Positions 1 to 44,961 of a stretch of DNA of 44,961 nucleotides are shown here, piece by piece. The notes below the pieces were generated by a model. That model was not told the DNA's origin. It made no database searches and saw nothing but the letters and a program-made list of their open reading frames with translations. The stretch's first letter is position 1. Each line of letters opens with the position of its first letter. This stretch comes from an uncultured Opitutia bacterium. Its GTDB lineage: Bacteria; Verrucomicrobiota; Verrucomicrobiia; Opitutales; UBA953. Made by a program: the position numbers and the translations under genes. The stretch spans positions 1 to 44,961 of the forward strand of contig CAMFKE010000011.1 of assembly GCA_945957395.1 (NCBI GenBank), written 5' to 3'.

Positions 1-56
1 GTGGAAGGTGGAAGGTGGAAGGTGGAAGGTGGAAGGTGGAAGGTGGAAGGTGGGGC
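1..56. repeat. Heptamer tandem repeat, (GTGGAAG)x7
   Basis: Seven perfect copies of GTGGAAG fill bases 1-49, and an eighth degenerate unit follows. The array is cut by the window edge, so its true length is unknown. It lies upstream of tgt. If translated it would give a spurious Gly/Arg/Trp-Lys-Val repeat, which can mislead start calling for tgt. Confidence 0.95.
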
Positions 57-148
57 AGGGGCTGCGGGCCGTGAATGCGCCGGTGGAGCGGGATTTTTCC
101 GATGCCTTGGTGCGTTCCGACCGCGACCAGCCGCCCGGTCGCATTTCC

Positions 149-222
149 CTTCCACCTGCCACACCTCCCACCTCCCACCTTAAATCTCCAATCTCCGACC
201 TCCAACCCGGCACCTTGTCCGC
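149..222. repeat. Degenerate 7-nt-periodic repeat, opposite orientation to the first array
   Basis: After a CCACCTGCCAC stretch, bases from about 167 read in heptamer steps: CTCCCAC, CTCCCAC, CTTAAAT, CTCCAAT, CTCCGAC, CTCCAAC. The units are the complement type of GTGGAAG/GTGGGAG, so this is an imperfect inverted partner of the array at 1-56. It ends about 50 bases before the tgt start codon. Confidence 0.75.
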
Positions 223-268
223 TCCTTTTGCCTTGGCCCGCTCCGGCGATTCCCCCTTTTTGCCCGCC

Positions 269-1420
269 ATGTCACATTTTGACCTGCTCAAGACCGACTC
301 CGCCACGGGCGCCCGCCTCGGCCTTCTCCGGACCCGTCACGGCGAGATTCGCACGCCCGTGTTCATGCCCGTGGGCACCCAGGGCACGGTCAAGGCGCTC
401 ACGCCCGATCAGGTGAAGGACACCGGAGCGCAGATCATCCTAGGCAACACCTACCACCTCAACCTGCGCCCCGGCCCCGAGGTCGTGCGCGCCATGGGCG
501 GCCTGCACAAGTTCATGCGCTGGGACGGCCCCATCCTCACCGACTCCGGCGGCTTCCAGGTGTTCTCCCTCGCCAAGATCCGTAAGGTCACCGACGAGGG
601 CATCGCCTTCCAGTCCCACCTCGACGGCTCCCCGGTCAACCTCAACCCCAAGTCGTGCCTGGACATCCAGGACGCCCTGGGCTCCGACATCGCCATGGTG
701 CTCGACGAGTGCCCGCCCTGGCCCTGCGACCGCAAGGAGTGCGAGAGCGCCGTGAAGCGCACCATTCGCTGGGCCAAGGAGTTCCTCAACCACGCGCACG
801 CCACCGGCTTCCTCGCGCGCGGCCACCACGCCTTCGCCATCGTGCAGGGCTCCACCTACGACGATCTGCGCGTCGCCTGCGCCAAGGCGCTCGTGGAGAT
901 GGACTTCCCCGGCTACGCCATCGGCGGCGTGAGCGTGGGCGAGCCCGAGCACGAGATGCTCAAGCAGGTCGGCTGCGTCACCCCGCACCTGCCCGTGCAC
1001 AAGCCGCGCTATGTCATGGGCGTGGGCACCCCGCCCCAGCTGCTCAAGATGATCGCCCTGGGCGCCGACATGTTCGACTGCGTCATGCCCACGCGCCTCG
1101 CGCGCCACGGCTCCGCCTTCACCCCGGACGGCGTGATCAACATCAAGAACGAGCGCTTCAAGTTCGACGAGGCCCCGCTCGTCGCCGGCCTGGACAACTA
1201 CACCTGCAAGAACTTCTCGCGCGCCTACCTGCGCCACCTGTTCCTCGCGCAGGAGCAGCTGTCCGCCACGCTCCTGAGCATCCACAACATCCACTTCTTC
1301 CAGGATCTCATGGAACAGGCCCGCGCCCACATCGCCGCCGGCGACTACGCCGAATGGTCCGCCGCCTGGATCGCCCGCTACGAGGCCGGCGACAAGTCCG
1401 CCGCCGATTCCGCCGAGTAA
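269..1420 (+). CDS. tgt: tRNA-guanine(34) transglycosylase (queuosine synthesis)
   Basis: The enzyme exchanges guanine 34 of GUN anticodons (Asp, Asn, His, Tyr) for the queuosine precursor preQ1. The 383-residue product has normal family length. Visible motifs are DSGGFQVFSL with D92 at the general-base position, the GGVSVGEP substrate loop, and MFDCVMPTR with D270 at the nucleophile position. The ATG at 269 is chosen because family homology begins there. The frame stays open upstream to base 8, but only through the heptamer repeat. The zinc site is odd. The family pattern C-x-C-x2-C-x25-H is here L308-D-N310-Y-T-C313 and H339, so two of four ligands are replaced. The gene ends at a good terminator and converges on tRNA-His, itself a substrate class of the enzyme. 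Confidence 0.96.
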   Translation: MSHFDLLKTDSATGARLGLLRTRHGEIRTPVFMPVGTQGTVKALTPDQVKDTGAQIILGNTYHLNLRPGPEVVRAMGGLHKFMRWDGPILTDSGGFQVFSLAKIRKVTDEGIAFQSHLDGSPVNLNPKSCLDIQDALGSDIAMVLDECPPWPCDRKECESAVKRTIRWAKEFLNHAHATGFLARGHHAFAIVQGSTYDDLRVACAKALVEMDFPGYAIGGVSVGEPEHEMLKQVGCVTPHLPVHKPRYVMGVGTPPQLLKMIALGADMFDCVMPTRLARHGSAFTPDGVINIKNERFKFDEAPLVAGLDNYTCKNFSRAYLRHLFLAQEQLSATLLSIHNIHFFQDLMEQARAHIAAGDYAEWSAAWIARYEAGDKSAADSAE

Positions 1421-1459
1421 GCCGAATCGGCCCGGCGGCTCCTTGCCGCCAAGACGCCA

Positions 1460-1503
1460 AAAGGCGCAGAGGTATCCCGATTTGGGGTCCCTGCGCCTTT
1501 TTT
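1460..1503 (+). terminator. Rho-independent terminator of tgt
   Basis: A 10-bp stem (AAAGGCGCAG with CTGCGCCTTT) encloses a 21-nt loop that can pair further, followed by a run of T. It lies 40 bases after the tgt stop codon. Confidence 0.85.
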
Positions 1504-1540
1504 CGTGCTCAACCCGCCAACCGCGCCGGCGCCGGGCACA

Positions 1541-1568
1541 AGAAAACCCGTCTCTTTCGAGACGGGTT
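1541..1568 (-). terminator. Terminator of tRNA-His
   Basis: Read on the minus strand, AACCCGTCTC-GAAA-GAGACGGGTT forms a perfect 10-bp stem closed by a GNRA tetraloop, followed by TTCTT. It sits immediately 3' of the tRNA. Confidence 0.85.
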
Positions 1569-1572
1569 CAAA

Positions 1573-1649
1573 TGGGGTGGAAGACGGGATTTGAACCCGC
1601 GGCCCCTGGTACCACAAACCAGTGCTCTAACCACTGAGCTACATCCACC
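1573..1649 (-). tRNA. tRNA-His (anticodon GUG)
   Basis: The minus strand folds into a cloverleaf. It has the extra G at -1, D arm GCTC/GAGC, anticodon stem CTGGT/ACCAG around TTGTGGT (anticodon GTG), and T arm GCGGG-TTCAAAT-CCCGT. The discriminator is C73 and CCA is encoded. G-1 and C73 are the identity elements of bacterial tRNA-His. The acceptor stem has one U6-U67 mismatch. G34 makes it a queuosine substrate for the neighbouring Tgt. Confidence 0.97.
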
Positions 1650-1680
1650 GTTGTCAGTCACCTTGCGGAAACTGGTCGCG

Positions 1681-1709
1681 GATGAAGGCGTTCGGCCTGC
1701 CGGTGTCAA
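1681..1709 (-). promoter_or_regulatory. Probable sigma70-type promoter of tRNA-His
   Basis: On the minus strand a perfect -35 TTGACA is followed by a 17-nt spacer and TTCATC, a weak -10. The hexamer ends about 31 bases before the tRNA 5' end, a suitable distance. Confidence 0.5.
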
Positions 1710-1782
1710 TCGGGATTTTTAAAAAAGCGTCACAAGCGCGCGCGTCGCCCGGGCCGGGCGAGGGCGCTCGCGCAGCGGACGC

Positions 1783-1817
1783 GAAAAGGCCGCGAGGGGA
1801 AGTCCCCGCGCGGCCTT
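1783..1817 (-). terminator. Terminator of pyrD
   Basis: The minus strand gives a long GC-rich hairpin, AAGGCCGCG with CGCGGCCTT around an inner GGGGACTTCCCC, followed by TTCGC. It lies 37 bases past the pyrD stop. Confidence 0.75.
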
Positions 1818-1853
1818 GCTCGTCGTGTGCCGGCCGGTGAGACCCGGCGTGCG

Positions 1854-2921
1854 TCACACCCACTTCTGGTCGTGCCAGGCGAGGGCGCGGGCGCAGTCGC
1901 GGGCGAAGAAGGGGCCGCGGTAGACGAGGCCGGAGTAGAGCTGCACGAGCACGGCGCCTTCGTCGAGGAAGCGGCCGGCGTCGGCGACGCGGCAGATGCC
2001 GCCGGAGCCGATGACGGGGATTTTGCCGTCGGAGGCCTTCACGAGGTACTTCACCACGCCGAGGGATTTCTCCAGGAGAGGTTTGCCGGAGAGGCCGCCC
2101 TGGTTGTGCAGTTCGGGCATGGAGGCGGGTCGGTCCAGCGTGGTGTTCGTGGCGATGATGCCGTCGAACCCGGATTCGGCGACCACGGCGAGGATCTCGT
2201 CCATCTGGCCGAAGGTGAGGTCCGGGGCGATCTTGAGCAGGAACGGCACGGGCTTTTCGCCGAGCTTGGCGGCGCGCTCGCGGTTGGCCTTCATGAGCTC
2301 GTTGAGGAGGGTGACCAGGTGGTCCTTGTCCTGAAGCTGGCGCAGGCCCGGGGTGTTCGGGCTGGAGATGTTCACCACCATGTAGTCGGCGAACTCGGCG
2401 AGCTTGGCGAAGCTGTACAGGTAGTCGGCGGGGGCGTCGGCCAGCTCGGTCTTCTTGGACTTGCCGATGTTGACGCCCAGGGGCGCGGTGCGCGTGCCCT
2501 TCTTCGGGCCCTTGGCGAGCTTCTCGGCAGCGGCGTCGGCGCCGATGTTGGGGAAGCCGTAGCGGTTCACGACCGCCTCATACTGCGGGTAGCGGAAGAC
2601 GCGCAGGCCCTCGTTGCCGGGCTGGGCGTGCTGCGTGATGGTGCCGATCTCGGTGTGGCCGAAGCCGAGCGCGCCGCACACGGGCCACACATCGGCGTGC
2701 TTGTCGAAGCCGGCCGCCAGACCCACGCGGTTGGGGAACTTCAACCCGAACGCCTCCACCGGCGCGGCGCCGGGCACGATCATGTTGCGGCGCTCCATCA
2801 GGCGCGGAATCGGTCCGAGCTTGGACAGCAGTTTCAGGCCGGTCAGGGCGCGGTTGTGGGCGACTTCCGGATCGAGGCGGAAAAGGCAGGGCCGCGCGAG
2901 GTATTCGTAGAGGTAGTCCAT
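1854..2921 (-). CDS. pyrD: Dihydroorotate dehydrogenase (quinone), class 2
   Basis: PyrD oxidises dihydroorotate to orotate in pyrimidine synthesis and passes electrons through FMN to membrane quinone. The product is 355 residues, normal for class 2. The N-terminal helical region (MDYLYEYLARPCLF...) is the quinone and membrane docking element typical of class 2. The VNISSPNTPGLR motif carries the catalytic serine, S187. The FMN phosphate segment IGSGGI and the QLYSGLVYRGP segment near the C-terminus are intact. It is divergent from the next gene, with 146 bases between the starts. It appears monocistronic, with its own terminator. Confidence 0.97.
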   Translation of the reverse strand: MDYLYEYLARPCLFRLDPEVAHNRALTGLKLLSKLGPIPRLMERRNMIVPGAAPVEAFGLKFPNRVGLAAGFDKHADVWPVCGALGFGHTEIGTITQHAQPGNEGLRVFRYPQYEAVVNRYGFPNIGADAAAEKLAKGPKKGTRTAPLGVNIGKSKKTELADAPADYLYSFAKLAEFADYMVVNISSPNTPGLRQLQDKDHLVTLLNELMKANRERAAKLGEKPVPFLLKIAPDLTFGQMDEILAVVAESGFDGIIATNTTLDRPASMPELHNQGGLSGKPLLEKSLGVVKYLVKASDGKIPVIGSGGICRVADAGRFLDEGAVLVQLYSGLVYRGPFFARDCARALAWHDQKWV

Positions 2922-3006
2922 GAGTTTCTTTCTTCGCGTGTATGAGGCTTGCGGTGTGCTGCAATGCGTAAAAAACCGCGCCTGTTTTCCCGCGCCGGCT
3001 CGTCAC

Positions 3007-3035
3007 TTGACAAGGCCGGGTCGTTCCTCACACGC
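3007..3035 (+). promoter_or_regulatory. Possible promoter of the acidic/basic protein
   Basis: A perfect TTGACA at 3007-3012 lies 55 bases upstream of the start codon at 3068. At 17 nt spacing the -10 would be ACACGC, which is poor, so only the -35 element is convincing. Confidence 0.35.
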
Positions 3036-3067
3036 AACGCCCGAACTTTTTATCACAGCCCTCTCTC

Positions 3068-3988
3068 ATGCCCAAAAACTCCCCCAAGCTCACCTGGTGC
3101 AACATCCGCTTCGGCGAAGACTCCAACTGGTGGGTCAAAGAGATTTCCGACACCATCCACTGGGATGCCGACGGGCTCAGCATCGTGGACCCCCGCCAGA
3201 TGGGCCACATCCTCGACCAGCTCGACCCGCTGCGCGAGTACGGCCTGAACACCGACCTCGTCGACAACGCCTTCATCCCCTTCCAGATCAAGGAGAAGAA
3301 CAAGGACGGCTCGGTGAAGGTGGTGCGCGTGAACGAGACCTTCTCGGAATCCGACGAGGTGCTCTTCGGCCTGCCCGATGTGGTGGACGAGGAGAAGGGC
3401 CCCTACGCCGACTTCATCGACCACATCACCAAGCTGCGCGTGAAGTTCCTCAACGACAACATCGAGTTCGAGCAGAAGCTCACCGTCGAGGAGCTCGAAG
3501 AGCATGTGCGCGAGAACCAGAACCAGTCCTTCATGGAGGGCAAGGCCCTCCATGTGTTCACCGAGGTCTGCGACATCCTCGAATTCGTCCCCGAGGGCTA
3601 TGAACTCGCCGACGACGAGGACGCCAAGAAGTCCAAGGTCTCCGACGACGAGGAGTCCGAGAATGTCGAGTTCGTCCCCGATGTCCCCGGCATCGAGGAG
3701 GACGAGAAGATCGAGGAGGACGACACCATGAAGTGGGACGAGGAGGAGGAGGAAGAGGAAGAGGAGGAAGAGAAGGCCCGTCCCGACGACAGCGCCTACG
3801 ACCTCAACGCCTTCAACGACGACGGCTCCGACGACGACGAGGACGACGACGACAAGCCGGCCAAGAAGAAGGGCGCCGCCAAGCCCGAGAAGGCCGCCAA
3901 GCCCGCTCCCGCCAAGAAGGCCGCCCCCGTTCCCAAGAAGGCCGCGCCCGCTCCCAAGAGCGCCGCTCCGGCCAAGAAAAAGAAGTAA
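3068..3988 (+). CDS. Uncharacterised protein with acidic linker and Lys/Ala/Pro-rich tail
   Basis: I do not recognise a named family. The 306-residue product has three zones. Residues 1 to about 185 look globular, with Trp-rich WCNIRFGEDSNWW near the N-terminus. Residues about 186-260 are very acidic, including 11 consecutive Glu (E225-E235) and runs of Asp. The last 45 residues are a KAAPAPKK-type Lys/Ala/Pro tail like bacterial histone H1-like proteins. There is no signal peptide or membrane segment, so it is probably cytoplasmic. A lysine-rich tail can bind DNA or RNA, and an acidic stretch can mask it or act as a chaperone; both are inference. It is monocistronic, with a TTGACA element upstream and a strong terminator downstream. 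Confidence 0.85.
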   Translation: MPKNSPKLTWCNIRFGEDSNWWVKEISDTIHWDADGLSIVDPRQMGHILDQLDPLREYGLNTDLVDNAFIPFQIKEKNKDGSVKVVRVNETFSESDEVLFGLPDVVDEEKGPYADFIDHITKLRVKFLNDNIEFEQKLTVEELEEHVRENQNQSFMEGKALHVFTEVCDILEFVPEGYELADDEDAKKSKVSDDEESENVEFVPDVPGIEEDEKIEEDDTMKWDEEEEEEEEEEEKARPDDSAYDLNAFNDDGSDDDEDDDDKPAKKKGAAKPEKAAKPAPAKKAAPVPKKAAPAPKSAAPAKKKK

Positions 3989-4007
3989 GCCCTCGCGCTT
4001 CCACGCG

Positions 4008-4049
4008 ACGCCCCGGTTTCCGCAAGGAGCCGGGGCGTTGTCGTTTTTT
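4008..4049 (+). terminator. Rho-independent terminator
   Basis: A 9-bp stem, ACGCCCCGG with CCGGGGCGT, and a 13-nt loop are followed by TGTCGTTTTTT. It follows the 3068-3988 gene. Confidence 0.85.
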
Positions 4050-4134
4050 GCGGGCATCGCGCGCGGGGGGGGCGCCCAAGCCGAGCCGGATAGGGGCGGT
4101 CGAGGGCGCATCCCCCCTGCGCGCTGCGCGCCGA

Positions 4135-4992
4135 TTACACGCGAGGCAGCAGCGATTCCACCGGGGCGTGCAGGATGTCCGCGGGCGGCACGCCGCGGGC
4201 GAGCAGTTCGCGCAGCGCGAGCCCGGCGGTGCGCTTGGCGAGCCTGCGCCCTTGCGCGTCGCACACCAGGGGCGCGTGCGCCCAGGCGGGCGGTGGCGCG
4301 CCCAGGGCGCGGTACACGAGCAGCTGGCGCGCGGTGGACTTGAGCAGGTCGCGTCCGCGCACCACCTCGGTCACGCCCATGGCGAGGTCGTCGGCCACGA
4401 CGGCCAGCTCGTACGCCGGCACGCCGTCGCGGCGCCACACCACGAAGTCGCCGAAATCGCGGCCCGCCTCGAAGGCCTGCGCGCCGCACAGGGCGTCGTC
4501 GAAGCGCAGCGTCTCGCCGTCCGGTACGCGCAGTCGCCAGTTCCAGTCACCCGGCTCGGGAAAATCGCTTCCGAAGCCCGGGGCGGGCCTCCACTCGGGA
4601 GGGAAGATCGGTTCGGCGTCCTCCTCCGCATGCGGGGCGCCGAGCGCGGCGGCGACATCCTTGCGCGAGCGCCGGCATGGGTAGATGGCGCCGGCGTCGC
4701 GCAGTCGGCGCCAGCATTCGAGGAAGATCGGCGTGCGCCGGCTTTGCTCATACGGGGCGTGCGGGCCGCCCAGGTCCGGACCTTCGTCCCAGTCCAGCCC
4801 GAGTGCGCGCAGGTCGGCCATCGCGGCGAGCGCGTACTCGGGTTTGCAGCGCAGGAAGTCGATGTCCTCGATGCGGAAGATGAGCGTGCCGCCGGCGGCG
4901 CGGGCGCGCTCGTGGGCGAGGGCGAAGGTGCGCGCGTGGCCGAGGTGGAGAAACCCGGTGGGCGTGGGCGCGATGCGTCCGGCGTAGGGCAT
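4135..4992 (-). CDS. gluQ: Glutamyl-Q tRNA(Asp) synthetase
   Basis: GluQRS is a truncated GluRS paralog that activates glutamate and attaches it to the queuosine base at position 34 of tRNA-Asp. The 285-residue length fits; the anticodon-binding domain of true GluRS is absent. The class I signature is PTPTGFLHLGHA near residues 9-20 (H16-L-G-H19). A KMSKS-like RRLAKRTAG follows late in the protein. The family zinc site (C-x-C, Tyr, Cys) is mostly gone: YPCRRSRKD keeps only one Cys, and PIFPPEWR replaces the Tyr/Cys segment. It lies 76 bases downstream of the NIF3-family gene and may be cotranscribed with it. It belongs to the same modification pathway as tgt, 3 kb away. Confidence 0.93.
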   Translation of the reverse strand: MPYAGRIAPTPTGFLHLGHARTFALAHERARAAGGTLIFRIEDIDFLRCKPEYALAAMADLRALGLDWDEGPDLGGPHAPYEQSRRTPIFLECWRRLRDAGAIYPCRRSRKDVAAALGAPHAEEDAEPIFPPEWRPAPGFGSDFPEPGDWNWRLRVPDGETLRFDDALCGAQAFEAGRDFGDFVVWRRDGVPAYELAVVADDLAMGVTEVVRGRDLLKSTARQLLVYRALGAPPPAWAHAPLVCDAQGRRLAKRTAGLALRELLARGVPPADILHAPVESLLPRV

Positions 4993-5068
4993 GGAGCCGT
5001 GTTTCCGTTTTCAGTTTTCGGCGGCCGGTTGCGCGATCACCGAAACCGCAGCCGGCGAAAGCCTTCGC

Positions 5069-5836
5069 TCACAGCGGGCAGCCGGTGGCGACGAACTCCA
5101 CGGGCAGGCCGAAGCGCTCGCCGAGCTCCTTGGCCAGGGCGTGCACGCCGAACACCTCGGTCGCGTAGTGGCCGCACATATACAGGTTGAACCCAGCCTC
5201 CTGCGCCTCGTTGAAGTGCTCCTGGCGCAGCTCGCCGGTGATGAGCGTGTCGCAGCCCTGCGCCTTCAGGTGGTCCAGCGCCGAGCGGCCGCTGCCCGTG
5301 AGGATGGCCACCTTGCCGGGCACCTCCGCTCCGCACTCGATGGCCCGGAACGCCTTGGGGAACAGGGTGCGCAGCCGCGCCGACAGCTCGGTGCGGTGCA
5401 GCGCCCCGGTGTCGCACAGCGCGGCGATGGGCGTGCCCTCGTAGGGCAGGAACCACTTCGACACCGTCATTCCCAGCTTGCGCGCCAGCAGCGCGTTGTT
5501 GCCGATCTCCGGGTGCGCGTCCAGCGGCAGGTGGCTGCCGTACACGGCGATGTCGTTTTGGATAAGCGCGGCGTACTTCTCGTAGACCGGCCCGGTCACG
5601 GGCTCCTGCGGCTTCCAGAACAGCCCGTGGTGCACGACGAGGAAGTCGATGCCGCGTTCGGCGGCCATGCGGAAGGGCACCAGCCCGGCGTCCACCGCCG
5701 CGCCTATCTTCGTCACCTTGCCCGAGTTCTGGAACTGCAGGCCGTTGCGCGAGCCGGGGAAGTCCTTCACGGCGGCGATGCGGGTGCGCTCGTCGCAGTA
5801 CGCGACGACCTCGGCGAGAGTGGCGGAGTGTTTCAT
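5069..5836 (-). CDS. NIF3/DUF34-family metal-binding protein
   Basis: The 255-residue protein belongs to the NIF3 (YbgI, DUF34) family, often mislabelled GTP cyclohydrolase 1 type 2. Members bind two metal ions in a hexameric toroid; the cellular function is not settled. Visible metal-ligand motifs are VHHGLFW, YGSHLPLDAH and the C-terminal GHYATE. Start M at 5836 (MKHSATLAEVVAYCDE) matches the family N-terminus; an in-frame ATG at 5845 would add three residues. The gene is divergent from the U32 gene, with 117 bases between starts, and sits just upstream of gluQ on the same strand. Confidence 0.93.
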   Translation of the reverse strand: MKHSATLAEVVAYCDERTRIAAVKDFPGSRNGLQFQNSGKVTKIGAAVDAGLVPFRMAAERGIDFLVVHHGLFWKPQEPVTGPVYEKYAALIQNDIAVYGSHLPLDAHPEIGNNALLARKLGMTVSKWFLPYEGTPIAALCDTGALHRTELSARLRTLFPKAFRAIECGAEVPGKVAILTGSGRSALDHLKAQGCDTLITGELRQEHFNEAQEAGFNLYMCGHYATEVFGVHALAKELGERFGLPVEFVATGCPL

Positions 5837-5953
5837 GCCCGGCATGCAAAGTGCGCGCCGCGCGGTGAGAAGCGTGAAATGGGCCCTCGGTCGGGGCGCC
5901 GAAAAGAAGTTGCCGCTTGCTTGGGGCGCAAAAGCGCAATCCTGAGCGGCCTC

Positions 5954-8596
5954 ATGTCCGTTCACGCCTCCGCCTCCCCCGCCTCCTCCGTCGCCCGCCC
6001 GCTGCCGCTCAACGCCGCAGGCCTGCCCGTGAGCAAGCCCGAGGTGCTCGCCCCCGCCGGAGGCTGGGACTGCGCCCGCGCGGCCGTGGAGAACGGCGCC
6101 GACGCCATCTTCTTCGGCGTGGGCCGCTTCAACGCCCGCGTGCGCGCCAACAACTTCACGGAGTCCGACCTGCCCGAGCTCATGGCGTTCCTGCACTCGC
6201 GCGGCGTGAAGGGCTATGTCACTTTCAACACGCTCATCTTCGGCGACGAGCTCGCCGAGGCCGAGCGCTCCCTGCGCGACATCATCGCCTCCGGCGTGGA
6301 CGCGGCGATCGTGCAGGATGTGGGCATCTGCCGGCTCATCCGCCGCATCTCGCCCGATTTCCCCATCCATGCGTCGACGCAGATGACCGTCACCGGCTCG
6401 GCCGGCGTGGAGTTCGCGCGCGAGCTGGGCGCGGAGCTGGCGGTGCTGAGCCGCGAGGTGAGCGTGACCGAGATGCGCTCCATGCAGGAGGAACTGCTCA
6501 AATCCGGGCGCGCCATCCGACTGGAAACCTTCGTGCACGGCGCGCTGTGCGTGGCGTACTCCGGCCAGTGCCTCACCTCCGAGGCCCTCGGCGGACGCTC
6601 CGCCAACCGCGGCGAGTGCGCGCAGGCCTGCCGCCTTCCCTACGAACTCATTTCCGACGGCGCCAAGGTGGAGCTGGGCGACCGCAAATACCTGCTGTCG
6701 CCGCGCGACCTCGCCGGCATCGAGGTCGTTCCCGAGCTCATCCTCAACGGCGTCTCCTCGCTCAAGATCGAGGGCCGGCTCAAGACGCCCGAGTATGTGG
6801 CGGCCATATCGCGCGCCTACCGCGACGCCGTGGACCGCTGCTACGCCGCCATCGCCTCCGGCGTGACCGATTCGGCGAAGCTCGCCGAGGTCGCGCGCGG
6901 CGTGCGCGGCAAGTGGGAGTACGACCTGGAGATGTCGTTCTCGCGCGGCCTGTTCACCGGGTGGCTGCAAGGCATCGACAACCGCCGCCTCGTGCACGCG
7001 CGCTTCGGCAAGAAGCGCGGCGTCTTCCTCGGCGAGGTGCTGCGCTCGCGTCCCAACGGCGTGGAGCTGCGCCTGGCCGGCCCGCTCAAGCCCGGCGACG
7101 GCGTGGTGTTCGACGACGGCCGCCCCGAGGCGGGCGAGCAGGGCGGCTTCGTGCACGGCGTGGAGAGCGGCCCCGGCGGCGTGTCCTTCGTGCGCTTCGC
7201 CCGCGAGGCCGTCGACTTCCGACGCGTCGCGCCAGGACAGAAACTTTGGAAGACCTCCGACCCCGCGCTCACCGCCGAGCTGCGCGCCACCTTCGCCGGC
7301 GACAAGCCTCGCTTCCGCCGCCCCGTGGAGTGGCGCGTGTGGGCCGCTCCCGGCAGCCCGCTGCGCGCCGAGTTGCGCGACGGCGAGGGGCATGTCGTGG
7401 CGGGCGAATCCTCCGCGCCCTGCGAAATCGCCCAGCAGCGCCCCATGACGCGCGAGACGCTCGCCGACCAGTTCGGCCGCCTGGGCGGCACCCCGTTCGA
7501 CCTCGGCTCGCTGCACGCCGACATCGAGGGCTCGCCCATGCTCCCGGTCAGCGAGCTCAACCGCCTTCGCCGCGACATGGTCGCGCGTCTGGAGGCGCTG
7601 CGCGCAGCGCCCAAGCGCTGGACGCTCGCCGCGGAGGCCGCGCCCGAGTCGGCGCCCCTGTGGCGCATCGACGGCCCCCGCGCCGTGTCGAGCGCCGGCC
7701 GCGTGGCCTCGCCCGAGATCATCCCCGTGGTGCGCAAGCCCGAGCAGATGGACGCCGCGCTGCGCTGGGGCGCCGACACCGTTTACTGCGAGTTCGAGGA
7801 CCCCAAGAAGTACCGTGACGCCGTGAAGAGCGTGCGCGCGCACTCCGAGGTGTCCGGGCGCAAGGTCGAGGTGTGGGTGATGCCGCCGCGCCTGTTCAAG
7901 CAGGGCGAGGAGTGGATGGTGAAGCAGGTGCTCTCGTGCGAGGCCGACGGCTACCTGGCCCGCTGCCACGAGCACCTGCGCGAGTTCGAAAAACTCGGTC
8001 TGCGCCGCCGCGGCGACTTCTCCCTGAACGTGGCCAACCCGCTCGCCGCCGAGTATTTGAAAAAGCGATACGGGCTGGAGCGCCTCACCGCCGGCTACGA
8101 CCTCAACGCCGCCCAGCTCGACGCCCTCCTGGAAGGCGCCCCGGCCGACTGGTTCGAGGTCACGCTGCACCAGCACATGCCCATGTTCCATATGGAGCAC
8201 TGCGTGTTCTGCTCGTTCCTCTCCAACGGCAAGGATTACCGCGACTGCGGCCGCCCCTGCGAGAAGCACGAGGTGCGCCTGCGCGACCGCGTGGGCATGG
8301 AGCACATCCTTCTGGCCGACGCCGGCTGCCGCAACACCCTCTACAACGCCCGCGCCCAGACGGGCGCCGAGGTGGCCGAGGCGCTGCTGGCGCGCGGCGT
8401 GCGCCACTTCCGCGTGGAGTTCGTGGACGAGTCGCCCGACACCCTGCTCACCACGCTCAACCGCTACCGCGCCCTGCTCGCCGGCGAGATTTCCGGCGCC
8501 CAACTCTGGCGCGAACTGAAGCTGGATAACAGGCTGGGCGTCACCCGCGGCACGACCGTCGAGAAGCTGCGCCCGCCGGGCACCAAGGGCTTCTGA
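5954..8596 (+). CDS. Large U32-family protein, RlhA-like (rRNA C5-hydroxylation type)
   Basis: U32 'peptidases' are now known as iron-sulfur RNA or quinone hydroxylation factors (RlhA/YdcP, TrhP, UbiUV). The N-terminal half shows the RlhA pattern: EVLAPAGGWD at the start, HASTQMTVT in the barrel, and four Cys, C199, C206, C222 and C226 (GECAQACRLPY), suited to a 4Fe-4S cluster. At 880 residues it is longer than E. coli RlhA. The C-terminal half carries a second Cys set, C750, C753, C765 and C769 (EHCVFC...CGRPCEKH). The ATG at 5954 is chosen because family homology begins about 30 residues later and upstream sequence overlaps the divergent NIF3 gene. It ends at a strong terminator. 23S rRNA modification is likely but the exact substrate is uncertain. 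Confidence 0.93.
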   Translation: MSVHASASPASSVARPLPLNAAGLPVSKPEVLAPAGGWDCARAAVENGADAIFFGVGRFNARVRANNFTESDLPELMAFLHSRGVKGYVTFNTLIFGDELAEAERSLRDIIASGVDAAIVQDVGICRLIRRISPDFPIHASTQMTVTGSAGVEFARELGAELAVLSREVSVTEMRSMQEELLKSGRAIRLETFVHGALCVAYSGQCLTSEALGGRSANRGECAQACRLPYELISDGAKVELGDRKYLLSPRDLAGIEVVPELILNGVSSLKIEGRLKTPEYVAAISRAYRDAVDRCYAAIASGVTDSAKLAEVARGVRGKWEYDLEMSFSRGLFTGWLQGIDNRRLVHARFGKKRGVFLGEVLRSRPNGVELRLAGPLKPGDGVVFDDGRPEAGEQGGFVHGVESGPGGVSFVRFAREAVDFRRVAPGQKLWKTSDPALTAELRATFAGDKPRFRRPVEWRVWAAPGSPLRAELRDGEGHVVAGESSAPCEIAQQRPMTRETLADQFGRLGGTPFDLGSLHADIEGSPMLPVSELNRLRRDMVARLEALRAAPKRWTLAAEAAPESAPLWRIDGPRAVSSAGRVASPEIIPVVRKPEQMDAALRWGADTVYCEFEDPKKYRDAVKSVRAHSEVSGRKVEVWVMPPRLFKQGEEWMVKQVLSCEADGYLARCHEHLREFEKLGLRRRGDFSLNVANPLAAEYLKKRYGLERLTAGYDLNAAQLDALLEGAPADWFEVTLHQHMPMFHMEHCVFCSFLSNGKDYRDCGRPCEKHEVRLRDRVGMEHILLADAGCRNTLYNARAQTGAEVAEALLARGVRHFRVEFVDESPDTLLTTLNRYRALLAGEISGAQLWRELKLDNRLGVTRGTTVEKLRPPGTKGF

Positions 8597-8614
8597 TCCA
8601 CCGCCGGATGAACG

Positions 8615-8650
8615 AAGAGCGGCCGCCCTGTCCGGGCGGCCGCTCTTTTC
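8615..8650 (+). terminator. Rho-independent terminator of the U32 gene
   Basis: A perfect 13-bp stem, AGAGCGGCCGCCC with GGGCGGCCGCTCT, and a 5-nt loop are followed by TTTC. The stem also ends in A-rich sequence on the other strand, so it may help stop ribD transcription too. Confidence 0.88.
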
Positions 8651-8677
8651 ACATCCCGCGGTGCGCGAGCGCCGGTA

Positions 8678-9808
8678 TCACTTGGCCGGATACACGAGGT
8701 GGCCGCGCGTGAGCGTGTCGTCGCCGATCTGCTGGCGGCGCACATCGCGAAGGCGGATGACATCCTTCAGGTGCGGGCGCGCGGGGCCGGCGGCGAGGGG
8801 CTTGGCGGCGTCGTCGGCGAGCAGGGTGGGGGCGCAGAAGTGGTAGAGGTAGTCGGCGATGCCCTCGCCGATCATGGCGCCGGAGAGCAGGCCTCCGGGC
8901 TCGAAGAGCACGCCGGTGATGCCCTCCTTGGCGCAGCGCTTGCGCAGGGCCGCGAGGAAGCCGCCCTCGTCCTTGTCCGGAATCACCCAGACCTGGGCGC
9001 CGATCTCCTCGTACCAGAGGGGCGACTCATCGAAGGCGCGCTCGCCGAGCACGACGACGGTGCGGTGTTTGTTCTCGTCGCTGAAGATGTTGAGGTCGCC
9101 GCGGCCCATGAGCGAACCGGAGCGGTCCAGGATGAGCCGTATCGGGCAGTGGTCGCCCTCGGGCAGGCGCGCGTTGAGCCTGGGGTTGTCGGCCTTCACG
9201 GTGCCCGAGCCGGCGGCGACGGCGGGGAAGAGCCGGCGCAGGCGCATCACCTCGGCGCGCGAGTCCTCGCCGGTGATCCACTTGGATTCGCCCGTGCGCG
9301 TGGCGGTGCGCCCGTCGAGGGTCGTGGCGATCTTGACGGCGAAGAAGGGCGCGCCGGTGACGATGTTGTGGTTGAAGATGATGTTGAGGTCGGCGCAGTC
9401 GTCGGCGAGCACGCCGTCGATGACCTCGATGCCGGCCTCGCGCAGGATTTGCAGGCCGTGTCCGGCGTGGGCGGGGTTGGGGTCGGTGGCGCCGACCACC
9501 ACGCGACGCAGTCCGGCGGCCTTGATGGCCTCGGTGCAGGGCGGTGTGCGCCCGTGCGTGCAGCAGGGCTCCAGGGTCACATAGAGCGTCGCGCCGGGCT
9601 TGGGGGCGCGTCCCAGCGCTGCGAGTGCGGCGGGTTCGGCGTGCGGTTCGCCGGCGCGGGTGTGCCAGCCTTCGGCCACGATGACGCCGTCCTCGACGAT
9701 GACGGCGCCGACCATGGGGTTGGGATGCGTGTCGCCCCAGGCGCGCCGGGCGAGCTCGAGGGCGCGGCGCATGAAGGGTTCGTGGGGGGCGAAATCCGGG
9801 TTGATCAT
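8678..9808 (-). CDS. ribD: Bifunctional riboflavin enzyme RibD (deaminase/reductase)
   Basis: RibD performs the second and third steps of riboflavin synthesis. It deaminates the pyrimidine formed from GTP and then reduces the ribosyl side chain with NADPH. The 376-residue length is normal. The N-terminal deaminase has the zinc motif H56-A-E58 and PCCTHGRTPPC with C82 and C91. The reductase domain begins near residue 150 (APFFAVKIATTLDGRTA) and runs to the end. No other rib gene is nearby and no FMN riboswitch was seen upstream. The gene for the AGE epimerase lies upstream on the same strand but a terminator separates them. Confidence 0.97.
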   Translation of the reverse strand: MINPDFAPHEPFMRRALELARRAWGDTHPNPMVGAVIVEDGVIVAEGWHTRAGEPHAEPAALAALGRAPKPGATLYVTLEPCCTHGRTPPCTEAIKAAGLRRVVVGATDPNPAHAGHGLQILREAGIEVIDGVLADDCADLNIIFNHNIVTGAPFFAVKIATTLDGRTATRTGESKWITGEDSRAEVMRLRRLFPAVAAGSGTVKADNPRLNARLPEGDHCPIRLILDRSGSLMGRGDLNIFSDENKHRTVVVLGERAFDESPLWYEEIGAQVWVIPDKDEGGFLAALRKRCAKEGITGVLFEPGGLLSGAMIGEGIADYLYHFCAPTLLADDAAKPLAAGPARPHLKDVIRLRDVRRQQIGDDTLTRGHLVYPAK

Positions 9809-9896
9809 GGGGTGCGCGTTCTAAGAGGGCGCGGGGCGGCAAGGCCACCGCGTATTTCCTTCGGCGCCGTGAAAACGGGGGGCGACGCCGCGAAAT

Positions 9897-9924
9897 AAAA
9901 AACGCCGCCCGGCGAGGGGCGGCG
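9897..9924 (-). terminator. Terminator of the AGE epimerase gene
   Basis: On the minus strand CGCCGCCC-CTCGCC-GGGCGGCG is an 8-bp stem followed by TTTTTT. It lies between the epimerase stop and ribD. Confidence 0.88.
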
Positions 9925-9931
9925 CAGTGTC

Positions 9932-9966
9932 CATTTTGCATTTTGCCTTCTGCAATTTGCATTCGC
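9932..9966. repeat. Short 7-nt-periodic repeat (CATTTTG type)
   Basis: Five consecutive heptamers read CATTTTG, CATTTTG, CCTTCTG, CAATTTG, CATTCGC. This AT-rich patch stands out from the GC-rich surroundings and lies between the epimerase stop codon and its terminator. Confidence 0.7.
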
Positions 9967-9985
9967 CCGAAGGGCGTCCGCAGGC

Positions 9986-11173
9986 TCAGGCCTCGAGGAG
10001 CTTCCAGCAGTACCACTTCTGGCGCGGCATGTGGAAGGGGCCCTTCCACATGTTGCCCTTGAGCTCGGTGGTCGGGTTGCCGGCGCGGTCGAGGTAGCCG
10101 TACCATTCGCCGTGCTCCTTGTCGGGGAAGTGCTTGTAGGTCCACTCGTGCACCTGGCGGTGCATCTCGGCGTACTTCTTGTCGCCGGTCATCGTGTAGG
10201 CGAGGAGCGTGGCGATGACGGCCTCGTTGTGGGGCCACCAGAACTTCATGAAGTGCCAGTATTCCTGGATGGGCTTGCCGTACACGTCGGCGAAGTAGAG
10301 CAGGCCGCCGAACTGCTTGTCCCAGCCGCGTTCCCACATCCAGTCGAGGATGGTCAGGCCGAGCTTCTTCCAGGCCTCGTTGCCGGTGTGCTTGGCTTCG
10401 TGCAGGATGAACCAGGCGGCCTCGATGGAGTGGCCGGGGTTGAGCAGGCGGCCGTCGAAGTGGTCGATGATCTCGCCGTTGGGGCCCACGCACTCCATGA
10501 CGACCTTCAGCTCGGGCTTCACGAAGTACTTCTCGATCTCGGCGATCATGCCGGCGATGAGCTGGGTGCAGGTCTTGCCGTCCACGGTGATGTCGCCGAG
10601 GTTGGCGCGCATTTCCTGGGCGGTGACGATGCCGATCATGAGCGAGCCGATGCCGCGCGCGGGGCGCTCGCTCTTGGCGGGGATCATGCCGGGCTTGAAC
10701 GAGTAGTTCAGGTAGGTCTCGAAGGCTTTGATGCCCAGGTCGCGGTACTCGGGCTTGCCGGTGGCCTTGTGCGTGGCGGCGAAGGCGATGGCGGCGAAGG
10801 ACTCGGAGTACACGTAGCGGCGCATGCGCAGCGGCTTGCCCTCGCGCGTGACCGTGAAGTACAGCTTGCCGTTGGGCGCGTAGCACTTGGTGCGCAGGAA
10901 TTCGCAGCAGGAGACGGCGGCTTCCAGGTACTCGGGACGCTTCTCGGGCGTCGTGTTGTACATGGTCGCGAACATCCAGCCGGCGCGGCCCTGGAACCAC
11001 ACCGACTTGTCGGTGTCGAGGATCTCGCCCTTGCGGCCCAGCGCGGTCATGATGCCGCCGTGTTCGCGGTCGAGGCCGTTCTTCAGCCAGAAGGGCAGGA
11101 TTTCGCCGACGAGGCGGTCGCGGTACTCGCCGAGGAGCTCGGCGCGGCGTTGGGTTGTGAGGTATTCGGACAT
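9986..11173 (-). CDS. N-acylglucosamine 2-epimerase (AGE) family protein
   Basis: AGE enzymes interconvert N-acetylmannosamine and N-acetylglucosamine, a step in sialic acid salvage. The 395-residue product has the family length and (alpha/alpha)6-barrel pattern. The two catalytic His are present: NPGHSIEAAW with H248 and WKGPFHMPR with H381. The NPGH form fits AGE better than cellobiose 2-epimerase, which usually has a GHD form. The start at MSEYLTTQ (11173) is chosen because upstream codons show no family homology. There is no signal peptide, so it acts in the cytoplasm. Two sialidases lie 18 kb away; nanA and a sialate transporter are not in the window. Other sugar substrates remain possible. 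Confidence 0.9.
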   Translation of the reverse strand: MSEYLTTQRRAELLGEYRDRLVGEILPFWLKNGLDREHGGIMTALGRKGEILDTDKSVWFQGRAGWMFATMYNTTPEKRPEYLEAAVSCCEFLRTKCYAPNGKLYFTVTREGKPLRMRRYVYSESFAAIAFAATHKATGKPEYRDLGIKAFETYLNYSFKPGMIPAKSERPARGIGSLMIGIVTAQEMRANLGDITVDGKTCTQLIAGMIAEIEKYFVKPELKVVMECVGPNGEIIDHFDGRLLNPGHSIEAAWFILHEAKHTGNEAWKKLGLTILDWMWERGWDKQFGGLLYFADVYGKPIQEYWHFMKFWWPHNEAVIATLLAYTMTGDKKYAEMHRQVHEWTYKHFPDKEHGEWYGYLDRAGNPTTELKGNMWKGPFHMPRQKWYCWKLLEA

Positions 11174-11486
11174 GGTGTTGACGGGAAGTTTGTCGAGGGT
11201 GCCGGCGGGGGCTCGGCGAGTCGCGAACGAATGATGCCCTTCGTGAAAAAAGCGACAACGCGCGCACCGGTCAGGTGGCTTGTCCTGTTGCGCCGCCGGG
11301 CTTGGCTGCCGGGGGAATCCACCTGCGGGCAAGGGTTTGAGCCCTGGTGAGCGCGCGTGGTTTTCAAGGCCGGTGCGGGTTGCGCGACGCCCCGGGGGAA
11401 TTTCCGCAATCGCGGGTTGCCGGTGCCCGGGGTGTGCGTGATATGCGACGACACTTTTTCGTTAACCCCAACGACATACTCGCCCC
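11174..11486. other. 313-bp divergent intergenic region, AGE / citrate synthase
   Basis: This stretch separates the divergent AGE and gltA start codons. It is GC-rich and contains several self-complementary patches, for example GGTGG (11271) with CCACC (11319). A sequence near 11325 resembles a tRNA T-arm. I could not fold a complete tRNA, a known riboswitch or SRP RNA. On the plus strand TTGCCG (11417) and TATGCG (11442) are a weak, widely spaced promoter candidate for gltA. No protein gene is supported here. Confidence 0.5.
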
Positions 11487-12779
11487 ATGCCTCAAGCCCC
11501 CGCCAAGCTATCCATCGAAGACAAGGTGTACGAACTGCCGGTCATCATCGGCACCGAGAATGAAAAGGCCGTCGACATCCGCAACCTGCGCGCCCAGTCC
11601 GGCTTCATCGCCTACGACGATGGTTATGCCAATACCGGCGCGTGCGAAAGCGCCGTCACCTACATCGACGGCGACGCGGGCATCCTGCGCTACCGCGGCT
11701 ACCCCATCGAGGAGCTCGCCGAGAAGTCCTACTTCATCGAGACGGCCTTCCTGGTGATCTACGGCCGACTGCCCGGGGCGAGCGAGCTGACCTCGTTCCG
11801 CAGCAAGATTCTGGGCAGCGCTCTCATCCACGAGGGCATGCGCTCGCACTTCGCGGGCTTCCCCGCCACGGCGCACCCGATGGCGGTGCTCTCCTCGATG
11901 CTCAACACGCTCGGTTGCTACTATCCGGAGATGGTGACCAACGACCGCGAGAACGACCTGGCGCACCTGGACACGGCCGCGACCATGCTGCTCTCGAAGG
12001 TGCGCACGCTCACCGCCATGGCCTTCCGCGTGCGCAACGGTCTGCCCATCGTCTACCCGAAGCCGGCCTACAATTACTCCGAGAACTTCCTGCACATGAT
12101 GTTCTCGCAGCCCTACGCCGACTACCCGGTGCATCCGGACGTGGCCAAGGCGCTCGACCTCATCTTCCTGCTTCACGCCGATCACGAGCAGAACTGCTCC
12201 ACCTCGACCGTGCGCATGGTCGCCTCCGGCGGCGCCAACCTCTTCGCCTCCGCCTCCGCCGGCGTGTGCGCGCTGTGGGGCCCCCTCCACGGCGGCGCCA
12301 ACCAGGCGGTCATCGAGATGCTCGAGAAGATCCACGCCGACGGCGACGACGGAACGCGCTTCATCCAGGCCTGCCACGAGGGCAAGGGCAAGCTGATGGG
12401 CTTCGGCCACCGCGTGTACAAGAACTACGACCCGCGCGCCAAGATCATCAAGGCGCAGTGCGACAAGGTGCTCGCCGCCCTCGGCCGCAAGGACCCGCTG
12501 CTGGACATCGCGCGCAAGCTCGAGGAGCGCGCCCTCAGCGACGACTACTTCAAGTCGCGCAACCTGTACCCGAATGTGGACTTCTACTCGGGCATCATCC
12601 TGCGCGCCATCGGCATCCCGACCGACATGTTCACGGTCATCTTCGCCATCGGCCGCATGCCGGGCTGGATCGCCCAGTGGAAGGAGATCGCCGAAAATCC
12701 GAAGCAGAAGATCCATCGCCCGCGCCAGATCTACACCGGCGAGACCCTGCGCAAGTATGTGCCCATCGCCCAGCGATAG
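11487..12779 (+). CDS. gltA: Citrate synthase
   Basis: Citrate synthase condenses oxaloacetate with acetyl-CoA in the first TCA cycle step. The product is 430 residues, the length of the hexameric Gram-negative type II enzyme. Catalytic residues are in place: H268 in GPLHGGAN, H308 in [14 protein letters not shown] and D365 in NVDFYSG. The substrate segment LHADHEQN (H230, H233) is also intact. It is a single-gene unit ending at a strong terminator. The start ATG at 11487 gives the usual N-terminal beta domain. Confidence 0.98.
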
Positions 12780-12811
12780 GCTCGCGCGTCTTCCCTGAGC
12801 GCCAACGCACA

Positions 12812-12844
12812 GACGCCGTCCGGTTCCGGGCGGCGCCTTTTTTT
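12812..12844 (+). terminator. Rho-independent terminator of gltA
   Basis: A 10-bp stem, CGCCGTCCGG with CCGGGCGGCG (one G-T pair), has a 2-nt TT loop (probably larger in practice) and is followed by CCTTTTTTT. Confidence 0.88.
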
Positions 12845-12982
12845 CTCCCCGCCAACGCGCTCCTCGGGAAAAACACGCGCCGTCGACACCGTGAGGACGA
12901 TGCGGATTGCGGTGCGCCGGCCGGGCGCGTTTTAAAGTGAGCCATCGCCCCGTGCGCGCGCGTCGTCGCGCACGCCCCAACA

Positions 12983-15319
12983 ATGTCCAATTCCACCATC
13001 CTGCAGGACCTCGCGGTCGTCGTCGTGACGGCCGCCGGAGCCGCCTTGCTCGCCCCCCGGCTGCGTCTCCCGGCGCTCCCGGCCTACCTGCTCGCGGGCA
13101 TCGCGCTGGGCCGGATGAACGCCGGGGCGGGCAAGCCGCTGCTGGGCGATGTGGACGCGGTGTCGGCTTTGAGCAACCTGGGCGTGACCTTCCTGATGTT
13201 CGCCATCGGTCTGGAGTTCGACTTCCGCAAGGCGCGTCCGATTTTCGTGCCCGCGTTGCTGGCGAATCTGGCGGAGTTCATCGCCATGTTCGCGCTGGGC
13301 GGCGCCGCCGCCGCACTGCTGGGGTTCACCCGCACCGAGGGGATTTTCCTGGGCGGTCTGCTGGGCGTGTCGTCCACCATGGTCACGCTCGCCGCGTTGC
13401 AGGACAAGGGGCACCTGGACCGCAACTACGGCCGGCTCACGGTGGGCGTGCTGGTGCTGGAGGATGTGGTGGCGGTGGTGCTGCTCGTGCTGCTTTCCGG
13501 ACTGGGCGCCACGCAGGGCGGCTTCGGCCACGGCTCGGGCGCGCCGGTCACGGTGTGGCAGACCATCCTTTACCTGGGCGCCTTCGTGACCGCCCTGCTC
13601 ACACTCGGGCGCCTCGGCTCGTTGCGCTGGCTGCCCTCGCTGAAGCTTGACGAGAAGCCGGAACTGCTCGCCCCCATGGTGGGCGGCGTGGTGTTGGGCG
13701 TGGGCCTGCTCGCCGAACGCTTTTCGTTCTCGCCGGCTCTGGGGGCGTTCGTCATCGGCGCGTCGCTGGCGGAGACCAAAATGGCCGCCCGCATCGGCGA
13801 GGTGGCGGAGCCGTTCCGCAACATGTTTTCCGCCGTGTTCTTCGTCACGCTGGGCGTGGCCATCGACCCGGCCCTGCTGGTGCGCGCGCTGCCGGCGATC
13901 GTGCCGCTCACGCTGCTCATGATGGCCGGCAAGGCCCTCGCGTGCTGGGGCGGCGCGTTCCTGGGCGGCCAGAAATCCTCGGGCGCCCTGCGCATGGCGC
14001 TGAGCAAGGCCAACATCGGCGAGTTTTCCTTCGTCATCGCGGCGCTGGGCGAGCGCGCGGGCGTCACGGGTCCGGAGGTCACCGCGACGGCCGCCGGGGT
14101 GGCGCTGCTGAGCATCCTGCTGAACCGTCCGCTCGTGCGGCGCACGGACGCCATCGTGGAGGGGCTGGGGCGGCGCATGCCGGGCCAGTTGCGCCAGGCG
14201 GCCGACTTCTACGGCAATCTGCTGGCGGGTCTGGGCGCGCGCCTGGACGGGGCGACCCTGTGGCGCGTGATGCGCGGTCCGCTGTCGAAGGTGGTGTTCC
14301 ATTTCGTGTTTTTTGTGACCATCGTGGTGGCCGCGCACATGGCCTGCCTGTACCTGGGCGGCCAGATCGGCGAGTTGCTCGGGGTGGTCGGCGTATCCGC
14401 CTCGCGCGCACCGGAGGCGGTGTGGCTGCTGGCCGGGCCCGTCACGCTGCCGTTCGTCGTGGCGCTGGCGCACCAGTTGGAGGCCTCGCTGATGCTGTTG
14501 AGCGAGCTGGCCGTGGGCTTCTCCGCCGAGAGGGGACGCGCTCACGGGCTTGTGGCGCGCCTGCTCACCGTGGTGGTGATGATGGTGCTGTCCCTGATTT
14601 TCCTGGCGTTCGCCGCGCCGTGGCTGCCCGGGCTGGCCCCGCTTGCTCTGCTGGTGCTGCTGGCCGGCCTGGCCTGGTTCTTCCGCGGCGCCCTGGGTCG
14701 CGCGCAAAGCCGGTTTGAGGTGGTGTTCCTGGAGAGCTTCAACGAGACGGCGCGCAGCGAGGAGGCCGGCCGTCGCGCGCAGCTTCTGCAGCGCATGGTG
14801 AAGCGGCACAAGTGGCCGCTGCACCTGCGCGAGTACAAGGTGGCCCCTCACACGCGCGCCGCCGGCAGCCGCATCGGCGAGCTCGACCTGCGGCAGCGCA
14901 CGGGCGCCTTCGTCATGGCGCAGCAGCGCGGGGGCGTCACCGTGTTCGCCCCCGGGCGCGACGCCCCGGTTTTCCCCGAGGACGAGCTCATGCTGCTGGG
15001 CACGCGTGAGCAGCTCGACGCAGCCTCGAAGTTGCTGGGCGAGGAGACCGGTGACCGTCCCGAGGAGGAGGGCTTCCTGATGGAGCAGGTGTTCGTCGCT
15101 CACGATTCGCCGCTCGCCGGCGAGAGCCTCGCGGGCATCGGGGTGCGCCGTCAGTACGGGGTGACCGTGGCGGGCGTGCAGCGCGGCGAGACCCAGCACA
15201 TTTCGCCCGGTCCGGATTTCATCGTCAAATCCGGCGACATCCTGCTGGTGGCCGGCGAGGTGGATTCGGTGACCGCGTTCCGCAAGGTCGCCGCCGGAGG
15301 CCTTGCCGGCGCCGTGTAG
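12983..15319 (+). CDS. CPA2-family cation/proton antiporter with two C-terminal TrkA_C domains
   Basis: The N-terminal 390 residues form the CPA2 (KefB/GerN-type) sodium/proton exchanger domain. It has many hydrophobic segments, the SNLGVTFLMFAIGLEF segment and the LEDVVAV motif typical of the ion site. Residues about 430-580 add further hydrophobic helices. The last 160 residues carry two TrkA_C (RCK_C) domains, one from YKVAPHTRAAGSRIGEL and one from FVAHDSPLAGESLAGIGV, but no NAD-binding TrkA_N domain is seen. The product is 778 residues. Potassium or sodium efflux is likely but the ion is not determined. tsaE follows after 53 bases and may be cotranscribed. Confidence 0.92.
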   Translation: MSNSTILQDLAVVVVTAAGAALLAPRLRLPALPAYLLAGIALGRMNAGAGKPLLGDVDAVSALSNLGVTFLMFAIGLEFDFRKARPIFVPALLANLAEFIAMFALGGAAAALLGFTRTEGIFLGGLLGVSSTMVTLAALQDKGHLDRNYGRLTVGVLVLEDVVAVVLLVLLSGLGATQGGFGHGSGAPVTVWQTILYLGAFVTALLTLGRLGSLRWLPSLKLDEKPELLAPMVGGVVLGVGLLAERFSFSPALGAFVIGASLAETKMAARIGEVAEPFRNMFSAVFFVTLGVAIDPALLVRALPAIVPLTLLMMAGKALACWGGAFLGGQKSSGALRMALSKANIGEFSFVIAALGERAGVTGPEVTATAAGVALLSILLNRPLVRRTDAIVEGLGRRMPGQLRQAADFYGNLLAGLGARLDGATLWRVMRGPLSKVVFHFVFFVTIVVAAHMACLYLGGQIGELLGVVGVSASRAPEAVWLLAGPVTLPFVVALAHQLEASLMLLSELAVGFSAERGRAHGLVARLLTVVVMMVLSLIFLAFAAPWLPGLAPLALLVLLAGLAWFFRGALGRAQSRFEVVFLESFNETARSEEAGRRAQLLQRMVKRHKWPLHLREYKVAPHTRAAGSRIGELDLRQRTGAFVMAQQRGGVTVFAPGRDAPVFPEDELMLLGTREQLDAASKLLGEETGDRPEEEGFLMEQVFVAHDSPLAGESLAGIGVRRQYGVTVAGVQRGETQHISPGPDFIVKSGDILLVAGEVDSVTAFRKVAAGGLAGAV

Positions 15320-15372
15320 CGCCGGGCGCGTTTGCGCGCTTTTGCGTTTTCCCCGCGCGGCCTTTTCGCTTC

Positions 15373-15837
15373 ATGCGCGAACTCATGACCTCCGACGACC
15401 CACGACTCTCCCGCTGGCGCGCCGGCCTTGTCTCCGGCAGCGCCGAGGAGACCGAGCGGCTGGCAGCCGAGTTCGCCGAACTGCTGCCGGCGGACACCGC
15501 GCTGGCCCTGCATGGCGACCTGGGCGTTGGCAAGACCACCTTCGTGCGCGGCCTCGCCCGCGCCTACGGCGTGCGCGAACCGGTCACCAGCCCCACCTAC
15601 GCGCTCTTCTGCCTGTATCGCGGCGAGCGCCGGCGCCTCCTGCACATGGACGCCTACCGCCTCAACCGCCCCGAGGACGCCGACAACCTGGTGATCTGGG
15701 AGCTGCTGGATTCGCCCTGGACGATGGTGGTCGAGTGGCCTTCCAAACTGGGCGACCGTCTGCCGCCCGACGCGTGGCACCTGGAGCTCTCCATCGACGG
15801 CCCCGGCTCGCACCGCCTGCGCCTGCTCGGCGCCTGA
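15373..15837 (+). CDS. tsaE: tRNA t6A synthesis ATPase TsaE
   Basis: TsaE is the small P-loop ATPase that, with TsaB and TsaD, installs threonylcarbamoyl on A37 of ANN-decoding tRNAs. The 154-residue product has Walker A GDLGVGKTT (K54), the TSPTYALF segment, HMDAYRL and VVEWPSKLGDRLP, all family hallmarks. A second ATG four codons in (15385) is an alternative start. It lies 53 bases after the antiporter gene and ends at a bidirectional terminator shared with the convergent lipoprotein gene. Confidence 0.96.
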   Translation: MRELMTSDDPRLSRWRAGLVSGSAEETERLAAEFAELLPADTALALHGDLGVGKTTFVRGLARAYGVREPVTSPTYALFCLYRGERRRLLHMDAYRLNRPEDADNLVIWELLDSPWTMVVEWPSKLGDRLPPDAWHLELSIDGPGSHRLRLLGA

Positions 15838-15855
15838 GCTTCTCGACCGGGCGCG

Positions 15856-15893
15856 AAAAAACCGCCGGCGACGAATCGCGCGGCGGTTTTTTT
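15856..15893. terminator. Bidirectional terminator, tsaE / Pal-like gene
   Basis: AAAAAACCGCCG pairs with CGGCGGTTTTTT around a 13-nt loop, giving a T-run after the stem on both strands. It sits exactly between the two convergent stop codons. Confidence 0.92.
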
Positions 15894-15912
15894 CGGTAAG
15901 GAAGCCGGAGGC

Positions 15913-16479
15913 TTACTTGACCTTCGAGGTGTCGATGATGACCACCTTGCGGTCTTCGGCCACGGCGTTCTTGTCGCCGGACTGGGCGGCGAACTTCTCG
16001 CCGTAGGCGCGGATGTCGGTGTCGGTGACGCCCGCCTTGCCGAGGTAGCTCTTCACGCTGTTGGCGCGCTTGTCGGAGAGGCCGAGGTTGTAGTCTTCGG
16101 TGCCGTTGTAGTCGGTGTAACCGGCGGCGATGATCTTCTTGCCCTTCAGCTCGGCGACCTTGGCGTCGATCTTGGCGCGTTCGCCGGCTTCCACGGAGTA
16201 CTTGTCGAAGCCGAAGTGCACCACGAGGGCGATGGCTTCCGGGGGCAGCTTGCTGAGGTCGCCATCCCAGTTGTCGATGGAGGTCTTGGAGCGGTCGGTG
16301 AGACCGTTGGGGTCGACGGGGGCGGTGTTTTCCAGGCCGGCACCGGTGCCGGCGCCGTTGGTGACGAGCGAGGTGTCGCCGTTGCCCTCTTCACCGTAGC
16401 CGGAGGGCGGGTTCTTGGGCGAGCAGCCGGCGACGAACGCGGTGGCGGCGGCGAAAAGGGCGATGTGCTGGAACTTCAT
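15913..16479 (-). CDS. Pal-like outer-membrane lipoprotein (OmpA C-terminal domain)
   Basis: The 188-residue protein starts with a lipoprotein signal peptide whose lipobox FVAGC places the modified Cys at residue 19. After a Gly/Asn/Thr-rich linker, the last 105 residues form an OmpA/Pal peptidoglycan-binding domain (HFGFDKYSVEAGERAKID; YTDYNGTEDYNLGLSDKRAN). Asp and Arg of the latter are diaminopimelate-binding positions. Pal tethers the outer membrane to the wall and works with TolB, but no tol gene is adjacent. The assignment as the cell's true Pal, rather than another OmpA-domain lipoprotein, is therefore not certain. Confidence 0.92.
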   Translation of the reverse strand: MKFQHIALFAAATAFVAGCSPKNPPSGYGEEGNGDTSLVTNGAGTGAGLENTAPVDPNGLTDRSKTSIDNWDGDLSKLPPEAIALVVHFGFDKYSVEAGERAKIDAKVAELKGKKIIAAGYTDYNGTEDYNLGLSDKRANSVKSYLGKAGVTDTDIRAYGEKFAAQSGDKNAVAEDRKVVIIDTSKVK

Positions 16480-16571
16480 GGGATTTGAGAGTGAAAGGTG
16501 GCGCGGAATTGGGCCGAAAGGCCCGGGGAGCGCAAGCCGTTTCCGGGGGCGATTTCCGTGCGGCTGCCGGC

Positions 16572-17723
16572 TCAGTATCTGCGCATGCCGGGCTCGGCCT
16601 CGACGGCCCACCGGTCGATGCCGCCCTTGAGGTTGGTGGCGAGCGGGTAGCCGTTTTCGCGCAGGAATTGGGTGACGCGCATCGAGCGACCGCCGAGGTG
16701 GCATTGCACGATGAGGGTGCGGTCGCGCGGCAGCTCCGCTAGGCGCCCCGGAATTTCGCCCATGGGGATGTGCGCGGCGCCTTCGATGCGGCATACGGCG
16801 AGTTCGCGCGCCTCGCGCACATCGATCAGCATGGGCGGGGTGGGCGAGGCGAGCCATTCGCGCGCCTGCGCAACGGTGATTTCCAGGGGAGGTTGGGTCA
16901 TGGGAGAGGGGGCCGGGCAGACGGAGGCGCCGTAGCGGGCCGGGTCGAGCGCCGTGATCGACGGGCGTGAGCCGCAGCAGGCGCAGTCGGGGTTGCGCGG
17001 CACGGCGAGGGTGCGCGAGCGCGCGGCGAGCCCGTCGTACAGCAGGAGGCGTCCGCGCAGCGGCTCTCCGGCGCCGGCGATGAGCTTGAGCACCTCCATG
17101 GCCTGCATGGCGCCGATGATGCCGGGCAGCGCGCCGAGCACGCCGGCCTCGGAGCACGCGGGCGCCGCGCCGGGCGGCGGGGCGTCGGGGAACAGGCACC
17201 GGTAGCACGGGCCTCCGGAGGCGGGGTCGAACACGGCGAGCTGCCCCTCGAAGCGGAACACGCTGCCGGACACCAGCGGCCGGCGCGCGAGCGCGGCGGC
17301 GTCGCTCACCAGGTAGCGCGTGGCGAAGTTGTCGGAGCCGTCCACGATGATGTCGTATCCGGCGAACAAGGACAGCGCGTTGGCGGGCGTGACGCCCTCC
17401 GGGTGCGCGACGAGTCGCACGGACGGGTTGAGCGCGCGCAGTGTGCCGGCGCCCGACTCCACCTTGGGCCGGCCGATGTCGGCGTCGCGGTGCAGGATCT
17501 GGCGCTGCAGGTTGTGCAGCGCGACGGTGTCGTTGTCGGCGAGCCCGAGGGTGCCCACGCCGGCGGCGGCCAGGTACAGGGCGCAGGGCGAGCCGAGGCC
17601 GCCGAGGCCGACGAGCAGCACGCGGGCGGACTTGAGGCGCGCCTGACCTGCTTCGCCGACCTGGGGAAGCAGGAGGTGTCGGCTGTATCGGGCGCGGTCG
17701 GCGTCGGTGAGGGTTTCGGGCAT
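16572..17723 (-). CDS. moeB: MoeB/ThiF-type adenylyltransferase fused to rhodanese
   Basis: The N-terminal 250 residues are an E1-like adenylating domain with the VGLGGLGSP nucleotide loop and NLQRQILH. It also has two zinc pairs, CYRC and CACC. Such proteins adenylate the C-terminus of MoaD, ThiS or related sulfur carriers. The C-terminal 100 residues are a rhodanese domain with active-site loop CHLGGRS (C341), which can pass sulfur to the carrier. This MoeZ/MoeBR architecture (383 residues) often serves both molybdopterin and thiamine or cysteine synthesis. No moaD or thiS lies next to it, so the carrier is unknown. It starts 60 bases before the FG-GAP gene stop. Confidence 0.93.
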   Translation of the reverse strand: MPETLTDADRARYSRHLLLPQVGEAGQARLKSARVLLVGLGGLGSPCALYLAAAGVGTLGLADNDTVALHNLQRQILHRDADIGRPKVESGAGTLRALNPSVRLVAHPEGVTPANALSLFAGYDIIVDGSDNFATRYLVSDAAALARRPLVSGSVFRFEGQLAVFDPASGGPCYRCLFPDAPPPGAAPACSEAGVLGALPGIIGAMQAMEVLKLIAGAGEPLRGRLLLYDGLAARSRTLAVPRNPDCACCGSRPSITALDPARYGASVCPAPSPMTQPPLEITVAQAREWLASPTPPMLIDVREARELAVCRIEGAAHIPMGEIPGRLAELPRDRTLIVQCHLGGRSMRVTQFLRENGYPLATNLKGGIDRWAVEAEPGMRRY

Positions 17724-17783
17724 GGGCGGGCGAAGAAAACGGCGGCGCGCCCGCGTGTCAAACGGGCGGCGCGTGAGGCGCGG

Positions 17784-20150
17784 TCACTTCCGGGCGGCGG
17801 CGGGCTCGGAGGGGTAGACGAGCAGACGGTCGTGCATGAGGAACACCAGCTCCGGGAAACCGTCGCCGTCGAGGTCGGTGGCCAGCCCGTCGTGGGGCTC
17901 GACGCCCGCGTTGCGCCGGCCGCGGTAGAACTGGTTTTCGTCGAAGAGCGACCAGTGCACGACGGACTGCCGGCGCGCGTCGGGCAGGGTGCGCACGAGT
18001 TCGAGGTGGTGGTTGCGCGGGTCGATGAGCGCGAGGTCGGGCGAGGCGCCGCCGGTGAATCGGCCCACCTCGGCCACGCCGTGCACGATGCCGGGCAGGT
18101 CGGTCTCGAAGCGGTCGAGCACGCTCAGCCGCAGGCCGGCGGCGCGCAGGTCGGTGACCGCCACGCGGTCCCTGCCCGCGTGCACGAGTCGCGAGGGCGC
18201 TCCGGCGGCGTCGGGCGCGGCGACCAGGCCGAGCGGGTCGAGCGCGCCGGTCTCGATGGTGCGGCGGTGGCGGAACACGCCGGCGTCGTCGGGGGCGAGC
18301 CATTCGAGGCCCTTGTCGGTGTCGTTGTAGGCGAGAAGGCCGGGCTTGTCGCCGTCGAGCTTCACGGCGACGGGGCACTTCAGCCGGTCGCCGGCGCGGC
18401 GCGCGTTGAACTGGTCCTTCACCGCGAGGTCGCCCTTGGCGTCCACGCGCAGCGAACGCACGAAGCCGGGCGCGCTGACGAGCAGTTCCGAGAGACCGTC
18501 GCCGTCGATGTCGCCGAACGCGAGGTCGGCCGGGGTGACGCCCGAGAGCATGCCCTTGCGCGCGGCGGAGTCCTTGGCGACGATTTCAAACCGGGCGTCG
18601 CCGCGGTTGAGGAGAAGGCGGGCCGGGTCGCGCTCGGTGAGCACGACGACATCAGGCAGGGCGTCGCCGCCGAAGTCGCCCAGGGCCAGGCCAGTGGCGT
18701 CCTTGGCGCCCGCGTCGAGCTCGGTGCTCGAGCGCACCTTGAACGCGCCGGAGGCGTCGTCGAAGGCGAGTGTGACGAGCGAGACGCCCTTCTTGTCGCC
18801 CTTGTCGGACTTGAGCACCACGAGGGCCTCGGTGCGCCCGTCGCCGTCGATGTCGGCGCAGGCGAGGGCCGCGGGCGTGCCGTCGAGCTTCACCTCGGCG
18901 GGGAAGGAGGGGCGGCCGTTGGCGTCGAAGGTGGAGTGTCCGAGCGCGCCGTCCTTCTCGCCCAGCAGAAGCAGGGAGACCTTTTTGCCGTCGAACTTGC
19001 CGGCGGCGAGCGAGGTGAGGTTGGCCGGGGCCGGGTAATCCACGGGCTCGCCGAAATCGCCCGAGGGTTCGGGGCGGAACACGCGCAGGGAGGCGCCGCG
19101 CGCGTCGCCCACGATGAGCGCCGCGCGGCCGTCGCCGGCGATGTCGGCGAGCGCCACGAGCGAGGCGGATTTGAGCGGCGAGGCGGGCGCGTAGAGGGCC
19201 GGCGAAACGGTTTCGGCGTCGCGGAAGGCGCGCTCGTCGCGGCGGATGTCGAAGATCTCGACCGCGCGTTTGCGCAGGCTCACGCCGGCGAATCCGGAGC
19301 CGCCGGAGGGGGCGGGCACGCGTGCGGAGAGGTTGGCGGAGGCGTATTCGGTGCGGAAGGCGCGCTCGGGGCCGAAGCCGCCGGCGGGCAGGCCGAAGCG
19401 CACGCGCAGTTCGGGTTTGTCGCCGCGTGTGCGGTAGGCGACATCGGGGCGGCCGTCGCCGTCGATGTCGGCGACGGAGAGGCCTTCGGGGTTGTCGGCG
19501 CCGAGTCGGTAGAGGCGCGGTTCGGGGATGGGGCCGGCGGCGGGGAACTTGGGGAACACCAACAGTCCGGACTTGGACAGCATGAGGAGGCGCCCGGAGC
19601 CCGAGCCGTCGAGGTCGGCCACGGCCAGCGTGCGGTCGCCGGGCTGGGCGTCGTGGCGCGTGTACACGCGGCGCTCGCTCCACTCGCCCGACTTGTCGCG
19701 GGACACCACGGTGAGCGCGTCGCGCGAGCTTGTGAACGCGATGTCGGTGCGGCCGTCGCCGTCGAGGTCGGCGAGGGCGAGCGAGCCCATGTCGGGGGCG
19801 CCGGTAAGGGAGAGGCGGCGGAACGGGGCGTCGTCGATGACGGGGTTCCAGCGGTCTTCGCGCAGGGTGCGCGGGGCCGGCGCCTTCTCGCCCGGCTTGA
19901 GGCGCAGGAGGATCTCGAGACGGCCGGTGTCGTTGTTGAGCGCGGCCAGGTCGGTGCGCCCGTCGCCGTCGAGGTCGGCGGCGCGCACGCAGTCCACGCC
20001 CCAGTCGAGCTTCATCATGCTCGGCGCGCCCAGCCGGCGCTCCGGCGCCGCGTCGGGAGCGGCAGGGGCGGCGAGCAGGGGCGACAGCGCGAAGGCGCAG
20101 AGGGAGACGCGGAGCGCGGAAGGCGGAAGGCTGAACATGGAGAATCGCAA
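17784..20150 (-). CDS. Exported FG-GAP/VCBS repeat protein
   Basis: The 788-residue product has an N-terminal signal peptide ending near ALSPLLAAPA. The rest is a chain of about nine to ten FG-GAP/VCBS units. These carry Ca-binding loops of DxDGDGxxD type, such as AADLDGDGRTDLAAL, VADIDGDGRPDVAYR and ATDLDGDGFPELVF. This suggests one or two integrin-alpha-like beta-propellers. There is no catalytic domain, membrane anchor or sorting tail, so it is probably a secreted or periplasmic binding or scaffold protein. It is the last gene in a same-strand run with the DUF3352-like gene (103 bases upstream) and the protease gene. Confidence 0.9.
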   Translation of the reverse strand: MRFSMFSLPPSALRVSLCAFALSPLLAAPAAPDAAPERRLGAPSMMKLDWGVDCVRAADLDGDGRTDLAALNNDTGRLEILLRLKPGEKAPAPRTLREDRWNPVIDDAPFRRLSLTGAPDMGSLALADLDGDGRTDIAFTSSRDALTVVSRDKSGEWSERRVYTRHDAQPGDRTLAVADLDGSGSGRLLMLSKSGLLVFPKFPAAGPIPEPRLYRLGADNPEGLSVADIDGDGRPDVAYRTRGDKPELRVRFGLPAGGFGPERAFRTEYASANLSARVPAPSGGSGFAGVSLRKRAVEIFDIRRDERAFRDAETVSPALYAPASPLKSASLVALADIAGDGRAALIVGDARGASLRVFRPEPSGDFGEPVDYPAPANLTSLAAGKFDGKKVSLLLLGEKDGALGHSTFDANGRPSFPAEVKLDGTPAALACADIDGDGRTEALVVLKSDKGDKKGVSLVTLAFDDASGAFKVRSSTELDAGAKDATGLALGDFGGDALPDVVVLTERDPARLLLNRGDARFEIVAKDSAARKGMLSGVTPADLAFGDIDGDGLSELLVSAPGFVRSLRVDAKGDLAVKDQFNARRAGDRLKCPVAVKLDGDKPGLLAYNDTDKGLEWLAPDDAGVFRHRRTIETGALDPLGLVAAPDAAGAPSRLVHAGRDRVAVTDLRAAGLRLSVLDRFETDLPGIVHGVAEVGRFTGGASPDLALIDPRNHHLELVRTLPDARRQSVVHWSLFDENQFYRGRRNAGVEPHDGLATDLDGDGFPELVFLMHDRLLVYPSEPAAARK

Positions 20151-20253
20151 GGGTAGGGGACGGGCGGAGGGACGAGGGGGCGGACTGCCGGGCGATGCGA
20201 ACGCGCGGAGGGCGGGCCATGACCCGGCCCCTCCGCGCGTCGCCGCAGCGCGC

Positions 20254-22182
20254 TTACTTGGAGGCGTCGGGTTTGCGCAGGAGGACGGTGCGCGAGGTGG
20301 CTTCGTTTTCGCCCACCACGGAGTTGCCCACGGCGATGAAGGGCAGGTCGGCCGCGGCCGGCGCCTTGTCGGCGTCGAGCTTGGGTTCGTCCTTGGAGGG
20401 GCGGCGGTTCTTGGGGGCCTCGGCGACGACGCGGCAGAGGGTGGAGGCGTATGCTCCGAGGTCGTAGTACTGGATGCCGGAGGCGCCCTTGGAGAGCTTG
20501 GACAGGGCGTCCTTGAAAGCCGGGTCGGCGGCGAGGCCGCCCTTGGGGTCGTTGAACTGGGCGAGCGTGCGGTCGAGCAGCTTGCCTTCGCCCATGCTGA
20601 AGAAGAGGCGGCCCTTGTGCAGGGCGTACTGGAGGCGCGGGGTGCCCTGCGGCAGGTTCTTGAACGCGCGCACCTTCACGCCCAGCAGTTCGCGTTCCTC
20701 GAAGAGCGACTTCACGCCGTCGCCGGTCTGCGGGGCGGCCTTGCCGGCGATCGTCTCGATGAACGACGCCAGCTTGTTCTCGTCCTTGATCGAGACGACG
20801 AACACGGCGGGCGCGTTGGCGGCGGATGCTCCGGCGTTGGCGGCGGGGAGAGGGTCGGAGACGCTCCAGATTTCGTCGCCGAGGTTGGCCAGGAAGGCGC
20901 CGCGGATGTCGAGGCCCTCCTGCTGCTTCACCTTGTCGAGCTGGATGTCGAACATGGGCGCGGCGAGGGGGAAGGCCTCGCGCAGGAGAGTCTCGAGGCG
21001 GGCGAGCATCTTGCTCAGGTCGTAGCGACCGGCGGAGGCGGCCATGACGCCGGAGGGCAGCACGGAGAGGTCGGGCGCGGCGCCGCGCGGGGTGGCCTCG
21101 GTGATGAACTTGACCAGGCCGCGGTCCTCGCTCCAGGCGACGGAGGTGTCCACGCGGGTGTCGTCGGGGCGCAGGGTGGCGCTGAGGCGGAAGTGGCGGA
21201 AGGCGTCGAGGCCGAGGGAGTCGAAGGACTTGAGGTAATCCATGCCCATGGGGCCGGGCGCGGGGTTGCCCTCCTCGTCCTTGATCTTGTCGGCGACGAG
21301 GTCGCGCAGGCTGCCGGCGATGAGGGGCATGTTGAGCAGCACCCAGGCGTCGGAATCCTCGAGGGCCTCGCGGTTGGCCTTGTAGACGGGCTGGCCGGCG
21401 AAGTTGTCCTTGCGGCCCTCGCGGCGCGCGTCGACGAGGTCGCGCAGCACATTGGGGGCGGTGGCGTACAGGAAGGTCTTTTCGACGACGGCCCAGCCGG
21501 CGACGGTCACGGGCTTGTCGTCGAGCTTGACCTGCAGGGTGTGCAGGGTGACGCCGCGGTGGTCCTCGTCGGCGCGGAAAAGTTCGGGGGCCACGAGGCG
21601 CGGCTTGGCGCCGGGGGAGGCCTGCGGCGTGGCGTCGTCGCCCATGTCGCCGTCGGCCTGGGCGGGGGCGCCGTCGCGGGCGGGCTTGCCGGAGGGGGCG
21701 TCCTTGTCGGCGGAGACGGGCTGGTGCAGGTCGAGCTTCTTGAGCAACTCGGCCACGGCGGCTTCGTCGAGCGTGGTGTCGGCGAGCAGGACGAAGTCGT
21801 AGGGGGCGTGGCCGGGGACGGGGTCGGGCGTCTTGACCACCGAGAAGACGACTTCGCCGGGGAAGGCGGCGAGCACCTCGTCGCGGTGCTTTTCAAACTG
21901 GGCGAACTTCTCGGCGGAATCGGGGTCCTTGGCGAGTTTGTCGGCGAAGGGCTTGAAGAACTCGGTGAACTTGGGGCCGCGCAGGGCGAGGGCGAACGGG
22001 TGCGCGTCGAGGTTCTTGCGGGTCTTGGAGACGGACTCGACCTTCACGAGGCCGTAGGTGGTGGCGGGGAGGTTTTCCTCCAGGCGGGCCTGGACGAAGG
22101 GGGTGAGCGCGAGGAGGGCGAGGGCGGCGCGGAATGCGGGACGGGGAATGTTGAACATGGCGGGGAGGATTGGGTTTTTCAT
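20254..22182 (-). CDS. Exported protein of unknown function (DUF3352-like)
   Basis: The 642-residue protein has a signal-peptide-like N-terminus (ALALLALTPFVQA). Its body resembles the large exported DUF3352-type proteins of Planctomycetes and Verrucomicrobia. These hints include a repeated pattern of 'AFPGEVVFSV', 'FVLLADTTLDEAAVAELLKK' and 'GWAVVEKTFLYATAP'-like segments. I see no catalytic motif. Family assignment is tentative and the function unknown. It lies between the protease gene (45 bases upstream) and the FG-GAP gene, so the three are likely one transcript. A low-complexity Asp/Pro/Ala insert lies near residues 160-190. Confidence 0.85.
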   Translation of the reverse strand: MKNPILPAMFNIPRPAFRAALALLALTPFVQARLEENLPATTYGLVKVESVSKTRKNLDAHPFALALRGPKFTEFFKPFADKLAKDPDSAEKFAQFEKHRDEVLAAFPGEVVFSVVKTPDPVPGHAPYDFVLLADTTLDEAAVAELLKKLDLHQPVSADKDAPSGKPARDGAPAQADGDMGDDATPQASPGAKPRLVAPELFRADEDHRGVTLHTLQVKLDDKPVTVAGWAVVEKTFLYATAPNVLRDLVDARREGRKDNFAGQPVYKANREALEDSDAWVLLNMPLIAGSLRDLVADKIKDEEGNPAPGPMGMDYLKSFDSLGLDAFRHFRLSATLRPDDTRVDTSVAWSEDRGLVKFITEATPRGAAPDLSVLPSGVMAASAGRYDLSKMLARLETLLREAFPLAAPMFDIQLDKVKQQEGLDIRGAFLANLGDEIWSVSDPLPAANAGASAANAPAVFVVSIKDENKLASFIETIAGKAAPQTGDGVKSLFEERELLGVKVRAFKNLPQGTPRLQYALHKGRLFFSMGEGKLLDRTLAQFNDPKGGLAADPAFKDALSKLSKGASGIQYYDLGAYASTLCRVVAEAPKNRRPSKDEPKLDADKAPAAADLPFIAVGNSVVGENEATSRTVLLRKPDASK

Positions 22183-22227
22183 GGGAAAGTCAGGGGGCGT
22201 GTTATGGGAATGCGGATGCGCGAAGGC

Positions 22228-23181
22228 TTACTTGGCGGGGGCGGCGCCGGCGCCCGGGGGCGTGGCGTAGCGGTAGCCGGCGTTGGGGTTGCGCGGGTCG
22301 AAGGCGAAGGCGTCGCGGTTCTTGAGGAACATCTTCACGGTGTCCACGGGGATGGCGAAGCCGAGGCCTTCCACGCCCATGTTCACGAGCTTCATGTTGT
22401 TCACGCCGACCACCTCGCCCTTGAGGTTGAAGAGCGGGCCGCCGGAGTTGCCCGGGTTGATGGCGGTGGTCGTCTGGATGTAGAGGCGGCCCTCGTTGTG
22501 CCGGTTTCTCAGGCTCACGATGCCGGAGGACACCGAGCGCTCCAGTCCCAGCGGGCTGCCCACGGCGAACACCGGGGCGCCCTGGCGCAGCGTCTCGAAG
22601 TCGGCCAGCGGCACGCTCCTGAAGCGCGCGGTCGGCGCTCCGGTCTCGATCTTGAGCAGCGCCAGGTCGTTTTCGGGGCTGGCCGCGACGATGCGCACGC
22701 GGTCGTGCTGCACCTTGCGCATGTCCTTGCCCTCGCCTTCGAAGACGGTGACATTCACCTCGTTCTCGCCGGCGATCACATGGTTGTTGGTCACCACATA
22801 GCCGTCCGGGTGGATGATGAAACCGGAGCCCAGGCCGGAGGGCGTGCGGATGAGCACCACCGCCTCGGCCACCTCGGACGCCTTGTCCTTCACCGTGCCC
22901 GCGGCGCCGTCGGCGGGGGCGTCGCGCCACAGGTCGGGCGTGTGCGCGTCGCCGGAGCGCGCGGCGGCCGGGGCGCCCTTGTCCATCTTCACGATGGCCT
23001 CGCGCGGCACGCTCAGCACGGAGAAGCCCAGGTCCACGACCACCCGTTCGGCGTTCTCGGAGAGCAGTTCGCCCTTCACCTCGCCGTCGCGGGCGAGTTG
23101 CAGGCGGACCGGGGTGGCGAAGGCGACGCCGGCGGCGAGCGCGACCGGGGCGAGCAGGGAGATAAGTTTGGCGTTGGGCAT
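22228..23181 (-). CDS. Exported trypsin-like serine protease (HtrA-like, no PDZ)
   Basis: The 317-residue protein has a signal peptide (LAPVALAAGVAFA). A short beta-rich segment follows with the pattern GELLSENAERVVVDLGF, ending near residue 70. A trypsin-like S1C domain comes next. Its catalytic triad is intact: H134 (TNNHVI), D172 (ENDLALLK) and S246 (NPGNSGGPL). Unlike DegP it stops about 20 residues after the protease domain and has no PDZ domain. It is the first gene of the three-gene exported run and is transcribed away from the HAD gene. The start at 23181 is chosen because it gives a clean signal peptide. Confidence 0.93.
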   Translation of the reverse strand: MPNAKLISLLAPVALAAGVAFATPVRLQLARDGEVKGELLSENAERVVVDLGFSVLSVPREAIVKMDKGAPAAARSGDAHTPDLWRDAPADGAAGTVKDKASEVAEAVVLIRTPSGLGSGFIIHPDGYVVTNNHVIAGENEVNVTVFEGEGKDMRKVQHDRVRIVAASPENDLALLKIETGAPTARFRSVPLADFETLRQGAPVFAVGSPLGLERSVSSGIVSLRNRHNEGRLYIQTTTAINPGNSGGPLFNLKGEVVGVNNMKLVNMGVEGLGFAIPVDTVKMFLKNRDAFAFDPRNPNAGYRYATPPGAGAAPAK

Positions 23182-23338
23182 GCGGAGAATCGCCCGGCAG
23201 CATGCAGCGGGCCCGCGCGATGCACAGCGAAAACGACGCCGCGCGGGAGGCGCGCCGGAGAGGGGAGGGGGCGGCGCTCCGGCCCCGCCGCACCTTTTCC
23301 TTTGCCTTTTGGCGCGCGCCTTTTGCCCTCGCCGCCCC

Positions 23339-23953
23339 ATGGGACACCACCACCCGCATCTGCCGCTTCCGCCGCCCGCCGGCGATTTCCACGCGTACAT
23401 CTTCGACTGCGACGGCACGCTCGCGGCGACCATGCGTCTGCACCACAAATCCTGGGCGCGCGCCGTGGGGCTTCAGCTGGGCCGCGAGTTCGATTTCCCC
23501 TGGGAACTGTTCTGCTCCATGGGCGGCATGTCCACCGCCGACACCTGCCGGCGCCTCGACGCGCGTTTCGGCTTCAAGCTCGACCCGCACCGCATCGTGC
23601 ATGACGCGGAGGCCTTCCTGGACGCGCACCTCGACACCGTGGAGCCGGTGCCGGAGGTCGTCGCGCTCGCGCACCACGCCAAGGGCGCCGGACTGGGCGT
23701 GGCCGTGGCCTCCGGCGGCTACGGTCCGCATGTGCGCCGCACGCTCAAGGCCATCGGTTTGGAACATTTCTTCCCCGTCGTCACGACGGTCGAGGAGGTC
23801 CGCTTCTCCAAGCCCGCCCCCGACCTCTTCCTGCTCGCCGCCGAGCGGCTGAGCGTGGACCCGCGCCGTTGCCTGGTCATCGAGGACAGCCCGCGCGGGC
23901 GCGAGGCCGCCGAGGCTGCCGGCATGGCGTGCCTGATGGTCGAGCCCAAGTGA
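23339..23953 (+). CDS. HAD-superfamily hydrolase, beta-phosphoglucomutase-like
   Basis: The 204-residue protein shows all HAD motifs: FDCDGTL with D23 nucleophile and D25, the SGGYG loop, lysine in SKPAPDLF, and IEDSPRG. The alpha-helical cap between residues about 35 and 100 is of the beta-PGM/YqaB type, which acts on small phosphorylated sugars. The N-terminal [13 protein letters not shown] stretch is a natural His/Pro-rich extension. Substrate cannot be deduced. leuS starts 115 bases downstream. Confidence 0.9.
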
Positions 23954-24068
23954 GTCCGGGCTCCCGCTTCGCCTTTTCCGGCGCGCCGCGGCGATCGCGC
24001 GCGCGTCGTTCGTTCTCTTGACGCGCCCCGGGAGCGCCACCACCTTCCCGCCTTTTCCTTTCACGACC

Positions 24069-26687
<2,619 letters not shown>

Positions 26688-26702
26688 GCGCCCTGCTCCG
26701 CA

Positions 26703-26780
26703 GTTGATGGTTGAGAGTGGGAAGTTGATAGGATCCTCCCGCTCTCCCTTCTATCAACCAACCACTATCAACTATCCACT
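26703..26780. repeat. 7-nt-periodic inverted repeat between leuS and gatC
   Basis: The left arm (26703-26730) reads GTTGATG, GTTGAGA, GTGGGAA, GTTGATA. The right arm (26751-26780) reads CTATCAA, CCAACCA, CTATCAA, CTATCCA. The arms are roughly complementary and flank a 20-nt spacer of ggatcc and pyrimidines. Its composition is unlike the surrounding coding DNA. It could form a long imperfect hairpin in the leuS-gatC transcript. Confidence 0.8.
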
Positions 26781-26805
26781 GCACGCGGCCAAGGGCCGCA
26801 ACGCC

Positions 26806-27087
26806 ATGAACATCGACAAACTCGCGCACCTCGCGCGCATCGAACTCACTCCCGAGGAGAAACAGAAGTTCGCCGGCCAGCTCGACTCCATCCTCGGCTA
26901 CTTCGAGCAGTTGAAGGCCGTGAATGTCGACGGCGTGAAGCCCTCGGCCCACGCCTTCGAGGTCTTCGCCGAACTGCGCGCCGACGACGCCGGGCCCACG
27001 CTCGACGCCGCCTCCTGGATGCGCAACGCGCCCGCCTCGCGCGACGACCAGATCCTCGTGCCGCGCGTGGTCGACGACGCGGGTTGA
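26806..27087 (+). CDS. gatC: Asp-tRNA(Asn)/Glu-tRNA(Gln) amidotransferase subunit C
   Basis: GatC is the small scaffold of the GatCAB amidotransferase, which amidates misacylated Glu-tRNA(Gln) or Asp-tRNA(Asn). The 93-residue protein has the typical start MNIDKLAHLARIELTPEEKQKF, and the LDSILGYFEQL segment. It ends at VPRVVDDAG, near the usual position. The 26806 ATG is chosen because upstream codons lie in the repeat. gatA and gatB are not adjacent, which is unusual compared with the gatCAB operon of many bacteria. A hairpin with a T-run follows the stop. Confidence 0.93.
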   Translation: MNIDKLAHLARIELTPEEKQKFAGQLDSILGYFEQLKAVNVDGVKPSAHAFEVFAELRADDAGPTLDAASWMRNAPASRDDQILVPRVVDDAG

Positions 27088-27095
27088 TCCCCCTT

Positions 27096-27126
27096 CGCCC
27101 GGCGCATGTCGCCGGGCGCATTTTTT
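27096..27126 (+). terminator. Terminator between gatC and murJ
   Basis: A 9-bp stem, CGCCCGGCG with CGCCGGGCG, and a CATGT loop are followed by CATTTTTT. It lies in the 56-bp gap between gatC and murJ and suggests they are not one simple operon. Confidence 0.85.
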
Positions 27127-27143
27127 CCCAAAGGAACACGACG

Positions 27144-28778
27144 ATGTCCGGCGATGAAACGCGGCGGGGACCGGGGCACTTGCGCAACATGGCGCTCACC
27201 GCGGGAGGCACGATGGGCTCGCGCGTGCTGGGCCTGTTTCGCGACCAGCTCGTGGCCGCCTTCTTCGGCACCTCGCTCGTGGCCGGCGCGTTCATCCTGG
27301 CCTTCCAGATTCCCAACCTGTTCCGGCGCCTGCTGGGCGAGGGGGCGCTGACCACCGCGCTCGTGCCCGTCATGGCCGAGGAGCGCAAGCTCGGCGGCGA
27401 CGCTCGCGCCTTCGTGTTCCTCAACCTGGTGCTGCGCCGCGTGGCGCCGGCGATGGTGCTGGTCACCGGGGTGTTCGTCGCGCTCTTCGCGTGGCTGGGC
27501 TCGAACTGGGCCGATGTGGCGCCGAAGGTGGGCCTGCCCGTCACGCCGACGGAGGGCGGCTCGGATTACGCGCTGGCGGCGAAGCTGACGGCGGTGTGCA
27601 TGCCGTACATGCCGCTGATCTGCGTGGCCGCGCTGTTCACCGCCGCGCTGAACATGCTCGGGCGTTTCGCGCTCACCTCGCTTTCCGCGGTCTGGCTGAA
27701 CATCGCCATGATCGTGGGTCTGGGCGGATTCGGTTTCCTGTTCGCCACCACGATGCAGGAGCAGGTGCTCTGGCTTTGCGCGGGCGCGCTCGTGGGCGGC
27801 CTCGTGCAACTGCTCGCGCCGGCCTGGGGCCTGTGGCGCCTCGGCTGGCGACCCTCGCTGCGTGAGCCCGCCTGCTCGCACGGCGCGTGGGCTGAACTGA
27901 AGGTGATCTTCGTTCCGGCGCTGCTCGGCGCCGGCGTGCAGCAGATCAACCTGTTCGTCACGCGCTTCCTGGCGTTCTCGGTGGATGACCGCTCGCTCAC
28001 CATCTACTACCTCGCCAACCGCGTGGTGGAGCTGCCCGTGGGCGTGTTCGCCGTCACCGTGTCCACCGTCATCTTCCCCGCCTTGGCCGCGCATGCGGCG
28101 AAGGGCGACTCGAAGGGGCTCGCGTCGGACTTCGCGCACGGCATGCGCCTCATCTACGCCATCAACATCGCCGCGTGCGCCGGGCTGGTGGCGCTGGCCG
28201 AGCCCATCCTGCGCCTGCTTTTCCAGTACGGCAAATTCACCGCGCAGGACACCGCGCTGACGGTGCCGGTGCTCATGATCTTCGCGCTGACCATCCCGTT
28301 CTACGGCGTCGTCGGCCTGTGCGGGCGCGCGCTCAGCGCGATGCGCGACACGCGCACGCAGATGCGCGTGGCGGTGGGCAACCTGGCGCTCAACGCCGTG
28401 CTCGCGCCGCTGCTGGGCTGGTGGCTGAAGGCGCCGGGCCTCGCGCTCGCCAACCTCGTGGCCGTGGCCGTGCAGGCGTATGTGCTCAGCCGCGCGGTGC
28501 GCCGGCGCGACGAGTTTGTGGCGAGCGAAAGCCTGTGGTCGCCGCTGATGCGCGTCGTGCTCGCCTCGCTGGCGATGGGGCTGCTCGCGCGCGCCGGCTG
28601 GCACGGCGTCGAGCACCTGCTGCCCGGCACTCGCCGCGGCGCCGCGCTGGGCCTCTTCACGCTCATCCCGCTTTGCGCCCTGGTGTATTTCGCGATGTTG
28701 CGCGCCATGCGATACCCGGAGGTCGACGAGATCCTGGCGGTCGCCAAGCGCAAGCTGCGCCTCGGCTCCAAGCGCTGA
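27144..28778 (+). CDS. murJ: Lipid II flippase MurJ (MviN)
   Basis: MurJ moves lipid II across the inner membrane for peptidoglycan synthesis. The 544-residue protein has the multi-helix MVF-family pattern (about 14 hydrophobic segments). The family N-terminus ALTAGGTMGSRVLGLFRDQL is visible, as are RLLGEGALTTALVPV and the central QQINLFVTRFLAF. The ATG at 27144 is preceded by an AAAGGA-type ribosome binding site. The gene confirms that this organism makes a murein wall, as the Pal-like protein also suggests. Confidence 0.97.
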   Translation: MSGDETRRGPGHLRNMALTAGGTMGSRVLGLFRDQLVAAFFGTSLVAGAFILAFQIPNLFRRLLGEGALTTALVPVMAEERKLGGDARAFVFLNLVLRRVAPAMVLVTGVFVALFAWLGSNWADVAPKVGLPVTPTEGGSDYALAAKLTAVCMPYMPLICVAALFTAALNMLGRFALTSLSAVWLNIAMIVGLGGFGFLFATTMQEQVLWLCAGALVGGLVQLLAPAWGLWRLGWRPSLREPACSHGAWAELKVIFVPALLGAGVQQINLFVTRFLAFSVDDRSLTIYYLANRVVELPVGVFAVTVSTVIFPALAAHAAKGDSKGLASDFAHGMRLIYAINIAACAGLVALAEPILRLLFQYGKFTAQDTALTVPVLMIFALTIPFYGVVGLCGRALSAMRDTRTQMRVAVGNLALNAVLAPLLGWWLKAPGLALANLVAVAVQAYVLSRAVRRRDEFVASESLWSPLMRVVLASLAMGLLARAGWHGVEHLLPGTRRGAALGLFTLIPLCALVYFAMLRAMRYPEVDEILAVAKRKLRLGSKR

Positions 28779-28789
28779 CGCGCTTGTTG

Positions 28790-28825
28790 AAAAAAGCGAA
28801 GGCCCGCCGGTTGAGGGCGGGCCTT
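28790..28825. terminator. Hairpin terminator between murJ and sialidase 1
   Basis: AAGGCCCGCC pairs with GGCGGGCCTT around a 7-nt loop. On the minus strand it is followed by TCGCTTTTTT, so it most clearly serves the sialidase gene. A nearly identical hairpin follows the second sialidase gene (31031-31066). Confidence 0.8.
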
Positions 28826-28845
28826 GCGACTGACCGGGGCGGCCC

Positions 28846-30876
28846 TCACTTGGCGGGCGTCGGCGATTCGCCGAGCAGTTCCTTGAGCGGGAAGCGCACG
28901 AACCAGATCTCGTTGCGTCCCTCGTAGAGCGCGCCCACGGCGTCCTTGCCGATGGGGGCGATGCTGGAGTAGCCGCTGGTGAAGCGCGAATCGTACAGGG
29001 TGTGCATCTCGGCGGGCCAGGTGGCGCCCATGTCCTTGGAGATTTTCATCGTCATCATGCTGCGCCAGCCGCCGGAGATGGCGGGGTTGGAAAACACCAG
29101 CAGCGGTCCGTGCTTGTCGGTGTCCACGCGCAGGATGGAGCCCTGGCAGACCGGGCAGGGCAGCGCCTTGCGGTCGGTCTCGTGCAGCGTCCAGGTGGCG
29201 CCGAGGTCGTTGGTCACGCCCACGGTGCGGAAGCCGCCGCGGTTGTCGCGGCAGTTGAGCATGAGCGAACCGTCGGCGAGCTCGACCACCTGGGCTTCGG
29301 TGGTGTTGGACTTGATGCCCGTGCCGGATTTCCAGGTTTTGCCGCCGTCCTTGGAGTAGATGAGGGTGGAGAAGGGGGTGCCCTTCTTCTTGCCCTGCTC
29401 GTTGAGGTCGCCGTCCTGGTACTGGGCGGGGAACACGAGCGTGCCGTCCTTCATGGCGATGCCGGCGCCGGGGCCGTTGAAGAACAGGTGCCAGTCGGGC
29501 TTCTTCACCTGCTCGGTGATGTTGACGGGCTTCGACCAGGTGAGGCCGTCGTCGTCGGAGTAGGCGAGGACCAGCTGGCCGGTCTCGTCGGGCGTCATGC
29601 CCTTGCCCGAGCCGGCCCAGGCGCGGTTGCCGTGGCTCCAGAGGGCGGCCACCCAGATGCGGCCGGTCTTGGGATCCACCAGCACGGCGGGGTCGCCCAC
29701 GCCGTCCTTGCCGCCCTTGCCCATGTCCAGCGCGATGCCCATGGGGCCCCAGGTCTGGCCGCCGTCGGTGCTGCGCGAGACGCCCACATCGATGTTGGCG
29801 GGAAGGTCGCCGCCGTGCTCGTAGCGGATGTCGTAGACGGCGATGAGCGTGCCCTTGTTGGAGGTGGCCAGGCCGGGGATGCGGTAGAACTTCGATTTGT
29901 CGTCGCCGTGCAGGCGCACGCCGTAGCCGATGCGCTGGCGCCCGGCCGGTTCAGGGTTGTCCGCCTGCAGCGTCCTGCCGTCGGAGAAGCTCGCCGAGCG
30001 CACGCCGGCGTCGATGCGCCGGTCGAGCGAGGCGCCCGCGGCGGGCTCGATGAACACATGGAAGTAGTTGTCGCCGTGCGCGAGCGGCAGGTCGCCGGTG
30101 AACACCAGCTCGCGCGCCGGCTTCACGGCGGCGCCGAACACCGTGTAGGGCGTCTCGTCGTCCATGAGGATCTTTTCGCGGTTGGTGCACACGACGCGCA
30201 CTCCGGCGATGTCGGCGAGGTTGTCGGTGCCGTTGAGGGTGACGGCCACGCGCTTGAGCCGCTGCGGGTTGAGCTGGCCGCTCGCCGAAATCTTGAAGGA
30301 CACGGCGGGGTTGTCCTTCTTGCGGATGAGCATGGGCACGACCGGCTGGGTCACCTCGAGCGCGGTGGCGAGCATGGGCTTGGCCGCCTCGGCGCGCACC
30401 TCGGAGAGCACGACGCCGGCGCCCTCGGGCGCCTGGGTGGTGAAGCGCAGCGTCTTCACGCCGGCGGGGATCTCCACGGCGAACTCGGCGCCGGCGCCGG
30501 TCTTCACGGTCTTCTCGCCGTCGAAGAGAGAGCGCGCCTTGCCCGAGGCGTCGAGGCCCTCGACGGTGAACTTGAAGGGCGCCTTGCCCGACCAGCGTTC
30601 GGCGCGGAAGGTGAGCATGCCGCCCTTGGCGAAGTTGGCGGCCGGCGTGAAGGTCACGCTGCGCGACTCCTTGCCTTCGCCGGCGCCGAACAGGCGCAGC
30701 GCCTTGCCGGACGGCTTGCCGTCGCGGATCTCGGCGTGGCCGGCCTCGGCCGACCAGGCGCCCTCGGGGGATTTGGCGGCCGTCAGGCGGCCCTTGGTGA
30801 AGGTGGAGAAGTCCTCGGCGCGCAGGGCGGGCGCGAGGAGTGCGGACAGGGCGAGCAGGGTGAGGGCGGGGCGCAT
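28846..30876 (-). CDS. Exported GH33 sialidase, copy 1
   Basis: The 676-residue protein has a signal peptide ending near PALRA, then EDF. Residues about 25-310 are a BNR-associated N-terminal domain. A GH33 six-bladed propeller follows. It has FYRIPGLA with R332 of the Arg triad, the AVYDIRY Asp acid/base region, and several Asp-boxes (SRSTDGGQTW, YSKDGGKTW, TNDLGATW). Further on are a Tyr in GYSSI and a Glu in YEGRNE. It should release terminal sialic acid from glycans outside the cytoplasm. It is a tandem copy of the gene at 31092-33143 and shares a 281-bp identical tract with it. Its own terminator is at 28790-28825. Confidence 0.93.
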   Translation of the reverse strand: MRPALTLLALSALLAPALRAEDFSTFTKGRLTAAKSPEGAWSAEAGHAEIRDGKPSGKALRLFGAGEGKESRSVTFTPAANFAKGGMLTFRAERWSGKAPFKFTVEGLDASGKARSLFDGEKTVKTGAGAEFAVEIPAGVKTLRFTTQAPEGAGVVLSEVRAEAAKPMLATALEVTQPVVPMLIRKKDNPAVSFKISASGQLNPQRLKRVAVTLNGTDNLADIAGVRVVCTNREKILMDDETPYTVFGAAVKPARELVFTGDLPLAHGDNYFHVFIEPAAGASLDRRIDAGVRSASFSDGRTLQADNPEPAGRQRIGYGVRLHGDDKSKFYRIPGLATSNKGTLIAVYDIRYEHGGDLPANIDVGVSRSTDGGQTWGPMGIALDMGKGGKDGVGDPAVLVDPKTGRIWVAALWSHGNRAWAGSGKGMTPDETGQLVLAYSDDDGLTWSKPVNITEQVKKPDWHLFFNGPGAGIAMKDGTLVFPAQYQDGDLNEQGKKKGTPFSTLIYSKDGGKTWKSGTGIKSNTTEAQVVELADGSLMLNCRDNRGGFRTVGVTNDLGATWTLHETDRKALPCPVCQGSILRVDTDKHGPLLVFSNPAISGGWRSMMTMKISKDMGATWPAEMHTLYDSRFTSGYSSIAPIGKDAVGALYEGRNEIWFVRFPLKELLGESPTPAK
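29232..29512 (-). repeat. 281-bp tract identical to 31469-31749 (sialidase 1 side)
   Basis: Every base compares as identical to 31469-31749, offset 2237 bases. The flanking coding sequence of the two genes differs at many positions. The tract covers the Asp-box/propeller core. Confidence 0.92.
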
Positions 30877-31030
30877 GGGGTGGGGGTGGGCGCGCGCCGA
30901 AGATGGGGTGGGGCGGCGACCCGGGGGATTGTTAACCGGGCCCGCGCCTTTCGGCTCCCGAAAAAGGCATCCTTTCGTGGAGGTAAGGTTTTCGGGCCTG
31001 TCGCCCTGCGCGCGTGACCGGCGCGTCCCA

Positions 31031-31066
31031 GGAAAAGCGAAGGCCCGCCGGGTGAGGGCGGGCCTT
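31031..31066 (-). terminator. Terminator of sialidase 2
   Basis: AAGGCCCGCC pairs with GGCGGGCCTT, the same stem as at 28790-28825, and on the minus strand is followed by TCGCTTTTCC. The hairpin was probably duplicated together with the gene. Confidence 0.75.
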
Positions 31067-31091
31067 GCGCGGGGTCGCTTGACGCGGGGGA

Positions 31092-33143
31092 TCACTTGGC
31101 CTGTTCGCCGAGCAGCTCCTTGAGCGGGAAGCGCAGGTAGTACAGGTCGCAGGGGCCTTCGTACACCACGCCCACGGCGTCCTTGCCGACCGGCGACAGG
31201 CACGAGTAGCCGGCGCCCTTGCGCGAGTCGTACAGCGCCTGGTTTTCCTCGGGCCAGGTGGTGCCGAAGTCCTTGGAGATCTTCACGGTCATGTTGTAGC
31301 GACCGCCGCCGGAGACGGCGGGGTTGGAGAACACCAGCAGCGGTCCGTACTTGTCGGTGTCCATGCGCAGGATGGAGCCCTGGCAGACCGGGTCGCGCAG
31401 CGCCTTGCGGTCGGTCTCGTGCAGCGTCCAGGTGGCGCCGAGGTCCTTGGTCACGCCCACGGTGCGGTAGCCGCCGCGGTTGTCGCGGCAGTTGAGCATG
31501 AGCGAACCGTCGGCGAGCTCGACCACCTGGGCTTCGGTGGTGTTGGACTTGATGCCCGTGCCGGATTTCCAGGTTTTGCCGCCGTCCTTGGAGTAGATGA
31601 GGGTGGAGAAGGGGGTGCCCTTCTTCTTGCCCTGCTCGTTGAGGTCGCCGTCCTGGTACTGGGCGGGGAACACGAGCGTGCCGTCCTTCATGGCGATGCC
31701 GGCGCCGGGGCCGTTGAAGAACAGGTGCCAGTCGGGCTTCTTCACCTGCGGGGTGATGTTGATGGGCTTCGACCAGGTGAGGCCGTCGTCGTCGGAGTGC
31801 ACCAGCACGAACTGGCCGGTCTCCTCGGGCGTCATGCCCTTGCCGGAGCCGAACCAGGCGCGGTTGCCGTGGCTCCACAGGGCGGCCACCCAGATGCGGC
31901 CGGTCTTCGGGTCCACCAGCACGGCGGGGTCGCCGATGCCGTCCTTGGTGCCCGGTCCCATGTCCATCGCCACGCCCATGGGGCCCCAGGTCTGACCGCC
32001 GTCGGTGCTGCGCGAGACGCCCACATCGATGTTGGCGGGAAGGTCTCCGGCGTGGTTGTAGCGGATGTCGTAGACGGCGATGAGCGTGCCCTTGTTGGTC
32101 GTGGCCAGGCCGGGGATGCGGTAGAACTTGGACTTGTCGTCACCGCGCAGGCGCAGGGCGTAGCCGATGCGCTGGCGGCCTTCCGGCTCGGACACGGCGG
32201 GCTTGACCGTCTTGCCGTCGGAGAAGGTGGCGGAGAGCACGCCGGCGTCGATGCGACGGTCGAGCGAGGCGCCGGGGGCGGGCTCGATGAGCACGCTCAG
32301 CTCGTTGTCGCCGTGCTTGAGGGGCAGTTCGCACTCGAACACCAGTTCGCGCGCGGGCTTCAGCACCGGGCCCACGGCCACGAAGTCGCTGTTGGCGATG
32401 GCTTCGCCGTTGGCCTGCAGCTCCTTGGCTGCGGCGCCTTCGGCCTTCACGCCCAGTCGCACGCCGGCGATGTCGGCGAGGTTGTCGGTGCCGTTGAGGG
32501 TGATGCTCAGGCGGGTGAGCTTGACCTGGTCGAGCTGGCCCTTGGTGGTCAGCTTCACCGCCACGGCGGGGTTGTCCACCTTGCGGATGAGCATGGGCAC
32601 CACCGGCTGGGAAACTTCCATGGCGACGACCTGCATGGGCGCGGCCTTCTCGGCGCGCACATCGGTCAGGATGACGCCGGCGCCCTCGGGCGCGTTCGAC
32701 GAGAAGCGCAGCGTCTTCACGCCCGCGGGCACTTCCACGGCGAAGGCCGAGCCGCCGGCGCCGGTCTTCACGGTGTTGTCGCCTTCGAACAGGCGCGTGG
32801 CCTTGCCGGCGCCGTCGATCGCCTCGACCGAGAACTTGAAGGGCTTTTTGCCGGACCAGCGTTCGGCGCGGAAGGTGAGCATGCCGCCCTTGTCGAGGTT
32901 GGCCGTCGGCGTGAAGGTCACGCTGCGCGCCTCCTTGCCTTCGCCGGCGCCGAAGAGGCGCAGGGCCTTGCCCGCCTCCTTGGCGTCGCGGATCTCGGCG
33001 TGGCCGGGCAGGGCGTTCCATGCGCCTTCGGCGGACTTGGCGGAGGCGAGGGGCCCCTTGGGGAAGGTGGTGAAGTCTTCGGCGGCGAGGGGGGTGGTGA
33101 AGGCCGCGAGAGCGATGAGGGAAAGCAAGGGTCGGTTCATCAT
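31092..33143 (-). CDS. Exported GH33 sialidase, copy 2
   Basis: The 683-residue protein parallels copy 1: signal peptide ending FTTPLAA then EDF, BNR-associated N-terminal domain, and GH33 propeller with FYRIPGLA (R342). The same set of Asp-boxes is followed by GYSCLSPVG and VYEGPCDLYYLRFPL. Copy-specific changes include RKALRDPVCQG instead of RKALPCPVCQG and GGGRYNMTVKIS instead of GGWRSMMTMKIS. A third-Arg residue is kept in both. It may differ in linkage preference from copy 1, but this is inference. The next ATG, at 33140, is an equally good start. Confidence 0.93.
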   Translation of the reverse strand: MMNRPLLSLIALAAFTTPLAAEDFTTFPKGPLASAKSAEGAWNALPGHAEIRDAKEAGKALRLFGAGEGKEARSVTFTPTANLDKGGMLTFRAERWSGKKPFKFSVEAIDGAGKATRLFEGDNTVKTGAGGSAFAVEVPAGVKTLRFSSNAPEGAGVILTDVRAEKAAPMQVVAMEVSQPVVPMLIRKVDNPAVAVKLTTKGQLDQVKLTRLSITLNGTDNLADIAGVRLGVKAEGAAAKELQANGEAIANSDFVAVGPVLKPARELVFECELPLKHGDNELSVLIEPAPGASLDRRIDAGVLSATFSDGKTVKPAVSEPEGRQRIGYALRLRGDDKSKFYRIPGLATTNKGTLIAVYDIRYNHAGDLPANIDVGVSRSTDGGQTWGPMGVAMDMGPGTKDGIGDPAVLVDPKTGRIWVAALWSHGNRAWFGSGKGMTPEETGQFVLVHSDDDGLTWSKPINITPQVKKPDWHLFFNGPGAGIAMKDGTLVFPAQYQDGDLNEQGKKKGTPFSTLIYSKDGGKTWKSGTGIKSNTTEAQVVELADGSLMLNCRDNRGGYRTVGVTKDLGATWTLHETDRKALRDPVCQGSILRMDTDKYGPLLVFSNPAVSGGGRYNMTVKISKDFGTTWPEENQALYDSRKGAGYSCLSPVGKDAVGVVYEGPCDLYYLRFPLKELLGEQAK
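31469..31749 (-). repeat. 281-bp tract identical to 29232-29512 (sialidase 2 side)
   Basis: This is the partner copy of the perfect identity tract in sialidase 1. Both copies are inside coding sequence, and their ends are not flanked by any IS-like sequence. Confidence 0.92.
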
Positions 33144-33377
33144 GGTGAAACTGGGATGTCGGGGATGGTCGGCGGTGCAACACCCACCGTTCGAAAAGGC
33201 TCCCGTCTCCCTCCCGGTAATTTTTCCGCAGCAGCCCGCTTCCCCCTGTTTTCAGGCCGGTTGGCGTCGCGCACCGCGCCCCTTTCTCATCGTCCGCGCC
33301 GGGTCTCCCGGTTTCTGGAAATTGGGTTGAATCCGGTGTTTATGGCGGGCAAACACCCCGGGCTTTCGCGCCGCCTC

Positions 33378-35063
33378 ATGGATTCCCCTTCTTCCCCCCA
33401 CGACGAAACCGTCAACGAGCCCGCCGGCGCCAGGCTGTTGAGAAACCCGTGGCTGTGGGTCGGCGTGTTCGCCGCCGGCGTGGCGTTGGTCGGCGCCTTT
33501 GCCTTTCTCGCGCAGCGCGACAAACGCCTGGCGCGCGAGGAATACGACAAGGCCCTCAGGGATTACCTGGCCGCCGGCCTTCCGGACCCGTTCGCCACGC
33601 CCGCCCCGCGCGGCCCCGTGCCGACCGCCGCTCAGGGCAACCTGCTGTTCGCCCCGGTCTTCGACGGGCTTATGGTCATTCGCCCGGGCAGTGGCGTTTA
33701 CGCCAACTGTTCGGCGAACGAGAGTGCCGCGATTCGCGCCAAGCTGAACGCTGTGGGCCAATTCACCTTCTGCGCCTCCGGCGCACCCTTCTGGGCGTTT
33801 GATCCCGCCGCGCACTTCGCACGCAAGCCGGGCCTTTCGACGCTCGTCGCTGCGCAGCAGTCCGGGGAGTCGTCCACGCGAGCGTTCATCGTGCCGTTGG
33901 AGCGCGAGTTCCCCGAATTGAAGTCGCTCGCGCAGATCGAGGCGTCCCACCCGCTGGCCGTTTCGGCGGCGCCGGCGTGGTCGTTGCTGCATGGCAACGA
34001 TATTCCCGTGCCGGAATTCAAGAGTGCGCGGGCGACGATTATGGTCATGACCGCGTACGCCGGGTGCAAGGCGTTGGAGGGCGACGGCGCTCCGGCGGCC
34101 GCCGCGGTCTGCGGTCTGGCGCGTCATTTCGAGGCGACCGATGCCGCCGAGGGGCAATCGCTCGTGTCCTCCATGCTCAATGTGGTGATCGCGAAAATCT
34201 CGATTCCGCGTCTCACGCATCTGGCCATCCGCGAGGGCGTGTGGACGGACGAGCAACTGCGCCGCGTGGGCGAACGCCTCGGGTGCGTGAGGCTTAAGGA
34301 CTCCATGCTGGCCTCATTTTGTTTCGAGAGCCGTGCCTCGTTGGTGATTCTGAAGGGAATAGGGGATCGGGAGCCCGGGTCGCTGCGTGTTGCGAATGGT
34401 TTGATATCCGGGTTGAGCGAGTGGTGTCCGGAGATGCAGGCTGCCTTGAGCGAGCCGGGGCTTTGGCGCAACGCCACCGGGGTGCTCGGGGTTCTGCGAA
34501 GCGTGGCCGATTCTCGCAACGCGCGCGGGCAGGTCGATGTGGCCGGGGTCGTCGCGCTCATGGATTCGATTGCGCTTCAAGCTCCGTCGGCCTCGAACGC
34601 CTATATGCAGCTGTCCATTCCGGCTTATTCAAAGGTGCTGGCCAACGCCGCCCAGGCCGACACGCACCTGGCTTCCGCCCGCCTGGCCTGCGCTCTGGAA
34701 CTGTACCGGCGCGCACATGGCGCGTATCCGGAAAAACTCGACGCTCTCGTCCCGCAGTACCTGCCGTCGTTGCCGGTGTCGCCCTGGGTCGGCGGAAAAC
34801 TTGAGTACGCCGTCACGCCTGCCGGCTACACGCTCAGCTGGCCCAAGGCCGACTACTACGACTCGGGATTGGGCGGAGTGAGCGTGGATGTTCAGCACCC
34901 GGGCCCTTGGGAAATCCTGGGCGAGAAAATTGAGCTGCCGAAGCGCATCCGATGGTTCGACACGCGCACGGTCACCACTTCCGTGGCCGCACCCAAGGAC
35001 ATCGTGTGGACGATGCCGGCGCCGAAGAATGCCAAGGGTTTCGCGACCCCCTCGACGAACTGA
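33378..35063 (+). CDS. Membrane-anchored protein of unknown function, paralog A
   Basis: The 561-residue protein has a short cytoplasmic N-terminus, one strong membrane segment (PWLWVGVFAAGVALVGAFAF, about residues 25-45) and a charged helix (RDKRLAREEYDKALRDYLA). Most of the protein then faces the periplasm. Near the C-terminus the segment ASARLACALELYRRAHGAYP and the following PEKLDALVPQYLPSLPVSPW resemble a pseudopilin-like C-terminal motif of planctomycete/verrucomicrobial exported proteins. No enzyme motif was found. It is tandem with paralog B, 41 bases downstream. Ends of the two are nearly identical, and the middle is diverged. The start at 33378 is chosen to match paralog B; an in-frame ATG at 33342 is possible. 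Confidence 0.85.
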   Translation: MDSPSSPHDETVNEPAGARLLRNPWLWVGVFAAGVALVGAFAFLAQRDKRLAREEYDKALRDYLAAGLPDPFATPAPRGPVPTAAQGNLLFAPVFDGLMVIRPGSGVYANCSANESAAIRAKLNAVGQFTFCASGAPFWAFDPAAHFARKPGLSTLVAAQQSGESSTRAFIVPLEREFPELKSLAQIEASHPLAVSAAPAWSLLHGNDIPVPEFKSARATIMVMTAYAGCKALEGDGAPAAAAVCGLARHFEATDAAEGQSLVSSMLNVVIAKISIPRLTHLAIREGVWTDEQLRRVGERLGCVRLKDSMLASFCFESRASLVILKGIGDREPGSLRVANGLISGLSEWCPEMQAALSEPGLWRNATGVLGVLRSVADSRNARGQVDVAGVVALMDSIALQAPSASNAYMQLSIPAYSKVLANAAQADTHLASARLACALELYRRAHGAYPEKLDALVPQYLPSLPVSPWVGGKLEYAVTPAGYTLSWPKADYYDSGLGGVSVDVQHPGPWEILGEKIELPKRIRWFDTRTVTTSVAAPKDIVWTMPAPKNAKGFATPSTN

Positions 35064-35104
35064 CTTCGTCCCTTCCGGACCCCGTTTTTCCAAAAACGAT
35101 TCCC

Positions 35105-36778
35105 ATGTCATTCACCCAAGACGAAACCGTCAACGAGCCCGCCGCCGCCAGGCTGTTGAGAAACCCGTGGCTGTGGGTCGGCGTGTTCGCCGCCGGTGTG
35201 GCGTTGGTCGGCGCGTTTGCGCTGAAGGCGGAGCGCGACAAACGCCTGGCGCGCGAGGAATACGACAAGGCCCTCAGGGATTACCTCGCCGCCGGCCTTC
35301 CGGACCCGTTCGCCGCGCCCAAGTCGCCCTCGCCGGTGCCGACCGAAGCGGAGGGCAACCTGCTGTTCGCGCCGCCGTTTGACGGATTGGCTGTGGTGAA
35401 GGCGGAGCCGCATGTGTTTTTCCCTTCTCCGATTCAGCCGTTCTCGGCGAATGAGCACGCCGCCATCCGCGCGAAGGTGAGAGAGGTGGGGGTCTTTAAA
35501 TTCAGTTCGAAGCCCGGTGACTTTACGGGGTTCGACCCGGGCTCTCACTTCGCGTCAAGGTCGAGGCCTTCGAACTTCATTGCGGCACCCAAGCTAGGGG
35601 AGAGCCCCACGCAGGCGGTTATCGTGACATTGGAGAGAGAATTTCCGGCGTTGAAAGCGCTGCCGGAGATCGTGGCGAAGCACCCCCTGGTGGTGATGCC
35701 GCATCCGGATTGGCCGGTGGAGCATTGGGCGGCGAACGGTCTGGCGGATTTTCCGAGTGCGCGGGCCACGGGCATGGTGCTTACCTCCTATGCAGGGTGC
35801 AAGGTGCTTGAAGGTGACGGCGCTCCGGCGGCGGCCGTCGTGAGTGCGATATCGCGACATGCCGCAGCTTGTAGGCATGAGGCTCCGATTGTTTTCGTGT
35901 CAATCAGCCACATCATCATGGATTTTTCGATCCCGCGCCTCACGCACCTTGCGATACGCGAGGGGGTTTGGTCGGACGATCAGTTGCGCCGGGCCGTCGA
36001 GGATTTGGGCCGTGCGGATTCTGTCGATGCGCTGCGCAGGGCCTTCTCGACGGAGGCGCGTGACGCGCTGGTTTTCATGCGTAAGGCTGCGGAAAACGAC
36101 CCTGCTGCCATGGGCGTCGTCCGAGGTTTCGCCGCCAACGGAAGCTACTGGTCCGACAGTTTCACTCTGTTGCTGGGCGAAGCGTGTCGTTGGAAGAACG
36201 CGACGGCCATTCTTCGCGGTGAACTCGGACGATTCGCGGTGGTGAATGTGGCGGGGCAGTTCGACCGGGCGAAGCTCGTCGCGGATTACGACGAGCAAAC
36301 CCGGCGCGCCGCACGTCCTGAGGATGGAACTGAATTCACCTTCGATGTCTTTGTCGGTTACCCGAGCGTGACCGCCCGTGCCGCGGGTGTGTATTGCCGC
36401 GTGCGCAGCGCACGCCTGGCGTGCGCGCTGGAGCTGCATCGGCGCGCGCGCGGCGCGTATCCGGAAAAATTGGAGGCATTGGTGCCGGAGTATCTGCCGG
36501 CGCTGCCGGTGTCGCCGTGGGCCGGTGGTAAACTGGAGTACGTCGCGACGCCCTCCGGCTATACGCTCACCTGGCCCAAGGCTGATTTTTACGATGGAGG
36601 CCAAGGCGGCATGGGGGAACTGCGGATCGATCGCAGCCACCCGGGCCCTTGGGAGATCCTGGGCGAAAAATTTGAGCTGCCGAAGCGCATCCGGTGGTTC
36701 GACACGCGCACGGTCACCACCTCCGTGGCCGCGCCCAAGGACATCGTGTGGACGATGCCGGCGCCGAAGGCCCGGTAG
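35105..36778 (+). CDS. Membrane-anchored protein of unknown function, paralog B
   Basis: The 557-residue copy of paralog A has the same anchor (PWLWVGVFAAGVALVGAFAL), RDKRLAREEYDKALRDYLA helix and C-terminal pseudopilin-like motif (ALELHRRARGAYPEKLEALV). In the region between, similarity is low, apart from patches such as RLTHLAIREGVW. The pair therefore shares structure but may recognise different ligands. It starts 41 bases after paralog A ends, so the two are likely cotranscribed. The TraB-like gene starts 100 bases later. Confidence 0.85.
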   Translation: MSFTQDETVNEPAAARLLRNPWLWVGVFAAGVALVGAFALKAERDKRLAREEYDKALRDYLAAGLPDPFAAPKSPSPVPTEAEGNLLFAPPFDGLAVVKAEPHVFFPSPIQPFSANEHAAIRAKVREVGVFKFSSKPGDFTGFDPGSHFASRSRPSNFIAAPKLGESPTQAVIVTLEREFPALKALPEIVAKHPLVVMPHPDWPVEHWAANGLADFPSARATGMVLTSYAGCKVLEGDGAPAAAVVSAISRHAAACRHEAPIVFVSISHIIMDFSIPRLTHLAIREGVWSDDQLRRAVEDLGRADSVDALRRAFSTEARDALVFMRKAAENDPAAMGVVRGFAANGSYWSDSFTLLLGEACRWKNATAILRGELGRFAVVNVAGQFDRAKLVADYDEQTRRAARPEDGTEFTFDVFVGYPSVTARAAGVYCRVRSARLACALELHRRARGAYPEKLEALVPEYLPALPVSPWAGGKLEYVATPSGYTLTWPKADFYDGGQGGMGELRIDRSHPGPWEILGEKFELPKRIRWFDTRTVTTSVAAPKDIVWTMPAPKAR

Positions 36779-36878
36779 GTTCCGGGCGGGACTTCCGGGG
36801 CCCTTTTCCGGCGGGGCGCAGAACGCTCGCTTTTGCCCGGGAACCGCGCAGCGTGCGCCGCTGTTCCGGGAAACGCCC

Positions 36879-38297
36879 ATGCCTCGCCCCTTCGCCCTCC
36901 TGTCTTCGCTCCTTCTCGCCGCCGCGCTCGCCCCGTTGCACGCCGCCGGCACCGCCGCCACGACCGCGTCGGCGCCTGGCGAAAAGGCCGCCGCCGGGCC
37001 CGCGCGCGCCGCCGAGGCCAAGACGGAGCCCTACTGCCGCTACGACACCTCGCCCAAGGGCAAAGGCGATTTCGAGGTGCTGGTGCGCCGCTTCCGTCAT
37101 CCGGAAACGGGGCGCGAGGTGACGCTCGCCGGCATGATCCACTTGGCCGATCCGGCCTTCTACGCGAAGATCGACAGCCTCGGCGACCGGCACGACGTGG
37201 TGCTGCTGGAGGGCGTGAAAGGCTCTCCCACCTTCTTCAGCCTGCCCCTGATTTACACCGCCCACCTGGGCTCGCGCCTCATCGACCCCGCCGCGCTCGA
37301 GGGGCAGAACGATCACCTGCGCTCGACCGGGCCCAACCGGCACAACGCCGATGTGACGATGGACCAGCTGGGCGACCGCACGGGCGTCTCGCTCGGTCTG
37401 GTGTCGCTGCCCTTCGTCGTCGTGGGCGGCGAAACCGCCTATGCTCTGGAAACCGTGGCGGAGCAGCTCGCCTGGCTCACCGGCAACGACGACTCGCTCG
37501 CTCGCGCCTCGCGCGAGATGCTGGCGGACACGCTGGTGAACGAGTCGCCCAAGCTGCGCGACGAGGATTTCGACCGGGTCATCCTGCGCGACCGCAACAC
37601 GCATGTGCTGGAGGTGCTCGACGGCGAACTGCGCAAGCCCGGGTCGCGCACCATCCTCATCCCGTGGGGCGCCGCCCACCACCCGGGGCTGGAGCAGGGG
37701 CTGCGCGAGCGCGGCTTCGAGCCGGTGCAGGACGAGTGGCTCACCGCCGTGGCGGTGCGCAGCCTGGGCCGTACGCCGGAGACCGACCCCGGTTTCCGCT
37801 GGCGTCTGCCCTACGCGATGCGCCTTCGCTTCTCCGACACCACCTCGTCGGTCGACGGGCCTCTGTCGCTGCTGGCCTATCACCATTCCCCGCGCTCCCA
37901 CGCCCACTCCTCGCTATGGGGCCTGCTTCATTCCCGCGAGGTTTCCGACACCGAGTCCTCCTTCTCCCTGCTCGGCGGCATCGCCTGGTCCGGCGTCCGC
38001 GACACCGAAAAGGGCGAACGCGAACGCTCCGCGCTGGCCTGGCTCTGGCGCGAGTCGCACTCGCCCCTGCATGACGCCACCGAGTTCGGCTGGTGGGGCT
38101 TCCTGGGCGCTTCGCGCGTGGAGCGCGACGACTCCGGCCGCGAGGAGTCCTCGTCGTGGCACCTGCCGCTCACATTCGGCCGCCGCCCGCTGCTGTACCG
38201 CGAGGAGGTGCGCCCCTCCGGCGAGACCGTTCACCGCTTCCTTCTCTTCTTCAAAACCGTGACGCCCCCCGCCGCCTCCGGCGAAGCGGCGCGCTGA
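36879..38297 (+). CDS. Exported TraB/TIKI-like protein
   Basis: The 472-residue protein has a signal peptide (LLAAALAPLHA). The body shows TraB/TIKI/PrgY-superfamily hallmarks. These are TLAGMIHLADPAFYAKI near residue 85 (GxxH), VLLEGVKG, and IPWGAAHHPGLEQGLRERGF near residue 270, with the second His pair. Members of this fold include putative metal-dependent proteases and pheromone-shutdown proteins. Residues about 320-460 are a second domain with the ring of a beta structure (LLGGIAWSGVRD, EFGWWGFLGASRV), not identified. Catalytic function is inference. It follows paralog B on the same strand. Confidence 0.85.
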   Translation: MPRPFALLSSLLLAAALAPLHAAGTAATTASAPGEKAAAGPARAAEAKTEPYCRYDTSPKGKGDFEVLVRRFRHPETGREVTLAGMIHLADPAFYAKIDSLGDRHDVVLLEGVKGSPTFFSLPLIYTAHLGSRLIDPAALEGQNDHLRSTGPNRHNADVTMDQLGDRTGVSLGLVSLPFVVVGGETAYALETVAEQLAWLTGNDDSLARASREMLADTLVNESPKLRDEDFDRVILRDRNTHVLEVLDGELRKPGSRTILIPWGAAHHPGLEQGLRERGFEPVQDEWLTAVAVRSLGRTPETDPGFRWRLPYAMRLRFSDTTSSVDGPLSLLAYHHSPRSHAHSSLWGLLHSREVSDTESSFSLLGGIAWSGVRDTEKGERERSALAWLWRESHSPLHDATEFGWWGFLGASRVERDDSGREESSSWHLPLTFGRRPLLYREEVRPSGETVHRFLLFFKTVTPPAASGEAAR

Positions 38298-38302
38298 AAC
38301 GA

Positions 38303-38345
38303 CAGGGCCGCCGGGGACATCCCCCGGCGGCCCTGCCGCTTTCAG
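38303..38345 (+). terminator. Probable terminator of the TraB-like gene
   Basis: A perfect 14-bp stem, CAGGGCCGCCGGGG with CCCCGGCGGCCCTG and a 5-nt loop, is followed by CCGCTTTC, a weak T-run. Confidence 0.65.
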
Positions 38346-38477
38346 GCATGAGCCCGGACGGGCTCACGCGACAAATCGAAATTCCCTGTGATTTCCGTAG
38401 GGCGTTCGCTCGCGAATGCCGGGAGCCAGCGCGCGCGCCAAGCGGGCGGGTCCGCTCAACCCAATCGGCGGTTAGTC

Positions 38478-38924
38478 TCAGACATCGATCACGTCGACAT
38501 CCACGGCCTTCTTGGAGCGGGGCGGGGTGGGGCCGCCGGGGCCCGCGACGGGGCGGGCGTTGCCGCCGATGAGGCGCGAGATGAGGAAGGCGATGATGCT
38601 GATCCACAGGGAGCCCCACAGGGCCGAGCCGAAGCTCTCCACATGGAAGCCGGCCATGTTGAAGGTGTTGCCCACCAGGTAGAGCACCGTGGCGTTGGCC
38701 ACCCAGAAGGCCGGCAGCAGCAGCAGGCCGAAGCTGAACACGACCAGCGGCATGGCCACCAGCAGCAGCAACGGGCGCAGCACGGCGTTGAGCAGGCTGA
38801 TCAGCACGACCACGGCCACGAGCGTGAGCCCGTTGTCGCAGCGGATGCCGCTGACCAGTCCGCTTTTGGCGACCACGAGTATGGCCAGCGCGATCATCGC
38901 GCGGCCCAGCAGCCAGCGTCCCAT
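38478..38924 (-). CDS. Phage-holin family 4 membrane protein (PF04020)
   Basis: The 148-residue protein has four hydrophobic segments with the family pattern. They include LTLVAVVVLISLLNAVLRP, LLLLVAMPLVVFSFG, VANATVLYLVGN and LWGSLWISIIAFLISRLIGG. PF04020 (YvlD-like) proteins are chromosomal membrane proteins of unknown function, not proven phage lysis holins. The start at 38924 is chosen because an AAGGA ribosome binding site lies 8 bases upstream. Alternatives at 38939 and further upstream exist. No phage genes are nearby. Confidence 0.88.
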   Translation of the reverse strand: MGRWLLGRAMIALAILVVAKSGLVSGIRCDNGLTLVAVVVLISLLNAVLRPLLLLVAMPLVVFSFGLLLLPAFWVANATVLYLVGNTFNMAGFHVESFGSALWGSLWISIIAFLISRLIGGNARPVAGPGGPTPPRSKKAVDVDVIDV

Positions 38925-39104
38925 TTCGCTTCCTTGCATGTGTCGGTGTGGGGGTTGTGTTTTTTTAAAGGTTGAAGGTCGGGCCGGCAAAAAAAGCGGC
39001 CGGCGTCAGCGGATAAAGCGAAAAGGCGCCTTCCGGGTTCCCGGGTTTTTACATTTTGCCCCGGCGAGCCCGTCGCGAGGCCGCTCCGTGGCGACCGGCG
39101 CGGG

Positions 39105-40085
39105 TCAGCGTTCGCGCAGCCGCAGGGTGCGTTCCGCGGGGGACAGGAAGGTCCAGGCCACGAAGCGGCTCTGCTTGGCGCCCTGCGCCATGCTGAGCGT
39201 GCGCACTTCGGTCGCCCGGGCTCGCGCCAGCGCGTCGCGCACGGCGGGAAGGTTTTCGGATTTCGAGATGAGCGAGGTGAACCAGACGGCCAGGCGCGGC
39301 GCCCGGGCGCTCTCCTCCACCATTCGCCGCACGAACGCCGATTCGCCCCCCGGGCACCACAGCTCGCCGGCGCTGCCGCCGAAGTTCAGCGCCGGCACCG
39401 CTGCGGCGCGCTCGCCGCGGCCCAGGTTGCGCCACTTGCGCCGGGTGCCCTCGCCGGCCGCCTCGGCCGAGGCGTGGAAGGGCGGGTTGCACATCGTGAG
39501 CGCGAAGCGGTCGCCTTCATTCGCCACGCCGTCGAGGATGCGGGCGGGGTTTTCCTGCAGGCGCAGCTCCACCGCCGAGTCCGGGATGCGGTTGGCCGTC
39601 AGGATGCGCTCGGCCCACTCCAGCGAGGCCGGGTCGGCGTCGGAGCCCGTGAAGCTCCAGCCGTACTCCGCGTGTCCGATAAGCGGATACACGCAGTTGG
39701 CGCCCACGCCGATGTCCAGCACGCGCACGCCGGCGCCGCGCGGGATGTTCCCGCCGAGGTCGGAGGCGAGCAGGTCGGCGAGGTGGTGCAGGTAGTCGGC
39801 GCGGCCGGGGATGGGCGGGCACAGCCGGCCTTCGGGGATGTCCCAGTGCGCCACGCCGTACTGGGCGGCGAGCAGCGCGCGGTTCAGCGCGCGCACCGCG
39901 GCCGGGTTGGCGAAGTCCACGGAGTCGTCGCCGAAGGGGTTGGGCGCGACGAACTCGGCGAGCGCCGGGCATGCGCGCACCAGGGCGGGGAAATCGTAGC
40001 GGCCCGTGTGGCGGTTCCTCGGGTGCGGCGCGGGCGCCTTGGGCGCGCCCGTCCGCCCGTCGCCTCCGCCTTTGCGCGGGCTCAT
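39105..40085 (-). CDS. rlmF: 23S rRNA (adenine1618-N6)-methyltransferase RlmF
   Basis: RlmF methylates A1618 of 23S rRNA using S-adenosylmethionine. The 326-residue protein begins with the family [12 protein letters not shown] segment. The SAM-binding motif [15 protein letters not shown] and catalytic NPPF (N200-F203) are intact. The downstream [26 protein letters not shown] and KSENLPAV motifs are also typical. It is 52 bases downstream of lpxI on the same strand and may be cotranscribed with it. Confidence 0.96.
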
Positions 40086-40137
40086 GCGACGCTCGCTCCG
40101 TGTCTGCGTCGCGACAGGCGGCTCGGCGGGGTCGCGC

Positions 40138-41004
40138 TCATGCCTTGGTCGCGTCGAAGCCGTATAGCGTGATGCCCAGCGCCTTGGCGCGCGCGACGAC
40201 CTCGGCGCGGTCGAGCATGAGCACCGAACCGGCCTCCAGCGCGGCCCGGCGGATGCCGCCGGCGGCGAGGCTCTCCAGCGTGAGCAGGCCGAAGCAGGGC
40301 ACGTCGAAGCGGTAGTCCTGCGCCGGCTTCACGGTCTTCACGAAAAGCATGTCCTCGGCCCCGTAGTCGGCGCAGCGGCGCAGCATCTTGTCGGTGCCCT
40401 CGAACGCCTCCACCGCCACGACCGTGCCGCGCGCCACGACCACGCCCTGGCCGATGTCCAGCCGGGCGCACTCGCGCGCGATGCGCACGCCGTGGGCGAG
40501 CGAGTCGTCGTCGATGCCGGAGCCGAACCAGCCGCCGGTCATGCAGCCGGGCGCGGCCAGCTGGTCGTCGAGGAACACGCGCGCGTCGAGCTGGAGCACG
40601 CCGGCCTTCTGCACCTCGCGGGCGATGGCGCCGAAGATGGTCTCGGCGTTGCGCTCCTTGAGCGTGGCCATGATCATCACGGCCTTCAGGTCGGGGTGCA
40701 GCCCCTTGAACAGTTTGCGCGGCGAGATCTGCCCGGCCATGACCGCCGAGCCCGCGCCGAAGTCCTTCAGCGCGTCGATCATGTGGCCGAGCTGGCCCAC
40801 CTTGATGCGGCGCACCTCGCCGGCGGCGAACTTCGCCTCCAGCTCCGGGGCCGTCTCGCCCTCGAACGCCACGAGGCGCACGCCGAGCCCGGCGGCGCGC
40901 AGGCGCTCCAGCAGCAGCTCCGGGTACCGGCCGCGCCCGGCGATCAGGGCGACGGGGCGTTTGGCGTCAAAATCCTTGGGCAGGAAGCGGGACATGGGCG
41001 CCAC
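40138..41004 (-). CDS. lpxI: UDP-2,3-diacylglucosamine pyrophosphatase LpxI
   Basis: LpxI hydrolyses UDP-2,3-diacylglucosamine to lipid X, replacing LpxH in lipid A synthesis of many diderms. The 288-residue protein has the DUF1009 pattern. It includes the [19 protein letters not shown] start, [25 protein letters not shown], and the C-terminal [12 protein letters not shown]-like segment. Its presence implies an outer membrane with lipid A. A second ATG at 40995 is an alternative start. rlmF follows 52 bases downstream. Confidence 0.93.
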
Positions 41005-41077
41005 GCATACGGCAAACCGCGCGGGGAAAAAGACAAAAGCGGGGCGGGCTCGCGCGGCGCTTTTGAGGAGAGCCCGG

Positions 41078-41083
41078 TTGACA
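41078..41083 (+). promoter_or_regulatory. TTGACA -35-like element upstream of the LamG gene
   Basis: A perfect TTGACA at 41078-41083 lies 34 bases before the ATG at 41118. A matching -10 at 17 nt would be AAAAAC and leave almost no leader, so a leaderless message or a different -10 is possible. Confidence 0.3.
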
Positions 41084-41117
41084 ACTTTTGGCCCGTCCGG
41101 AAAAACAACGGAACCCC

Positions 41118-41987
41118 ATGAAGTCGCCCCACATGATTCGAGCCCTCGGTTTCGCCGCCCTCCTCGTCGGCGTCGCCTCCCCCCTTCACGCCGCCCGCCA
41201 GGACGGCCTGGTCGTGTACATGAATTTCGACGAGGAACGCGAAGTGGAGGGCGTGGACAACACCGGGCCTCTGCGCAACCTGGCCGCCGACTCCGAGGTG
41301 CGCGGCAAGCGCATCGGTCTGGCCATGGAGCCCACGCTGGTCGCCGGCCGCTTCGGCAAGGCCGCCGAGTTCAAGAACTCCGCCGGCGGCAACGCCATCG
41401 ACGACTGGGCGATCAATCTGGGCAAGCTCGACGAGGTCTACGCGGGCAATTTCACCGTGGCCTGCTGGGTGCGCTACACCGATTCGCACAAGGGCGTCAT
41501 CGTCGGCAACAAGGAGCTGGGCAACGCCTACGCCGCCGGCTGGCTCTTCCGCGCCGAAAGCGGCAAACATTTCCACGCCGCCCCCGTCGGCCAGTCCTCC
41601 TTCGACCTCTCCGCCCCCAAGCCGACCGACGGCGCCTGGCACCACTGGGCCGCCGTCGTGAACCGCGAGGGCGAAGGCTCCGTCTCCTTCTACTTCGACG
41701 GCAAACTCGTGAAGTCCACCAAGCTGGCGACCGCCTCGGCCTCCCTCGGCACCGGCCGCGACACCCTGGTGGGCGCGGGCGCCGACGAAAAGAACGGCGC
41801 CGCCAAGAAGCTGGCGGTGGACGATCTGGGCATCTGGCGTCGCGCCCTCTCCGAGGCCGAGATCACCGCCCTGGGTTCCGGCACGGGCAAGCGCATCCCC
41901 GAGAGCTCCTCGCTCGCCTGGGCGGGTGCCGGCGCCGCTGTCGCCGGACTGGCCTGGGTGCGCCGTCGCCGCGCCCGCAAGGCCTGA
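41118..41987 (+). CDS. LamG-domain protein with PEP-CTERM-like sorting tail
   Basis: The 289-residue protein has a signal peptide (GFAALLVGVASPLHA). A single LamG-like (concanavalin A-like) domain fills residues about 30-255, with VYMNFDEE, NFTVACWVRYTDSHKG, DGAWHHWAAVVN and DDLGIWRRALSEAEI. The C-terminal 28 residues read as IPESSSLAWAGAG, a hydrophobic stretch and a RRRRARK cluster. This is the layout of PEP-CTERM tails, which are cut by exosortase; here PES replaces PEP. The protein is probably exported and anchored. The binding partner is unknown. A strong terminator follows. Confidence 0.88.
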   Translation: MKSPHMIRALGFAALLVGVASPLHAARQDGLVVYMNFDEEREVEGVDNTGPLRNLAADSEVRGKRIGLAMEPTLVAGRFGKAAEFKNSAGGNAIDDWAINLGKLDEVYAGNFTVACWVRYTDSHKGVIVGNKELGNAYAAGWLFRAESGKHFHAAPVGQSSFDLSAPKPTDGAWHHWAAVVNREGEGSVSFYFDGKLVKSTKLATASASLGTGRDTLVGAGADEKNGAAKKLAVDDLGIWRRALSEAEITALGSGTGKRIPESSSLAWAGAGAAVAGLAWVRRRRARKA

Positions 41988-42020
41988 GCGCCCCGTTCCT
42001 CCTTTGCGCTCCTTTGAGAG

Positions 42021-42053
42021 AAAGCCGTCCGGTTCCTCCGGACGGCTTTTCCT
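42021..42053 (+). terminator. Rho-independent terminator of the LamG gene
   Basis: A 12-bp stem, AAAGCCGTCCGG with CCGGACGGCTTT, and a 5-nt loop are followed by TCCTTT. Confidence 0.88.
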
Positions 42054-42143
42054 TTGGGCGACCTTCTCACGACAACTTTCGCCGGCTTGCCGGACGCCGT
42101 GAAAAGTCTGAAACAGGACGCCGTATCCGAATCCGATTTTCCC

Positions 42144-42392
42144 ATGATCGCCATCGTCCTTTGCGCCCTGGTCATAGGCCTGTATCGCTCCTTCCTCTCC
42201 GGACGGCGCCTTATGCCGGCGCTCGTGCTCGGGCTGAACCTGGCCATGATGTTCACGCCCCTCCCGAAGCTCTTCGGCTTTTTGGACTTCGCCGTGATGC
42301 CCCTCTCGGTGGCCGCCCTCTGGATTCAAATCCAGTATGACGCCGCCCTGGCCGACGCGCGCGCCGCCAATCCGCCGCAGTGGCCGGATTAA
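42144..42392 (+). CDS. Small membrane protein of unknown function
   Basis: The 82-residue protein MIAIVLCALVIGLYRS... has two or three hydrophobic segments (IAIVLCALVIGLY, ALVLGLNLAMMFTPL, FAVMPLSVAALWIQI) and a polar Ala/Asp tail. The start at 42144 is chosen to begin the first membrane segment. An in-frame ATG at 42054 would start inside the LamG terminator and add 30 residues. I do not recognise the family. It stands alone between two terminators. Confidence 0.6.
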   Translation: MIAIVLCALVIGLYRSFLSGRRLMPALVLGLNLAMMFTPLPKLFGFLDFAVMPLSVAALWIQIQYDAALADARAANPPQWPD

Positions 42393-42423
42393 GCGCAACG
42401 CCGCCCGTCCCGCACGGAAACGC

Positions 42424-42452
42424 AAAAAGGCCCGCCGTCTCCGGCGGGCCTT
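42424..42452 (-). terminator. Terminator of aspS
   Basis: On the minus strand an 11-bp stem, AAGGCCCGCCG with CGGCGGGCCTT and a GAGA (GNRA) loop, is followed by TTTGCG. The stem core matches the two sialidase terminators. Confidence 0.85.
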
Positions 42453-42480
42453 GTCGTTTCGCTCAGCGAAGCGGGGCGGT

Positions 42481-44274
42481 TCAGGCCTTCTTGGCGTCCT
42501 CGACCACGGCGATGCGCACATCGCGCAGCTGCTTGGCGGTGACGGGGCCCGGGGCCTGCGCCATGAGGTCCTGACCGCGCTGGGTCTTGGGGAAGGCCAG
42601 CAGGTCGCGGATGGAGGTGCGTCCGGCGAGCATGGTGACGAGGCGGTCGAAGCCCAGGGCGATGCCGCCGTGGGGCGGGGCGCCGAAGGAGAAGGCCTTG
42701 AGCATGTAGCCGAAGCGCGACTCCACCACATCGGCGGGAATCTTGAGGATGTCCTCGAACACGCGCTTCTGCATCTCCGGATTGTGGATACGGATGGAGC
42801 CGCCGCCCAGTTCGACGCCGTTGAGCACGATGTCGTAGTGCTGGCCGCGCACCTTCTCGGGCTCGGTGGCGAGCAGGGGCTCGTCCTCCTTCACCGGAGC
42901 GGTGAACGGGTGGTGCGCCGACAGGTAGCGCTTCTCGTCCTCGTCCCACAGCATGAGCGGGAACTCGATGACCCACAGGAAGTTGTACTTGTCCGCCGGG
43001 ATGGTGAGCTTGCCGCGCTCCTTGAGCAGGCGGGCCGCCTCCAGGCGCACGCGGCCCAGGATGGCGCAGGCCTGGTCGAACGCACCGGCCGCGAAGAACA
43101 CGATGTCGCCGTCCTCGATGGCCAGCTTGGCCTTCAGCTCGGCCTTCTCGCCTTCCGAGAGGAACTTCAGGATGGGCGACTTCCATTCGCCCTTCTCGGC
43201 CTTGATGAACGCGAGGCCCTTGGCGCCCAGGCTCTTGGCCGTGGTTTCCAGGAAGGTGAGTTCGCCCTGCGTGAGGTCGGCGAGGCCCTTGGCGTTGATG
43301 GCGCGCACGATGCCGCCCTTGCTGTTGGCGATCGTGTTGAACACCTTGAACTCGGAGTTCTTGAAGGTGCCGGTGAAGTCCACGATCTCCATGGCGAAGC
43401 GCGTGTCGGGCTTGTCCACGCCGTAGCGGTCCATCGCCTCCTGGTAGCTCATGCGCGGGAAGGGCGTGGGGATGTCCACATTCAGCACTTCCTTCCAGGT
43501 GCGCTTCAGCACGCGCTCGATGAGCCCGTACATGTCCTCGCGCTCGATGAACGACATCTCCAGGTCGACCTGGGTGAACTCCGGCTGGCGGTCGGCGCGC
43601 AGGTCCTCGTCGCGGAAGCAACGGGCCATCTGGTAGTACTTCTCGATGCCGGCGACCATGAGCATCTGCTTGTACTGCTGCGGCGACTGCGACAGCGCGT
43701 AGAATTCGCCGGGGTTGAGGCGGCTGGGCACGAGGAACTCGCGCGCGCCTTCAGGGGTGGACTTGAACAGCGACGGGGTCTCGACCTCGATGAAGCCGTC
43801 CTCCTCCAGCTGGCGGCGCACCGCGGTGGCGGCCTTGGAGCGCAGGCGGATCAGGTTCAGGTTGCGCTGGCGGCGCAGGTCCAGGAAGCGGTACTCGAGG
43901 CGCAGGTCCTCGGACACCTTGTCGGCCTTGTCGTCCTCCATGGGGAAGGGCAGCGGCGCGCTGATGTTGTGGATCTCAAGCGCGTCGGCCACCACCTCGA
44001 TCTCGCCCGTGGCGATCTTGCCGTTGACCGTCGCGGCCTCGCGCTTGGTCACCACGCCGCTCACCTGGATGACCGACTCGCTCTTGAGCGCGTGGGCCTT
44101 CTCCAGCACGGCGGAGCCGGCGGGGAACACCACCTGCGTGATGCCTTCGCGGTCGCGAAGGTCCACGAAGAGGACGCCGCCGAGGTCGCGGACGGTGTCC
44201 ACCCAGCCGATGAGGGTGACGCGTTGACCGGCGTCGGCCGGGCGCAGAACATTGCAGGTGTGCGTGCGGAGCAT
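42481..44274 (-). CDS. aspS: Aspartyl-tRNA synthetase
   Basis: AspRS charges tRNA-Asp; with GatCAB in a cell it may also be non-discriminating and charge tRNA-Asn. The 597-residue length fits the bacterial-type enzyme. Visible are the N-terminal OB-fold (VTLIGWVDTVRDLGG), the class II motif 2 region (FRDEDLRADRQPEFTQ) and motif 3 (GIALGFDRL). The bacterial GAD insertion domain is present. The start at MLRTHTCNVL (44274) is preferred; the frame is open further upstream through tRNA-Ser on the other strand, but that is an artefact. It is divergent from tRNA-Ser. Confidence 0.97.
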   Translation of the reverse strand: MLRTHTCNVLRPADAGQRVTLIGWVDTVRDLGGVLFVDLRDREGITQVVFPAGSAVLEKAHALKSESVIQVSGVVTKREAATVNGKIATGEIEVVADALEIHNISAPLPFPMEDDKADKVSEDLRLEYRFLDLRRQRNLNLIRLRSKAATAVRRQLEEDGFIEVETPSLFKSTPEGAREFLVPSRLNPGEFYALSQSPQQYKQMLMVAGIEKYYQMARCFRDEDLRADRQPEFTQVDLEMSFIEREDMYGLIERVLKRTWKEVLNVDIPTPFPRMSYQEAMDRYGVDKPDTRFAMEIVDFTGTFKNSEFKVFNTIANSKGGIVRAINAKGLADLTQGELTFLETTAKSLGAKGLAFIKAEKGEWKSPILKFLSEGEKAELKAKLAIEDGDIVFFAAGAFDQACAILGRVRLEAARLLKERGKLTIPADKYNFLWVIEFPLMLWDEDEKRYLSAHHPFTAPVKEDEPLLATEPEKVRGQHYDIVLNGVELGGGSIRIHNPEMQKRVFEDILKIPADVVESRFGYMLKAFSFGAPPHGGIALGFDRLVTMLAGRTSIRDLLAFPKTQRGQDLMAQAPGPVTAKQLRDVRIAVVEDAKKA

Positions 44275-44336
44275 GATGCGAAAAGGAAAGCGGCGAGGGA
44301 AAGCGCGTAGCGCCTGTGAAACAAGCGGAAAATCGG

Positions 44337-44366
44337 TTGACAGAAACGCCCGCGAACGCCTTCTTG
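44337..44366 (+). promoter_or_regulatory. Possible promoter of tRNA-Ser
   Basis: A perfect TTGACA at 44337-44342 is followed at about 18 nt by TTCTTG (44361), a weak -10 like that of tRNA-His. The tRNA begins about 25 bases later. Confidence 0.45.
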
Positions 44367-44390
44367 CCGCCTGCTCGCAACAAGCGAGAC

Positions 44391-44480
44391 GGAGAGATGG
44401 CTGAGTGGCCGAAAGCACGTCCTTGCTAAGGACGCGAACGGGTAACTGTTCCGAGGGTTCGAATCCCTCTCTCTCCGCCA
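44391..44480 (+). tRNA. tRNA-Ser (anticodon GCU)
   Basis: The sequence forms acceptor stem GGAGAGA/TCTCTCC, a D arm and an anticodon loop CTTGCTAAG with GCT. It also has the long variable arm of serine tRNAs and T arm GAGGG-TTCGAAT-CCCTC. G73 and CCA are encoded. The 90-nt length fits class II tRNA. Its 3' end is a common integration site for mobile elements. Confidence 0.97.
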
Positions 44481-44488
44481 TAAACTTT

Positions 44489-44534
44489 AAACCCGCACGG
44501 TCGCTCACCTGAGCCCGTGCGGGTTTTGTTTTTC
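44489..44534 (+). terminator. Terminator of tRNA-Ser
   Basis: A perfect 12-bp stem, AAACCCGCACGG with CCGTGCGGGTTT, and a 14-nt loop are followed by TGTTTTT. Confidence 0.9.
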
Positions 44535-44618
44535 AGGGCGGATTGTAGGCGCGATTCCAGACACGCCGCCCCGAGGGTTCGGTTTTTTCGGGGCGGGTCC
44601 GATTGCCGGGGTGGGGGC

Positions 44619-44961
44619 TTACGCCATCGCCTCCGCCCAGCCGGCGCACAGGAGCTTGGCCTGCTCAAGCACGGTCTTGACCGCGTCCTCCTGAAGATCC
44701 GGCGGGAACCCGTGTTTGTTCAGGATGCGCTTCACCATCACCTTGATCTTGGCCTGCGCGCTTTCGCGGCGCGTCCAGTCGATGGTCACGCTCTTGCGCA
44801 CCTGCGTGACCAGTTCGGCGGCGATGACCTTCAGCCCGTCGTTCTTCATCGCGCGCATGGCGGATTCGTTGGCGGCGAGCGCTTCATAGAAGGCGATCTC
44901 ATCGTTATTGAGGCCCAGCGCCTCGCCGCGCCGGTTGGACTCGCTCATCCGCTTGGCGAGC
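44619..44961 (-). CDS. hsdR: Type I restriction enzyme HsdR subunit, C-terminal part (partial)
   Basis: Only the last 113 or so residues are in the window; the gene continues past the right edge. The visible part contains the HsdR C-terminal pattern RGEALGLNNDEIAFYEALA, VRKSVTIDWTRRE and MVKRILNKHGFPPDLQ. The subunit translocates DNA and cuts it, and requires HsdS and HsdM partners. The ATG at 44948 is internal, as codons L-A-K-R precede it in frame. The gene ends 138 bases from tRNA-Ser and points toward it. It may be the edge of a defence island. Confidence 0.87.
   Translation of the reverse strand, partial: LAKRMSESNRRGEALGLNNDEIAFYEALAANESAMRAMKNDGLKVIAAELVTQVRKSVTIDWTRRESAQAKIKVMVKRILNKHGFPPDLQEDAVKTVLEQAKLLCAGWAEAMA

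Follow-up and report, generated by a model that had tools for sequence, protein, structure and literature searches.

Tandem membrane-anchored paralogs of a family with a GspG-like C-terminal module in an uncultured Opitutia bacterium: ends probably homogenised by gene conversion, middles older and diverged

Results

The window, that is the whole stretch of 44,961 nt that was analysed (positions 1 to 44,961 of contig CAMFKE010000011.1, assembly GCA_945957395.1, from an uncultured Opitutia bacterium), includes two paralogous genes, A and B, that lie on the same strand between a pair of sialidase-like genes and a TraB-like gene, with B downstream of A and a spacing of 41 nt (Table 1). Hydropathy of the two sequences predicts one N-terminal hydrophobic segment in each protein, in keeping with the original prediction of membrane-anchored paralogs, and the charge rule does not decide their orientation in the membrane. 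Neither protein has a match above the curated cut-offs of Pfam, NCBIfam or PADLOC, and a role in anti-phage defence was dropped as a candidate for want of a PADLOC match. AlphaFold2 models from two-row alignments were too low in confidence to be used, with a pLDDT of 31 for full-length B and 38 for the C-terminal piece of A. Directly downstream of B, the gene at 36879-38294 (+) has a weak TraB/PrgY/gumN match below the Pfam cut-off, and elsewhere in the window, at 4991-8596, very long open frames overlap on the + and - strands.

Table 1. Coordinates, within the window, of features of genes A and B and of the neighbouring sialidase pair
Feature	Position	Strand	Remarks
Gene A, 561-aa membrane-anchored protein	33378..35063	+	ATG 33378 to TGA 35063; family profile matches whole length
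Gene B, 557-aa paralog of A	35105..36778	+	ATG 35105; 58% identical to A
Predicted transmembrane segment of A, residues 26-44	33453..33509	+	Kyte-Doolittle 2.29; sole TM-like segment; no prepilin motif
Predicted transmembrane segment of B, residues 22-40	35168..35224	+	Kyte-Doolittle 2.09; no prepilin motif
Middle of A, residues 99-430	33672..34667	+	43% amino-acid identity to B; silent sites saturated
C-terminal GspG-like module of A, including lineage-specific insertion	34629..35030	+	part of the alignment behind the family profile that hits GspG structures
C-terminal GspG-like module of B	36362..36775	+	aligned in family profile matching GspG structures
~37-aa insertion (..HPGPWEILGEKIELPKRIRWFDTRTVTTSVAA) of A	34881..34991 (approximate bounds)	+	common to A and B; other aligned family members without insertion
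5' tract of A, probably homogenised	33390..33667	+	278 nt, 88% to B
5' tract of B, probably homogenised	35108..35385	+	278-nt direct repeat, 88% to A
3' tract of A, probably homogenised	34896..35027	+	132-nt direct repeat, 95% to B
3' tract of B, probably homogenised	36638..36769	+	132-nt direct repeat, 95% to A
Conversion tract in sialidase 1	29119..29478	-	no silent differences from sialidase 2
Matching conversion tract in sialidase 2	31356..31715	-	no silent differences from sialidase 1

The DNA of the two genes is nearly identical at both ends, as had been read from the sequence beforehand with coordinates that were right to within a few bases. The repeat finder returned a further direct repeat of 186 nt (34676-34861 and 36409-36594, 81%) and a weaker one in between, of 119 nt (34009-34127 and 35742-35860, 72%). 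The middles had been called poorly alignable, and while they are indeed diverged, this was overstated: in a global alignment the proteins align from end to end with few gaps at 58% identity overall and 43% in the middle, with a fall to 25% at residues 296-355.

Silent sites follow the same outline. Computed by NG86, dS between A and B is 0.16-0.22 over the first 85 codons and then 0.50, lies mostly at 1.3-3.2 in the middle, where it is saturated, with values of 0.8-0.9 at residues 146-255, and toward the C-terminal end passes from 0.78-0.96 at residues 418-524 to 0.44 and then 0.25 within the final 60 codons. At sites with identical amino acids, the same codon is used in 92% of cases at the N-terminal end (residues 1-76 of A), 46% in the middle and 85% at residues 500-551, and the shares predicted from local codon usage are 55%, 42% and 57%, respectively. 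Clustering of silent identity was compared with shuffled sites (P ~2e-4 for the block of high silent identity, ~1e-4 for the one of low identity), and the contrast between ends and middle exceeds chance. Selection at the protein level cannot lower dS in this manner. The ends share a younger common ancestor than the middle. The dN/dS ratio comes to 0.50 for the N-terminal part, 0.37 for the middle and 0.24 for the C-terminal part, with windows of 0.2-0.5 across a middle in which dS is saturated, and the diversifying selection that had been suggested for this region finds no footing in these ratios. The middle of A and B instead probably diverges under purifying selection.

The middles also stand out in codon usage, which had been noted as less biased than that of neighbouring genes. 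GC3 is 0.81 for A and 0.76 for B, compared with 0.90-0.97 for twelve other genes of the window, and is lowest in the middles (0.795 in A and 0.705 in B), with 0.86-0.87 in the 5' ends. The genome has a third paralog, unlinked to A and B and located on a different contig (G000:C4:12322-13797, locus L003); it aligns through the middle of both A (E 2e-14) and B (E 5e-12) and has a GC3 of 0.776, as low as that of A and B. Because this unlinked paralog is equally low, low GC3 looks like a trait of the family and not the mark of a replaced middle; low codon bias is likely a family property in this genome, and a foreign origin of the middles, considered on the basis of GC3, was dropped. Domain replacement, which had been proposed from the DNA, is not supported: the middles share homology with one another and with this third paralog, and their similarity to the ends of the alignment fades gradually and has no sharp junctions.

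The neighbouring tandem sialidase-like genes (28849-30876 and 31095-33143, both on the minus strand, with BNR_2/BNR_3 and BNR_assoc_N domains) have a dS of ~0.3 over most of their length and a run of ~120 codons with no silent difference. This run, an independent local example of the process, indicates that conversion between tandem copies has been active here. No close relatives turned up in scans of the GTDB 220 genome collection and of viral contigs, the plasmid collection gave no match, and the genomes searched included no second one from the window's genus.

Conserved ends and diverged middles, the arrangement originally described for A and B, hold for this pair and recur in other tandem arrays of the family. 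Over the first 70 codons, copies a and b of genome G133 are identical at 91% of amino acids and 93% of silent sites (35% and 35% in the middle), the pair in G145 at 81% and 79% (30% and 27%), and all three pairs in G294 at 91-99% and 89-93% (51-53% and 47-54%). Identity over the last 110 codons is also raised in G294, and the pair in G434 is raised at the C-terminal end alone. The contrast of homogenised ends is absent from six other tandem arrays (L065, L068, L069, L060, L089 and L090).

G133 and G145 belong to the same genus and their family arrays are syntenic, and in these arrays paralogs are seen to be closer than orthologs in the converted part with the reverse elsewhere. In a tree of the middle, G133b groups with G145y (49% amino-acid identity, bootstrap 100), while in a tree of the N-terminus the G145 copies group together (bootstrap 89) and G133 a and b are placed together. 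N-terminal amino-acid identity is 0.95 and 0.88 within the two species versus 0.72-0.76 between them, and N-terminal silent identity between the species is only 0.62-0.67, from which it follows that the ends are not constrained at silent sites. The b/y duplication is older than the split of G133 and G145, the anchors were homogenised later within each species, and the pattern is the signature of partial concerted evolution. By analogy with these arrays, A and B may have had the same history of homogenised ends and older middles.

A and B belong to a family in which a single N-terminal anchor, a helical middle and a C-terminal GspG-like module follow one another. With a four-row profile, members turned up in 23 of 273 genomes of the order; a twelve-row profile detected them in 148 of 288 genomes sampled across the phylum, and it was common for a genome to carry several of them, arranged in tandem. 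One N-terminal hydrophobic segment is present in 21 of the 22 members examined, the exception being L016, for which the start was probably mis-called, and in these 21 net positive charge is usually higher before the segment than after it. The prepilin motif (G followed by a hydrophobic residue, with E at +5) is absent from A, B and 20 relatives. An alignment of 13 members held no stretch conserved enough for scanning, and a search of the open-licence literature found no relevant paper on the family, its GspG-like domain or its link to ECF sigma factors.

An alignment of 20 C-terminal pieces centres on ALxxYxxxHGxYPxxLxxLvPxYLxxxPxDPxxGxPLrY, S-x-G and D-D-G-G. When the family's C-terminal profile was compared with the PDB, the eight best matches were all GspG-type pseudopilin chains (GspG/EpsG/PulG), led by 2kep with an E of 3.3e-7, and the Pfam model T2SSG matches 12 of the 20 pieces at E up to 1 (best 5e-5). 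Against the GspG proteins of the window's own genome, which has two clear GspG genes, hhalign gave an E of 2.9e-6 for the family profile and 0.15 for the A/B pair alone; the T2SSG model alone matches A with an E of 0.33. A third, weaker T2SSG-like match lies in the same genome at G000:C2:135573-135896. Family members and GspG (T2SSG, PF08334; PDB 2kep, 3gn9, 3fu1, 4lw9, 1t92) have in common a C-terminal region of ~100 aa with a helix ending in ALxxYxxxHGxYP, the motif LvPxYLxxlPxDPxxGxPLxY, S-x-G and a D-x-x-D-x-G loop, and a terminal DIxW. Unlike GspG, the family lacks a prepilin N-terminus and has ~340 aa of helical protein between the anchor and the module; A and B, in the alignment, have in addition lost several loop residues, among them those of S-x-G and DDGG, and carry the ~37-aa insertion. 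Judged on these sequence matches, the module is GspG-like at the level of the family, with A and B as apparently derived members.

Among 42 loci that were hand-picked from the family matches, 11 are directly preceded, on the same strand, by an ECF sigma gene, mostly with a gene for a small one-TM protein in between, and for these hand-picked loci the adjacency expected at 10-30 ECF genes per genome is 0.2-0.5% per locus (P below 1e-15). The linked sigma factors used to build a subgroup profile have a common NTAASRYRY motif and match Pfam sigma-70 regions 2 and 4. Among the genomes listed, ten have a linked ECF that scores ~140 bits or more, and in each of them no other protein matches the subgroup profile better; five of the ten had been left out of profile building; the linked ECF of G143 is a weak match (54 bits). 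The ECF subgroup, a one-TM protein of 120-140 aa and a family gene form a conserved trio at L055, L056, L057, L060, L062 and other loci. The small one-TM protein matches no Pfam family, anti-sigma models included. There is no ECF gene beside A and B or beside the unlinked paralog, and this genome's nearest ECF gene to the subgroup does not adjoin a family gene.

Discussion

A and B are probably old tandem duplicates within a verrucomicrobial family of envelope proteins. Low dS at the ends next to saturated dS in the middle makes it very probable that gene conversion has homogenised the ends and that the middles are older and diverging. Repeated short conversion events between the two genes would keep the first ~80-100 codons alike, a stretch that would span a cytoplasmic tail, the membrane anchor and a juxtamembrane helix, as well as the last ~50 codons at the end of the GspG-like module. 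In the middle, conversion would either no longer reach or not be retained, leaving this part to diverge under purifying selection. The change in dS is gradual and not stepped, which fits overlapping conversion tracts and not a single swap of a module. Between A and B there is partial silent-site homogenisation beyond what constraint accounts for, as in concerted evolution, and neither a dN/dS above 1 nor a foreign middle, as would be expected of a diversifying system or one of recognition modules, was found.

One alternative is that recombination through the conserved ends gave one copy the middle of a diverged paralog, as in variable recognition modules. Both genes do retain nearly identical ends, and copy x in G145 has a middle that is no closer to any one of the other copies than to the rest, all being remote; we nevertheless consider such a replacement quite improbable, given a dS gradient that extends over hundreds of bases with no sharp joints, middles that are typical of the family and align in both genes to the same paralog, and the clear ortholog that the G133b middle has in G145y. 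Conversion could also be dispensed with altogether. The silent sites of the ends might be constrained by translation start, RNA structure or codon use, and GC3 is indeed higher in the 5' ends than in the middle, but codon agreement at the two ends is far above that predicted from local usage, the homogenised 5' stretch is ~280 nt long, and the low N-terminal silent identity between G133 and G145 stands against 0.93 and 0.79 within the species, making this reading very unlikely. Positive selection on the middle of a recent duplicate, again with no conversion, would account for the middle being the fastest-changing part, with amino-acid identity that drops to a quarter in places. It is extremely unlikely, as protein-level selection could not produce a dS of 1.3-3 in most of the middle beside 0.16-0.25 at the ends, and dN/dS in the middle windows stays well below 1. 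Gene conversion of the ends remains the most likely cause.

As to what the proteins do, the bulk of A and B would lie in the periplasm, and the two would use the same partners in the membrane and at the C-terminus while their middles differ in specificity; the middle may be the part that bears specificity. A signalling role is suggested by relatives whose genes follow those of a dedicated ECF sigma factor and a small membrane protein, and by analogy the family would be the extracytoplasmic arm, or a main target, of an envelope signalling system. Like sensors or targets in operons of ECF sigma and anti-sigma factors, many family genes come after an ECF sigma gene and a gene for a small one-TM protein; the difference is that A and B lack such a neighbour and the small protein matches no anti-sigma model in Pfam. 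Being outside an ECF operon, A and B may be controlled from another place in the genome or may have acquired a different role. The functional part of the explanation is put forward as tentative and open to real doubt, while the explanation as a whole, evolution and function together, seems likely.

It has also to be considered that A and B are accessory parts of a type II secretion pseudopilus, in which the GspG-like end would join or cap the fibre and the middle would handle the substrate. The family's C-terminal profile and the two clear GspG genes of this genome are compatible with such a role, as are the arrays L063 and L064, in two related Opitutales-side species, which lie near PilT/GspE-like and GspF-like genes (from a look at the sequences only). 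It is nonetheless unlikely, with a prepilin cleavage motif in 0 of the 22 members tested, an ECF sigma gene as the most consistent neighbour, and the SxG and DDGG residues of the module lost in A and B. A wider proposal, which we would regard as speculative and view with considerable doubt, is that the signalling reading of the family extends to an undescribed, phylum-wide class of envelope receptors, with an anchor and a GspG-derived coupling module that are kept interchangeable by recurrent conversion inside tandem arrays, flank a fast-evolving ligand-binding middle and signal via the ECF subgroup and the small membrane protein.

Partial conversion in which a functional part is left untouched is best known among receptors of eukaryotes, TLR1/TLR6 being an example. 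In mammals, conversion keeps one region of TLR1 and TLR6 alike while other domains diversify (PMC2077338), and of the systems compared this pair appears to be the nearest analogue in process: these too are tandem paralogs of membrane proteins, with a converted stretch that includes the transmembrane and signalling part in each species and a remainder that diverges (PMC2077338). They differ from A and B as eukaryotic receptors of unrelated sequence and known function, with one converted block and not both ends. In prokaryotes, long-lasting concerted evolution is reported to be rare (PMC6053082); the cases described there likewise have paralogs that are closer than orthologs through recurrent homogenisation, but concern genes of key pathways, while here homogenisation is limited to the ends and leaves out the middle.

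A bacterial family that repeats partial conversion in several lineages provides many natural replicates of the process. It is also a common gene family for which there is no Pfam or NCBIfam model and which is worth describing, and with a pseudopilin-like domain outside the secretion pilins and a linked subgroup of ECF sigma factors, its role is directly testable.
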